Position numbers and translations under genes: made by a program. A stretch of 50,091 nucleotides of DNA, from contig NZ_FNOG01000007.1 of assembly GCF_900106525.1 (NCBI RefSeq), positions 315,735-365,825 of the forward strand, given 5' to 3'. This stretch comes from Lysobacter enzymogenes (lineage in GTDB: Bacteria; Pseudomonadota; Gammaproteobacteria; Xanthomonadales; Xanthomonadaceae). Below, piece after piece: positions 1 to 50,091 of the stretch (the stretch's first letter is position 1; each line of letters begins with the position of its first letter). The notes below the pieces were generated by a model. That model did no database searches. It had not been told where the DNA came from and saw only the letters and a list, made by a program, of their open reading frames with translations.

Positions 1-4
1 GGGA

Positions 5-40
5 TGCGCCACACAGGCCATCCATGGCCTGGGTGGCGCA
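5..40. repeat. Near-perfect inverted repeat (hairpin)
   Basis: Bases 5-20 pair with 25-40 as a 16-bp stem with one mismatch and a 4-base loop. No T-run follows, so it is not a classical terminator. It may end a gene outside the window or be a REP-like element. No second copy was found here. Confidence 0.5.
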
Positions 41-223
41 CGGCGCGCGTCCTGCGCGCCGCCCTCCGGGTCTCTATTTTCCTGTGGCGAGTTCGGGGCG
101 GCGGGGGGAGCGAGGAGCAAGGGCAACAGCAACAGCGGTGCTAGAACGCTATGCGCCTGCCATGCGAGCTGTCGTTGTTGCGTTGTCGTCGCAGGGCGTG
201 CAGGAAACGAACGCCCGAGCGCC

Positions 224-649
224 TTACTTCAGAGGCGCCAGATCCAACGAAGCGTAGAGCTCGTTCTGCGCCTTCTTCGCCATCGAACGCGGCACCTTGA
301 CCAGGAAACCGGCGCCGGACAGGCCGACGTCACCCTGCACCACCACGCCGTTGACGCGCACGTAGCTCTTGAACGACCAGCGGCCGTCGGGGCGGTCGAT
401 CTCCAGGAACATCGGCGCGGTCAGGAAACCGTTGCCCTTCTGGTAGACGCGCAGGTCGCCTTCGCTGCGCTTGAGCGCGTAGCCGTTGCGGCCGGCCCAG
501 GCCTGGGCGAGGGCGTAGACGTCCTGGTCGGATGCGAACTCGACGCGGTCGAACGGGTGTTTTCCGTTCTTGGCGATAAGGGCCATGACGGCGAGAACGC
601 CGAGGCCGCACAGGCCGCCGAAAACGGCCATTACGATGATGGAAACCAT
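224..649 (-). CDS. Small membrane-anchored protein of unknown function
   Basis: This 141-residue protein has one N-terminal hydrophobic helix (about residues 2-25), then a soluble domain with alternating polar and hydrophobic strands (residues 35-141). The ATG at 649 is preceded by AAGGA at a suitable distance. A longer reading back to 844 only adds an arginine- and proline-rich stretch typical of a non-coding frame. The topology suggests an inner-membrane anchor with a small compact domain. I recognise no family and no catalytic motif. It stands alone, with no same-strand neighbour close by. Confidence 0.75.
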   Translation of the reverse strand: MVSIIVMAVFGGLCGLGVLAVMALIAKNGKHPFDRVEFASDQDVYALAQAWAGRNGYALKRSEGDLRVYQKGNGFLTAPMFLEIDRPDGRWSFKSYVRVNGVVVQGDVGLSGAGFLVKVPRSMAKKAQNELYASLDLAPLK

Positions 650-1302
650 GTCTGTCCTTAGAGCTGAGGCGAACGCCGGGCGACGGCGTCCATTGCCGTG
701 ATGCGCCGGAAACCGGCGTCGGGGGATCGGCGCGCAAGGGGCGGCCGGGCGCGCGATGCTAACAAGGCGTCGACTGCGTCGCAATCTCCGCGTTCGCGGC
801 GACGCTGTCGCGTGCGGCGGAAACCACGCCGCCGATGCGCGCATGCGATCGCCATTGTTGCGCTCGCGATCGGCTTCGTCGCGCGCAACGAATGCGCGGC
901 GAAAGCGCGCGCGACTCGCATCAATAAGTCTTCAACGCATCCGAACTCGCACCGCGGCCACAAGCCATTGTGGAAAAACCTGAAAAATCCGCCGATTCGG
1001 TTTTCTCACCTTCTCTCACCCACGCTTGCATCGGCGTAACGATGCGATCCTCAGTTCAGATGAGTTGCGCTTTGCAGTAAGCGAATTCCCTGTGTTTTCG
1101 CGGCCGCTTTGCCGTCCCGTGTCACGTTATCCAGGGTTAGGAAACGATACAAAGCGAGAAAATCGCGCGGCCGAGTTCTGCGATGATGACCTCGGCCTCG
1201 CGGCTGCGAAGCACGCAGCGAACATCGTCCAGCAGACCTCGTCGCGCAAACACCGTCCCGGAAAAACGTCCCGGAAACATCGTCCGTTAAGCAGGGGGAA
1301 TC
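650..1302. other. Intergenic stretch, no supported gene
   Basis: Both strands carry only arginine-rich open frames that look like chance products of high GC. Bases 920-1165 are relatively AT-rich and probably hold promoters for the flanking divergent genes at 649 and 1303. I could not define a convincing -35/-10 pair or an RNA. Confidence 0.5.
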
Positions 1303-1782
1303 ATGGCCGCGTCTTCGCGCCTTCCCGTGGCGCTGCTCGGCAGCGCCGTCTTGATCCTGGCTGTGCTGATCTGGAAACCGTGGAGTTCGCCGCGTCCTTC
1401 CGCGCCGGCGGACGCCGCGGGCGAAGCCGCGCTCGGTGCGGCGCCGCAGGCGCAGGGCGCGGAGGCGGCGCAGGTCGGCCAGGCGCCGCAGCTCACCGCG
1501 CAACAACAGCAGGCCGCGGTCGCCGAGACCGTGCGCAGCGCCGCGCCCGGCGCGCAGCCGCCGCAAAGCTATAAGGGCCCCGACGGAAAACAGCACGAGA
1601 TCGTCTACAACCAGGGCCTGGCGCTGTCGCCGGGCGCGCGCGAGGAACTCAAACGCCAGCGCCTGCAGCAGATGCGCGACCAGCCCGAGGCGATATCCAA
1701 GATCTACGGCATCGGCAGGGACGAAATCGCCGCCGTCCTCGCCGGCAAACGACCTTTCCCCGACCGGCTGATCGACCAGTAA
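1303..1782 (+). CDS. Membrane-anchored protein of unknown function, Ala/Gln-rich linker
   Basis: The 159-residue product begins with a short N-terminus and one hydrophobic helix (residues 7-24). An alanine-, proline- and glutamine-rich low-complexity linker follows (about 28-90), then a small conserved-looking C-terminal region (about 95-159) rich in charged helix residues. The ATG is preceded by a purine-rich ribosome site (AGGGGGAA). The layout resembles periplasmic assembly or chaperone-type proteins with a flexible tether, but I cannot assign a family. The next gene downstream is 130 bases away and is separately expressed or only loosely linked. Confidence 0.75.
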   Translation: MAASSRLPVALLGSAVLILAVLIWKPWSSPRPSAPADAAGEAALGAAPQAQGAEAAQVGQAPQLTAQQQQAAVAETVRSAAPGAQPPQSYKGPDGKQHEIVYNQGLALSPGAREELKRQRLQQMRDQPEAISKIYGIGRDEIAAVLAGKRPFPDRLIDQ

Positions 1783-1863
1783 CGCCGGCCGCCCCCGCAG
1801 CACCGCAACGCATCCGCGTTGTCCCGGTTCCGGACCCCAGCGAACGCGGGCCGGAGCGTACGC

Positions 1864-1883
1864 CCATGGGCGCTCGCCCATGG
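1864..1883 (+). promoter_or_regulatory. Leader hairpin upstream of secreted protein gene
   Basis: CCATGGGCG and CGCCCATGG form a 9-bp perfect stem with a 2-base loop, 29 bases before the ATG at 1913. A 12-bp self-palindrome (1861-1872) overlaps the left arm, so two alternative foldings compete. It could affect mRNA stability or translation; no regulatory family is recognised. Confidence 0.35.
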
Positions 1884-1912
1884 CCTTGATATGGACGAGA
1901 GAGGACTCTGCT

Positions 1913-3100
1913 ATGAAAGCCCGTCGTATGTATTGCCTGTTGGCCGCGGCGTTGCTGAGCGGCAATGCGTTGGCGCAAACCGCCGACGGCTACGGCACCA
2001 TTCTGCGCCTCCCGCTGGTGGTGAACAGCTCCAGCTATTCCTCGACGATCTTCGTGCGCAACGCCGGCACCGCGACCGCGAGCGTCAAGATGACCTACTA
2101 CGGCGCGCCCGGCACGCCGTTCGCCGGCGAGCGGCCGTGCACCACGCTCAGCATCGCGCCCAACGCAGTGGTGTCGGGCAACCTCGTCGACTTCTGCGCG
2201 GTCCCGGTCAGCGCCACCAGCAACTACGGCCAGATCGCCCTGGTCGAACAGAGCGCGGCGAACATCCCGATCTCCGGTTACAGCCGCATCCAGGCCTTCA
2301 GCGGCGCCGGCTTCTCGGTGGAGGCGTTCAAGATCGGCTCGTTCGCCAGCGGCGCCAACGAGTCGGTGGTCACCGGCCTGCGCCGGCAGGCGGCAGCGCC
2401 GGGCTACCAGAGCAACTGCTTCGTCGCCTCGATCAACGAGCCGGTGCAGGTGACCTGGCAACTGCGCGACACCTCAGGCTCGCAGCTGGGCAACCAGCAG
2501 GTCACCAACCTCAGCGCTAACGAGACCGTGCGCATCCTCGATGTGTTCACCGCGGTCGGCGCGCCGGCCGGGGATTACAGCAATGTGCAGGCGACCTTCC
2601 GCGGCACCACGCCGACCGCCAACCCGGCGTTCGCGGCCTACTGCACCACGCAGGAGAACGTGACCCTCGGCGGCGACTTCCGCATCGCCAAGACCGCCGA
2701 TCCGCAGGACGACCGTTCCAAGAAGATCGGCTCCTCCAGCTCGAGCGCGTTGGGCACCTTGCTCGGCCTGCTCAGCGGCCAGGACCGCTTCGGCCTGTAC
2801 CTGCAGGCGCCCGACTACGTCAGCTGCCGCATCGACGGCACCGGCGCGCCGCAGTTGGAGATGCGCCTGGAAGACCCGCAGGGCAACGTCATCGCCGGCG
2901 GCAACAACATCAACTCGTTCCAGAAGGTCTACCTGGGCGAGCGCAGCACCCACAACAACGGGGTGAACGGCTTGTACGTGCTCAAGGTCGAGTCGCGCAA
3001 CCTGTTGTCGCTGATGATCAACTACGGCGTGACCTGCGAGACCGGCAACGGCGCCAATCCGCCGCTGTTCATCGGCCACGCGATCGCCGAGGAGTTCTGA
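1913..3100 (+). CDS. Secreted protein of unknown function
   Basis: The product has 395 residues with a Sec signal peptide (residues 1-20, cleavage expected after ALA). The mature part is rich in Ser, Asn, Thr and Gly with repeated beta-strand patterns, as in extracellular or outer-surface proteins. Four or more cysteines could form disulfides. I chose the ATG at 1913 because GAGAGGA lies about 8 bases upstream; an in-frame start at 1880 would put extra polar residues before the signal peptide. A terminator-like hairpin lies just downstream. No domain is recognised. Confidence 0.8.
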   Translation: MKARRMYCLLAAALLSGNALAQTADGYGTILRLPLVVNSSSYSSTIFVRNAGTATASVKMTYYGAPGTPFAGERPCTTLSIAPNAVVSGNLVDFCAVPVSATSNYGQIALVEQSAANIPISGYSRIQAFSGAGFSVEAFKIGSFASGANESVVTGLRRQAAAPGYQSNCFVASINEPVQVTWQLRDTSGSQLGNQQVTNLSANETVRILDVFTAVGAPAGDYSNVQATFRGTTPTANPAFAAYCTTQENVTLGGDFRIAKTADPQDDRSKKIGSSSSSALGTLLGLLSGQDRFGLYLQAPDYVSCRIDGTGAPQLEMRLEDPQGNVIAGGNNINSFQKVYLGERSTHNNGVNGLYVLKVESRNLLSLMINYGVTCETGNGANPPLFIGHAIAEEF

Positions 3101-3134
3101 TCGGCGCTGCGAGTCGTTGATTGCGATCCAACCG

Positions 3135-3167
3135 AAGCCGCGTCCGCATCAGCGGGCGCGGTTTCTT
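3135..3167 (+). terminator. Rho-independent terminator after the secreted protein gene
   Basis: A 10-bp GC-rich stem (3138-3147 with 3152-3161, one G-T pair), extendable by three A/G-T pairs, closes a 4-base loop and runs into a T-rich tail. It lies 35 bases after the stop at 3100 and before the convergent gene ending at 3180. Confidence 0.7.
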
Positions 3168-3179
3168 CGTTTCGCATCG

Positions 3180-4094
3180 CTATCGCCGCAGCGCGCCCAG
3201 GACAAAACTCAGCAGCGCGAACGTAGCCTCGCCGGCGGTGATCGCCAGCCGCCACGCCAGCGCCAGCATCGCCGCGTTGCCGGGGCCGACCAGCGGCGCC
3301 AGGCACCAGAACAAGCCGGCTTCGCGCACGCCCAGGCCGGCCGGCACCAGGATCGCCACCACCCCGGCCAGGCCGGCCAGGCACAGCGCCGACGCGGCCT
3401 GCGCCAACCCGATGCGCAGGCCGAAGCCGGCGAGCAGCGCGGCGAACGCGGCGACCATCGCCGCGTAGGCGAGCCATTGCAGCAGCCACACCCGCGCCAG
3501 CACTGCGCGCGACGGCAGGCCTTGGTTCCAGCCGGCCAGCGATGCGGGCAGGCGCGCGGCCAGCGCGGCCGGCAGGCGGCGCCAGATCGCGGCCACGCTG
3601 ACTGCGACGGCTAGGGCGAGCAGGGCGAGTTGCAACACCGCTCCGAGTCGCGGCGGCAACGCTGCCGGCGCGGCCGCGGCGGCGATCGCCGCGCAGATGC
3701 CGAGCGACAGCAGTTGCTCGCGCACGAACAGGACGAAGGTCAGCGTCGGCCGGCGCTCGTCGGCGTACAGCGCGCTGCGCGCCACGCCTTGCCAGATCTT
3801 GCCGGGCAGGTACTTGGCCGGCAGGCTCTGGCCCCAGCGCAGCAGGTCGGGATAGAGCTGTTGCGGCGTCCAGCGGCCGCGCGCGAACAAATGCCAGGCC
3901 AGGCCGAAGGCGAGCTGCATCGCCAGGCAGGCGGCCAAGGTCAGGGCGAGATCGCCGGCGTCGAGCCGCTGCCACAGCGGCCACCACTGCGCGCGCCGCG
4001 TCCACGCCTGCTGCGCCACCAGCGCCAGCGCGGCCAGGCCGAGCAGCCAGCCGGCGGCGCGGCCGCCGCGGCGCAGCGCCTCAGCCCAGCGCAT
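3180..4094 (-). CDS. Polytopic membrane protein, lysylphosphatidylglycerol synthase TM / UPF0104 family
   Basis: The 304-residue protein is almost entirely hydrophobic with about seven to eight membrane helices. It carries the family's conserved stretches: a YLPGKIW-like loop after the second helix pair and a VPAGLGVREA segment near the C-terminus. Members of this family (PF03706) sit in lipid or glycan pathways and are often found with glycosyltransferases; the biochemical role of stand-alone members is poorly defined. The start at 4094 overlaps the end of the GT4 gene by 14 bases, implying translational coupling. It is the last gene of a four-gene minus-strand cluster (8427 to 3180), so a role in moving or modifying a lipid-linked glycan is likely. 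Confidence 0.8.
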   Translation of the reverse strand: MRWAEALRRGGRAAGWLLGLAALALVAQQAWTRRAQWWPLWQRLDAGDLALTLAACLAMQLAFGLAWHLFARGRWTPQQLYPDLLRWGQSLPAKYLPGKIWQGVARSALYADERRPTLTFVLFVREQLLSLGICAAIAAAAAPAALPPRLGAVLQLALLALAVAVSVAAIWRRLPAALAARLPASLAGWNQGLPSRAVLARVWLLQWLAYAAMVAAFAALLAGFGLRIGLAQAASALCLAGLAGVVAILVPAGLGVREAGLFWCLAPLVGPGNAAMLALAWRLAITAGEATFALLSFVLGALRR

Positions 4095-5115
4095 CGAGCC
4101 GCTCGGCGTAGCGTTGCGCCATGCCCGGCCAGGAGCAGCGTTCGGCGGCGTAGGCGTGCGCGCCGCGGCCGCGCTCGCGCAGTGCGGCGCGGTCGCTGAG
4201 TTCGGCGCCGATCGCCTCGCTCCAGGCGCGCGCATCGGCTTCGGGCAGCAACCGGCCCAGGGCCGGATCGGCGAGCGCGTCGCGCAGGCCTTCCAGGTCG
4301 GCGGCCAGGACGTAGCGCCCGCTCATCGCCGCTTCCAGCGCGACCAGGCCGAAGCCTTCGGGATCGCCGTCGACGCGCCGGTTGGGCATCAGCGCCAGAT
4401 CGCAGGCGGCGAGCCGGCGCGCCTTTTCGGCGTCGTCGACCTCGCCCCACAGCCGCACCCGTGCCTGCAGGCCGGCATCGACGATCGCGCGTTCGAGCGC
4501 GGCGCGTTCGGGGCCGTCGCCGACGATGTCCAACATCACCGCGTCGGACAGCATCGGCATCACCGCTTCGACGAACCACAGCGCGCCCTTGCGCCGCACC
4601 AGCCGGCCCAGGATCAGCAGCCGCGGCGCATCCGCCAGCGATGGCTCGCAGCACGCCGCCGCGTCCACGCCGGGATGCGCCAGCACGCAGCGCGCCGGGT
4701 CGATGCCGCTGCGCACGAGTTCGTCGCGGACGAAGCGGCTGATGCAGAAGTACGTGTCGAAGCGGCCGTGGAAGCACCAGCGCAGATACGCCTGATAGCC
4801 GAAGCGGCGATAGCCGATGTCCAGCCCGTGCACGACCACCGCCACCGGCACCCCGGCCCAGCGCGCCGGCAGCGCCAGCACCGACAGCACCGGGTCGCCG
4901 AGCAGCAGCACGCGCACGCGGCCGCGCAGCAGGCCTACGCACAGGCGCAGCAGCGCCCAGGCCAGGAACAGCGGCAGGCCCCATTGGCCGCGGCGCCAGC
5001 GCACCAGGGTCAGCGGCCGCAGCGCGCCCAGCGCGCCGGCGATGCGCGCGCTGAGCAGCTGCATGCCGCCGCGCGAGGGCGGGAACTTGCGGGTGATGTA
5101 CCAGATCGACTTCAA
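4081..5115 (-). CDS. Glycosyltransferase family 4 (GT-B fold)
   Basis: A 344-residue GT-B enzyme. The N-terminal glycine-rich SRGGMQ loop (residues 14-19) and the C-terminal nucleotide-sugar half are clear: GRLVRRKG (170-177) supplies the phosphate-binding Arg and Lys, and EGFGLVALE (253-261) is the E-x7-E motif of retaining GT4 enzymes. It should transfer a sugar from an NDP- or lipid-linked donor on the cytoplasmic side of the inner membrane. The start is a TTG at 5115, since no upstream ATG or GTG is in frame and homologues begin at this KxxWYITRKFPP stretch. It overlaps the next gene by 14 bases. Acceptor and sugar are unknown. Confidence 0.85.
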   Translation of the reverse strand: MKSIWYITRKFPPSRGGMQLLSARIAGALGALRPLTLVRWRRGQWGLPLFLAWALLRLCVGLLRGRVRVLLLGDPVLSVLALPARWAGVPVAVVVHGLDIGYRRFGYQAYLRWCFHGRFDTYFCISRFVRDELVRSGIDPARCVLAHPGVDAAACCEPSLADAPRLLILGRLVRRKGALWFVEAVMPMLSDAVMLDIVGDGPERAALERAIVDAGLQARVRLWGEVDDAEKARRLAACDLALMPNRRVDGDPEGFGLVALEAAMSGRYVLAADLEGLRDALADPALGRLLPEADARAWSEAIGAELSDRAALRERGRGAHAYAAERCSWPGMAQRYAERLDALG

Positions 5116-5215
5116 GAGCGTGGGCTTCGCACGGCGCGGGTTCGGGCGGTGTCGGTTTGCACGTGCCGGCTTTGCAGGCAGCGGCTTCGGGAGTACCGGC
5201 CCCGACGGTACGGCT

Positions 5216-6278
5216 TCAGGCCGGCGGCCGCCACTCCGCGCGGCGCCGGCTCTGCTGCTGCTCTTCCAGCAGGCGCCGGTTGACCACCAACTGGTTGGCC
5301 AGCAACCCCACCGCCGCGCCGACCGTGCCGACCACGATCAGCAGCGCCGACAGGATCAGCGATTGCACGTGGCCGTCGCCGGCGCCGTGGGCGAAGTGGT
5401 AGAGAAAGCGCGCGCCGATCAGTGCGCCGGCGGCCATGCACAGCGCCGACGGCACCAGGAAGAACTCCAGCGGCCGGTAGGTGAGGAAAGAGCGCACGAT
5501 GGTCAGCACCGAGCGGGTCACGTACTGCGGCACGCTGCGGCACGCTGCGGATCAGGCGCGAGGGCCGGGTCGGCGGATTGACCTCCACCGGCAGCGCCTC
5601 CACGCGCAGGCCCGACTGGCCGGCCTGGATCAGCGTTTCCAGGGTGTAGGTGTAGTTCGAATACACGTTCAAGCGCATCGCCGCGTCGCGGCTGTAGGCG
5701 CGAAAACCGCTGGTAGCGTCGTCCACGCTGACGTGCGCGGCGGCGCGCACGACCGCGCTGCCGAGCCGCTGCAGGCGTTTTTTCCACCACGGAAAATGGG
5801 CGATGCGCTCGATCGGGCGGCAGCCGACCACGATGTCGGCGCGGCCGGCGAGCACCCGCGCGACCAGTTCGGGAATGGCGCTGGCGTCGTACTGGTTGTC
5901 GCCGTCGACGTTGACGATGACGTCGGCGCCGCGCCGGCAGGCGGCCTCCAGCCCGGCGCAGAACGCGCGCGCCAGGCCGCGGTTGTGCGGCAGGCGCAGT
6001 ACCGCATGGGCGCCGTGGGCGAGGGCGACGCGCGCGGTGTCGTCGCTGGAACCGTCGTCGACCACCAGCCATTCCACCTCGTCCACGCCGGGCAGGCGCC
6101 GCGGCAGCGCGGCCAGGGTCGCCGGCAGCTGTTCGGCTTCGTCGCGGCACGGCAACTGGATCACCACCTTGACCGGCTTGCGCGCGTAGTGGGCGTCCTG
6201 CGCGGTCGCGGCGCCGGCGCGCGGCGGCCCGGCGAGGAACAAGGGGCCTTCGGCCCGGGGCGACCTGCGTGCGTTCAT
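5216..6278 (-). pseudogene. Glycosyltransferase family 2 (polyprenyl-phosphate type), frameshifted by a 10-bp duplication
   Basis: The first 248 codons encode a complete GT2 catalytic domain: VVDDGSSDD (residues 72-80), the metal-binding VDGD (124-127) and a substrate-loop stretch around 186-197. At 5525-5550 a 10-bp unit is present 2.6 times. Past it the frame breaks into arginine-rich nonsense ending at 5112 (388 residues). Dropping one unit restores a 350-residue protein whose C-terminus (5216-5530) encodes two membrane helices and a basic tail, as in GtrB/DPM1-like enzymes. The ATG at 6278 has a good CAGGAG site. The gene is a recent mutant, a phase-variable gene, or an assembly error. 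The catalytic domain could still be made without its membrane anchor. Confidence 0.8.
5525..5550. repeat. 10-bp tandem repeat (2.6 copies) causing a frameshift
   Basis: The unit CACGCTGCGG occurs at 5531-5540 and 5541-5550, and the preceding six bases (5525-5530) continue the period. Ten is not a multiple of three, so gain or loss of one copy toggles the reading frame of the GT2 gene. Slipped-strand mispairing is the obvious mechanism. Confidence 0.9.
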
Positions 6279-6384
6279 CGGGCGATCTCCTGTCGGTCGC
6301 GGCGGGGCAGCGCCGCGGGCTGTCGATCGTTCGTTGCGGTGCGGACGGCGTGGAGCGGGGCGGTCATGGCTGTGTTGCGGCGGG

Positions 6385-8427
6385 TCAGTGCGCGAGCCGG
6401 ACTACGCGCCACTCGCCGGCATCGACGTAAGTGCCGTGAGCGAGCGGTTGGTAGGCGGTAGAGCGGCGCAGGCGGTGCAGCGGCAAAATCGTTTGCGCCG
6501 CGGTGCCGGGAATCGGATCGCCGTTGGGCAGCACGATCCAGCAATCGCCGCGGGCTGGGCAGAAACGTCCGGTATTGCCCCAGTCCGACGGCGGCGGCAC
6601 CGCTGGCACGCCGAAGCCGCCGAGCAGCGCCGTGGCCAACGGCGTCGAGGCGACCACGTAAACGGGACGGTCGCGCGGCAGTTGCGCGGCGATGGCGCCG
6701 ACCTGGGCGACGAGGCCCGCGTCTTCGCGCAGCCGCAGCGTGTCGCGTTGCTGCCACAGCAGGTTCGCGCCCAGCGCCAGCGCCACCACCGCGGCCTGCG
6801 CCGGCAGCTTGTCGCGCGACAAGCCGCGGCCCAGCCGCGCGGCGGCGTATGCGGCCAGGGCGATACAGGCTGGAAACACCACCGGCAGCCAGCGCCTTGA
6901 GGCCCAGATGTGATCGGGCGATACCATCGGCCGCCACAGGTAGGCCACGGTCGGGATCAGCAAGAACACCCAGATCCACGCCCGCGACGGCGACAGGCGA
7001 CGAGCGAGCAAGGCCTGCGCGGCGAGCGCCGCGCCCACGCCGGCGGCCAGCACGATCGGCCACGACAGATACGCGGCGACGCTGACCAGGCTGGTTTCGC
7101 GGTAATCGCGCTGGCCGTTCAACTGCGGCACCAGCTTGGATTCGATCAATGCATACGGCTGCACCTGCGGGCGGATCCACAAGGCATAGACGAACAGCGC
7201 CGCCACCGCGACCGCCGCCGGCCACGCCAGCCGGCTCGCCGCCGCCGCACGCAGGCGCAGCGACGGTGCGGTCGCGGCCGCGTGGGCGAGGAACGCGCAC
7301 GCCGCGGTCGCTACCGCCGCGGCTACCACGACATCGGTCAGGCCGAGCAGATAAGGCTGCACGCAGGCCAGGTAGTAACCCATCGCCAGTGCGGTCACTG
7401 CAAAACAGCCGATCGCGGTTTCGCCGAGCACCGCGGTGGCGCGCGCGTTGCGGCCGAGCGCGGCGGCGGCGAGCGCGGCGCCGGCCGCGCCCAGGGCGAA
7501 CACGATGGCGTCGATGCGCACGAAACAACCCATGCCGATTAAGCCGCCGGCGATCAGGCCCAGCCGGCGCGAACGCCGCCCGACCGCGACGCTGGCGGCG
7601 AACAGGCCGACCGCGAGAAACCACGCGCACAAGGGTTCGCTGAGGGTATTGCGCGACACCCACACCTGCGCCGGCTGCAGCGCGAACACCGCCAGCGCCG
7701 GCACCGCCCAGGCCCGCGTGCGCGCCGGCAACAGCCGCCGCAGCAAGGCGTAGAAGGCGATGCAGTTGAGCGCGCCGAGCAAGGCGTTGAAGCGGAAGAT
7801 GCCCTGCGGCCCGAGCGGCGCGGCGAGCATCGCCATCCACGCCGGGGTGGCGGCGGAAAACTGGAAGGTCCAGCGTTCGCCGGTGGGATAGATGCCGGGC
7901 AGTTCCGCCGCCTTGCCTGCCGCGATCGCGCGCAGCGACGGCTCTTCGGCGATGCCCAACGCGCGCAGGTCGATGCGCGAGTCGCCGCCGCGCAGCAGAT
8001 GCAGCGCGTGCTGCGCATAGGTGCCTTCGTCGCGCTCGCCGAGCAGGCTTTCCTTGGGATACATCGCGTAGAAGAACGTGGCCACGGCAATGATCGCCGC
8101 CGTCGCGAACGCGGCGAAGCCTTGCCGGCGCAGCAATGCGCGCAGCGCGGCGAACGCATCGCGCCGCCGCGTCCACACCCGTTCGCGCCAGCACCACAGC
8201 GCCAGCAACAGCCACGCGGCCGCGCCGATCCAGACCGGCCGCAATGCGCCGATCCACGCCAGCGCCATCAGCAGCAAGGTCGCGACGGCACTGCCGACGC
8301 CGAGCGCGAGCAGCGGATGGAAACGAAGGCGATGCGCGGGTTCGCCGCCGCAAGCCAGCACGAAGGCGCCCAGGGGATAGATCGCAGGCCAGATGCCGAG
8401 CGCCGCCAGCGCCTTCAAATAATCCAT
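6385..8427 (-). CDS. GT-C membrane glycosyltransferase (GT39/ArnT-like)
   Basis: The 680-residue polytopic protein has roughly a dozen hydrophobic helices. In the first large periplasmic loop it carries ERDEGTYAQHA (131-141), matching the acidic DE-x-x-Y signature of GT-C enzymes that take sugars from polyprenyl-phosphate donors. The C-terminal 130 residues form a soluble periplasmic domain with cysteines. The ATG at 8427 follows a GAGGGG site. It heads the minus-strand cluster with the GT2, GT4 and UPF0104-type genes. The GT2 enzyme would make the lipid-linked sugar that this enzyme uses outside the membrane. The exact product is not deducible. Confidence 0.8.
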   Translation of the reverse strand: MDYLKALAALGIWPAIYPLGAFVLACGGEPAHRLRFHPLLALGVGSAVATLLLMALAWIGALRPVWIGAAAWLLLALWCWRERVWTRRRDAFAALRALLRRQGFAAFATAAIIAVATFFYAMYPKESLLGERDEGTYAQHALHLLRGGDSRIDLRALGIAEEPSLRAIAAGKAAELPGIYPTGERWTFQFSAATPAWMAMLAAPLGPQGIFRFNALLGALNCIAFYALLRRLLPARTRAWAVPALAVFALQPAQVWVSRNTLSEPLCAWFLAVGLFAASVAVGRRSRRLGLIAGGLIGMGCFVRIDAIVFALGAAGAALAAAALGRNARATAVLGETAIGCFAVTALAMGYYLACVQPYLLGLTDVVVAAAVATAACAFLAHAAATAPSLRLRAAAASRLAWPAAVAVAALFVYALWIRPQVQPYALIESKLVPQLNGQRDYRETSLVSVAAYLSWPIVLAAGVGAALAAQALLARRLSPSRAWIWVFLLIPTVAYLWRPMVSPDHIWASRRWLPVVFPACIALAAYAAARLGRGLSRDKLPAQAAVVALALGANLLWQQRDTLRLREDAGLVAQVGAIAAQLPRDRPVYVVASTPLATALLGGFGVPAVPPPSDWGNTGRFCPARGDCWIVLPNGDPIPGTAAQTILPLHRLRRSTAYQPLAHGTYVDAGEWRVVRLAH

Positions 8428-8668
8428 CGACTACCCCTCGCTAGGGTTTCGAGTCTACTGAGTGCACTTTCTATGTACTGCGCAGTGGATCAGTTTTACA
8501 CCCGATCCGTGTGCGACTGGCGCGTGATTTTCGGTGATTGTCCTGCGCGGAAAATTTTGTTTCGCGCGTTCGAACGCGTGGCGCAAAAACGCGGACGAAC
8601 GCACACGGCGGCCACGATCCGCCGCGCGCGTGTTCGATCTTGCGACGCAGTTCGCGTCTTGAGCTGCG

Positions 8669-10051
8669 TCAGTCGCGCGCGAGCGGCAATTCGACCGAGG
8701 CCCGCAGGCCGCTGGCGTGCGCCGAGGATTCCAGGGTCAGCGCGCCGCCGTGCAGCGCCGCGATCTCGCGCGCGATCGCCAGCCCCAGGCCGCTGCCTTC
8801 GGAGTCGGCCTTGCTGCCGCGGCGGAAGCGTTCGACCACGCGCTCGCGCTCGGCCTCGGGGATGCCGGGGCCGTCGTCGCTGACCGCCAGCCGCAGCGCG
8901 TCGCCGCGTCGCTGCGCTTCGACCTCGATGCGGCCGCCGGGCGGGGTGTAGCGGATCGCGTTGTCGATCAGGTTGGCGAGCAATTCGTGCAGCAGTTGGC
9001 GGTCGGCGTGCAGGCGCGGCAGGTCGGCGGCGATGGCGACGCGCAGCTCGATGCGCTTGGCCAGCGCCGCCGGCACCAGCGCGGCGACGCAGTCTTCGAC
9101 CAGTTCGGCCACGTCCAGGTCGGCCAGGCTCAGCGCTTCGGCGCGGCCGAGCTCGGCCCGGCTCAGGCTCAGCAACTGGGTGGCCAGGCGCGACAGGCGC
9201 AGGGTCGCCGCGTCCATCTGCGCCAGCAGCGCGCGCAGCGCTTCGCCGTCGTGGGCGCGCTGGGCCAGCTCGGCCTGGGTGCGCAGCACCGCGATCGGCG
9301 TGCGCAGTTGATGGGTGGCGTCGGCGACGAAGTTGCGCTGCATCGACAAGGTGTGGGCCAGCCGCGCCATCAATTCGTTGATGACGTGCACCTGCTGTTG
9401 CACCTCCGAGGGCAGGCCGCGCTCGTCGAGCGGGCTGAGATCCTCATGGGTGCGGCGGGCGATGGCGTCGCGCACGCGATTGAGCGGGGCGATGCCGCGG
9501 CCGACGCCGTACCAGACCAGGAACACGATGCCGGCCAGGAACAGCAGCTGCGAACCGAGCATGTACACCATCATCTCGCGCGCCAGGTTCTTGCGCTTGT
9601 GCAGGGTCTCGGCGACGCGCACATAGATCGCCACGCTGCCGTCGCCGCGCATGCGGTACTGGACCAGGCGCAACGGCGTGCCGTCGACGGTGTCGAGATA
9701 GAAGCGCACCCGCGGGCCGTCGTCGCCGCGCCCGGGCGGCGAGGGCAGCGATTGGTTGCCGGCGAGCTGGCGGCCTTGCGGGTCGGTGACGCTGAAATAG
9801 ATCTGGTCGAACTCGTCGAACTCGAGCATGCGCAGCGCCGGCGCCGGCAGGTTGACCGTGGCCGTGCCGCGTTCGACCCGCACCTGCCCGGCCAGGGTGC
9901 GCGCAGTGTCTTCCAGCGCCCAGTCGTAGACCCGGCCGACGAAGTGCTGGGCCACGGCGTAGGTGCCGACGATCCAGGCCAGGGTCAGCGCCGCGGTCGA
10001 GGGCAGCAGCCACAGCAGCAGGCGCTGGCGCAGCGACAGGCGCTCAAGCAT
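8669..10051 (-). CDS. Sensor histidine kinase (TctE/QseC-like)
   Basis: The 460-residue kinase has a TctE-type N-terminus (2CSK_N-like, first helix about 10-33), a periplasmic domain to about 160, a second helix (164-183), a HAMP linker, and an H-box with FVADATHQLRTP whose phospho-accepting His is residue 247. The ATPase part shows the N-box (LIDNAIRYTPPGG), the DDGPGIP loop and the GSGLGLAIA lid. It overlaps its response regulator by 8 bases. Divergent from this pair lies a metal-type RND efflux operon, so sensing of periplasmic metal or envelope stress is the likely input, though TctE relatives also sense carboxylates. Confidence 0.9.
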   Translation of the reverse strand: MLERLSLRQRLLLWLLPSTAALTLAWIVGTYAVAQHFVGRVYDWALEDTARTLAGQVRVERGTATVNLPAPALRMLEFDEFDQIYFSVTDPQGRQLAGNQSLPSPPGRGDDGPRVRFYLDTVDGTPLRLVQYRMRGDGSVAIYVRVAETLHKRKNLAREMMVYMLGSQLLFLAGIVFLVWYGVGRGIAPLNRVRDAIARRTHEDLSPLDERGLPSEVQQQVHVINELMARLAHTLSMQRNFVADATHQLRTPIAVLRTQAELAQRAHDGEALRALLAQMDAATLRLSRLATQLLSLSRAELGRAEALSLADLDVAELVEDCVAALVPAALAKRIELRVAIAADLPRLHADRQLLHELLANLIDNAIRYTPPGGRIEVEAQRRGDALRLAVSDDGPGIPEAERERVVERFRRGSKADSEGSGLGLAIAREIAALHGGALTLESSAHASGLRASVELPLARD

Positions 10052-10739
10052 CGGCGTCGGGCTCGCTGCCGGCGGCGTCGGCCGGTTCGAGCAGATAGCC
10101 CAGGCCGTGGATGGTGCGGATGTGCACGCCGTGCGGCTGCAGCTTCTTGCGCAGCCGGTGCACGTAGACCTCGATCGCGTTGGGGCTGACTTCCTCGTCC
10201 CAGTCGCTGATGCGCTGGGCCAGGCGGTTCTTGATCGCGACCTGGCCGGCGCGCTGCATCAGCGCCTCCAGCAGAGCCAGCTCGCGCACCGACAGGTTCA
10301 GGCGCTGGCCGTGGGCGCGCGCGCTGCGGCCGCCCGGGTCCAGGGTCAGCGGGCCGACCGTCAGCTCGGTCAGGCCGCCGGCGGCGCGCCGCATCATCGC
10401 CGCGACCCGCGCTTCCAGCTCGCGCAGCGCGAAGGGTTTGACCAGATAGTCGTCGGCGCCGGCGGTGAGGCCGACCACGCGCTCGTCGATGCTGTCGCGC
10501 GCGGTCAGCACCAGCACCGGCGTGCGGTCCTGGCGCTGGCGCGCGCGGCGCAGCACGTCCAGGCCGTCCAGTTCGGGCAGGCCCAGGTCGAGCACGACCA
10601 GCTCGTAGTCGCCGGCGGCGAGCGCGGCGTCGGCGGCGGCGCCGTCGGCGACCGCGTCGACGCCGTAGCCGGCCTGGCGCAGCGCTTCGAGCAAGGTCGC
10701 GCGCAGCGCGTCGTCGTCTTCGACGAGCAGGATCCTCAT
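10044..10739 (-). CDS. OmpR/PhoB-family response regulator (TctD/QseB-like)
   Basis: The product has 231 residues. The receiver domain (1-115) shows the acidic pocket EDD (7-9), phospho-acceptor Asp51 in VLDLGLPE, and the conserved Lys in DDYLVKPFA. A winged-helix DNA-binding domain follows (about 130-222), ending in the recognition stretch HRLRKKL and the GLGYLLE wing. The ATG at 10739 begins right at the receiver core; the longer open frame upstream is not protein-like. It is transcribed before the kinase, away from the RND operon at 10916. The 176-bp gap between them is the expected site of binding and autoregulation. Confidence 0.92.
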   Translation of the reverse strand: MRILLVEDDDALRATLLEALRQAGYGVDAVADGAAADAALAAGDYELVVLDLGLPELDGLDVLRRARQRQDRTPVLVLTARDSIDERVVGLTAGADDYLVKPFALRELEARVAAMMRRAAGGLTELTVGPLTLDPGGRSARAHGQRLNLSVRELALLEALMQRAGQVAIKNRLAQRISDWDEEVSPNAIEVYVHRLRKKLQPHGVHIRTIHGLGYLLEPADAAGSEPDADA

Positions 10740-10915
10740 CGGCGTATCCGTCAGTGGCGCGGTGGCCGCAGTGTACTGCGGCCGCTGGTGGAAACCGTTG
10801 CGAAGTGCGGCCGCAACGGCGCCGGCGCCGGCATCGCGGGCGGCGTAAGGACTTCGTAAGCCGCCCGTTCCTACCCTGCGCATCGCGAACTGCCTGCGTG
10901 GGCGTTGGAGTGTCG
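10740..10915. promoter_or_regulatory. Divergent promoter region between two-component system and efflux operon
   Basis: The two transcription units start back to back here. No clear direct repeat or palindrome could be picked out by eye, but this is the only plausible control region for both units. Confidence 0.4.
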
Positions 10916-12046
10916 ATGCGTTTGCTGAAGAAGCCGAAAGGGCGCGAAAGCGCGCGATGGAGCCTGTCCGCCGCATGCGCGGCGCTGGCGATGGGCGCGG
11001 CCTTGTCCGGCTGCGGCGGCGGCCAGGCGCATGCGGACGGCCGCGACAGCGCGGCGCCGGCGCTTGCGGGCAGCGAGTATCTGAAGGTCGAGACCGTCGG
11101 CGCCGGCTCCGCCGCCGCGGGCGCGCCGCTGCCCGGGCGGGTGGCGTTCCGGCCGCAGGCGATGACCGCGGTCGGCAGCCCGGTGACCGCGCGCGTGGTC
11201 TCGGTGGATGTGCGGCCGGGCGAGAAAGTGGCCGCCGGCGCGGCGCTGCTGACCTTGCAAAGCGCCGATGCCGGCTCGGCCAAGGCCTCGTTGGCGCAGG
11301 CGCGCGCGCAGACCGCGTTGGCCGAAGACGCGCTGCGCCGCCAGGACCAGATGGTGGCCAAGGGCGTGGGCCTGGAGGTGGAGCGCTTTCAAGCCCAGGT
11401 CGCAGTGCGCGAAGCCCGCGCCGAACTCGAGCGCGCCGAGCGCGCCGCCGATCTGCTCGGCCGCGGCGCCGGCGACCGCTTCGTGCTGCGCGCTCCCGCC
11501 GCCGGCGTGGTGCTGTCGCTGCACGCCAACCTCGGCGCGGTGGTCGCCGCCGACGGCGCGGCGCTGGTGGAAATCGGCGATCCCGCGCGCGTGTGGGTGG
11601 TGGCGGATGTTCCGGAAAGCGAAGCCGCAGCGATCCGCGCCGGCAGCGGCGCGCGCATCCACGTTCCCGGCGCCGGCGCCGACTACGCCGCCAAGGTCGA
11701 CGGCCTGGGCCCCTTGGTCGACGGCGACCTGCGCCGCTTGCCGCTGTACCTGACCTTCGCCGACGCGCCCGCGCCCGCGCTGACGCCCGGCGCGATGGTC
11801 GAGGTGCGCCTGGACGCGGTCGCCGACGCCGCGCCCAGCGTTCCGGTCGCCGCGGTGCTGATCAAGGGCGGCAGCCAGCGCCTGGTCTACGTGCAGCGCG
11901 GCGACGGCCGCTTCGAAGCGCGCGCGGTGCGCACCGGCGCCTCGCGCGGCGGCCGGGTGACCCTGCTCGACGGCGTGCGCGCCGGCGAGAAGGTGGTGGT
12001 GGAAGGCGCCTTGCTGCTCGACAGCCAGGCCGAACAGTTGCTCTGA
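10916..12046 (+). CDS. RND efflux periplasmic adaptor lipoprotein (CzcB/CusB family)
   Basis: The 376-residue protein has a lipoprotein signal with lipobox LSGC (Cys33), the barrel-sandwich halves (about 90-130 and 195-235) separated by an alpha-helical hairpin (125-190), then beta-barrel and membrane-proximal domains. This is the order for adaptors linking an inner-membrane RND pump to a TolC-type channel. The ATG at 10916 follows GGAG. It ends 7 bases before the pump gene. No His- or Met-rich metal-binding tail is present, so the metal is not evident from this subunit. Confidence 0.88.
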   Translation: MRLLKKPKGRESARWSLSAACAALAMGAALSGCGGGQAHADGRDSAAPALAGSEYLKVETVGAGSAAAGAPLPGRVAFRPQAMTAVGSPVTARVVSVDVRPGEKVAAGAALLTLQSADAGSAKASLAQARAQTALAEDALRRQDQMVAKGVGLEVERFQAQVAVREARAELERAERAADLLGRGAGDRFVLRAPAAGVVLSLHANLGAVVAADGAALVEIGDPARVWVVADVPESEAAAIRAGSGARIHVPGAGADYAAKVDGLGPLVDGDLRRLPLYLTFADAPAPALTPGAMVEVRLDAVADAAPSVPVAAVLIKGGSQRLVYVQRGDGRFEARAVRTGASRGGRVTLLDGVRAGEKVVVEGALLLDSQAEQLL

Positions 12047-12053
12047 GGGCGCC

Positions 12054-15000
12054 ATGCTCAATCGCATCATCGAAGCGTGCGTGCACCGGCGCGTCGCCAT
12101 CCTGGTCATGACCGCGATCGTCGCCTTGTTCGGCGTGCGCGCGTACCTGCAAACCCCGATCGAGGCCTATCCCGACGTCACCAACGTCCAGGTCCAGGTC
12201 ATCACTCAGATGCCGGGCTACGCCGCCGAGGAAATCGAGCGGCAGGTCACGGTGCCGCTGGAGCGCGCGCTCAACGGCACGCCGGGCATGACCCTGTTGC
12301 GCAGCGAAAGTCTGTTCGGGCTGTCGCTGGTGACCTTGATCTTCGACGACGACGTGGATGCGTTTTCGACCCGGATGCTGGTGGGGCAGCGCATGGCGCA
12401 GGCGGATCTGCCGCAGGGCGTCGTGCCGGACCTGGCGCCGGAAGCGACGCCGCTGGGCAAGATTTACCGCTTTCGCTTGACCAGCGACCGCGCCGATCTC
12501 TACCAGCTGCGTTCGGAAATGCAGTGGAACGTCACCCGCGTGCTGCGCCAGGTGCAGGGCGTGGCCGATGTGGTGCCGTTCGGCGGCTATCTGAAGGAGC
12601 TGCAGGTCGAGGCCGACCCGGCCAAGCTCTACGGCGCCGGCCTGAGCCTGGGCGACCTGGAAGAGGCGATCAAGAAGGCCAACCTCAACGTCGGCGGCGG
12701 CTTCCTGCGCCACGGCGATCAGGAACTGACCATCCGCGGCGTCGGCTTCATCGATTCGGTCGAGGACATCAAGGCCATTCCGCTGAAGAACCGCGCCGGC
12801 ACCGCGCTTACGGTGGGCGATGTGGCCAGCATCAAGCTCGCCGCGACCCCGCGCCGCGGCTCGGTCGCCTACAACGACCAGGGCGAAGTGGTCGAAGGCC
12901 TGGTGCTGATGCGGCGCGGCGAGAATCCCTCGCGCGTGCTCGACGGCATCCACCAGAAGGTCGCCGAGCTCAACGGCAAGATCCTGCCGGCGGGCATGAA
13001 GATCGTCGCCTCGCACGACCGCAGCGTGCTGGTCGGCCACACCCTCTCGACCGTGCACGACAACCTGCTGCACGGCTTCATCCTGGTGGTGGCCATCGTC
13101 TGGCTGTTCATGCGCTCGATCACCGGCTCGGCCGTGGTTGCGGTGGTGATTCCGCTGTCGCTGCTGGTGGCTTTCATCGGCCTGCATTTCCTTGGCCTGC
13201 CGGCCAATCTGATCTCGATGGGCGCGATCGACTTCGGCATCCTGGTCGATGGCGCGGTGGTGTTGGTGGAGAACGTCATCCACGCGATACGCCACGAACG
13301 ACCGCCCAACCGCAAGGCGCTGATCGCGCTGGTGATCCGCTCGGCCACCGCGGTCGGCCGCCCGACCTTCTTCGCGATGCTGATCATCATCGCCGCGCTG
13401 CTGCCGGTGTTCACCCTGCAATCGGTGGAAGGCCGGATCTTCCGCCCGCTGGCGCTCACCTATGCCTTCGCCCTGGTCGGCGCGCTGGTGTTCTCGCTGA
13501 CCGTGGTGCCGGCGCTGTGCGCGCTGCTGTTCAAGCCCGAGCACGCCAAGCTGGTCGAGCCGGCGTGGATCGCCAAATTGCGCGATGGCTACAAGCGCCT
13601 GCTCGGCGCGCTGATGCAGCGCCGCGCGCTGGCGTTGGGGCTCGCGGCGGTGCTGCTGGTGGCCGGCGGCGTCGCCACCGCGCGGCTGGGCTCGGAGTTC
13701 CTGCCCGAGCTCGACGAGGGCGACATCTTCGTGTTCGCCGAAATGCCGGCCAGCGTGTCGATGGAGAAAGGCCAGCAACTGCTGATGGACGTGCACAAGC
13801 GGGTGCTGGCCTTCCCCGAAGTCTCCGCCGTGCACACCGAGCACGGCCGGCCCGAGGACGGCACCGACAACGAAGGCGTCAACATGCTCAAGACCTTCGT
13901 CAGCCTCAAGCCGGACAAACAATGGCGTGCGGGCTGGGACAAGCCGCGACTGATCCAGGCCATGCGCGAATCGCTGGAACATATCCCCGGCGTGCGCTTC
14001 AACTTCTCCCAGCCGATCAAGGACAGCGTCGAGGAAGCGGTCAGCGGCGTGCGCGGCAAGGTGGTGTTGAAGGTCTTCGGCCCGGACCTGGAGCGCATGC
14101 GCGAAACGCTCAAGCAGGCCAAGACCGTGCTGCAGGACGTGCCCGGCGTGACCGAGCTGGACTTGTACCGCGACGTGTCCAGCCCGCAGCTGCGCATCCG
14201 CCTGGAACGGGCCGCGCTGGCGCGCGCCGGCATCCCCATCGAGACCGCCGCAGCCACCATCGAAACCGCGCTGGCCGGCCGCGTGGTCACCGACTACTGG
14301 GAAGGCGAGCGGCCGGTGCCGGTGCGCCTGCTGCTGCCCAAGCCCAGCCGCGACGACGAGGACAAGATCGCCGACCTGACCGTGCCGGCGCCCGGCGGCG
14401 CGCAGATTCCGCTGCGCCAGCTGGCCAAGATCGAAGTCGGCAATGGCGTGGCCTCGATCGTGCGCGAGGGCAACATCCGTTTCCTGGCGCTGAAGTTCAA
14501 CGTCGAGGGCCGCGACATGGGCTCCACGGTCAAGGACGCCATCGCCGCGGTCGAGGCCAAGGTCAAGGCGCCGGACGGGCACTACTTCGTCTGGGGCGGC
14601 GAGTTCGAGAATCAGGAGCGCGCGGCGCAGCGGCTCAAGCTGGTGGTGCCGGTGGCGATCGTGCTGGTGCTGGTGCTGTTGTACGCGGCGATGAACTCCG
14701 GCCGCAGCGCGCTGGCGATCATGGCGACGATGCCGTTCGCGCTGACCGGCGGCGCGTTCGCGTTGCTGCTGGCCGGCATTCCGCTGTCGGTGAGCGCGGC
14801 GATCGGCTTCATCGCGCTGCTCGGCCAGGTGTCGCTGATGGGCGTGCTGGTGCTGTCGGCGGCCGAAGACCGGCGCCGCGCCGGCGAAGAACTGCTGCCC
14901 GCGCTGCTGGAAGGCGCGGCGGAGCGCCTGCGGCCGGTGCTGATGGCCTCGCTGCTGGCCTTGTTCGGCCTGTTGCCGATGGCGCTGTCCAGCGGCATGG

Positions 15001-15143
15001 GCAGCGAAACCCAGCGCCCGTTCGCGCTGGTGGTGGTCGGCGGGATGATCACGACCTTGCTGGTGGCGCTGTTCGTGCTGCCGGCGCTGTACAGCCTGAT
15101 CGCGGCCAAACGCCTGCAAACGCCGGAGGAGGCCGACGCATGA
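12054..15143 (+). CDS. czcA: Heavy-metal RND efflux pump (CzcA-type, HME family)
   Basis: The 1029-residue pump has the full RND architecture: helix 1, a large periplasmic porter domain, helices 2-6, a second porter domain, then helices 8-12. Helix 4 carries DFGILVDGAVVLVEN with Asp393, Asp399 and Glu406, the proton-relay signature of CzcA-type divalent-cation exporters (Co/Zn/Cd). CusA-type Cu/Ag pumps lack this DFG-DGAVV pattern. It exports cations from periplasm or cytoplasm through the adaptor and the TolC-like channel encoded on either side. The gene overlaps the next by 4 bases (ATGA). The exact metal is inferred only to class. Confidence 0.9.
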   Translation: MLNRIIEACVHRRVAILVMTAIVALFGVRAYLQTPIEAYPDVTNVQVQVITQMPGYAAEEIERQVTVPLERALNGTPGMTLLRSESLFGLSLVTLIFDDDVDAFSTRMLVGQRMAQADLPQGVVPDLAPEATPLGKIYRFRLTSDRADLYQLRSEMQWNVTRVLRQVQGVADVVPFGGYLKELQVEADPAKLYGAGLSLGDLEEAIKKANLNVGGGFLRHGDQELTIRGVGFIDSVEDIKAIPLKNRAGTALTVGDVASIKLAATPRRGSVAYNDQGEVVEGLVLMRRGENPSRVLDGIHQKVAELNGKILPAGMKIVASHDRSVLVGHTLSTVHDNLLHGFILVVAIVWLFMRSITGSAVVAVVIPLSLLVAFIGLHFLGLPANLISMGAIDFGILVDGAVVLVENVIHAIRHERPPNRKALIALVIRSATAVGRPTFFAMLIIIAALLPVFTLQSVEGRIFRPLALTYAFALVGALVFSLTVVPALCALLFKPEHAKLVEPAWIAKLRDGYKRLLGALMQRRALALGLAAVLLVAGGVATARLGSEFLPELDEGDIFVFAEMPASVSMEKGQQLLMDVHKRVLAFPEVSAVHTEHGRPEDGTDNEGVNMLKTFVSLKPDKQWRAGWDKPRLIQAMRESLEHIPGVRFNFSQPIKDSVEEAVSGVRGKVVLKVFGPDLERMRETLKQAKTVLQDVPGVTELDLYRDVSSPQLRIRLERAALARAGIPIETAAATIETALAGRVVTDYWEGERPVPVRLLLPKPSRDDEDKIADLTVPAPGGAQIPLRQLAKIEVGNGVASIVREGNIRFLALKFNVEGRDMGSTVKDAIAAVEAKVKAPDGHYFVWGGEFENQERAAQRLKLVVPVAIVLVLVLLYAAMNSGRSALAIMATMPFALTGGAFALLLAGIPLSVSAAIGFIALLGQVSLMGVLVLSAAEDRRRAGEELLPALLEGAAERLRPVLMASLLALFGLLPMALSSGMGSETQRPFALVVVGGMITTLLVALFVLPALYSLIAAKRLQTPEEADA

Positions 15144-16390
15144 AGTGGGTAGTCGTTCTGAGTGGGATGCTGGCCGCGGCGACGCTGCCGGCGATGGCGG
15201 CCGAGCTGCCGCCCGCAGTGCCGCCCGAATCGGTGGACCTGGCGACGGTGCTGACCCTGGCGCGCGGCGCCAGCCCGCGGCTGGAGTTGGAGCGCAAGCA
15301 GATCGCGCTGGCGCAGGCCCAGCGCACCACCGCCGGCGCCTATCCCAATCCCAGCGTGAGCTTCGAGCGCGCGCGCCAGCCCGGCGAGCAGAGCAACTTC
15401 GGCAGCGCGCTGGCCAAGCAGTGGTCGGTGCAACAGCCGATTCTGTTGCCGGGCCAGCGCTCCTCGCGCGTGCGCGCCGCCGATCTCGGCGTCGACGCCG
15501 CACGCAGCCGGTTGAGCGCGACCGCCAACGATCTCACCGCCGATGCCGGCGCGGCCTATGTCGAACTGTTGCAAGCCCAGCACAAGCGCGTGGCGCTGGA
15601 GCAGGGCATGGCCGATCTGGACCGTCTGCGCGGCATCGTTGCCGGCCGCCAGTCCGCCGGCATGGCCAGCCGCTACGACCTGCTGCGCGTGGACATCGAA
15701 CTGGCCGACTGGCGCACTCAGTTGGCCGAGGCCGAAGCCGATCTCACCGATTGCCAGGGCCAGCTCGCCGGGTTGCTGGGTTTCCCCGGCTGGCACCCGC
15801 GCGGCGCCGGCGAGTTGCGTGCGTTGCAGATCGCCGAGCCGCCGCCATCGGCCGGCGGCGACAGCCCGGCGGTGATCGCTTCGCGCAAGGAAGAAGCCGC
15901 GGCGTTGGCGCGGGTGACCGCCGCGCGCCGCGACCGCTTGCCGAATTTCTCGCTCAGCGGCGGCCAGTTCTGGACCGTGCAGCCTTACGGCAAGACCTAT
16001 TCGCTCGGCTTCGAGATCGAGGTGCCGTTGTTCGACACCCGCCGCGGCGCGTACCAGCAGGCGCGCGCGGAAGCAGAATCGGCAAGCCTGCAGCGCACCC
16101 TGGCCGAAGCGCAGTCCAACGCCGATGTCGAACGCTACCGCGCCCAGGTCCAGCAACGCAGCGCCGCGCTGGCGCAGTTCGAACAACAACTGACCCCGCG
16201 CCTGCCGCAGCTGCAGCAGATGGCCGACGACGCCTACCGGCTCGGCCGCAGCACGGTGCTGGAACTGCTCGACGCGACCCGGGTGCGTTACCAGACCTCG
16301 CTGAGCCGGGCCGAACTGACCGCGAACCTGATGGAGGCGCAACTGCGCTTGCAGGCCGCGCTGGGCGAATTCGCGCCGGTGCGGCCGTGA
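15140..16390 (+). CDS. TolC-family outer-membrane efflux channel (CzcC-like)
   Basis: The 416-residue protein has a signal peptide (1-20, cleavage near AMA-AE) and two OEP repeats. The helical stretches are rich in Ala, Gln, Leu and Arg (about 35-210 and 235-412), and the second repeat contains the typical SLGFEIEVPLFDTRRG strand segment before the long helix. The start overlaps the pump's stop codon in ATGA. Gene order adaptor-pump-channel differs from the C-B-A order of the classical czc operon. It should trimerise in the outer membrane as the exit duct of this pump. Confidence 0.88.
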   Translation: MKWVVVLSGMLAAATLPAMAAELPPAVPPESVDLATVLTLARGASPRLELERKQIALAQAQRTTAGAYPNPSVSFERARQPGEQSNFGSALAKQWSVQQPILLPGQRSSRVRAADLGVDAARSRLSATANDLTADAGAAYVELLQAQHKRVALEQGMADLDRLRGIVAGRQSAGMASRYDLLRVDIELADWRTQLAEAEADLTDCQGQLAGLLGFPGWHPRGAGELRALQIAEPPPSAGGDSPAVIASRKEEAAALARVTAARRDRLPNFSLSGGQFWTVQPYGKTYSLGFEIEVPLFDTRRGAYQQARAEAESASLQRTLAEAQSNADVERYRAQVQQRSAALAQFEQQLTPRLPQLQQMADDAYRLGRSTVLELLDATRVRYQTSLSRAELTANLMEAQLRLQAALGEFAPVRP

Positions 16391-16770
16391 GCGGGCGCCG
16401 CCGCGCGCGCTCGGCGCAGGCGCAGGCGCTGCGCGACCGCGTCTGCGACGCACTGGCGCTGATGCTGTTCGCGGCGGTGCTGGCCGGCTGCGTATCGGCG
16501 CCGCGCGACGGCGCGTTCTCGTCGTGGTGGCGCAAGCCGGTGCTGGCGGTGGCGGCGGCGAACGAACTCGACCCGGGCGTGGACCGGCGCTGCCTGTCCG
16601 GCCACGAGCCGGCCGCCGCCGTGGTCGCGTTCCGGGTCGGCCGCGTGCCGGCGTACAAGCAGGCGTTCGCGCTGCCGGCCGATGCGAATCTGCGACCCGG
16701 CGACGAGGTATGGGTGCGCCCGCGCAGTTGCGAGCTGGAGCCGGCGAAGGCGGATCGCGCGACACAATGA
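16387..16770 (+). CDS. Small lipoprotein at the end of the RND operon
   Basis: The 127-residue product starts at a GTG (16387) overlapping the stop of the channel gene in GTGA, a translational-coupling arrangement. After a basic N-terminus and a hydrophobic helix it has the lipobox LAGC (Cys35). The mature part is about 90 residues with two cysteines (in RRCLSGHE and RSCELE). I know no family for it. Its position suggests an accessory to metal efflux, perhaps a periplasmic metal-handling lipoprotein, but this is inference. Confidence 0.7.
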   Translation: MSGRRRARSAQAQALRDRVCDALALMLFAAVLAGCVSAPRDGAFSSWWRKPVLAVAAANELDPGVDRRCLSGHEPAAAVVAFRVGRVPAYKQAFALPADANLRPGDEVWVRPRSCELEPAKADRATQ

Positions 16771-17176
16771 GTCTCGGCCCGGGCCGGGCTCACGTTCCTG
16801 ACGCGAGACGCATCGCGCTCGCGAATACTCGGTGCGATCGCCGATGCGCCGAATGCGCCGCACGCAGATGACAGTCTTGCGCGGTCGCAGCGCGCGCCCG
16901 GACTCGCGGCTGCGCACTGTGACCGCGCGCATGCGCGCGCCGTCATCGACGCTGCGCGTCGGGCCGCGACCGACACAAATCTTTCGCATGCCGCGGCCCG
17001 CGGCGCACGCGTGCCTTGCCGCACAAGGCACGCATCGATGTCATCGCGACAACGCATAGCGGTCGCGCCGTTGGCATCTGCCGCGGTCAGGGTGAAACGG
17101 CCGGCGCCGCGCGCCGCGCATCGCATCGACGCACTGATTCGATCGGATCGACCCGCTCATCACAAGGAGACGTCCC
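16771..17176. other. Intergenic stretch with palindromes, no gene seen
   Basis: No credible coding frame. It contains a 16-bp perfect CG-alternating palindrome (16924-16939), prone to cruciform or Z-DNA, and a hairpin at 17009-17033. The promoter of the PstS-like gene must lie here but is not obvious. Confidence 0.5.
17009..17033. repeat. 10-bp perfect inverted repeat upstream of the PstS-like gene
   Basis: GCGTGCCTTG pairs exactly with CAAGGCACGC across a 5-base loop. No T-tract follows. It could end the efflux operon or be an operator or leader structure for the gene at 17177. Confidence 0.4.
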
Positions 17177-18490
17177 GTGCCTCGCATTTCTCTCGCCCTG
17201 TGCCTTCTCGCTTTGGCCGCCGTCAGCGGCCGCGCCGTTGCCGTCGACCTGTACGGCGGCGGCGCCGACTCGCCGGCCGCGGCTTATGTCGGCGACCGCT
17301 ATCTGGCCACGCAGCCGGTCGCGCGCTTGTCGCGCGACCGCAGCATCGTGGTGCCCTACGAGTTTTTCTCCATCGCCGAGTTGGGCAACGTGCAACCCGG
17401 CCGCACGCCGGTGTTCGCCGATTTCCGCAACCGCTATCCCGCCGATGCGGTGTCCTATTGCCGCACAGGCAGCGGATTCGGCAAGCACGTATTCAACGGC
17501 CAGGGCCCGTACGCCGCCGACGGCGATTGCGCGCCCAACGCGGCGACCGGTTTCAGCGCGTTGTCGGCGCGACCGGATTTCATCGGCAACGACGCGCCTT
17601 ACTCGCTCGCCGACTACGATGCTTTCCTGCTCAACCTGCAGGCCGAACGCGGCGCCGTGGTGCAGATTCCGGTGCTGGCCCAGGCCGTCGCGATCGTCTA
17701 CCGCGACGGCAACGGCCTGCCGCCCGGGCTGAACTTCACCACCGAGACCGTTTGCCAGGTGTTCGGCGGGAACATCCGCGACTGGAGCGATCCGCGCCTG
17801 GGCCTGAACCTGTCGCCGCCGCGGCCGATCACGGTGGTGTATCCCAGCGCCGGCAGCGGCGCCGGCTTCGCCTTGTCCGGGTTCCTGCAGAACAACTGCA
17901 ACGGCCGCTTCGACCTGCCTGCTGCGCAATTCCGCCAGAGCGCCGACTTCGTCGTGGCCGTCGGCGATGCGCTGCAGCGCTACTCAGCGGCTTCGCCGCA
18001 GCCGGGCGAAGCCGCCGCGGTGGCGACGGTGCGCCAGACCGCGGGCGCATTGAGTTATGCCGGCATCGGCGAAGCCCTGAATCAGGGGGCGATGTACGCG
18101 CGAGTGAACTCCTTCGACCCGGCCACGCTGGCTACGCCGAACATCGCCCCGGCCAACGTGCTGGTGGGCAAGGTGCTGAACAACGGTACGATCGGCGACG
18201 CGCCCGGGACGCTCAGCAACGCGCAGCGCAACTGCATGCGCCTGATTGCGCCGACCGCGCCGATCAGTTCGGCGTATCCCATCGTCGGGGTGAGCTATCT
18301 CAACGCTTACTACGCCGGCAACGCGGACAAGGCGCCGGCGCTGCGCAATCTGCTGCGCCAGTTCCTGCGTCCCATCCAATCGAATCCGGTCGATCCGCGA
18401 GTGGCGCTGCCGTCGGGGTATGCCTACCTGGACGGCAATGCGTTGTATCGCGGGATGTTGAACGCGGCGATCAACAGCTGCATCAACTGA
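17177..18490 (+). CDS. Periplasmic PstS-like substrate-binding protein
   Basis: The 437-residue protein carries a signal peptide (1-22). Features typical of phosphate-binding PstS-like proteins follow: a QIPVLAQAVAIVYR strand (163-176), a CQVFGGNIRDWSDP segment (193-206) and a glycine-serine ligand loop PSAGSGAG (223-230). It is longer than E. coli PstS and contains several cysteines. The start is GTG at 17177 with AAGGAGA upstream. No pstC, pstA or pstB gene is adjacent. It may supply a distant transporter, act as a DING-like secreted phosphate binder, or bind another anion. Confidence 0.72.
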   Translation: MPRISLALCLLALAAVSGRAVAVDLYGGGADSPAAAYVGDRYLATQPVARLSRDRSIVVPYEFFSIAELGNVQPGRTPVFADFRNRYPADAVSYCRTGSGFGKHVFNGQGPYAADGDCAPNAATGFSALSARPDFIGNDAPYSLADYDAFLLNLQAERGAVVQIPVLAQAVAIVYRDGNGLPPGLNFTTETVCQVFGGNIRDWSDPRLGLNLSPPRPITVVYPSAGSGAGFALSGFLQNNCNGRFDLPAAQFRQSADFVVAVGDALQRYSAASPQPGEAAAVATVRQTAGALSYAGIGEALNQGAMYARVNSFDPATLATPNIAPANVLVGKVLNNGTIGDAPGTLSNAQRNCMRLIAPTAPISSAYPIVGVSYLNAYYAGNADKAPALRNLLRQFLRPIQSNPVDPRVALPSGYAYLDGNALYRGMLNAAINSCIN

Positions 18491-18510
18491 GCGCCGCCGG
18501 CAGTGGCCGG

Positions 18511-18543
18511 CCGCCCCGGCGCCGCAGCGCGGCGCCGGGGCGG
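18511..18543. terminator. Strong bidirectional hairpin between convergent genes
   Basis: A 14-bp perfect GC stem (18511-18524 with 18530-18543) with a 5-base loop sits 20 bases after the PstS-like stop and 12 bases from the MFS stop. There is no T-run on either strand, but its position between convergent genes supports transcript-end formation for both. Confidence 0.6.
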
Positions 18544-18554
18544 ATCGACGGCCG

Positions 18555-19796
18555 TCAGCCCTGCAACGCTGGCCGCAAGCCGCCGCCACCCGCGCGCGGC
18601 GCGCGCGGAAACGCCAGCGCGATCGCCGCCGCCGCCAATCCCGCCATCATCGAGCCGACATACAGCCAGGTGTAGCTGCCGTAGCGGTCGTACAGCCAGC
18701 CGCCGATCACCGGGCCCAGCGCCATGCCCAGGCTCGACAGCAGGCTGGCCGCGCCGAGCACGCCGCCGAGGATGCGCGGGTCGAACGCATCGCGCGCGAG
18801 CGAGGCGTACAGCGGCATGGTTCCGCCGTAGGCCATGCCGAACACGATCGCCACCGCGTAGAAACCGTCGAGCTGGTTGACCGCCAGATAGCTCACCGCC
18901 GCCAGCGCCTGCACGAACAAGCCGGCGACCAACACGGGTTTGGCGCCGAAGCGGTCGGCCAGCGTGCCGAACAACAGGCGTCCGCCGAGCCCGGCCGCGC
19001 CTTCCATGCTGTAGATGGTGACCGCCGCGGTCACCGGCAGGCCGCAGCCGATGGCATAGCTCACCGTGTGGAAGATCGGCCCGGAATGCGCGGCGCAGCA
19101 GGCGAAGAACGCTAACCCCAGCACGATGAACGCGCGCGAGCGCAGCGCCTGGGCCATCCTTGCCGGCGCCGTGTCGGCGACGGTTGCCGGTGCGGGCGTC
19201 GAAGCGGCCGCGGCTGGTGCGGCGCGCACGAACCACACCGCCGGCAGCGTCAGCGCCCAGGCCAGCGCGCCGACGATCAACAAGGTGGTGCGCCAGTCGT
19301 AATGGCTGATGAGCCAGGCCACCAACGGCGACAGCGTCATCGGCGCGACCCCGACCCCGGCGGAGACCAGCGAGATCGCCAGATTGCGGCGGCGTTCGAA
19401 CGCCGCGGCCGTGGCCGCGATGATCGGCGCGAAGAACGCCGCCGCGGCCGCGCCGAGCAGCACCCCGTATGCGAGCTGGAACTGCAGCAGGCTGCCCGCG
19501 CGGCTGGCCAGCACGCAGGCCAGCCCGAGCAGCAGCGCGCCGGCCAGGGCCACCGCGCGCGGGCCGATCCGGTCGCTGAGCAGGCCCCAGCCGAAGCCGG
19601 CCACGCCCATGCTGAGGAAGGCCAGCGTCATCGCCGCCGACAGCCCCGCGCGCGACCAGCCGGTGGCCGCGCCCATCGGCCCCAGCAACACCGCCAGCGA
19701 GAACACCGCGCCGATGGCGACGCAGCCGAGCACGGCGCCGGCGGCGACCAGGGACCAGTTGCGGTCGAGAGCGGGGGCGGCCGCAGGGCTGTTCAT
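18555..19796 (-). CDS. MFS transporter, oxalate/formate antiporter-like
   Basis: The 413-residue protein has about 12 membrane helices in two halves. The motif-A loop between helices 2 and 3 reads GWGLLSDRIGPR (69-80), and an equivalent FGTLADRFG occurs in the second half. Best fit is the monocarboxylate/oxalate-formate antiporter branch of the major facilitator superfamily, but the substrate cannot be read from sequence. The ATG at 19796 has a weak ribosome site. It is transcribed divergently from the effector-immunity pair at 20168 and shows no functional link to it. Confidence 0.82.
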   Translation of the reverse strand: MNSPAAAPALDRNWSLVAAGAVLGCVAIGAVFSLAVLLGPMGAATGWSRAGLSAAMTLAFLSMGVAGFGWGLLSDRIGPRAVALAGALLLGLACVLASRAGSLLQFQLAYGVLLGAAAAAFFAPIIAATAAAFERRRNLAISLVSAGVGVAPMTLSPLVAWLISHYDWRTTLLIVGALAWALTLPAVWFVRAAPAAAASTPAPATVADTAPARMAQALRSRAFIVLGLAFFACCAAHSGPIFHTVSYAIGCGLPVTAAVTIYSMEGAAGLGGRLLFGTLADRFGAKPVLVAGLFVQALAAVSYLAVNQLDGFYAVAIVFGMAYGGTMPLYASLARDAFDPRILGGVLGAASLLSSLGMALGPVIGGWLYDRYGSYTWLYVGSMMAGLAAAAIALAFPRAPRAGGGGLRPALQG

Positions 19797-20167
19797 GGGC
19801 GCGATTCGGTGGGGGCTTGCTTAGGCGACGAACCGGGAGCGGCGGAATCGACACAGCATCCGCACGGGCCGATAGGCGGCCGGGCGGTCGGATTCGCCCG
19901 ATTTTGGCGTCGGAAAAACCCTGCGCAATCGGTACGGCACGTTTTCGGCGCGACCCGCCGTTTTTCGCCGCATGCGGAAAATCGCCGTGATCGTGCGCAA
20001 TGGAACGGGCGTGCGTGAATGAGAGTTTCGCATTGCGCTGTCGGAGCGCGCGGCGCGGATGGAAATTTTCCGCATCGACAGGTGCGCGTCGATGGCGCGA
20101 CACTGGCGTCCGGCTCGCATCGCTTCGATGGCGGGACATCCGGATGGTGCGATATGGAACTGCTGCG
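19797..20167. other. Divergent intergenic region, relatively AT-rich
   Basis: No gene is supported. Between about 19900 and 20075 the composition drops and short A/T runs alternate with CGCC/GGCG pieces, including an imperfect palindrome centred near 19973. Promoters for the MFS gene and the immunity-effector pair should be here. Confidence 0.45.
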
Positions 20168-20812
20168 ATGAAAACCAGAAACCTGCTTGGCGGCGTAATC
20201 GTCGCTGCGGCGATGGCGTTGGGTCTGATCGCGTGTTCCAACGCGGTGAAGGATCCGAAGTACGAGCGCAATCCGAACCCGCGGCAGAAGTATGTGGTGA
20301 CGGCGAAGGTCGATGGCGCGCCGGGGCCGTTTCGGGTGGCGACGGCGAGCGTGCAGTACAAGATCGGTCCCACGCAGCAATGCATGCCGCCGGCAGAGCC
20401 GATTTCGGGGACGTTTCCCACGCCCGATCGCGCGAGCGTGTCGTTGCAGGTCAGGAAGTTGTCGGAGTCGGAGTTTCAGTTCGATTTCTATCTCGATGCG
20501 ATGGCGGCCAAGGACTACTTCGGCAGGGGTGTCTGCAATTGGCGAGTCGAAGGAGTGAACTTGACGCTGAGGCCGACGGGGGTGCCGGAGGAGCGGAAGT
20601 TCAGCGCTTACATGAGCGGCACGGATTTTCCCTGGATCGATCCTCTCGTTCTGTATGCCCGCCGCGAAGCGTATGGGGCGCCCCGAGAGCGCGCTTACGA
20701 CATCGCCGAGGACGCGCTGAAGAAAGAGTGGGCGGTGACGCGCTATGGAAGCGACGTCACGAAGTTTTTGACGATAACGATGGAAGCCAGGGAGTCGGGC
20801 AGTGGCCATTAG
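20168..20812 (+). CDS. Putative immunity lipoprotein of a type IV-secreted lipase effector
   Basis: The 214-residue lipoprotein has the lipobox LIAC (Cys23), followed by Ser24, so it should sort to the outer membrane. The mature domain is about 190 residues with two more cysteines, in QCMPP and GVCNWRV. Its stop overlaps the GTG start of the lipase effector by 11 bases. In Xanthomonadales killing systems, immunity proteins (X-Tfi) for envelope-acting effectors are lipoproteins encoded just upstream of the effector. The codon use (AAG/GAG-rich, more AT) differs from the neighbours, as in exchanged toxin-immunity cassettes. Assignment rests on context; no domain was recognised. Confidence 0.72.
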   Translation: MKTRNLLGGVIVAAAMALGLIACSNAVKDPKYERNPNPRQKYVVTAKVDGAPGPFRVATASVQYKIGPTQQCMPPAEPISGTFPTPDRASVSLQVRKLSESEFQFDFYLDAMAAKDYFGRGVCNWRVEGVNLTLRPTGVPEERKFSAYMSGTDFPWIDPLVLYARREAYGAPRERAYDIAEDALKKEWAVTRYGSDVTKFLTITMEARESGSGH

Positions 20813-22133
20813 CAGCATGCACTACGCAGAGCTCAGCGAATTCGCGTACAACCCTCCATCCAAGAACGAAAATGGCGACTGGAACGCCGAAATCGGCGGC
20901 ATCAAGTACAACGTCGTCGAAGTCGTGGACAACAAATCGTCCGGTTACCAGGGGGTGCTGTTTCAAAGCACGAAGACGGGCGAATTCGTCGTCGCCCATC
21001 GTGGAACCGAGTTCAAGGAAGAGTTCATCGACGACGTCCTGCGCGCCGACGGCGGCATGGTCGCCACGCGAACAAACCAACAGGCCAGGGACGCCCTGGC
21101 ATTGACTGAGCGGGCGATGGAACTCGCCCGACCTAAAAATGCACCGGTCACGGTAACCGGACACTCCCTCGGCGGCTGCCTCGCCCAGATCGCCGCGGCC
21201 AAGTACGGATTGCACGGCGAGACCTTCAACGCCTACGGCGCGGCGAGCCTCGACCAACGCATCCCCGAAGGCGGCCGCGACGTCGTCAACCACGTCATGG
21301 CGGCCGATTTCGTCAGCTCCGCCAGCCATCACTACGGCGAGGTCAAGGTGTACGCCAGCCGGCACGACATCGCGACGCTGTCGGGCGCCGGCTACGCCAA
21401 CAACGAACGCGCGATCGACCGCGGCAATCTGCCGGTCGCCATCGCGCGCGGCGCGACCTCGCACAGCCTGCACAACTTCCGCGACACCGACGGCGTCAAT
21501 CCGGACCTATCGGTGCTGCGCGATCCCGAAACCAGCGTCAACGCCCACCGCTTCGGCTCGATGATCGAAAAGTTCCGCGACGATGTGTGGGCCATGCGCG
21601 AAGGCGCCTCCCTCGGCGGGGCGATCCTGCGCGGCCCGATGGGCATCGCCGAGGAGATCGGCCGCCGGCTCCCGGAAAAACCGCCGGAGAGCCCGTTCAA
21701 GGACGCCCACGGCGCGTTGCCGGCGGGCGAGCCGCGGCCGTTCGATCCGCGCCATTCCGATCACCCCGGCCATTCGATGCATGGCGCCGTGCAGGCGGGC
21801 GTCGAGCGGGTCTACGCGCAACAGGGGCGGCCCTTCGGCGAAGGCGGCGAACGCACCGCGGCGGCGTTGTTCGTCGATGCCCGGCTGAAAGGGATCGATC
21901 AGGTCGATCACGTCGTCGCCGGCCGCAGCGACGGCGCCGGCATCGACGTGTTCGCCGTGCAGGGCGCGCTGGCCGATCCGGCGCACAAGCGCGCCCAGGT
22001 CAACAGCGAGGCGGCGGAACGGGTTCCGGTCGAGGCTTCGTTCCGGCAGCTCGCGCAGGCCGAGCAGAAGGCGGCCGCGCTGGAGCTTCCGAGCCAGCAG
22101 CAGGTCCACTCCCAGGCCGCGCGCACCGCGTAG
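20802..22133 (+). CDS. Type IV-secreted antibacterial effector: class 3 lipase with C-terminal XVIPCD
   Basis: The 443-residue protein has an N-terminal alpha/beta-hydrolase of the class 3 lipase type. The nucleophile elbow is VTGHSLGG (Ser122), with Asp189 in SRHDIAT and His221 or His224 in TSHSLHNF as triad candidates. Residues 314-425 match the Xanthomonas VirD4-interacting conserved domain: HPGHSMHGAV, a DR/DH-type core, a VFAVQG block, ADPAHKRAQV, and a Q-rich tail. This domain docks effectors to VirD4 of the bacteria-killing T4SS. There is no signal peptide. Predicted role: phospholipase attacking membranes of contacted rivals. The GTG at 20802 is favoured by a GGGAG site; an ATG at 20817 is the alternative. 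Confidence 0.85.
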   Translation: MAISSMHYAELSEFAYNPPSKNENGDWNAEIGGIKYNVVEVVDNKSSGYQGVLFQSTKTGEFVVAHRGTEFKEEFIDDVLRADGGMVATRTNQQARDALALTERAMELARPKNAPVTVTGHSLGGCLAQIAAAKYGLHGETFNAYGAASLDQRIPEGGRDVVNHVMAADFVSSASHHYGEVKVYASRHDIATLSGAGYANNERAIDRGNLPVAIARGATSHSLHNFRDTDGVNPDLSVLRDPETSVNAHRFGSMIEKFRDDVWAMREGASLGGAILRGPMGIAEEIGRRLPEKPPESPFKDAHGALPAGEPRPFDPRHSDHPGHSMHGAVQAGVERVYAQQGRPFGEGGERTAAALFVDARLKGIDQVDHVVAGRSDGAGIDVFAVQGALADPAHKRAQVNSEAAERVPVEASFRQLAQAEQKAAALELPSQQQVHSQAARTA

Positions 22134-22426
22134 CGCCGCCGGCGTCGCCAGCGCTCACGCGATCCGGTTGAGATCCACCCTGCGTTCGAAGCCCGTCCAA
22201 AGTCATCCGCGGCGAGTCCGAAACCAGCTCGCAGCCCTTCGCAAACCCGTCCGCACGTACGTGCCACGGCGAACCGCGACGCCCGTCGCCGCAGCGCCTG
22301 CTCCACAACGCCGACGCGACATCGCCGCCGCCCGCCACATGAACGCGCTGTAAGTTCTGTGAGCGCGCCGTCGCGAGCGCGCGTGCCAGAATCGGCCTTC
22401 CTTTCGCTGCGGCGCACGTATCTCTT
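22134..22426. other. Intergenic stretch before the TerC-family gene
   Basis: No gene is seen. I checked for a yybP-ykoY manganese riboswitch, which precedes some TerC-family genes, and found no convincing core. A GC hairpin-prone stretch lies around 22360-22385. Confidence 0.35.
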
Positions 22427-23950
22427 ATGGAATGGCTTTCCGACCCGACCATCTGGATGGGTCTGGCGACCCTGGTGGTGCTGGAGATCGTCCTCGGCAT
22501 CGACAACCTGGTCTTCATCGCCATCCTCGCCGACAAGCTGCCGCCGCATCAGCGCGATCGGGCGCGCCTGATCGGCCTGAGCCTGGCCCTGCTGATGCGC
22601 CTGGCGCTGCTGGCGACGCTGTCATGGATCATGCGCCTGACCGCGCCGCTGTTCTCGCTGTTCGGCCACGAATTCTCCGGCCGCGACCTGATCCTGCTCG
22701 GCGGCGGCCTGTTCCTGCTGTTCAAGGCGACGATGGAGCTGCACGAGCGCCTGGAGCCGCCGGCGGAGACCGGCAGCGGCAAAGTCCACGCCGCGTTCGG
22801 GCTGGTGGTGCTGCAGATCGTCGTGCTCGATGCGGTGTTCTCGCTCGACTCGGTGATCACCGCGGTCGGCATGGTCGACGAGCTGGGGGTGATGTTCGCC
22901 GCGGTCATCATCGCCATGGCGGTGATGCTGGTGGCGAGCAAGCCGCTGACCGGCTTCGTCGGCCGCCACCCGACCGTGGTGGTGCTGTGCCTGGGCTTCT
23001 TGCTGATGATCGGCTTCAGCCTGGTCGCCGAGGGCCTGGGCTTCAAGATTCCCAAGGGCTATCTGTACGCGGCGATCGCGTTCTCGATCCTGATCGAGAG
23101 CTTCAACCAATGGTCGCGGGCCAACCGCGAGCGGCACGCGCAGCGCCTGCCGCTGCGCCAGCGCACCGCCGAGGCGGTGACCCGGCTGCTCGGCGCGCGG
23201 CCGCTCGGCGAGGACGAGCGCGCCGGCGCCGGTGCGGCCGCGGCCGAGCCGGGGCTGGAAGCGGCCGAGCACGACATGATCCGCAGCGTGCTGACCCTGG
23301 CCGAGCGCTCGGTCGCCAGCGTGATGACGGTGCGCGCCGACATCCAATGGATCGACGCGCGGCGCGGGCCGCAGCACGCCGCGCAGCGGCTGATCGCCAC
23401 GCCGCATACGCGCCTGCTGGTGGGCGACGGCGAACTCGACGACCTGCAGGGTGTGGTCGCCAGCCGCGATCTGCTCGCTGCGGTGTTGTCGGGCCAGCCG
23501 CTGGCGCTGGCCGAGCATCTGCGCGAACCGCTGGTCTTGCCCGAATCGAGCACCGCGCTGCACGCGCTGGAGCGCATCCGCGAGCACCCGATCGCGCTGG
23601 CGGTGGTGGTGAACGAATACGGCGGCGTGGAAGGCCTGGTCACCGCCAACGACCTGCTCGCGGCCATCGCCGGCGACCTGGTCGACACCCGCGACGCCGA
23701 CTTCGGCATCGAGCGCGGCGAGGACGGCGCCTGGATCGTCGACGCCTCGATCTCGCTGGAAGACCTGTTCCGCGCCACCGGCATCGCGCTGGAGCGGCAG
23801 GCGTCCTACGTCAGCGTGGCCGGGCTGTTCCTGCACCTGCTCGAACGCCTGCCGGCGGCCGGCGACCGGGTGCGCAGCGGCGGCTGGCAGCTGGAGGCGC
23901 TGAGCCTGGAGCGGCGCCGGGTCGGACGGGCGCGGCTGACGCCGGTGTAA
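22427..23950 (+). CDS. TerC-family membrane protein with CBS and CorC/HlyC C-terminal domains (YoaE/YegH-like)
   Basis: The 507-residue protein begins with about seven membrane helices of the TerC family. The paired acidic signatures are [14 protein letters not shown] (Glu20, Asp26, Asn27) and [16 protein letters not shown] (Asp135, Asp141). A soluble C-terminal half follows with two CBS motifs (about 285-400) and a CorC_HlyC transporter-associated domain (about 415-500). TerC proteins are linked to metal (notably manganese) export and tellurite resistance, and the CBS pair suggests nucleotide-responsive gating. The ATG at 22427 lies in a C/T-rich context without a strong ribosome site. It stands alone. 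Confidence 0.85.
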
Positions 23951-24331
23951 GCGCAGCGCGGCCGTAGACCAGCGCCCTCGATCGGCGTCCCGATCCGCGC
24001 GCTGCGACGCAAATCGCGCCGCGAATCGAAACCGGAACTGCGTCACGCCGGCGCGGCGAACCGCAGCAAACTCCGCTCCGGCCGTCCAGGCGCCCGTTTC
24101 GGCACAGGCGTTCGCGGCGGCGCGAATCCGCCGCCGAATCAATCCCTTATCGTCCGCGGCGCGGGCCGGGGCGGTGCCGCCCGTGGATTCATCCGGCACG
24201 CATATTGCGCTGCAGCGTGCAGTCGCCGAAATTGCCTGCTTAGTCTAACGGCCGTTTCAATTCCGCTATTCAATCCGCGAGTTGGAGCAAACCCTCGGGT
24301 CGCCAGGCGGAGCCGTGCAAGGACACCGGCC
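23951..24331. other. Intergenic stretch before the TetR gene
   Basis: No supported gene. Bases 24225-24285 are AT-richer than the surroundings and contain a TTAGTCTAAC half-palindrome, a possible promoter/operator area for the TetR-family gene. Confidence 0.4.
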
Positions 24332-25132
24332 GTGAACAGTCCCCGCGCCAATTCGAGCGATACCCGCCGGCGCCTGCTCGAGGCAGCCGAGGCGCTGTTC
24401 ATCCGCCACGGCTACGAGGGCATGCTGCTGCGCCAGATCACCAGCGAGGCCAAGGTCAACCTGGCCGCGGTGAACTACCACTTCGGCAGCAAGGAAGCGC
24501 TGGTGCAGGAGCTGCTGTCCTCGCGCCTGGACCGGCTCAACGAAGAGCGCCTGCAACTGCTGTCGCTGTGCGAGCAGCGCATCGGCGCCCAGCAGCTCGA
24601 CGCGCCGACGGTGCTGAGCATCCTGTTCGTGCCGGCGGTGCGGCTCAGCCGCGACAGCGCCGGCGGCATCTCCTTCATGCGCCTGCTCGGCCGCGTCTAC
24701 AGCGACCCGTCGCCGTTCGTGCGCGGCTTCCTGTACGAGCACTACCAGCCGATCTACGAGCGCTTCTTCGAAGCCTTCGCCCGCGCGCTGCCCCACCAGT
24801 CGCGCAACGAGCTGGGCACCCGCCTGCATTTCGCGCTCAAGGCGCTGTCGGGCGTGCTGGCCGGCGAAAACATGGACCAATTGATCGCGGCGATCTGCGT
24901 CGGCGAGGCGGTCAGCGACTCGCTGATGCTGGGCCGGCTGGTCGCCTTCGTCTCACCGCTGTTGACCACCCCGTTCGACAATCTGGCCCAGGTGCGCCAC
25001 GTCGAGCAGGTGATGGGCCTGGCGCCGGCCGCGGCGCTGGGCGCCGACGCGGCCTTGCGCGGCGAGCTGGAGGCCGGGCGCAAGCCGCGCGGGATCCTGC
25101 CGCTGTGGGCGGAAAAGGTGGTGGGCGCATGA
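24332..25132 (+). CDS. TetR/AcrR-family transcriptional regulator
   Basis: The 266-residue protein has a TetR DNA-binding domain at residues 10-57: RRRLLEAAEALFIRHGYEG forms helix 1, and the turn and recognition helix end in the conserved AAVNYHFGSKEAL. The C-terminal 200 residues form an all-helical ligand/dimer domain longer than usual, ending in an Ala/Gly-rich tail. The GTG at 24332 follows AAGGA. No target gene is obvious: TerC is 380 bases upstream on the same strand and a FecI sigma gene follows 247 bases later. The effector ligand is unknown. Confidence 0.87.
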   Translation: MNSPRANSSDTRRRLLEAAEALFIRHGYEGMLLRQITSEAKVNLAAVNYHFGSKEALVQELLSSRLDRLNEERLQLLSLCEQRIGAQQLDAPTVLSILFVPAVRLSRDSAGGISFMRLLGRVYSDPSPFVRGFLYEHYQPIYERFFEAFARALPHQSRNELGTRLHFALKALSGVLAGENMDQLIAAICVGEAVSDSLMLGRLVAFVSPLLTTPFDNLAQVRHVEQVMGLAPAAALGADAALRGELEAGRKPRGILPLWAEKVVGA

Positions 25133-25379
25133 ACGGCCGGGCGACGACGATGCGCGCGGCCGAGCAAGCAAGGGCAGGGGGCGTCCCGACGCCGCAGCCC
25201 TAGGGCGGCGGCCGCGAGGCGAAGCAAGTGCGCTACCGGAACCGCCGTGCGCGGCTGCGGCCCGGACCCCCGCCAGGGGCGTCCGCCGCGGCCGTCGGCG
25301 TCGGCGCCGCCGAAGCGGCCCCCGCGTGGGGCGGGGCCGCGGCATTGGGTGCATTCCATTGGTTAGGAAGGAAAGAGCA

Positions 25380-25952
25380 ATGACCGATCCGGCGTCATGG
25401 CCGCATGAGTCCGCATCGCTCGCCGAGTACGGGGAGGACGGCGCCGCCCAGTGGAACAACGTGTCCCTGCGCTACCGCCTGCCCCTGCGCGGCTTCTTTT
25501 CCAAGCGGGTCAAGGACGCGGCAGAAGTCGAGGACCTGACCCAGGAGGTGTTCTTGCACCTGATCCGGCGCGCCCGCGGCGGGCCGATCGAGCACGTCGA
25601 GCAGTACGTGTTCCAGGTCGCCGCCAACACCCTGCGCGACTGGGGCCGGCGCCGCAAGGCGCGCAACCAGGACGCGCACGAATCTTTCGACGCCCAGGTG
25701 CACGATCCGGCTACGGATATTTCGCCCGAGCGCGTCTTACTGGGTAAGGAGCAGGTCGAACTGGTCGCCGCGGTCCTGCGCGGGCTGCCGGAACGCACCC
25801 GCGACGTGTTCGTGCTGCGGGTGATGGAGAAGAAGAAATATGCGGAAATCGCGGCGATGATGGCCATCTCCGTGCGTTCGGCCGAGAAGCACATGGCCAA
25901 GGCCCTGGCGCAGTTGGGAGGCATCGTCGATGGATTGGGAACGCAGGACTGA
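25380..25952 (+). CDS. ECF RNA polymerase sigma factor, FecI type
   Basis: The 190-residue protein shows sigma region 2 (about 25-90, with DLTQEVFLHLIRRA and the WGRRRKARN end) and region 4 (about 125-180, with LPERTRDVFVLRVMEKKKYAEIAAMM and SVRSAEKHMAKAL). The ATG at 25380 has a strong AGGAAGG site. It is followed by FecR and a large TonB-dependent receptor, the usual surface-signalling trio: receptor occupancy is relayed through FecR to release the sigma factor. No Fur box was found upstream, so this system may respond to a carbohydrate or another nutrient rather than iron. Confidence 0.9.
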   Translation: MTDPASWPHESASLAEYGEDGAAQWNNVSLRYRLPLRGFFSKRVKDAAEVEDLTQEVFLHLIRRARGGPIEHVEQYVFQVAANTLRDWGRRRKARNQDAHESFDAQVHDPATDISPERVLLGKEQVELVAAVLRGLPERTRDVFVLRVMEKKKYAEIAAMMAISVRSAEKHMAKALAQLGGIVDGLGTQD

Positions 25953-26093
25953 GCGGCGCGCCGGCCCCCTCGGGGCGGGCGCAGCCTGTGCGTTCGGACG
26001 CGGTCGGCCTGAGCGGGCCGTCACGGATCGGAACATCGGCCGCACGGCGCGTTCCACGCGCATCGGCCGGAGTTGCTGGAGAGGTCACACCCG

Positions 26094-27218
26094 ATGAAAT
26101 GCAAAATCGCGCTGGTGCGGGACGGGTCGGCGGAACCCGGATCGCGGAGCATCGACGAGGACGCGGCGCGCTGGAGCGAGATCCTGCGCGAGCGCGACGA
26201 CGCGACGATGCGGGAGGCGTTCCAGGCCTGGCAGGCGCAATCGCCGCAGCACGCGCAGGCGTACGCGCGCGCCGACGCCGCGCGCCGGCTGGCCGAGCTG
26301 TTGGCCGGCGAGCCGCAGATGCAGGACCTGCGCCGCGAAACCCTGGGGCGGGTCGCGCGCGACGCCGCCCTGCGCCGCGGCCGCCAACGCAACTGGGCGG
26401 TCGCCGCCTCGGTGATGGTGTTCGGCCTGCTCGGCGCGATCGGGCTCAACCTCGGCAATTCCTGGAAGGTGGTCGGCGACGCCCGCGATGCGCTCGCCGG
26501 CAACGTCTACCAGACCGGCGTCGGCCAGCGCGAAAGCTTCGTCCTCGCCGACGGCTCCAGCATCACCCTCAACACCGACAGCCGGGTCAGCACCCATTAC
26601 CGCGACGGTCTGCGCGCGGTCACGCTGGAACGCGGGCAGGCGCTGTTCAAGGTGGCCAAGGACCGCAGCCGGCCGTTCGTGGTCAGCGCCGGCGGCCGCC
26701 AGGTCACCGCGCTGGGCACCGAGTTCGATGTGTATCTGTCGTCGCGCGCGTTCGAAGTCACCTTGCTCGAAGGCCGGGTGACGGTGACCCGCGCCGTCAA
26801 GGCCGCGGCCGCCGCGGCCAGCGCCAAGCCCGCCGCGGGCGCGGCGGCGTCGCTGGCCGAGCTGCGCCCGGGCGAGCAGTTCGTCGCTCTGGCCAAGGCC
26901 GCGCCGCAGGTGCGCGCGGCCGATGTGCGCCGGGTGGTGAGCTGGCGCAACGGCCAGATCGTGTTCGAGAACGAACGCCTGGGCGACGCGGTGGCCGAGA
27001 TCAACCGCTATTCGCAGCGCAAGATCGTGCTGGCCGACGCGCACCTGGCCTCGCTCAAGATCAGCGGCGCGTTCAACACCGGCGACACCGGCACCTTCGT
27101 CGAAGCCTTGACCGATTACTTCCCGATCGAGCGCGACACGCTGGACAACGACGACATCGTGCTCAAGCCGCGCGCGGCCGACACCGCCGACGCGCCGGCC
27201 GCACCGATCCGCGGCTGA
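26094..27218 (+). CDS. FecR-type anti-sigma / signal-transducing membrane protein
   Basis: The 374-residue protein starts with a cytoplasmic DUF4880-like domain (about 30-85, with AFQAWQAQSPQHAQAYARAD). A single membrane helix (about 103-121) and a periplasmic FecR domain (about 140-260, with FVLADGSSITLNTDSRV and GRQVTALGTEFDVY) follow, then a C-terminal STN-like segment that contacts the receptor. The ATG at 26094 is chosen because GGAGAGG lies 10 bases upstream; the TTG at 26073 is less likely. It sits between FecI and its receptor and should hold the sigma factor until the receptor signals. Confidence 0.88.
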   Translation: MKCKIALVRDGSAEPGSRSIDEDAARWSEILRERDDATMREAFQAWQAQSPQHAQAYARADAARRLAELLAGEPQMQDLRRETLGRVARDAALRRGRQRNWAVAASVMVFGLLGAIGLNLGNSWKVVGDARDALAGNVYQTGVGQRESFVLADGSSITLNTDSRVSTHYRDGLRAVTLERGQALFKVAKDRSRPFVVSAGGRQVTALGTEFDVYLSSRAFEVTLLEGRVTVTRAVKAAAAAASAKPAAGAAASLAELRPGEQFVALAKAAPQVRAADVRRVVSWRNGQIVFENERLGDAVAEINRYSQRKIVLADAHLASLKISGAFNTGDTGTFVEALTDYFPIERDTLDNDDIVLKPRAADTADAPAAPIRG

Positions 27219-27510
27219 CCTGCGCGGCCGCCGCGCGCGCCGCGCGCAACACCGGCGGCTGCGCATCCGGCGCGGCCGCTTCCCTGCCGATCGTGCTGCG
27301 CGCGCCGCTGTGCGCGCGCGGCGCGTTCGCGCGCGCGACGAGCGCGCACGCCGCGACTGCTGCAGCGCAAAACAAAACTCGTCAGTACAACAAGTTGCGC
27401 GGCGAAATTAATCGCGATGCGAGGTTCGGGTTTCGTGCGCAGGCGCGTCTGTATCTAGGTAACCAGGCCGCGGGCACACGCGGCCGGCCATCCGAAAGAG
27501 GGGAGAACGA
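27219..27510. other. Spacer between fecR and receptor gene
   Basis: No gene is supported. The last 140 bases contain an AT-richer patch (27370-27415) and a GTATCTAGGTAACC stretch near 27450. An independent, possibly sigma-dependent promoter for the receptor is expected here but not resolved. Confidence 0.35.
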
Positions 27511-30500
27511 ATGCAATTGCGAGTTCAGAAACAGTCGTTGCTGAGCGCATCGCGACGGGCCGTGTTGTTCCTCGCGCTGTTGCCGTGCATGGCCGCCTAC
27601 GCCGGCGAGCGCTCGTCGGCGAACGCGCGCTTCGATATTCCGCAGCAGCGGCTCGACACCGCCCTGTCCGAGTACGCGCGCCAGAGCGGGACGCAATTGC
27701 TGTACGCGCCGGAACTGGCCGCCGGCAAGACCGCGCGCGCGGTGCGCGGCGAGAAGAGCAACCGCCAGGCGCTGGAAGAACTGCTCGACGGCACCGGCCT
27801 GAGCTACGCCACCAACGCCTCCGGCGCGATCTTGATCAGCAACACCGGCGCCGCCGCTGCGGCCGCCGGCTCCAGCGGCGCCGCGCCCGCCGCGCAGGAG
27901 AATCAGGGAAACGTACAAGAGGTCGCCGAGACGCAGCCGGCGGCGGCCTCCCCGCAAGCGCAAGACGACCAACAGGCGCCGGTAGCGACCGCAAACCCCG
28001 CTAAGAATCCCAACGCGACCACCCTCGACACCATCGTGGTGACCGCGCAGAAGAAGGTCGAGAACATCCAGAAGGTGCCGATCGCGATCAGCGCCTTCGG
28101 CGGCAAGGACCTGGGCGACCGCAAGATCGAAACCGGCGGCGACCTGGTCACCGCCACGCCCAACGTCACCTTCTCCAAGACCAACTTCGCCAGCTACAAC
28201 TTCCAGATCCGCGGCATCGGCACCCAGGCGCTGTCGGTGACCACCGACCCGGCGGTGGCGGTGAGCTTCAACAGTTCGCCGCTGATCCGCAACCGCCTGT
28301 TCGAGCAGGAATACCTCGACGTGGAGCGGGTGGAAGTGCTGCGCGGCCCGCAGGGCACGCTGTACGGACGCAACGCGACCGCCGGCGTGGTCAACATGAT
28401 TCCCAACCTGGCCAATCCGGACGGTTACGAGGCCAACGTCAAGGGCGAGATCGGCAATTACGATACTCGCCGCGTCACCGGCGTGGTCAACGTGCCGCTG
28501 ACCGATACCTTCGCCTTTCGCCTGGCCAGCCAGTACACCAAGCGCGACGGTTTCGATCACAACGAAGTGACCGGCCGCGACGTCAACAACCGCGATCTGC
28601 TGTCCACACGTCTGTCGTTCGCGTTCAAGCCCAGCGAGCGCTTCAACGCCAACCTGGTGTGGGAGCATTTCCAGGAGGACGACCGCCGCGCGCGCACCGG
28701 CAAGCAGCTGTGCCACAACGATCCGGGCCCGTCGCTGCTCGGTTCGACCGCAGTGTCCTCGATCGACCGAAACTACATGAGCCAGGGCTGCAGCAATGGC
28801 TCGTTGTACGACAACGGCGCGTTCGGCGTTCCCAACGGCGCCAGCATCCCGTTCGTGCTCGGCGCGCAGAGCAGCCCGGCCGGCCTGATCGCCGACGCCG
28901 ACGGCAACATCATCGACGTGGCGAGCATCATCAAGCGCGGGCTGGACCCCTATGCGGGGCTGTCGCAGTCGCACGACATGCGCAAGATCGCGACCACTTA
29001 CGATCCGCGGTTCGAGGCCAAGAACGACGTCTTCCAGTTCAACCTGGAAGCCGACGTCGGCGACCACCTGCGCCTGGTCTCGCAGACCCTGTACACCACC
29101 GACAAGTACTACTCGACCCAGGACTACGGCCGCTTCCAGTCCAACCCGATCTTCACCGACACCAACAAGCTGTACCAGTTCGGGCCCAACGGCGTGGAGC
29201 CGGCCTATGCCGCGTTCCCCAACGGCGTCTATTGCGATCCCCAGTTGGGCTGCTCGGACCGCCTGCTGATCGTCGACGCGGTCGATTCCAAAAGCCGCCA
29301 GTGGTCTCAGGAATTCCGCCTGCAATCCAGCTTCGACGGTCCGTTCAACTTCAGCGTCGGCGCCAATTACCTGGAATATAAGGTCGACGAGAGCTACTAC
29401 GTCTTCAGCAACGCCTTCACCGCGCTGGCCGACCTGTTCTTCAACGGCGTCGGCCCGGGCAACGCGCCGGGCAAGTGCCCCGCCGGCAGCGCCACCCGCG
29501 TGGATCCCAGCAGCGGGCAGGTCCTGCCGTGCGTCTATATCGATCCGAACCCGATCGGCTCGATCGACGGCCAGGGCCACAACTACTTCCGCAGCCGCAA
29601 TCTGGCCGAGACCAAGTCGGCGGCGATCTTCGGCGAAGGTTACTGGAAGCTCAGCGACACGGTGCGCCTGACCGCGGGCGTGCGCTTCACCCACGACCGT
29701 AAGATCACCACGCCGTACCCGACCCAGACCCTGCTCGGCGACTCCACGGGAACCGCCGGCGTGCCGTACTTCTGGGGTGGCTACGTCGGCTATGGTTATC
29801 CGGCATTGCCCAAGATCAGCCAGACCTGGAAGGAGCCGACCGGACGCCTGGTGCTGGACTGGTCGCCGGACCTGTCGTGGACCGACAGCACCATGTTCTA
29901 CGCCTCGGCTTCGCGCGGCTATAAGGCCGGCGGCACCAACTCGCCGGGAATCGGTGCCAATCCCGCCGCGCTGAGCTTCGAACAGCGCGATCCCGAGTTC
30001 AAGCCCGAGTACGTCAACGCGTTCGAAGTCGGTATGAAGAACGTCATGGCCGGCGGCAAGTTCATCCTCAACGGCACGCTGTTCTACAACGACTACAAGG
30101 ACTACCAGGTCTCGCAGATCCAGGACCGCGCCACCCTCAACGAGAACTTCGACGCCAAGACCTGGGGCGCCGAACTCGAAGCGGTATGGCGGCCGACCGA
30201 TGCGTTCCAGCTCAGCGGCAACGTCGGCCTGCTGCGCACCCGCATCGGCTCCAACCAGTATTCCATCGATGCGATGGACCGCACCGCCGGCAATCCGGAC
30301 TGGGTAGTGATCAAGCCGTGGTTGCAGCTGGCGTCCAACTGCATCGCGCCGCGCGAATACGTCGAGGCGGTGCTCAAGCAGACCTACCAGTACGATCCCA
30401 GCGGCTCGGCCGGCAACATCCTCAACAGCTTCTGCTCGACCAACCTGCCGTTGAACCAGGGCGGCTTCGCCGCGGGCGGTCCCTACGCAGGCGTGTATGG

Positions 30501-30921
30501 CTTCACCTACGATCCGGCCAAGGACGGCCCCAACGGCGGCGCCGGTTTCGCCAAGAACATCGGCGGCAACGAACTGCCCAACGCGCCGCACATCACCGTC
30601 AGCCTCAGCCCGCAGTACACCTTCATGACCGGCCGCGGCGACTTCACCCTGCGCGCGGACCTGTACTACCAGGGTGCGAGCTGGGCGCGGGTCTATCAGG
30701 ACAAGATCGACCGCCTGCACGATTGGGGCAACGTCAACGTCTCGCTGACCTGGCGCGACATCGAGAGCGATCTGGCGGTGCAGCTGTACGTCAAGAACGC
30801 TCTGGGCGGCAAGGCCATCACCGGCACCTTCCTCAACAGCGACGACACCGGCCTGACCAGCAATGTATTCCTGCAAGACCCGCGAATCATCGGCTTGACG
30901 GTGAGCAAGGGCTTTTTCTGA
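27511..30921 (+). CDS. TonB-dependent outer-membrane receptor with N-terminal STN signalling domain
   Basis: The 1136-residue receptor has a signal peptide (1-31), an STN domain (about 38-111), a flexible Ala/Pro/Gln linker and a TonB box around TLDTIVVTA (171-179). A plug follows with VERVEVLRGPQGTLYGRNATAGVVNM, then a 22-strand barrel ending in the terminal Phe of VSKGFF. The STN domain and its FecI-FecR partners mark it as a transducer as well as a transporter. The extracellular loops are long and the barrel resembles receptors for complex organic ligands. No Fur box was seen, so the substrate need not be iron. Confidence 0.92.
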   Translation: MQLRVQKQSLLSASRRAVLFLALLPCMAAYAGERSSANARFDIPQQRLDTALSEYARQSGTQLLYAPELAAGKTARAVRGEKSNRQALEELLDGTGLSYATNASGAILISNTGAAAAAAGSSGAAPAAQENQGNVQEVAETQPAAASPQAQDDQQAPVATANPAKNPNATTLDTIVVTAQKKVENIQKVPIAISAFGGKDLGDRKIETGGDLVTATPNVTFSKTNFASYNFQIRGIGTQALSVTTDPAVAVSFNSSPLIRNRLFEQEYLDVERVEVLRGPQGTLYGRNATAGVVNMIPNLANPDGYEANVKGEIGNYDTRRVTGVVNVPLTDTFAFRLASQYTKRDGFDHNEVTGRDVNNRDLLSTRLSFAFKPSERFNANLVWEHFQEDDRRARTGKQLCHNDPGPSLLGSTAVSSIDRNYMSQGCSNGSLYDNGAFGVPNGASIPFVLGAQSSPAGLIADADGNIIDVASIIKRGLDPYAGLSQSHDMRKIATTYDPRFEAKNDVFQFNLEADVGDHLRLVSQTLYTTDKYYSTQDYGRFQSNPIFTDTNKLYQFGPNGVEPAYAAFPNGVYCDPQLGCSDRLLIVDAVDSKSRQWSQEFRLQSSFDGPFNFSVGANYLEYKVDESYYVFSNAFTALADLFFNGVGPGNAPGKCPAGSATRVDPSSGQVLPCVYIDPNPIGSIDGQGHNYFRSRNLAETKSAAIFGEGYWKLSDTVRLTAGVRFTHDRKITTPYPTQTLLGDSTGTAGVPYFWGGYVGYGYPALPKISQTWKEPTGRLVLDWSPDLSWTDSTMFYASASRGYKAGGTNSPGIGANPAALSFEQRDPEFKPEYVNAFEVGMKNVMAGGKFILNGTLFYNDYKDYQVSQIQDRATLNENFDAKTWGAELEAVWRPTDAFQLSGNVGLLRTRIGSNQYSIDAMDRTAGNPDWVVIKPWLQLASNCIAPREYVEAVLKQTYQYDPSGSAGNILNSFCSTNLPLNQGGFAAGGPYAGVYGFTYDPAKDGPNGGAGFAKNIGGNELPNAPHITVSLSPQYTFMTGRGDFTLRADLYYQGASWARVYQDKIDRLHDWGNVNVSLTWRDIESDLAVQLYVKNALGGKAITGTFLNSDDTGLTSNVFLQDPRIIGLTVSKGFF

Positions 30922-30927
30922 TCCAAG

Positions 30928-30951
30928 GCCGCCGCCCTCGCGGGCGGCGGC
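30928..30951 (+). terminator. GC hairpin after the receptor gene
   Basis: A perfect 10-bp stem (30928-30937 with 30942-30951) with a TCGC loop lies 7 bases after the stop at 30921. No T-tract follows, so it may attenuate rather than terminate before the secreted-protein gene at 31083. Confidence 0.45.
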
Positions 30952-31082
30952 ACGCAGTCGCCTGAACGCTGCAACAGGCATTCGCAGCTCCCAGGCAGCG
31001 CAGCCACGGCGCCGCTTCATCCGTGACAGTCCGCGCGGGCCCGCACGCCCGCACACCTCGACGCCTCACAGGAGACAACGCA

Positions 31083-31667
31083 ATGTCCAAGCTCAAGTAC
31101 TCGCTTCTCGCCCTGGTTTCGGCCGCCGCGATCTGCGGCGCCAGTTCCGCCTCCGCACAGTCGTTCGAGCTGTACGACAGCGCGGCCGGCGTCTGGGTGA
31201 AGACTGGCTACGTCAGCTTCACCGGCCCGACCTCGGCCAGCTACCTCAGCATCGCGGTGCCGTGCACGGCCACCTTCGACCTGTACGTCAACAACGGCGC
31301 CGCGACGGTGATCAACGCCAAATTCACCGGTTCGGCCGCCTGCAACGGCATCGTCGCGCAGGCGCTGCCCTGGTCGATGACTCCGGGCGCCCCGGGCGGC
31401 TACACCGGTCCCAACCCGCCGTTCTCCGGTGCGCCGACCCTGCTCGCGCCGCTGACGAGCGTGGCCATCAGCGGCATCCGCATCTACATTCCGTCGCCGC
31501 TCAACGTGACCTGCCCGAGCACCACCACCACCGGCACCATCAACGGCGTGCTCGATTCGAACACCGCGAACAAGTTCGTGTTCAAGGGACCGCTGGGCCC
31601 GTGCTCGGTGCAGACGCAGAACACCTTCGCGCTGACCGCTACTTCGCCGGTGCGCGTGGTTCCCTGA
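31083..31667 (+). CDS. Secreted protein, PraB-like (alkane-oxidation activator family)
   Basis: The 194-residue product has a signal peptide (1-25) and a small, Thr/Gly/Ala-rich beta domain with four cysteines. The pattern of an early VPCTATF stretch, an NAKFTGSAACNG block and a late LNVTCPSTTTTGTING block resembles PraB-type secreted proteins known from Pseudomonas, but this family call is tentative. The ATG at 31083 follows ACAGGAGAC. It lies 160 bases after the TonB receptor and may be a secreted partner induced with it. A rho-independent terminator follows. Confidence 0.7.
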   Translation: MSKLKYSLLALVSAAAICGASSASAQSFELYDSAAGVWVKTGYVSFTGPTSASYLSIAVPCTATFDLYVNNGAATVINAKFTGSAACNGIVAQALPWSMTPGAPGGYTGPNPPFSGAPTLLAPLTSVAISGIRIYIPSPLNVTCPSTTTTGTINGVLDSNTANKFVFKGPLGPCSVQTQNTFALTATSPVRVVP

Positions 31668-31793
31668 TCGAGACAATCGACACGTTCGCCTGCGGCGTCG
31701 GCCGCCGGCCCGCCGCGCTTCATGCGTGGCGCGTGCTGGCCGCGGCCTAATCGACAACGCCGCAGGCGGCGCTGGCCGAGATGGACTTCGGCG

Positions 31794-31821
31794 AAGGGGA
31801 GGAGGCTTTCCTCCCCTTTTT
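31794..31821 (+). terminator. Rho-independent terminator
   Basis: AAGGGGAGGA pairs with TCCTCCCCTT across GGCTT and continues into T residues. It lies 127 bases after the secreted-protein stop and 70 bases before the next start, so it separates the two secreted-protein genes. Confidence 0.85.
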
Positions 31822-31891
31822 GTCCGCGGCTCTTGCGGCAAACCGCGGCGCCCCGCGAGGACCGCACCCCAAATTTCAGGAGGATTCCACA

Positions 31892-32806
31892 ATGCGCAAG
31901 ACCTCGCTCCGCACCGTCGCGCTGACGGCGGCGCTGACGCTCGCCAGCGCGTCGGCCGCCCATGCCGGCACGCCGTCGGGCCCGTATGCGATGTTCAAGT
32001 TCTGTCCGTATACCAACCCCTCGGTCGGCAGCTGCGTGGTCAACACCACCACGTCCGGCACGCTCAAGATCGGCAGCACCACGATGCCGATCGACAAGCC
32101 CATCGTCATGCAGGGCGGCATCGAGAACATCGGTCCGTCGCCGTTCTACGCCGCGGTCGGCGCGCCGACCCTGCAGGCGCCTCCGGCCAAGGTGCCCGGC
32201 GGGCTGCTGGGCATCGTCAATCCGGCGCCGAACTGGCCCGGCCCGCTGTGGACCGCGTTCTGGGCCATCGTCGGCGCGGTCAACGACGTCAGCGCGACGA
32301 TCGAACCGGTACAGGCGGTGCAGACCAACTTCGGCAACGCGCTGTTCCCGCCCACCGACGGCAGCGACCCGACCGTGGCCCGTCTGGCGGTGCGCGTGCA
32401 CCTGCAGAATCCGTTCCTGGGCGGCAGCTGCTACATCGGTTCGGCGCAGGATCCGATCGTGCTCAAGCTGCAGACCGGCACCACCGCACCGCCGCCGCCG
32501 AACCTGCCGATCTCCGGCAGCACGGGCACGGTGTACACGGTCTGGACCGACGAGCCGAACTTCATCGGCTACCTGCAAGTGGACGGCAACACCCTGGTCG
32601 ACAACTCCTTCGCCGTGCCCAAGGCCGCCGGCTGCGGCAATATCGCGCTGGGGCTGCCGATCCTGACCCCGTTGCTCGACGCGCTGGTCTCCGGCGCGGT
32701 CAACCTCAAGGTCGGCCTGCCGGCGGCCGCCGGCACCAACACCGCGATCATGAGCGGCAAGTCCTCGATCGCGGCCGCGCAATACGTACTGGACAGCGAG
32801 CAGTAA
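31892..32806 (+). CDS. Secreted protein of unknown function
   Basis: The 304-residue protein has a signal peptide (1-25, AHA-G). The mature part is Pro-, Gly-, Thr- and Val-rich with paired cysteines near both ends (FCPYT, SCVVN, SCYIG, GCGNI), suggesting an extracellular disulfide-stabilised beta protein. The ATG at 31892 follows CAGGAGG. A terminator upstream indicates its own promoter. I recognise no domain. It follows a similar-sized secreted protein, and both may belong to the same surface-associated regulon, but this is not shown by sequence. Confidence 0.75.
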   Translation: MRKTSLRTVALTAALTLASASAAHAGTPSGPYAMFKFCPYTNPSVGSCVVNTTTSGTLKIGSTTMPIDKPIVMQGGIENIGPSPFYAAVGAPTLQAPPAKVPGGLLGIVNPAPNWPGPLWTAFWAIVGAVNDVSATIEPVQAVQTNFGNALFPPTDGSDPTVARLAVRVHLQNPFLGGSCYIGSAQDPIVLKLQTGTTAPPPPNLPISGSTGTVYTVWTDEPNFIGYLQVDGNTLVDNSFAVPKAAGCGNIALGLPILTPLLDALVSGAVNLKVGLPAAAGTNTAIMSGKSSIAAAQYVLDSEQ

Positions 32807-32862
32807 GGACCATTGGCGACGACTCAGCGAACCGTGCGCGTTGCGGATGAGGGGCCGGACGC

Positions 32863-33846
32863 ATGACCGGCGCCGAATCCGTCCCGCTCAAACGCGTCCG
32901 GACCGCGGCGGCCATTGCCCTCGCTTTGGCCGCGCTCGTCGCCGTGTACCTCATGGGCCGCCATCAGGGACGAACGGCAGCCCATGAGGATGCGCAGGGT
33001 CCGGTCGCCGCCGAAGGACAGGCGGCGGCCGCCACCCTTGCGCCGGCCGCGCTCGCCGCAGCCGGCGCCGCGCCGCCGGCGGGCACGCCGCTGCGGCGTG
33101 CGTTCCCGACCCTGCAGGCGCGCGCCGACGCCGGCGACCTCGCCGCCGCGACCCGGCTCTATCGCGACCTCAACCAATGCCGCGGCTTCGCCCGCCGCGA
33201 GCGCGATGTGCGCCGCTATTCCGACGAACTGCTGGCCGCGCGCGCCAACGCCACCGACCCGCGCCAGCGCGAAACCCTGCGCGCCGGGCTGGAAGCGGCC
33301 GAGGCCAACGAACGCACGCTCGATGCGCTGCGCGCGCAATGCCAAGGCGTCGATGACGCCATGCTCGGTTCGCTCGCCGCGAACCTGCAAAAAGCTGCGC
33401 TGCTGGGCGAACCGTATGCGCGCGCCTGCTATCTGGCGCGCGGCCCCGGCTTCGACGCGGCCGCGCTGCTCGACCATCCCGAACGCATCAGCGCTTACCG
33501 CGGCACCGCGCGCGCGCTGGTCGAACGCGGCATCGCCGACGGCGACTGGCGCGTGCTTGAGCAACTGCGCGGCGCGCTCGAACCCGGCGCCGACACGCTG
33601 CTGGCCGCCGCCGTTGGCAGGGATGCCGCGCAACGCTACCGTTACCTCAAGCTGTTCCGGCTCGGCGCGCCGCCGCAGCCGGGCGTTACCGACGAGGACC
33701 TGGCGATGGCCGCGGCCAAACTCAGCCCGACCCAGCTCGCCGACGCCGAGGCGTGGGCGACGCGGACCTTCAACCAGAACTTCCACGGCCGCGCCATCGA
33801 CGCCGACGGCCCGCTGTGGGATCCGTGCGTGTTCCCGTACGAATGA
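32863..33846 (+). CDS. Membrane-anchored helical protein, first of a tandem paralogous pair
   Basis: The 327-residue protein has an N-terminal membrane helix (about 14-32), an Ala/Pro-rich tether, and an all-helical periplasmic domain. The stretch FPTLQARADAGDLAAATRLYRDLNQC looks like a Sel1/TPR-type helical repeat, followed by a conserved ARACYL...RGP..D core. The gene at 33857 encodes a clear paralogue with the same blocks in the same order. The ATG at 32863 follows GAGGGG. The C-terminus ends in a conserved W-x-P/A-C motif (WDPCVF). Function unknown. Confidence 0.75.
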   Translation: MTGAESVPLKRVRTAAAIALALAALVAVYLMGRHQGRTAAHEDAQGPVAAEGQAAAATLAPAALAAAGAAPPAGTPLRRAFPTLQARADAGDLAAATRLYRDLNQCRGFARRERDVRRYSDELLAARANATDPRQRETLRAGLEAAEANERTLDALRAQCQGVDDAMLGSLAANLQKAALLGEPYARACYLARGPGFDAAALLDHPERISAYRGTARALVERGIADGDWRVLEQLRGALEPGADTLLAAAVGRDAAQRYRYLKLFRLGAPPQPGVTDEDLAMAAAKLSPTQLADAEAWATRTFNQNFHGRAIDADGPLWDPCVFPYE

Positions 33847-33856
33847 ACACATCCGA

Positions 33857-34834
33857 ATGAACGCATCCGCTCCCGCGCGCGGCCCGCGCCGCCTGCTGCT
33901 GACGGCGGCCGCGGTTGCGGCGCTGGCGGCGATCGTCGGCGCCTACTTCGCCGGCCGCGCCGGCGCCGTGCGTCCGGATTCGCACGTGCGCGTCGCCGCC
34001 GAAGCCGCCGCGGCCGCCGAGCCCGCCGCCGAGACCTGGCCGACGCCGATCAAGGGCGGCATCCTGCCCGCGCCGAACGCGCCGCTGAAGGACCACTTCG
34101 CCCAGTTGCAGGCGCGAGCCAACGCCGGCGATGCCGCCGCCGCGACCCGGCTGGTGCGCGACCTGGACCGGTGCAACCGCCTGCGCGGCGCGCAATGGCG
34201 CAACGCCGGCGCCACCGAGGCGCTGACCAGCCGCTCCACCGAAGGCATGACCGCGGCGCAGCTGCGCACCTATCAAACCCTGCTGGAGGCGATGGAACTG
34301 CGCCAGCAGCGCGAGCGCGAAGAACGCGCCGCCTGCGCCGGCGTCGACGAGCGCATGCTCGCCAGCCTGACCGCCAACATCGCCCAGGCCGCCCGGCTCG
34401 GCGACGAACAGGCGCGCGCCTGCTACCTCGAACGCGGCCCGCTGTACGACCCGCGCAGCCTGATCCGCCAGCCCGAGGCGCTGCGCAGCTACCGCGCGAG
34501 CGCGGCGCGGCTGGTCGAGACCGGGCTCGCCGCCGGCGACTGGCGCGTGGTCGATCTGCTGCAGCGCGCCTACGAGCCGGGTTCGACCAGCCTGCTGGGC
34601 GGATTGCTCGGCGCCGACCCACTGCAGCACTACCGCTATCTCAAGCTTTACCGGCTCGGCGCCGAAGCGCACCGCGCCGCGGAGCTGGACCGGCAACTGG
34701 CCGCGGTCGCCGCCGGCCTGGCCCCGGCCCAGCGCGCGCAGGCCGACGCCTGGGCGCAGAACACCCTCGATGCCGGCTTCCGCGGCCGCTCCACCGACGG
34801 CACCGCGCCGGGCTGGGAGGCCTGCGACTTCTAG
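33857..34834 (+). CDS. Membrane-anchored helical protein, second of a tandem paralogous pair
   Basis: The 325-residue paralogue of the preceding protein starts 10 bases after its stop. Matching blocks include FAQLQARANAGDAAAATRLVRDLDRC, LASLTANIAQAARLGDEQARACYLERGP, a GDWRVVDLLQ..EPG..SLL stretch and HYRYLKLYRLGA, plus a C-terminal WEACDF like WDPCVF. A membrane helix (about 13-31) anchors it. The pair arose by tandem duplication and is surely cotranscribed. Sel1-like helical repeats usually mediate protein contacts; the partner is unknown. Confidence 0.75.
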   Translation: MNASAPARGPRRLLLTAAAVAALAAIVGAYFAGRAGAVRPDSHVRVAAEAAAAAEPAAETWPTPIKGGILPAPNAPLKDHFAQLQARANAGDAAAATRLVRDLDRCNRLRGAQWRNAGATEALTSRSTEGMTAAQLRTYQTLLEAMELRQQREREERAACAGVDERMLASLTANIAQAARLGDEQARACYLERGPLYDPRSLIRQPEALRSYRASAARLVETGLAAGDWRVVDLLQRAYEPGSTSLLGGLLGADPLQHYRYLKLYRLGAEAHRAAELDRQLAAVAAGLAPAQRAQADAWAQNTLDAGFRGRSTDGTAPGWEACDF

Positions 34835-34987
34835 CGCGGCCGCTGCTGCGCGCCCTCGTTGCGGCCTTGCGCCCGGCGTCCCGCGCCGGCCGGCGCGGCC
34901 TTGCCTGATCGCATCCATGCCCCGTGCGGCCACCGCGCGCGGCGTCCGCGTGGCCATCCGTGGAAACCAGAACTGTAAAAACTGCAA

Positions 34988-35038
34988 CAAACATCACACA
35001 AAAAAACGGATATAGTGTGACTAAGTTCAAATATTTGA
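34988..35038 (+). promoter_or_regulatory. AT-rich promoter with a perfect 12-bp palindrome before the GTPase module
   Basis: Bases 34970-35038 form an AT island in very GC-rich DNA. TATAGT (35011-35016) is a candidate -10; a -35 at 34988-34993 matches only weakly. TCAAATATTTGA (35027-35038) is a perfect palindrome near or just past the expected transcription start, a possible operator. The first gene of the operon starts 60 bases later. Confidence 0.5.
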
Positions 35039-35097
35039 CCGGGTCCGCCGCCTAACGACGTTTAGGGCCGCCGGCCGGGCACAGGAGCGGAACTCGC

Positions 35098-35562
35098 ATG
35101 CAGCGAACGACGATCGACATGTTGTTGGGGCGACTGGAGCCGGCCCCGCACGGCGAAGGCGCCGCGACGGCGCTGTTGGACGCGGAACTGCAGCGTTGCT
35201 GGCAACGGGTCCCCGGCCTGCGCGCCCTGTGCGTCTCCACCGCCGACGGCCGCGCCCTGGCCGAACGCATCGACGGCGGCATCGACGCCCGCCGGATCGC
35301 GGCGATGGCCAATTCCTTCCTAACCCTCGGCGAAACCCTGGCCGGCGAAATGGAACTCAGCCAGGCCGACTACGCCACCGTCTGCACTGCGCGCGGCAAC
35401 CTGGTGCTGTTCCGCGTCCACGCCGGCAAACCGCTGACCCTGCTGGCGATGGCCGGCCCCGACACCTTGCTGGCCGCATTGCTGGTGGGCGCGCGCGAAT
35501 GCGCCGCGCGCCTGGGCGCCGCGCTCGCCGCGCCGGCGCCGCCTGCGACCGTCCAACCCTGA
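35098..35562 (+). CDS. Roadblock/LC7-type protein (first of two)
   Basis: The 154-residue protein has an N-terminal helix, then the alpha/beta layout of Roadblock/LC7 (MglB-like) modules: VPGLRALCVSTADGRALAERIDG strand pair, a central helix (IAAMANSFLTLGETLAGEME), and a three-strand sheet (YATVCTARGNLVLFRVHA...LLAMAG) with a closing helix (30-140). Such proteins dimerise and act as regulators or GTPase-activating partners of Ras-like GTPases. A small GTPase gene closes this operon. The ATG at 35098 follows AGGAG. Confidence 0.72.
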   Translation: MQRTTIDMLLGRLEPAPHGEGAATALLDAELQRCWQRVPGLRALCVSTADGRALAERIDGGIDARRIAAMANSFLTLGETLAGEMELSQADYATVCTARGNLVLFRVHAGKPLTLLAMAGPDTLLAALLVGARECAARLGAALAAPAPPATVQP

Positions 35563-35693
35563 CCCGTCTTGCGCCCGCGCGCCGCCTGCGCGGCGACGGG
35601 CCGCGCGCGGCTGCGGCCTTGCCGCTTGCCCGCGCTGAGCCTTACCGCTGTCGCCTTACCGCAGATGCACCCACTCACGCAAAGGAGCTCGAG

Positions 35694-36053
35694 ATGTCGA
35701 AGTTGCAACTGGACGAACTGAACAACCTGGCCGGCTTCGTCGGCGCCGCGCTGGTCGACAGCGACAGCGGCATGTCGCTGGCCACCATCGGCGGCGGCGG
35801 ACTCGACCTGGAAACGGCCGCGGCCGGCAACTCCGAAGTGATCCGGGCCAAGCGCCGCGTCGCCCAGCAGCTCGGCCTCAACGACACCATCGAAGACATC
35901 CTGATCAGCCTGGGCAAGCAGTACCACCTGATCCGCCCGCTCGACAGCAACCCGACGCTGTTCCTGTACGTGGCCCTGGACCGTTCGCGCGCGAATCTGG
36001 CGATGGCCCGCCACGAGCTCAAGTCGTTCGAGAAGACCCTGGACTTCAAGTAA
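35694..36053 (+). CDS. Roadblock/LC7-type protein (second of two)
   Basis: The 119-residue protein is essentially one Roadblock-like domain: LAGFVGAALVDSDSGMSLATIGG as the first strand pair, a helix ending in RAKRRVAQQLGL, and IEDILISLGKQYHLIRPLD...LFLYVALDRSRANLAMARHELKSFE as the later sheet and final helix. It lacks the extra N-terminal helix of the upstream homologue. The ATG at 35694 follows AAAGGAG. With the neighbouring GTPase it resembles the CvnB-CvnD pairing in actinobacterial conservons. Confidence 0.75.
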   Translation: MSKLQLDELNNLAGFVGAALVDSDSGMSLATIGGGGLDLETAAAGNSEVIRAKRRVAQQLGLNDTIEDILISLGKQYHLIRPLDSNPTLFLYVALDRSRANLAMARHELKSFEKTLDFK

Positions 36054-36157
36054 GGCAGCGCAGCGATGACCGCATCGCGCGCGCACCGCCGCCGCGGCGG
36101 TCGTCGATGAGCCGGCAATGCGCGGCCGCAAGGCCGCGCCCTGGCCAGGAGGCATGG

Positions 36158-37117
36158 GTGGCATCCAAGCAGCGCTACGTGGTCGCCAGCGTCGACCTCG
36201 ACAAATCCCGCGACGCGCGGCTGCACGCCGCGCGCGAGCTGCTCGCCGGCGAACGCATCGACGTGGAACTGCGTCGCTGGGACGGGCGTCCGGCGCAGGT
36301 GCTGGTGGTCGGCACCGAGACCAGCGCCAGCCGCATGGCGGTGGACACCGCCTTGCGCAGCGGCATCCCGGTGGTGCGCATCGGCCGGCTGCCGTGGGAT
36401 CCCGACAGCGTGCGCTCGCTCGACCTCTACGCCGAACCCGGCGAGTTGTCGGCCTGCCTGCGCGAACGCCTGGACGCGCACGAACCCGCGCCCGCCGCCG
36501 ACCTGCTCGAACCCGCCGCGGCGCCGTTCCTGCGCCAACTGCTGGCGGCGTCCGAAAGCGGCGCCTGCCTGCTCGAACGCGGCCTGTTCCGGCTGGTGAT
36601 CGACCTGAGCGATGCGCGCGTGCACATGCTGCGGCGCATGCCGTATCCGGCGCTGATCGGCGAGGCGTTGGCGCCGAACTGGTTCGTCACGCCGTTGTCG
36701 CCGCGCCGCTACGCCGAAGAATTCGCCCAGGACGTGACCGCGAGCTATCCGCTGGAATCGGTGCTGTGGGACATCGCGCTGGCGCACGAGGCGCCGATCG
36801 CCGACGTCGCGCCCGAACGCGCACTGCGCCTGCGCGCCTGGCCGCTGCTGTCGGCCAACCAGTTGCCGGTGCACTGGCTGCTGCCGCTGAGCTGCCTGCT
36901 CGAACGCGCCTGGGCGCTGCCGCAGCTGGCCCAGGCGACGGCGACGCCGTCGCTGGAACTCGAACGCATGTACGCCGCGGTGCTGGCCAGCGGCCTGGCC
37001 GACGGCGAAGCCGCGGCCGCGCCGTCGCCGCCGCGGCGCGCGCCCGACGCGCGCGCGCCCGGCCTGCTGAGCCGGCTGGCGCGCCGTTTCGGCCTGAACC
37101 TGGGACGCGGGCAATGA
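36158..37117 (+). CDS. Unknown protein of the Roadblock-GTPase operon
   Basis: The 319-residue protein has no signal peptide or membrane helix. The first 80 residues read like a small alpha/beta domain (QRYVVASVDLDKSRDARL, then AQVLVVGTE and IPVVRIGRLPW). The middle is helical and Leu/Glu/Ala-rich, and the end is a basic, Pro/Arg-rich tail. The start is taken as GTG at 36158, since AGGAGG lies 5 bases upstream; the ATG at 36107 has no ribosome site. The stop overlaps the GTPase start in ATGA. I know no family. It may be an adaptor or effector of the GTPase. Confidence 0.68.
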   Translation: MASKQRYVVASVDLDKSRDARLHAARELLAGERIDVELRRWDGRPAQVLVVGTETSASRMAVDTALRSGIPVVRIGRLPWDPDSVRSLDLYAEPGELSACLRERLDAHEPAPAADLLEPAAAPFLRQLLAASESGACLLERGLFRLVIDLSDARVHMLRRMPYPALIGEALAPNWFVTPLSPRRYAEEFAQDVTASYPLESVLWDIALAHEAPIADVAPERALRLRAWPLLSANQLPVHWLLPLSCLLERAWALPQLAQATATPSLELERMYAAVLASGLADGEAAAAPSPPRRAPDARAPGLLSRLARRFGLNLGRGQ

Positions 37118-37665
37118 GCGAATTGATCAAGCTGGCCTTCGTCGGCGACATGGGCGCCGGCAAGACCACCGCCATCCGCGCGATTTCCGACCGCGAGCCG
37201 ATCAGCACCGAAATGCCGATCAGCCACGCCACGCTGGGCGAGAAGACCCACACCACGGTGGCGATGGACTACAGCACCATCGAACTCGACGACGGCGAAC
37301 TGCTGCACGTCTACGGCGTGCCCGGCCAGCGCTATCTGGACTTCATGTGGCCGCTGGTGTGCGAAGGCGCGGTCGGCATCGTGGTGCTGGTCGCCGCCGA
37401 CGGCCCCGACATGGTCAACCAGGCCGACGCGATGCTGCGCGAGTTCGCCCGCATCGCCCCGGACGCAGCGTTCGCGGTCGGCGTCACCCGCGCCGACCTC
37501 AGCGACGATTTCGCCCTGCTGGAATTCCGCGACGCGCTCGGCCGCCGCGGCCACCGCCTGCCGATGGCGCGGCTGGACGCGCGCGACGCGGCCCAGGTGG
37601 AGACGCTGATCCGCATGCTGCTGTCGTATCGCTACGCGGAGGCGAAGGTCAACGCGGTGGCGTGA
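37114..37665 (+). CDS. Small GTPase of the conservon (CvnD-like) type
   Basis: The 183-residue GTPase has a Walker A loop GDMGAGKTT (11-19), a switch region KTHTTVAMDYSTIELDDGE, and YGVPGQRYLDFMW in place of the canonical D-x-x-G-Q: the Asp is replaced as in CvnD proteins (FGTPGQDRFWFMW). The base-specificity motif is VTRAD (for NKxD) and the last motif LDARD. It overlaps the upstream gene by 4 bases. Roadblock-type proteins encoded upstream are likely regulators. In actinobacteria such GTPases work with a sensor kinase and DUF742 protein; neither is present here. Role: cytoplasmic signalling switch. Confidence 0.82.
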   Translation: MSELIKLAFVGDMGAGKTTAIRAISDREPISTEMPISHATLGEKTHTTVAMDYSTIELDDGELLHVYGVPGQRYLDFMWPLVCEGAVGIVVLVAADGPDMVNQADAMLREFARIAPDAAFAVGVTRADLSDDFALLEFRDALGRRGHRLPMARLDARDAAQVETLIRMLLSYRYAEAKVNAVA

Positions 37666-37695
37666 GGTCCGCGCGCCATCGCGTGCTACGCCGGC

Positions 37696-38682
37696 TCAGC
37701 GCGTAGCCGCGTCGTCGGCATAGAAGCCCGAGCGCTGCACGAACGCCTCCACCGCGGCCTGATCGGTGCAATCCAGTTCGACGATCTCGCGCAGCGCGCG
37801 TTTGTGGTCGCGGGCTCGGGCGTAGTAGTCGCGCACGATCGCATAGCCCATGTAATAGCCCAGGTCGCGCACGCCGTAGCGTGGGTCGGGTGCGTTGTAG
37901 AGCCATTTGGCGTAGGAGGTCTCGTGCATTTCGGCGCGGAAGTCGCGCTTGAGCCGGGCTTCGTTCTGCCGGCCGTAACGCACGTAGTCCAGCGGCGGCA
38001 GCTTGCCGGTGGCGCGTTCGGCGACGAAGTCGGCGGCGCCTTCGTAGATCGCCTGCGCCAGCAGGGTCGGGCCGGGGCCCTTCTGCTGGGTGTGCACGTA
38101 CTCGTGCACCAGCAGCAGCGGCAGCCCGTCGGCGGGGCGGGTGGCGAAGTAGTTGCGCAGGTTGCGCTGGCGCGATTCCGGCATCTCCGACACGTCGGTG
38201 TCCGGGCCGCCGCCGGCCAGTTCCGCGCCGATCAGCACCTTGTCGCCCAGGGTTGTGCCGCTGGAGTTGAGGCAGCCGATGGCGAAATACACCGTCGCCG
38301 GCCGCAGCGGCGGATACAGCTTGCGCAAGGCGGCGATGCGCTGCGGCGCGTCGGCGGTCTTGTCCGCCAGCGCCAGGGTGCCGGCGCGCACCGAGGCCCA
38401 GAACTTGGGATAGCGTTCGATCGCGTCGAGATAGCACTCCGGCGTATAGCCCCTGGCCTGCATGAACGCCTGCAGGCCCGGGGTGCCGGGCTCGATGTAT
38501 TCGCGCAGCAGCGCGCGGCGTTTTTCGGCCGGGTCGGCGCTGGCGCGGATCGCGTCGAAGGCGGTCCAAAAGCGCGTCACGTCCGCCGATTCGAGCGAGT
38601 GCGCCTGCGCGGCCGCGGGCAACGCCGCGACTGCCAGCGACGCCGCGCAACACCACGCCGCAACGGCGATCCTGAAGTTCAT
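37696..38682 (-). CDS. Secreted zinc metallopeptidase-like protein (HExxH, DUF2268/GldB-like)
   Basis: The 328-residue protein has a signal peptide (about 1-26). The active site reads LLVHEYVHTQQ (His193, Glu194, His197), with a second acidic element YEGAADF (Glu214) as the expected third zinc ligand. This gluzincin-like layout fits DUF2268-type predicted proteases and GldB-related proteins. The ATG at 38682 begins the hydrophobic signal; upstream sequence is non-coding-like. It is the last minus-strand gene below the heme locus, 95 bases from tonB, and may be coexpressed. Whether it processes the hemophore or is independent is unknown. Confidence 0.72.
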   Translation of the reverse strand: MNFRIAVAAWCCAASLAVAALPAAAQAHSLESADVTRFWTAFDAIRASADPAEKRRALLREYIEPGTPGLQAFMQARGYTPECYLDAIERYPKFWASVRAGTLALADKTADAPQRIAALRKLYPPLRPATVYFAIGCLNSSGTTLGDKVLIGAELAGGGPDTDVSEMPESRQRNLRNYFATRPADGLPLLLVHEYVHTQQKGPGPTLLAQAIYEGAADFVAERATGKLPPLDYVRYGRQNEARLKRDFRAEMHETSYAKWLYNAPDPRYGVRDLGYYMGYAIVRDYYARARDHKRALREIVELDCTDQAAVEAFVQRSGFYADDAATR

Positions 38683-38777
38683 AAGCGGTCTCGCACAGCC
38701 GGAAGACCGAGATGATGACCGCGCTGCGCCGAACCGCGCAGGCCCGGAAGTCACGCGCCGCGCTCAGCGCGCGACGC

Positions 38778-39551
38778 TCAAAGCGCGATGTAGAACTCCA
38801 TCGGCACGATCACCTGCGCCGGCTCGCCCAGCTCCGGCGGCGGCGCCGGCACCGGGCTGGCGCGCTCGGCCACGGCCAGCGCTTCGGCGTCGAGCAGCGG
38901 GTGGCCGCTGGAGGTTTCGATTCGCGCCGCGAGCACGCGGCCGTCGCCGGCGACGCTGAGCCGCACTTGCGCGACGCCTTCCTGATGCTGGCGCCGGGCC
39001 TGGCGCGGATAGCGCTTGAAGCGTTCCAGATGGCCGAGCAGCAATTGCTGCCATTGCCGCGGAATCTCGCGGCCGGCGCCGGCCGCATCGCGCGCGGCGG
39101 CGTAACGCGGCGCGGGTGCGGCGGCTACGTCGGGCGGTGCGGCGGCGCTGGCGGCGCTGCGGTCTTGCGCCGGCGCGGCCGGTTCGCGCGGCGCGCTGTC
39201 GCGCACGGGCGCCGGCGTGGGAGCGGAATGCGGCGCGGCTGCGGGCGCGCTGGCGATCTCGCCCTGCGGCCGCGGCGGCAGCGAAGTGGGCTGCGCGGCG
39301 GGGCGCGCGTCGCGCGCGCGGCTGGCCTCGCGTTCGGCCTGCGGCGGGCCCGGCGGCAGATCGCGCGCCGGCGTCGGCGGCGCCTTCGGCAACAGCGACA
39401 GTTCCAGCACCACCGCCGCGGCCGGCGGCGTCGGCGCTGCTGGCGGCGCCGGCGTGCGCAGGCCGAGCAACCACGCCAGCAGCGCCGCATGCACGGCCGC
39501 GGTGACGGCCATGCCGATCCAACCGGCCTCGCGCTCGCGCGTCGCGCGCAT
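38778..39551 (-). CDS. TonB-family energy transducer
   Basis: The 257-residue protein has an N-terminal membrane helix (about 13-31), a long Pro/Ala-rich periplasmic spacer, and a C-terminal TonB domain (about 170-257) with YPRQARRQHQEGVAQVRLSV, ETSSGHPLLDAEAL and the terminal FYIAL strand. It transmits proton-motive force from ExbBD to outer-membrane receptors; no exbB or exbD is in the window. The ATG at 39551 is chosen; a TTG at 39644 overlapping the Slam stop (TTGA) is a possible coupled alternative. It is probably dedicated to the heme receptor encoded upstream in the same unit. Confidence 0.85.
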   Translation of the reverse strand: MRATREREAGWIGMAVTAAVHAALLAWLLGLRTPAPPAAPTPPAAAVVLELSLLPKAPPTPARDLPPGPPQAEREASRARDARPAAQPTSLPPRPQGEIASAPAAAPHSAPTPAPVRDSAPREPAAPAQDRSAASAAAPPDVAAAPAPRYAAARDAAGAGREIPRQWQQLLLGHLERFKRYPRQARRQHQEGVAQVRLSVAGDGRVLAARIETSSGHPLLDAEALAVAERASPVPAPPPELGEPAQVIVPMEFYIAL

Positions 39552-39640
39552 CGGCCGCGCCGGCTCGCGCGCGCTACGCAGGCGGCGCGAGCAGGCGCGC
39601 GCCGAACGCGGCGTCGCCTCCAGCGTGAGCGCGTTCGCGC

Positions 39641-41122
39641 TCAAAACGCGCGCTCCAGCTTGAGGCTGACGATGTCGCGATCGTAGGAATACAGCCAGTC
39701 GATCGAGCTGGCGATGCGGTTGTGCTTGAAGGTCAGGCTGGGCACGAAGCCGGCGACGGCCCAGCGCGGCGCGCGCACGATCGCGGTGGCGTTGAACTCG
39801 TCGTCGCGGCGGCGCGCCTGGAAGGTCTCGTTCCACTCGTCGTGGCCGCGCTTGCGCAACGACGCGAACAACAGCAGCGACACGCCGGCGTCGAACTGCT
39901 TGGACAGGCCCAGGCGCACGCCGCGCTGCAGATAGGCTTCGGTGGCGCGGCGGGTGTCGCGGCGGGCGAGGTCGATGCCGCCGAACAGCATCCATTGCTG
40001 CGGCAGCGCGCGCCACAGCGTGGCGTAGACCGCGCCGGTCGGGCCGTCGTAGCCGGCCAGGTCGGCGCGGCGGTAACGCATGCGCTTGTAGTCGCCTTCC
40101 AGCTTGAACAGCCAGCGCGGCGAGATCGTCCAGGTCCAGTCGGCGCGCGCGCCCCAGGCGCCATACAGGCTGCGGTTGCCGAACGCGGCGTACTCGAACT
40201 GCGGCGCCGCGGTGAAGGCGTGGCGCGCGGCGGCGTAGGAATAGCCGGCGCTGCCGGTCCAGGTGGTTTCGTTGTACTGGCGGTTGCCGCGATACGAATA
40301 GCCGTACAACAGCGAGCGCAGGTACAGGCCGTGGTGGCCGCGCAGCGGCTGGCGCTTGCTCAGGCTGGCGTCGTAGTCCAGCCCCGCGCCGGCGATCGCT
40401 GGGGGCAGGCTGCGCTCGATCGCGCACTGGCCGTCCGGCGCCGCCAGCAGGCAGGTACGGCTAGCCGAGGACTGGTTGATGTTGTCGTTCCAGCTCGGCC
40501 CCAGCGCGAAGCTGCCGTGCCAGCCGCGACGGTTGCGCAGCGCGCGCAGGAAAGTGTCGACGGTGCGGCGCACGCCGGCGGTCTTGGCGTCGCCGGCGTC
40601 GAGCGAATCGGCGATGGCCTGGAAACGCTGCTCGGCTTCGCGGTCGAGCTGGTTCTCGAACAGCACCCGCGCCAGCTCCAGCCGCGCGGGCAGGAAGTCG
40701 GCCTGCAATTCCAGCAGCGCGCGGTAGTCGCGCTCGGCGCCGGCGAGGTCGCCGTCGGCGCGGGCCAGCGCGCCTTGCGCATACAGTTCGAGCATGCGGT
40801 CGCGTTGCGGCAGCGCGCGATAGCCCTGCTGCAGGCGCCGCGCGCGCGGCCACTGGCGCGCGCCGACGGCCTGGTAGAGCGCCGCGGCCAGCGCATCGGG
40901 GTCGCGCGGATCGGCATCGGCGGAGCGCTCGGCGCCGTCGCCCGCAGCGCCTTCGGATTCCAGCAAGGTGCGCTCGCGCTCGCTCTGGCGCTGCTCCAAG
41001 CCGTGGTCCAGGCGCAGGCGGGTGTCGTCGCGGTCCTGTGCGGACGCGGCGAAGGAATACAGGCACAGCGCCAGCCCGGCAGCGAAGCCGGTGGCGCCGA
41101 AGAGAATTCGATAGCGCTTCAT
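39641..41122 (-). CDS. Surface lipoprotein assembly modifier (Slam, DUF560) outer-membrane translocator
   Basis: The 493-residue protein has a signal peptide (1-28), an N-terminal TPR-like periplasmic domain (about 70-190, Ala/Leu/Arg-rich helices), and a beta-barrel (about 200-493) starting at GWHGSFALGPSWNDNINQSS and ending in the aromatic KLERAF. This is the layout of Slam, which moves TbpB-like and hemophilin-like proteins across the outer membrane. It follows directly after a hemophilin-like gene, separated by an 11-bp hairpin, and precedes tonB. Substrate and translocator adjacency is the strongest argument for this call. Confidence 0.85.
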   Translation of the reverse strand: MKRYRILFGATGFAAGLALCLYSFAASAQDRDDTRLRLDHGLEQRQSERERTLLESEGAAGDGAERSADADPRDPDALAAALYQAVGARQWPRARRLQQGYRALPQRDRMLELYAQGALARADGDLAGAERDYRALLELQADFLPARLELARVLFENQLDREAEQRFQAIADSLDAGDAKTAGVRRTVDTFLRALRNRRGWHGSFALGPSWNDNINQSSASRTCLLAAPDGQCAIERSLPPAIAGAGLDYDASLSKRQPLRGHHGLYLRSLLYGYSYRGNRQYNETTWTGSAGYSYAAARHAFTAAPQFEYAAFGNRSLYGAWGARADWTWTISPRWLFKLEGDYKRMRYRRADLAGYDGPTGAVYATLWRALPQQWMLFGGIDLARRDTRRATEAYLQRGVRLGLSKQFDAGVSLLLFASLRKRGHDEWNETFQARRRDDEFNATAIVRAPRWAVAGFVPSLTFKHNRIASSIDWLYSYDRDIVSLKLERAF

Positions 41123-41167
41123 CGTTGCGCGCCGGAACCGGGCGCCGCCTCCCTGCGGCGCCGCGGC

Positions 41168-41194
41168 GGCTCGCGGCCAGGGCGGCCGCGAGCC
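41168..41194 (-). promoter_or_regulatory. Stem-loop between hemophilin-like and slam genes
   Basis: An 11-bp perfect stem (41168-41178 with 41184-41194) with an AGGGC-type loop lies 16 bases after the hemophilin-like stop. It has no U-tract. It may partly stop transcription or stabilise the 3' end, so the secreted substrate is made in excess of its translocator. Confidence 0.45.
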
Positions 41195-41210
41195 TTCACC
41201 GGCGAATCCC

Positions 41211-41951
41211 TCAGGGATTCTTGGTGCCGCCGAAGGCGGTGTCGTACAGACGGTCGTCGAAGCGGGTCACGCCGGCCAGGGCCGCGGCGTTGGCGCCGAA
41301 GAACTGGCCGCTGACGCCGCCGGTGGCGACGGTGGCGCCGCCGACCGAGGCGCTGGCGCCGCTGCCGGAGAAGCCGGTGCCGCTGATCGCGGCGGTGCCG
41401 ATGTTCACCGTCACCGAACCGTTGCTCAGGCTGCCGCTGAGCTGGCCGGCGCCGAAGTTCGCGCTCAGCGTACCGTTGAGCTTGTTGCTGCCGTTGTACT
41501 GGTTCAGGCCGGCCACGGTGTAGGTGGCGGTGCCCGACGCCGGCACGGTGGTGCCGGCGTTGTCGCCAGCGTAGTAGACGGTGTGGGTGCCGTCAGTCGG
41601 CGCGCTCTGCGACCACTCGCCGAAGTAGACGTTGTGGCCGGCGATCTTGGCGAAGTGGAACACGCCCATGCCGCTGTGGCTCGGCGGGGTGATCGGCGAG
41701 ACCAGGCTGGACACGCCGTTGACGTCGGCCGGAGCGAAGGTCTGCAGGGCCTGGAAGTCGACCTTGCGGTCGGTGCCCATGGTGTACACGCCGATGCCCG
41801 GACGGCCGGCCACGTGCGGGCCCGCGTTGACGGTCGACACGCCGGCTTCGACGTAGGTGTTGTCGCTCTGGTCGCCGACCACGGCGGCCTGGGCGGCGCC
41901 GGCGAGCATCGCTACGGCCACGGCGGAGAGAGTGAGGCTCATGCGCTTCAT
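41211..41951 (-). CDS. Slam-dependent secreted hemophore (hemophilin/HphA-like)
   Basis: The 246-residue protein has an ordinary Sec signal peptide (1-22, AQA-AV) with no lipobox, so it should be soluble once exported, like hemophilin. The N-terminal 120 residues form a handle-like domain with His residues around GHNVYFGEWS. The C-terminal half is a TbpB-type small beta-barrel: Asn/Gly/Ser-rich strands and the signature GGVSGQFFGANAAALAGVTRF near residue 215, the part recognised by Slam. The ATG at 41951 follows AAGGAG. It lies between the receptor and Slam genes. Heme binding is inferred, not visible. Confidence 0.8.
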   Translation of the reverse strand: MKRMSLTLSAVAVAMLAGAAQAAVVGDQSDNTYVEAGVSTVNAGPHVAGRPGIGVYTMGTDRKVDFQALQTFAPADVNGVSSLVSPITPPSHSGMGVFHFAKIAGHNVYFGEWSQSAPTDGTHTVYYAGDNAGTTVPASGTATYTVAGLNQYNGSNKLNGTLSANFGAGQLSGSLSNGSVTVNIGTAAISGTGFSGSGASASVGGATVATGGVSGQFFGANAAALAGVTRFDDRLYDTAFGGTKNP

Positions 41952-42093
41952 ATGGAACTCCTTGAATGGTTTGGAACGATGGGATGAACTTTGGCTAGAG
42001 CGCGATGCGCGCCCGGTCGCTCATCCATTGCTTCGTGCGCAACAGATTCGGTGTGCGCCGTCCGTGGCGCTGCGTCGCCGCGAGGGCGCCGCG

Positions 42094-45000
42094 TCAGAAC
42101 TTCGCGGTCAGGCTCAACTTCAACGTGCGCCCGGGCGCGGCCATCGCCGAGCGCGTCAGCGGATCGACGTAGTACAGATCGCCCAGGTTGGTGCCCACCA
42201 GCTCCAGCGCCAGCGCGTCGCTGAGTCGGTAATTGACGTAGGCGTCGTAAGTGGTGATGCGGTCCCAGGCCAGCGGCACGTTGAAATAGGCGCCCAGGCG
42301 CTGCTCTTGATAGAGGTCGTAGTCGCCGTTCTCGTACTTGCTGTGGTGGACCACGCGCGCGCCGACTTCCAGCTTGCGCTCGAGGAAGCGCGCGCCGAGC
42401 GTCCAGTTGGCCGATAGCTTGGGCACGGCCTGGGTGATCAGATAACCGCCGACGAAACCGGCCTGCACGCAGTTCGGCACGCCGATGCGGCCGGTGGGGT
42501 CGTTGGTCGCCGCCACGCTTTCGTCGCAGACCTCGTTCTCCAGGTTGCGCGCCACGCTCAGGTCGGTGAAGAAGCGGCCGTTGTCGTAGCGGCCCTGGAA
42601 CTCCAGGCCGCGCAGGGTCTGCTTGTCGATGTTGGAGAACTGCAGCTGGCCGCTGCGTTCGATCACATCGCGGGTGGTGTGGTGGTAATAGGTCAGCTTG
42701 ATGTCGGCATAGTCGGTGCGCAGGCGGCGGCTGAAGTCGTGCACATAGGCCAGCTCGTAGCTGTAGGCGCGCTCGGGCTTGAGCGGCGCCACCGGCAGGC
42801 TGGCGGAGAAGCCCAGCGTGCTTTCGAACATGCTCGGATAGCGCCGCGCCTGGCTGTGGCGGAAGTACAGCCGCGCCTCGTCGCTGAGGTTGAAGGTCGC
42901 CGCCAAGGTCGGGGTCCAGCCGCTGCCTTCGTGGTGCTGCGCCTGCTGCTGCAGGAACAGCGGCTGCAGCGAGGCGCTGGCGCGGCCGTAGTCGACGCCG
43001 TCCAGGCTGCCGTTGAGGAACACGTTGTCGGCGCGGCGGAAGCGGCCGTCGGCGTCGGGGCGCCAGTCGGCGGCGAGGTTGCGCACGGTGTAGGTCGCCT
43101 GCTCGATCTGCGTGGCCAGCACCTGCGGGGTCCAGCCGAAGCGTTCGGCGTTGCGGCGGATGGTGGCGATGCGCGCGTCCAGCGCGGCCTGGCTCATGCG
43201 CGGGTCGCGGGTGTAATAGCTCATCGCGTAGCGCTGCGGGAACAGCACCTGGCCCAGGCGGGTATCGCCCTTGGCCAGCTGCGCGGCGAGGAAATCGTCG
43301 AACGCCCAGTACGCCTGGTAACGCACGCCGGCGCTCAGGCTCAGCCGCTCGCTCGCGCGCCAGTCCAGCTTGAGGCTGAAATCGCGCTGCTCGCGCCGGC
43401 CGGCACGCGGGAACATGCGCCAGCCGTCGGCGACGCCGTTGTATTCGTCGTCCGAGCGCAGCTTTTCGTGCTGGTAGTCGAAGCCGACGGTGAGGTCCAG
43501 GTCCGACCGCAGCGCGCTCTTGTTGCTGAAAGTCAGGCCGCTGCGGTCGTGGTGGGCGTTGGCCAGCGCGGTGTTGCGCAGGATCGGATCGTCGAACGTC
43601 GCCCAGTTCGGAAAGCCGCCGGCGCTGTAGGTGTCGCTGACGGTGCGCGTGGTCCACAGGTTGGCGTAAACGTCGAACCAGCGTCCGCCGGGTTTCCAGG
43701 TGTATTCCAGGTTGTAGGCCTTGGCCTCGACCTTGCTCAACGGCCACTGCGGCGCGCCGGTGTCTGCGGTGTCGCGCCACGACACGCGCGTGGGCAGGAT
43801 TTCGCCGTAATCCGAGCGGGTGTCGCGCAGGCCGAACTTCAGCGTCTGGTGTTCGCTCGGGCGCAACGTGGCCTTGAGCAGCCACGATTCCATTTCGCTG
43901 GAGGTGTTCGGCACTTCGTCGCCGGGCCGGTAGAACCGCGCCAGGCTGGTGATGTAGTTCAGGCTCTTGGCCGGGTCGTAAGGCCGGCTGTAGAAACCGC
44001 CGCCTTCGTCGCCGGAGAAGTGATTGCCCTTCTTGCGGTACGCATAGGCGGCGAGCAGGTCGAAACGTTCTTCGCGCAGGCCCAGCGCCAGCCGCATCGC
44101 ATGGTCGTCGCCGGCGATGAGGTCGTTGCCGCCGCTGGCGCGCACCGGCTTGTACAGGGTGGGGTCGTAATAGGTCGCGGTCGGATTGCTGGGAAAGCCG
44201 GGGATGCTGCGATAGTCCTGCCCGGTCGACAGCTTGGGCAGGCGCGGGTCGACCGCGTTGTCGCTGCTTTCGAGCTTGAACTCGCCGCCGAAGCGTTCGC
44301 CCGGCGTGAGGATGTCGGCCACGTCCAAGGTGTTGACCACCACCGCGCCGCCGATCGAACTGTTGACGTTGCGCGCCAGGTTCGGCCCCTTGATCACCTG
44401 GATGCCGCCGATCAGGTTCGGATCGATGTAGTTACGGTTGTTGGCGCCGTTGTAGCCGCGCCACACCGTCAGCGCCTGCTCGGTACCGTCGATGGTCAGC
44501 GGCACCCGGCCCGGGCCCTGGATGCCGCGGATGTTCGGGTCCAGCGCGCCGCTGTTGCGCGCATCGCCGCTGTAGACGTTGAGCATGCCCTTGAACACAT
44601 CGGCCGGCGCCGCGCCCTTGTAGCGTTCGATCTGCTGCTTGCCGGCGTAGACCGTCGACAGATCGAGGTCGTAGACCTCGTCGTAGCCGCGCTCGTCGCG
44701 TTGCGCGGCGTCGTCGTAAGCCGCGGCGCCGACGGCGAGGGTGTCGGTGATCAGCGGTGTGCCATCGGCGGCGGCGCGCGGCGCGTTCTTGCGCAACACC
44801 ACGGTGGCGGCGCCGCGGCGCTGCGCGCTCAGGCCGGTGCCGGCGAGCAGGCGCTGCAGCGCCTCGTCGTTGCGGTAATCGCCGTGCAGCGCGGCCGAGC
44901 GCAAGCCCGCGCCGTCGTCGCTGTCGAACACCACCTGCACGCCGCTGATCCGGCTGTAGGCGCGCAAGGCCGCGGCCAGTGGCTGCGCGTCGATGTCGTA

Positions 45001-45144
45001 GCGGCGCGCGGCGTGGCCTTCCTGCGTCGCTGCGGTTTGCGCGCCGGCGCTGGGAACGAGCAGGCCGGACAGGCCCAGATGGATGCAGGCCGCCAGCGCC
45101 ACGCGCGCGAACGGCCGCCGGCGGCGGGCCGGAGCGAAAGACAT
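42094..45144 (-). CDS. TonB-dependent receptor, heme/hemophore type, with STN domain
   Basis: The 1016-residue protein has a signal peptide (1-35), an STN domain (about 46-118), a linker, a plug (about 170-275, with VFKGMLNVYSGDARNSGALDPNIRGIQGPGRVPLTIDG) and a 22-strand barrel ending in SLTAKF. Gene neighbours (FecI, FecR, hemophilin-like hemophore, Slam, TonB) point to heme or hemophore uptake, as for HphR or HasR, and to surface signalling through FecR. The ATG at 45144 follows GAGGAG. A repeated sigma-type promoter motif lies 124 bases upstream. Cargo identity is inferred from context. Confidence 0.88.
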   Translation of the reverse strand: MSFAPARRRRPFARVALAACIHLGLSGLLVPSAGAQTAATQEGHAARRYDIDAQPLAAALRAYSRISGVQVVFDSDDGAGLRSAALHGDYRNDEALQRLLAGTGLSAQRRGAATVVLRKNAPRAAADGTPLITDTLAVGAAAYDDAAQRDERGYDEVYDLDLSTVYAGKQQIERYKGAAPADVFKGMLNVYSGDARNSGALDPNIRGIQGPGRVPLTIDGTEQALTVWRGYNGANNRNYIDPNLIGGIQVIKGPNLARNVNSSIGGAVVVNTLDVADILTPGERFGGEFKLESSDNAVDPRLPKLSTGQDYRSIPGFPSNPTATYYDPTLYKPVRASGGNDLIAGDDHAMRLALGLREERFDLLAAYAYRKKGNHFSGDEGGGFYSRPYDPAKSLNYITSLARFYRPGDEVPNTSSEMESWLLKATLRPSEHQTLKFGLRDTRSDYGEILPTRVSWRDTADTGAPQWPLSKVEAKAYNLEYTWKPGGRWFDVYANLWTTRTVSDTYSAGGFPNWATFDDPILRNTALANAHHDRSGLTFSNKSALRSDLDLTVGFDYQHEKLRSDDEYNGVADGWRMFPRAGRREQRDFSLKLDWRASERLSLSAGVRYQAYWAFDDFLAAQLAKGDTRLGQVLFPQRYAMSYYTRDPRMSQAALDARIATIRRNAERFGWTPQVLATQIEQATYTVRNLAADWRPDADGRFRRADNVFLNGSLDGVDYGRASASLQPLFLQQQAQHHEGSGWTPTLAATFNLSDEARLYFRHSQARRYPSMFESTLGFSASLPVAPLKPERAYSYELAYVHDFSRRLRTDYADIKLTYYHHTTRDVIERSGQLQFSNIDKQTLRGLEFQGRYDNGRFFTDLSVARNLENEVCDESVAATNDPTGRIGVPNCVQAGFVGGYLITQAVPKLSANWTLGARFLERKLEVGARVVHHSKYENGDYDLYQEQRLGAYFNVPLAWDRITTYDAYVNYRLSDALALELVGTNLGDLYYVDPLTRSAMAAPGRTLKLSLTAKF

Positions 45145-45267
45145 GCAACGAACTCCTCAAGTCGGATCGGAGCCCACCGCCGCGCGTAGATATCGGTGTG
45201 GATATCGGCACGGATGTGAGCGGCGTTTGGCTTGAGAAGCGATGCGCGTCTCGCGGCTACGAACTAC

Positions 45268-45299
45268 AGGACGACCGCCGCGAGCGTTTACCCAACCCC
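45268..45299 (-). promoter_or_regulatory. Putative FecI-dependent promoter of the receptor gene (copy 1)
   Basis: On the minus strand this 32-bp segment begins GGGGTTGGGTAAA and ends TCGTCCT. It matches the segment at 46412-46443 in 27 of 32 positions, with the middle variable and both ends conserved. It lies in the fecR-receptor gap, 124 bases before the receptor ATG. Confidence 0.6.
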
Positions 45300-45325
45300 G
45301 CGCGGCGAAATTCTTCGCGCCGCCT

Positions 45326-46381
45326 TCAATCGGCCGGCGGCCGCACCAGCAGTGCGCCGCCCGGCAGGCGTTGCACGCGCAGGTGCGCGCGTTCGGCGAC
45401 CGCGGCGATGGCTTCGTCGCTGCGGTCGGTGCGCAGGCTGGCGCTGATCTTCGGCGCGCCTGCGAACGAGCCCAGCGTCCACACCGGCGCGTCGCGATAT
45501 CGCGCGATGCGGCGCAGCGCTTCGTCGGCCGGCACCGCGTCCAGCGACAATTCGCTGCGGCGCCAGCCGGCGATGTCGGCCGTAGCCACGGTTCGCGGCG
45601 CCGACACCGGCGCGTCTTCGCCGTAACTCACCCACTGGCCGGCGGCCACGCGCACCGGCGCGCGCGCGCCGGACGCGACCTCGATCAGGCCCTCGCTGAC
45701 CGCGGCCTGCACGCTCGCCTCGAGCCGGCGCACTTCGAACGCGGTGCCGATGTCGCGCACCGCGCCGCCGAGCGCTTCGACCCGGAACGCACGCGCGTCG
45801 CCGTGCGCGACCTGGAACCAGGCGTTGCCGCGCAACAACGCGATGCGGCGTTGCTGGCGGTCGTAATGCACCGCGACGGCCGAATCGGCGTCGAGCGCAA
45901 GGATCGAGCCGTCGTCCAGCGCGTAGCGTTGCGGCGCCGCGCCGGTGCGGTAGTCCGAACGCAGGCTCAAGGCCAGCGTCGGCGCGGCGGCGATCGCGGC
46001 GGTGAGGCAGGCGGCGGTCGCAACGCTCCAGGCGGCGACGCGACGACGGCGCGCGCGTGGGGCGGCGGCGGCGAAGGTCCGCGCTGCGATCGCGGGCGAT
46101 ACCGCGGCAGGTATTGCGGTGGCCGTTGTTGCGGCGTCGGACGGCTCCGGCGCGAACTCGAACGCCTCGCGCATCGGCGCCAGCGCGCGCCACAACGCAC
46201 GCTGGCGCGCGAACGCCTCGCGGTGCGCCGGCGCCTCGCGCCAGGCGGCGAACGCGCTGAGTTCGGATTCGTCGATTTCGCCCGAGGCCAACCGCGCCAC
46301 CCAGGCGCGCGCCTGCCCGGCGAGGTCGTCGTCGGCGGGGTAGGGCGGTTCGCTGCAAGCGGGGGGAGCGGATCGGGTCAT
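45326..46381 (-). CDS. FecR-type anti-sigma / signal transducer of the heme locus
   Basis: The 351-residue protein has an N-terminal DUF4880-type cytoplasmic part (about 20-75, with AWVARLASGEIDESELSAFAAWREAPAHREAFARQRALW), one membrane helix (about 112-138), and a periplasmic FecR domain (about 150-260, with RYALDDGSILALDADSAVAV and AVRDIGTAFEVRR). A receptor-facing C-terminal region completes it. It sits between the FecI and receptor genes of the heme locus. A promoter-like repeat precedes it, suggesting it is itself switched on by FecI. Confidence 0.88.
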   Translation of the reverse strand: MTRSAPPACSEPPYPADDDLAGQARAWVARLASGEIDESELSAFAAWREAPAHREAFARQRALWRALAPMREAFEFAPEPSDAATTATAIPAAVSPAIAARTFAAAAPRARRRRVAAWSVATAACLTAAIAAAPTLALSLRSDYRTGAAPQRYALDDGSILALDADSAVAVHYDRQQRRIALLRGNAWFQVAHGDARAFRVEALGGAVRDIGTAFEVRRLEASVQAAVSEGLIEVASGARAPVRVAAGQWVSYGEDAPVSAPRTVATADIAGWRRSELSLDAVPADEALRRIARYRDAPVWTLGSFAGAPKISASLRTDRSDEAIAAVAERAHLRVQRLPGGALLVRPPAD

Positions 46382-46411
46382 GCGGTGGCGGAGGCTGCCT
46401 GGACTTGGATA

Positions 46412-46443
46412 AGGACGAGCGCCGGGCGGCTTTACCCAACCCC
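46412..46443 (-). promoter_or_regulatory. Putative FecI-dependent promoter before fecR (copy 2)
   Basis: Second copy of the 32-bp element (minus strand: GGGGTTGGGTAAA, variable middle, TCGTCCT). It lies in the 79-bp gap between the fecI stop and the fecR ATG, 31 bases before that ATG. The GTCC block recalls the -10 of FecI-type promoters; family knowledge, not proof. Confidence 0.6.
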
Positions 46444-46460
46444 TCGGCGCGGCGCGGGGC

Positions 46461-46961
46461 TCAGCCGCCGCTGCGGGCCTGGTCGAGCAGGCGTAGCACC
46501 CGCTGGATGTGCTTTTCCACGGTGGTGGTGGAGACGCCCAGCAACTGCGCGATCTCGCGCTGGGTCAGGCCCTCGAAGCGGTTGAGCAGGAAGATCCGCT
46601 TCGATGGCTCCGGCAGTTCGCGCGCCGCGCGCGCGACCCGCTCGAGTTCGTCGCGCGCCAGCGCCACGCGCGCGCTGTCGGGCGGTTCGTCTTCTTCCAG
46701 CCACATCGCCGCGGCTTCGCGCAGTTTGCGCCGGCGCGCCTCGCTGCGGCCCTGGTCGACGGCGTGGTGGTGGGCGAGGCGATAAAGATAGTTGCGCGCA
46801 TCGGCGATGGGGGGCTCGCCGGCCACCGCGATGACTTTGAAGTACATCGACTGCAGCGCGTCCTCGGCGGTGGCACGGTCGAGGTAGCGGCTGAGGTAGC
46901 GCAACAGCCGCTCGCGCTCGGTGACCAGCAGCGAGGTGAGGACAGCGGCGTTGGAGGGCAT
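46461..46961 (-). CDS. ECF sigma factor, FecI type, of the heme locus
   Basis: The 166-residue protein has sigma region 2 (about 10-75, with RLLRYLSRYLDRATAEDALQSMYFKVI and ARNYLYRLAHHHAVDQ) and region 4 (about 105-160, with LPEPSKRIFLLNRFEGLTQREIAQLLGVSTTTVEKHIQRVL). The ATG at 46961 is chosen. A Fur-box-like sequence and a sigma-70 promoter lie 60-85 bases upstream, so iron limitation should start its expression. It should then drive fecR and the receptor from the repeated motifs. Confidence 0.92.
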   Translation of the reverse strand: MPSNAAVLTSLLVTERERLLRYLSRYLDRATAEDALQSMYFKVIAVAGEPPIADARNYLYRLAHHHAVDQGRSEARRRKLREAAAMWLEEDEPPDSARVALARDELERVARAARELPEPSKRIFLLNRFEGLTQREIAQLLGVSTTTVEKHIQRVLRLLDQARSGG

Positions 46962-47018
46962 CGTCTCGGCGCGCGGCCGACGGCGCGGCGCATGGGCGGG
47001 AAAGTCGGAGTCGCCGCG

Positions 47019-47047
47019 ACTCTATCTCAAATGATAACGATTGTCAT
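47019..47047 (-). promoter_or_regulatory. Sigma-70 promoter of fecI
   Basis: On the minus strand ATGACA (47042-47047, -35, five of six consensus) and TAGAGT (47019-47024, -10, four of six) are separated by exactly 17 bases. A Fur box covers the -35 and most of the spacer, so Fur would block polymerase. Confidence 0.6.
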
Positions 47048-47048
47048 T
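47030..47048. promoter_or_regulatory. Fur box
   Basis: AATGATAACGATTGTCATT is a close match to the 19-bp Fur consensus, read as three hexamers (AATGAT, AACGAT, GTCATT) around a spacer. The wider palindrome runs 47028-47050 with identical 7-base arms. It overlaps the fecI promoter. Confidence 0.8.
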
Positions 47049-47109
47049 TGCGGCTTTGGCCGCGACGAGCGCATGCGGGCCGGATCCGCGGTGCTTCAAG
47101 CCGCGTGTT

Positions 47110-47436
47110 TCAGGCCGCGCGCCGCGGCGTCGCCGTCCAATCCGCGCCCAGCTCGGCGCGCACCGTCTCGCCCTGGCCGCTGAGCCAGCGCGCGACCCAG
47201 CCTGCCGCCGCCGCATCGGTGCGGAACGGCCGGCTGACGTGATCCTTGATGCCCAGATGGCGGCGGATCGTGGCGATCGCGCCGAGCCCGTCGCGCGCCG
47301 GCGCGACCGTGGCCAGCCAGGCCTCGCAGTCGTCGTCGGGCACCGCGACCAGATGCGCGGGGAAGATCGAACCGGCGAAGGGCGCTTCCCAATGGAAACC
47401 GGGCGGCAGTTCGTGCAGCGGCGATTGAGTGTCCAT
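47110..47436 (-). CDS. Small protein of unknown function
   Basis: The 108-residue soluble protein has an acidic, aromatic-containing N-terminus (HWEAPFAGSIFPAHLVAVPDDDCEAW), a middle helix-rich region and a W-rich C-terminal part (AGWVARWLSGQGETVRAELGADW). No signal peptide, membrane helix or known motif. The ATG at 47436 has no strong ribosome site. It reads more like a real protein than the overlapping arginine-rich frames. It lies between the oxidoreductase and the fecI promoter, same strand. No function can be proposed. Confidence 0.6.
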   Translation of the reverse strand: MDTQSPLHELPPGFHWEAPFAGSIFPAHLVAVPDDDCEAWLATVAPARDGLGAIATIRRHLGIKDHVSRPFRTDAAAAGWVARWLSGQGETVRAELGADWTATPRRAA

Positions 47437-47544
47437 GGCGCGGACGCTAGAACGGCGGCGTCTCGCGAACTAAGACGCTGCTGCGCGCGCCGACGGCCGG
47501 AATCCCGCCGTCGGACTCGTTCTGGCGACGTTGCGCCGCCGATT

Positions 47545-48465
47545 TCACGCCGCCAGCGGCTGGAACACCAAGGCCTGATGCGCCGACGCGCCCGCGGTGA
47601 CGCCGTCGGCCGCGGCCCAGGTCGCGTTGTGCATGGCCCGGGCGATGTCGCCGGCGGCGTACACGCCGGGCACCGTGGTCTGGCGGCTGTCGTCGGTGCG
47701 GATGAACGGTCCCATCGGACCTTCGTCGATCGCGCAACCGAGCTGTTCGGCCAGCGCGCTGTTGAAGCGCACCCGGCTGGCGACGAACAGCGCGTCGACC
47801 GAGGCCTCGCGGCCGTCGGCCAGGCGCAGCGCCGACAGCGCTTGCTCCTCGCCCGACAGCGCAACGATCGGCGCCGGTTCGATCGCCACGCCGCGCCGCG
47901 CGAGTTGCGCGGCGGTGTCCGCGTCCGGCGCCGGTGCGCCGTTGAGGTACAGCGTGGTCGGTCCCCAGTCGGCGACCAGCAACGCTTGATGCGCGGAGAA
48001 ACTCGCCGAATGCAGCACGCCCAGGCGGCGCCCGGCGAACTCGTAGCCGTGGCAGTACGGACAATGCAGCACGCTCTTGCCCCAACGCTCGCGCAGGCCC
48101 GGCAGCGGCGGCAGCGTGTCGTTCACGCCGAACGCCAGCACCAGCTTGCGCGCGGCCAGGACGCTGCCGTCCTGGGCGACGACTTCGAAACCGCCGTCGA
48201 CGGCGCGCGCGCTGGCGGCTTCGGCGGCGATCAGCCGCGCCGACGGATAGCGCCGCAACTGCGCCTGCGCGGCCGCGACCAAGGTGCGCGGATCGCTGCC
48301 GTCGCGGCTGAAGAAGCCGTGCGCGGCGTCGGCGAACCGGTTGCGCGGGCGGCCGGCGTCGAGGATGCGCACTGAGCGGCGCGCGCGGGCCAACTGCAAC
48401 GCCGCCGACAAGCCGGCGAAGCTGCCGCCGATCACCACGGCGTCGAGCAGAAGATCGTCATTCAT
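47545..48465 (-). CDS. FAD-dependent dithiol oxidoreductase (thioredoxin-reductase-like, CPYC)
   Basis: The 306-residue flavoprotein starts with the FAD-binding loop VVIGGSFAGLSAA (10-22). It carries the redox pair HCPYCHGYE (Cys135, Cys138) and ends with a VPGVYAAGDIA flavin-contact motif. The nucleotide-binding loop expected after the CxxC reads GVLHSASFSAH instead of a glycine-rich GxGxxA/S, so NADPH use is doubtful. GliT/HlmI-type dithiol oxidases have this same architecture. The ATG at 48465 is preferred because GGAG lies 7 bases upstream; an ATG at 48471 is too close to it. It overlaps the Rrf2 gene. Confidence 0.85.
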   Translation of the reverse strand: MNDDLLLDAVVIGGSFAGLSAALQLARARRSVRILDAGRPRNRFADAAHGFFSRDGSDPRTLVAAAQAQLRRYPSARLIAAEAASARAVDGGFEVVAQDGSVLAARKLVLAFGVNDTLPPLPGLRERWGKSVLHCPYCHGYEFAGRRLGVLHSASFSAHQALLVADWGPTTLYLNGAPAPDADTAAQLARRGVAIEPAPIVALSGEEQALSALRLADGREASVDALFVASRVRFNSALAEQLGCAIDEGPMGPFIRTDDSRQTTVPGVYAAGDIARAMHNATWAAADGVTAGASAHQALVFQPLAA

Positions 48466-48919
48466 GGGCATGCTCCAGATCGATGCTGTGTCCGGCCGCG
48501 ACCATGCCGGCGTGGAAGTCGGCGCTCAGCGAGGCCAGGGTGACGCCGGCGAAGCGCTCCAGCAGCAGCGCCTGGGCCGCGTCGAAGGCGCCGTCGAGCG
48601 CGCGGTTGACCGCTTTCTCGACCAGGCAATGCGGTTGGTCGCTGCGATGGCCGAGCGCGAACAGGCCCGGCGCGCCGATGCCGCGGTAGATGTCGAGCAG
48701 GGTGATGGCCTCGAGCGGGCGCGCGATGCTCCAACCGCCGCCGTGGCCTTTTTCCGAACGCACCAGCCCGGCCTGGCGCAGGCCGGCCATGGTCCGCCGC
48801 ACCACCACTGGGTTGGTGCGCATCGCCCGGGCCAGGACTTCGGAGGTGACCGGATGCGGCGACTCGGCCATGTGCAGCAGCACGTGGAGGACGCCGGAGA
48901 GGGAGCTGTTGGCTTTCAT
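48458..48919 (-). CDS. Rrf2-family transcriptional regulator with a single cysteine
   Basis: The 153-residue regulator has an N-terminal winged helix (about 5-75, with SLSGVLHVLLHMAESPHPVTSEVLARAMRTNPVVVRRTMAGLRQAGLV and the wing GHGGGWSIARPL). A helical dimer region follows containing one cysteine only, Cys98. IscR and NsrR coordinate Fe-S clusters with three clustered cysteines, so this one is more likely a thiol switch of the YwnA type. It overlaps the start of the oxidoreductase gene and probably controls it. The start at 48919 has no ribosome site, and a strong promoter ends 8 bases upstream. Confidence 0.88.
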   Translation of the reverse strand: MKANSSLSGVLHVLLHMAESPHPVTSEVLARAMRTNPVVVRRTMAGLRQAGLVRSEKGHGGGWSIARPLEAITLLDIYRGIGAPGLFALGHRSDQPHCLVEKAVNRALDGAFDAAQALLLERFAGVTLASLSADFHAGMVAAGHSIDLEHAHE

Positions 48920-48926
48920 GAAACAA

Positions 48927-48955
48927 ATAATGTTACGTGATGGCTGAAGTGTCAA
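48927..48955 (-). promoter_or_regulatory. Strong sigma-70 promoter implying a leaderless rrf2 transcript
   Basis: Minus strand TTGACA (48950-48955, perfect -35), a 17-base spacer and CATTAT (48927-48932, four of six). The ATG begins 8 bases beyond the -10, where transcription normally starts, and no Shine-Dalgarno precedes it. Confidence 0.7.
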
Positions 48956-49293
48956 ACGGCCCCGCCGGAGGGCGCGATGGTGCCGTTTTTGCGTCGACCG
49001 GGCGCCTCTCTCCATCCGCAACAGGCGGACACCAAGGGCCGAGGACCTGTCTCCGGGGCGCGTCGAAAGGCCCCGGGCCCCTGTGCGAACCGCCGGGCCG
49101 ACTACGGCCGTATCTCGTTGATTGCCAAGGCCGGCCTCCCGCTCAAGGCGCCGGTCCGGATTCGGCCGCTCTCGGTCTTGCGCTCGCTCCTCCGTCTTCT
49201 TGCTCGGGTTTTGTGATCGTTCTCTCTTTTTAGTGTCCGCTTCAGATATCGGGCAGCGATGGAACGGGGGTGAGCGAACCAGGGGATGCTTTC
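48956..49293. other. Intergenic stretch, no gene seen
   Basis: Open frames here are arginine/proline-rich chance products. A pyrimidine-rich patch (49190-49235) ends in TTTTTAG, close to the DUF11 gene, and may contain its promoter. Confidence 0.45.
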
Positions 49294-50091
49294 GTGGCGG
49301 GATTTCTCTTCAAGCGTGCGGGTGCGGTCGGCGGCTGTCTGCGCCGGATCGTTCTTTTGGTCTCGTTGCTGGCAGGTGCGGGCAACGCCCTGGCACAAAA
49401 CGCCACCAACAACGCCAGCGTCGCGCCGCCTGGAGGCGTCGCCAACACCGGCACCGCGTGCACCGCGGCCGGCGGCACGTTCGACAACGCCACCGGCACC
49501 TGCACCGCGACGGACAGCGACCCGATCTTCCGCCTCAACCTGCGCAAATCGGCCGGGGCCTTCACCGGCCCGACCGCCGCCGGCGTGTACGCGGTGACCT
49601 ACACCGTGGAGGTGATCAACAACACCGCCGCGGCCGGCACCTACGGCCCGATCAGCGACGCCCCGTCGTTCCCGGCCAACCTGCAGGTCACCGGCGCCGC
49701 CTGGACCTGCACCGGCGGCTGCACCGCAGGCACCGCCAGCGGCGCCGGCCCGTACCAGCTCGCGGCCGCCAACACCGCGATCGCCGCGAACACCACGCAT
49801 ACCTATGCGCTGACGATCAACTTCCAGTACACCAACGCCGTCCCGGCGGTCGCGTGCGCGGCCACGCCGACGCCGGGCCAGGGCTTGTACAACCGCGCCA
49901 ACCTGCCGGACGGCGTCGAAGCCGATGTCACCGACAACGCCGCCTGCGTGAATCCCCCGCAGCCGCCGACTCCGTCGTTGGCGCTGACCAAGACGGCGGG
50001 CGCGATCACCGACACCGACACCCCCGCCAACGGCGCGGGCGACATCGGCGACACGATCACCTACACCTTCGCGGTCGAAAACACCGGCAAC
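49294..50091 (+). CDS. Start of a large DUF11-repeat surface protein (truncated by the window edge)
   Basis: An open frame of 266 codons runs to the window end without a stop. It has a signal peptide (1-34, ALA-QN), a Thr/Asn/Ala-rich mature region with paired cysteines (ACTAAGG, TCTGGCT, ACAATP), and from about residue 228 a PSLALTKTAG..GDIGDTITYTFAVENTG stretch. The latter is the start of a DUF11 (prealbumin-like) repeat, which occurs in arrays in large bacterial surface proteins. The GTG at 49294 is chosen for AGGGG upstream; a GTG at 49270 would add eight residues. Adhesin or cell-surface role by family only. Confidence 0.75.
   Translation, partial: MAGFLFKRAGAVGGCLRRIVLLVSLLAGAGNALAQNATNNASVAPPGGVANTGTACTAAGGTFDNATGTCTATDSDPIFRLNLRKSAGAFTGPTAAGVYAVTYTVEVINNTAAAGTYGPISDAPSFPANLQVTGAAWTCTGGCTAGTASGAGPYQLAAANTAIAANTTHTYALTINFQYTNAVPAVACAATPTPGQGLYNRANLPDGVEADVTDNAACVNPPQPPTPSLALTKTAGAITDTDTPANGAGDIGDTITYTFAVENTGN

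Follow-up and report, generated by a model that had tools for sequence, protein, structure and literature searches.

The four adjacent genes described here, which lie in a 50,091-nucleotide stretch of DNA from the soil bacterium Lysobacter enzymogenes (hereafter the window), probably constitute a Group 3 MglA signalling module. They encode two Roadblock/LC7 proteins, RblA and RblB, a predicted sensor-adaptor protein, UNK, and an MglA-family GTPase. The assignment draws on the conservation of the four genes, the Group 3 motif set of the GTPase and its clade in the GTPase tree, the replacement of half of UNK by a BLUF domain in related modules, the match of the UNK core to Thermus and Deinococcus proteins, and the published description of Group 3. 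It is further supported by the link between mglB and motility in Snodgrassella, by the action of RomR and RomX as a GEF, and by the PilT-family matches in the genome.

As the initial annotation had proposed, the GTPase, the two Roadblock genes and the partner form a tight operon of four open reading frames on the forward strand: RblA (35098..35562, 154 aa), RblB (35694..36053, 119 aa), UNK (36158..37117, 319 aa) and the GTPase (37114..37665, 183 aa). An AGGAG-like sequence can be read in the window ahead of the RblA, RblB and UNK genes, and the UNK and GTPase genes overlap by ATGA. The UNK start codon is GTG, 5 bases 3′ of AGGAGG; an alternative in-frame ATG at 36107 would give a protein of 336 aa. 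A scan for sigma-70-type promoters found none, and the operon holds no motility gene. At E 0.001, Robl_LC7 finds nothing in the 6.26 Mb genome besides RblA and RblB themselves; the window GTPase is the sole match to its own sequence, and three PilT-family matches exceed the cut-off.

The belief that these genes are kept together is borne out by our surveys. UNK matches occur in 13 of 119 genomes of the family, the window's own included (the match in G064 lies outside the set of long regions examined). All four genes are present in 12 of the 13 loci reached through UNK and in 38 of the 56 loci reached through RblB, a locus being counted in the latter case if all four were detected within a stretch of 4 to 20 kb, in any order or strand. 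Their co-occurrence is thus more than chance. The latter count covers 16 + 40 regions, a part of all RblB matches, and excludes 18 later loci, 14 of which also have the complete set; among the remainder, the place of UNK in L269 is taken by a BLUF protein that the UNK profile missed, L257 and L270 have RblB alone, and L265 is cut by its contig. The UNK profile used in part of these surveys had been iterated on open reading frames that included three BLUF proteins. RblB without the other three genes was found at 13 of the 56 RblB loci, one of which (L063) is a 4 kb contig. Five lone RblB genes also occur on viral contigs; profiles detected no UNK, GTPase or RblA beside them, and GTPase and UNK queries found no relatives on viral contigs.

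Both Roadblock proteins pass the Pfam Robl_LC7 cut-off of 23 bits narrowly, RblA with 23.1 and RblB with 24.7. RblA, which recurs in modules at other loci, has an Asp-Gly pair (STADGR) resembling the one noted for MglB of MglA Groups 2–5 in PMC4316618. Of the three proteins aligned, RblB varies least: its identity to the window protein is 56–90 percent in seven relatives, compared with 38–77 percent for the GTPase and 22–86 percent for UNK.

The GTPase matches ATP_bind_1 over its cut-off and has the motifs GDMGAGKTT (G1), TT (G2), YGVPGQ (G3), TRAD without Lys (G4) and DAR (G5). YGVPGQ had been singled out as a departure from DxxGQ. The motif is indeed present and lacks the Asp, but it is no oddity, because G-x-PGQ occurs in all 63 module GTPases and the Asp of DxxGQ in none. 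TT at G2 is found in 62 of the 63 and Arg-Thr in none. A G4 Lys is present in eight, five of which belong to loci with another small protein, and D-x-R at G5 is present in 59, as DAR in 31 of them. The GTPase tree, which holds no sequence labelled Group 3 in PMC4316618 and in which the label 'REC' means that no BLUF was seen and nothing more, unites 74 proteobacterial module GTPases in a single clade (98/95).

UNK was initially described as unrecognised, and this holds: it has no match at E 1 or better in Pfam or NCBIfam, and no enzyme family is among its matches, so that its being a standard enzyme, which would have told against the initial reading, is not supported. A profile of 10 homologues found nothing in the PDB better than E 0.044, and a Pfam scan of 51 proteins, 46 of them UNK-type, gave no match better than E 0.0023. 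An AlphaFold2 model of UNK based on the window and L002 sequences reached a pLDDT of 40, too low to be usable. The alignment shows that UNK is modular, with conserved N-terminal and C-terminal parts: a variable N-terminal half precedes a C-terminal core with a short cationic tail at its end. The N-terminal domain (about residues 1–110; 36158..36487) is seen in the alignment, and a published Phyre2 prediction for this family labels it receiver-like (PMC4316618). Where a phospho-acceptor would be expected it lacks a conserved Asp, and it shows no receiver similarity when aligned by hhalign with 27 genuine receivers (0.2 percent). The core contains a WP motif and a probable winged helix (about residues 222–285; 36821..37012), and it is this core that is common to the BLUF form. 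It matches MglA-linked proteins of Thermus and Deinococcus by hhalign (93 percent). Forms of about 115 aa that consist of core and tail alone occur in L255 and L267, with a shorter piece in L262. Other small proteins occupy the UNK position in L140, L145, L146, L150 and L151; they appear PATAN-like by eye, yet none has a PATAN match in Pfam at E 0.05 and none is matched by the UNK core.

In one subclade of modules, a BLUF domain replaces the N-terminal half of UNK. It is fused in 11 modules and is a separate neighboring gene in three; for three of the proteins the Pfam BLUF match ranges from E 7.5e-24 to 2.6e-19. BLUF is a known blue-light photosensor domain. The Tyr, Asn and Gln that we take to be its photoactive residues are all present in 10 of 12 fused proteins, Gln being replaced by Gly in the other two; the three split proteins have Asn and Gln, and their Tyr lies outside the alignment. 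A UNK profile built without any BLUF protein retrieved the BLUF proteins at E 1.4e-7 to 2.7e-6 among 7253 open reading frames. Their scores were 25.8–30.0 bits, whereas shuffled copies never exceeded 4.7. Moreover, the BLUF-form core aligns with the UNK core at 97.8 percent by hhalign, and 0 of 100 column shuffles scored as high. As judged from these comparisons, the two C-terminal cores are homologous. Unlike the UNK core, the BLUF-form core matches neither the Thermus/Deinococcus proteins (0.0 percent) nor DUF742 (0.9 percent). A photosensor in the place of the N-terminal half, on a homologous core, suggests that UNK serves the GTPase as a sensor-adaptor.

The tail (GLLSRLARRFGLN, residues 302–314; 37061..37099) has an A-x-R-F-G-L motif that is invariant in all 10 members of alignment A1. 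A net positive charge, taken over the best stretch of 14 residues among the last 26, was found in 48 of 48 proteins, namely the window protein and those of 47 of the 50 full loci (L021, L027 and L114 were left out for broken or split reading frames). We considered whether the tail is a strongly amphipathic helix and found modest support at most, as its median hydrophobic moment (0.575) is only modestly above that of shuffled tails (0.448); RblB C-termini have 0.54.

The authors of the 2014 Group 3 study suggested a role in DNA binding and transcription (PMC4316618), and UNK would then be a DNA-binding response regulator whose winged helix is gated by the GTPase or the Roadblock proteins. The receiver-like and winged-helix architecture predicted there agrees with this, as do an hhalign match of the core to MarR (19 percent; GntR, 1.7 percent) and weak winged-helix matches in single UNK members (MarR_2, DprA_WH, HTH_29 and HTH_IclR). 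However, the window protein matches no DNA-binding family at E 1, no match in the other members scanned is better than E 0.0022, and a short cationic tail follows the core in every protein examined. Moreover, a related core adjoins MglA in Thermus and Deinococcus, where the GTPase acts on pili and is not known to control transcription. We therefore regard a transcriptional role as unlikely. Less probable still is that the tail is a membrane-targeting helix, that the main task of UNK is to hold the GTPase at the membrane or pole, and that its N-terminal domain is no sensor. The uniformly positive tails and the forms reduced to core and tail speak for such a tether, whereas the replacement of the N-terminal half by a photosensor argues for a sensory role and the hydrophobic moment is modest.

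The initial annotation had likened the module to a conservon, and correctly noted that a sensor kinase and DUF742 are missing: neither is among the four genes, and UNK has no Pfam match. Membership itself is ruled out by the tree, in which the 11 CvnD sequences form a clade of their own (100/99) apart from the module GTPases, and by the G4 motif NxFD, found in 11 of 11 CvnD and in 0 of 63 module GTPases. A CvnA–D relative that lost its kinase and carries UNK in place of DUF742 is thus very improbable despite its similar parts and gene adjacency. The winged helix does show a weak likeness to DUF742 (51 percent by hhalign, a value that none of 100 column shuffles reached), but the DUF742 score of 28.0 is not far above the 23.5 of a generic winged-helix control, and the BLUF-form core lacks the similarity. 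Nevertheless, the position of UNK where DUF742 would stand may mean something, since its winged helix resembles DUF742, though weakly, more than MarR, and the proposed proteobacterial signalling or polarity switch is a plausible reading of the sequences.

For the Group 3 signalling module, which remains the best explanation, the following mechanism can be envisaged. The N-terminal domain of UNK would take in a signal, blue light in the BLUF relatives, and the winged helix and tail would relay it to the GTPase. They could do so by helping the GTPase to load GTP, a task that RomR and RomX perform together in Myxococcus, or by serving as its tether. RblA, with its Asp-Gly pair, and RblB would form the GAP side and reset the switch. 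The output of the GTP-bound GTPase would most likely be surface motility or the control of type IV pili, as suggested by the role of MglA in Myxococcus and by the work on Group 3 in Snodgrassella (PMC11112851). Several observations count against this explanation: the low pLDDT, the lack of receiver similarity and the weak winged-helix matches; a BLUF-form core that matches neither the Thermus/Deinococcus proteins nor DUF742, and the modest tail moment; the lone RblB loci, the absence of a motility gene from the operon, and the origin of the Snodgrassella motility effect in an orphan mglB.

More tentatively, and with the balance of our judgment against it, MglA-type switches across bacteria could share a small adaptor made of a winged helix and a cationic tail, with receiver-like, DUF4388 (Thermus) or BLUF inputs; CvnC/DUF742 possibly belongs to the same family. 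On that reading, the BLUF form would represent a natural bacterial small GTPase switch that is gated directly by light. Because BLUF places a known stimulus at the UNK position, the input to the switch is testable. If light changes the state of the GTPase, what this position does in the window module follows by homology, and a small, naturally occurring GTPase under the control of light would make a useful tool.

Among known systems, an actinobacterial conservon (CvnABCD, Group 2 MglA) shares with the window an operon of Roadblock and MglA-family GTPase genes, a GTPGQ-type G3, a DAR G5 and a small partner beside the GTPase; it differs in its sensor kinase, DUF742, NxFD G4 and separate GTPase clade. 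DUF742 is annotated in 10 of 11 conservon loci, most of which have an 'ATP-binding protein' at the kinase place. The Group 1 system of Myxococcus and Thermus (MglA/MglB/RomR) likewise has a GTPase and a Roadblock GAP, with a receiver-domain regulator; according to PMC4316618, its MglA carries TVPGQ, and the neighbour of the G2 Thr is an Arg, whereas module GTPases have Thr at that place in 62 of 63 cases and never Arg. In Myxococcus, RomR and RomX are reported to act as a GEF, and MglA is reported to act on pili.

The window module fits the Group 3 MglA system, which was described from beta- and gamma-proteobacteria in 2014 (PMC4316618). In that system MglA is accompanied by one or two MglBs and by an uncharacterised protein for which a receiver-like part and a winged helix are predicted. 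Our own matches place modules of this type across the same two classes. With that description the window shares the beta/gamma host, one GTPase gene with two Robl_LC7 genes, an adjacent protein without a Pfam match whose N- and C-terminal parts are conserved, and a GTPase with a GTPGQ-type G3, a G2 Thr that has no Arg next to it, a G4 without Lys (as is often the case in Group 3) and a DAR G5. Snodgrassella offers a close parallel (Meng et al. 2024, PMC11112851): its mgl locus has a Group 3 mglA with two adjacent mglB genes, and Group 3 mglB is linked to motility. That effect came from an additional orphan mglB, whereas the operon mglB genes showed only a colonisation benefit in older Tn-seq data. 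The orphan, related to mglB-2, parallels the lone RblB genes found here, although both Robl_LC7 matches of the window genome lie in the operon. The available text of that paper mentions no BLUF, receiver or winged helix, and our search of the open-licence literature found no biochemical study of any Group 3 MglA system. The partner had been called a new component, which is apt insofar as no Pfam model matches it, but the two-part protein of Group 3 was published in 2014. BLUF has 0 occurrences in the main text of PMC4316618, and our analysis adds three things to the Group 3 description: the BLUF form, the cationic tail common to these proteins, and the similarity to Thermus and Deinococcus proteins.

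All four genes of the module are present on the forward strand of the window, as the initial annotation had placed them. They encode two Roadblock/LC7 proteins, RblA (154 aa, 35098–35562) and RblB (119 aa, 35694–36053); the 319-residue partner protein UNK (36158–37117), which starts at a GTG preceded by AGGAGG; and a GTPase of 183 aa (37114–37665), whose reading frame overlaps that of UNK by ATGA. RblA and RblB match Pfam Robl_LC7 at 23.1 and 24.7 bits, narrowly above the cut-off of 23, and are the two Robl_LC7 matches found in the 6.26 Mb genome. The GTPase exceeds the Pfam cut-off for ATP_bind_1, other GTPase families being matched below cut-off; in the PDB it is closest to MglA (E 4.4e-4), and a search of its own genome returned a single match, the protein itself. 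For UNK, there was no Pfam or NCBIfam match at E 1, and a profile of 10 homologues gave no PDB match better than E 0.044. The closest relative fetched, from Lysobacter sp. yr284 (L002), is 86 percent identical in UNK and 92 percent in the GTPase. No motility gene is among the operon's four; three PilT-family matches over cut-off elsewhere in the genome show only that pili are possible in this host.

The surroundings of the operon were inspected by eye. Just upstream, two tandem, paralogue-like ORFs of about 300 aa (32863–34834) have membrane-anchor-like starts, ARADAGDLAAATRL and ARANAGDAAAATRL. A reverse-strand ORF converging on the operon (37696–38754) carries an HEYVH motif and perhaps encodes a zinc metalloprotease. 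Another (39641–41122, reverse strand), TPR-like at its start and barrel-like at its end, adjoins a proline-rich TonB-like ORF.

We next asked to which class of MglA systems the module belongs. A 2014 survey (PMC4316618) divides MglA into five groups and gives, as Group 3 GTPase motifs, GTPGQ in G3, a G2 Thr with no Arg next to it, a G4 in which Lys is often missing, and DAR in G5. The corresponding motifs of the window GTPase are YGVPGQ, TT, TRAD and DAR. Among 63 module GTPases, five of them from loci with a different small protein in place of UNK, PGQ occurs in all 63, TT in 62, Arg-Thr in none, a G4 Lys in 8, D-x-R in 59 and DAR in 31. A tree built from 95 GTPases places 74 proteobacterial sequences in one clade (98/95) and 11 sequences of CvnD, the conservon GTPase, in another (100/99); 10 of these 11 come from loci with an annotated DUF742. 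RblA has the Asp-Gly pair (STADGR) that the survey describes for MglB of Groups 2–5, while RblB has Asp-Ser-Gly instead. Based on the motifs, the tree and the RblA pair, we file the module as a putative Group 3 MglA system, a class assigned from a tree that took in no sequence labelled Group 3 by the survey itself. The GTPase motifs and the separate CvnD clade argue against membership of the conservons. Of the initial proposal, a signalling switch whose partner has no assigned function stands; the partner's novelty does not, as it had already been described in 2014. In a full-text search of mostly open-access literature, the phrase 'Group 3 MglA' was confined to one paper.

How conserved is the module? 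A sample of 119 genomes from the family gave UNK matches in 13, counting that of the window. Occurrence within the genus is patchy: of five listed genomes, UNK matched in two, G090 and the source of the window, and in none of the other three. With UNK as bait, 13 loci were fetched (L002, L017–L028); 12 contain all four genes, and L026 contains UNK alone. To reduce bias from this bait, RblB was used as a second one, giving matches in 12/274 class, 33/398 phylum and 43/200 order genomes (overlapping samples, each counting the window's own genome). From these matches 56 loci were fetched: 38 have the full set of four genes in the stretch retrieved, 5 have RblB, RblA and the GTPase with a different small protein, and 13 have RblB without the other three (one, L063, is a 4 kb contig). 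The five small proteins at the UNK position matched neither the UNK core, that is, the C-terminal WP motif and probable winged helix, nor Pfam DUF4388 at E 0.05. Three gene orders are common: RblA-RblB-UNK-GTPase, as in the window; UNK-GTPase-RblA-RblB; and RblB-UNK-GTPase-RblA. In the GTPase tree the first two largely correspond to two branches, L126, L115 and L050 being among the exceptions.

The lone UNK homologue of L026 (5564–6769) lies upstream of an ORF resembling dxs by eye, and in 13 kb neither a GTPase nor a Roadblock gene was detected. RblB-type genes also occur on five viral-classed IMG/VR contigs (L152, L153, L154, L155, L156), where profiles detect no module partner within 5 kb flanks; in L156 the gene adjoins an ORF resembling a phage terminase by eye.

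The third order is found in a few modules and in those where BLUF, a blue-light sensor domain, is fused to the UNK core. The ORF that separates RblB from the GTPase in L059, L060 and L061 carries BLUF (Pfam E 2.6e-19, 3.5e-21 and 7.5e-24, respectively). Its C-terminal 75–95 residues (between positions 205 and 301 of 306) match an UNK profile of 53 alignment rows, built without these proteins, at E 1.4e-7 to 2.7e-6 among 7253 ORFs. Scores were 25.8–30.0 bits, against 4.7 bits for the best of 1500 residue-shuffled copies, 121 of which scored at all. Comparison of the UNK core with the BLUF-form core by hhalign gave 97.8 percent, a value reached by 0 of 100 column shuffles. Around one BLUF-module host, 13 of 109 genomes matched, 12 of the 13 in one genus. 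At nine of 19 matched places RblB, the GTPase and RblA surround the BLUF protein (L159–L166 and L172, a set that includes L060, L061 and L059 again). L173 has RblB and RblA with no GTPase detected, the L167 contig ends after RblB, and for eight BLUF proteins the 1.5 kb flanks are free of module genes. Two further fused modules (L268, L269) have the window's gene order.

BLUF may also be a separate ORF. In L258 and L259 it meets a short ORF consisting of core and cationic tail, with stop-to-stop overlaps of 19 and 10 bases. In L130 (3884–5652) the BLUF and core-and-tail ORFs lie in different frames; after them come a second UNK, this one full-length, and the GTPase, an arrangement in which one GTPase may be served by either of two adaptors. 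That three genomes show this split makes a sequencing error less likely. Thus, among modules with a GTPase, BLUF is fused in 11 and a neighbouring gene in 3. All 11 fused-BLUF GTPase rows fall into one clade (100/94), nested in a 24-row clade (100/100) that also holds the 3 split forms and 10 rows in which no BLUF was seen. Tyr, Asn and Gln, which we take to be the photoactive residues, are kept in 10 of 12 fused BLUF proteins; Gln is replaced by Gly in L172 and L173, whose genomes each hold a second, intact copy (L160, L165), possibly making a light-sensing and light-blind pair. Asn and Gln align with solved BLUF proteins, in alignments that begin after the Tyr. No title or abstract in the literature searched links BLUF to roadblock proteins with a GTPase or to MglA, and BLUF is unmentioned in the main text of PMC4316618 and in PMC11112851. 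As far as these searches go, the BLUF-bearing relatives are an undescribed variant, one that makes the role of UNK testable.

How far does the core extend? Against MglA-linked Thermus/Deinococcus proteins, DUF4388 being annotated in 2 of the 5 compared, hhalign gave 93 percent across 106 columns, a value that none of 100 column shuffles reached; the winged-helix controls MarR and GntR gave 19 and 1.7 percent. DUF742 reached 51 percent over 41 columns (score 28.0 versus 23.5 for MarR), a likeness that is suggestive, not decisive. A universal core is counted against, since the BLUF-form core alone matches neither Thermus/Deinococcus (0.0 percent) nor DUF742 (0.9 percent), and DUF742 versus Thermus/Deinococcus gives 35.5 percent. 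Minimal UNK proteins, about 115 aa long and reduced to core and tail (L255, L267; a shorter piece in L262), are similar in size to DUF742 proteins (100–142 aa). In all 48 proteins examined the tail is net positive, judged by the best window of 14 residues within the last 26. Its hydrophobic moment is only modestly above that of shuffled tails (median 0.575 versus 0.448), and RblB C-termini reach 0.54.

By Phyre2, PMC4316618 describes the partner as a receiver-like N-terminal and a winged-helix C-terminal part, without Pfam match. Our profile of the N-terminal domain (about residues 1–110) gave 0.2 percent against 27 receivers and did not confirm this likeness, so 'receiver-like' is kept as a published prediction only. 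By eye, the alignment has no conserved Asp at the expected phospho-acceptor place. We infer the direction of control in the module from domain architecture. No biochemical study of UNK or any Group 3 GTPase was found in the mostly open-access literature searched.

According to PMC11112851, mglA of the bee symbiont Snodgrassella is Group 3, and an orphan mglB is related to the mglB-2 adjoining it. Mutation of this orphan altered motility, taken by the authors as type IV pilus-dependent, and favoured the bacterium in a non-native host; in re-read Tn-seq data, all three mglB genes were beneficial for gut colonisation. The lone RblB genes of our survey fit this orphan-mglB picture. The window itself would hold a known kind of system, a Group 3 MglA module as described in 2014.
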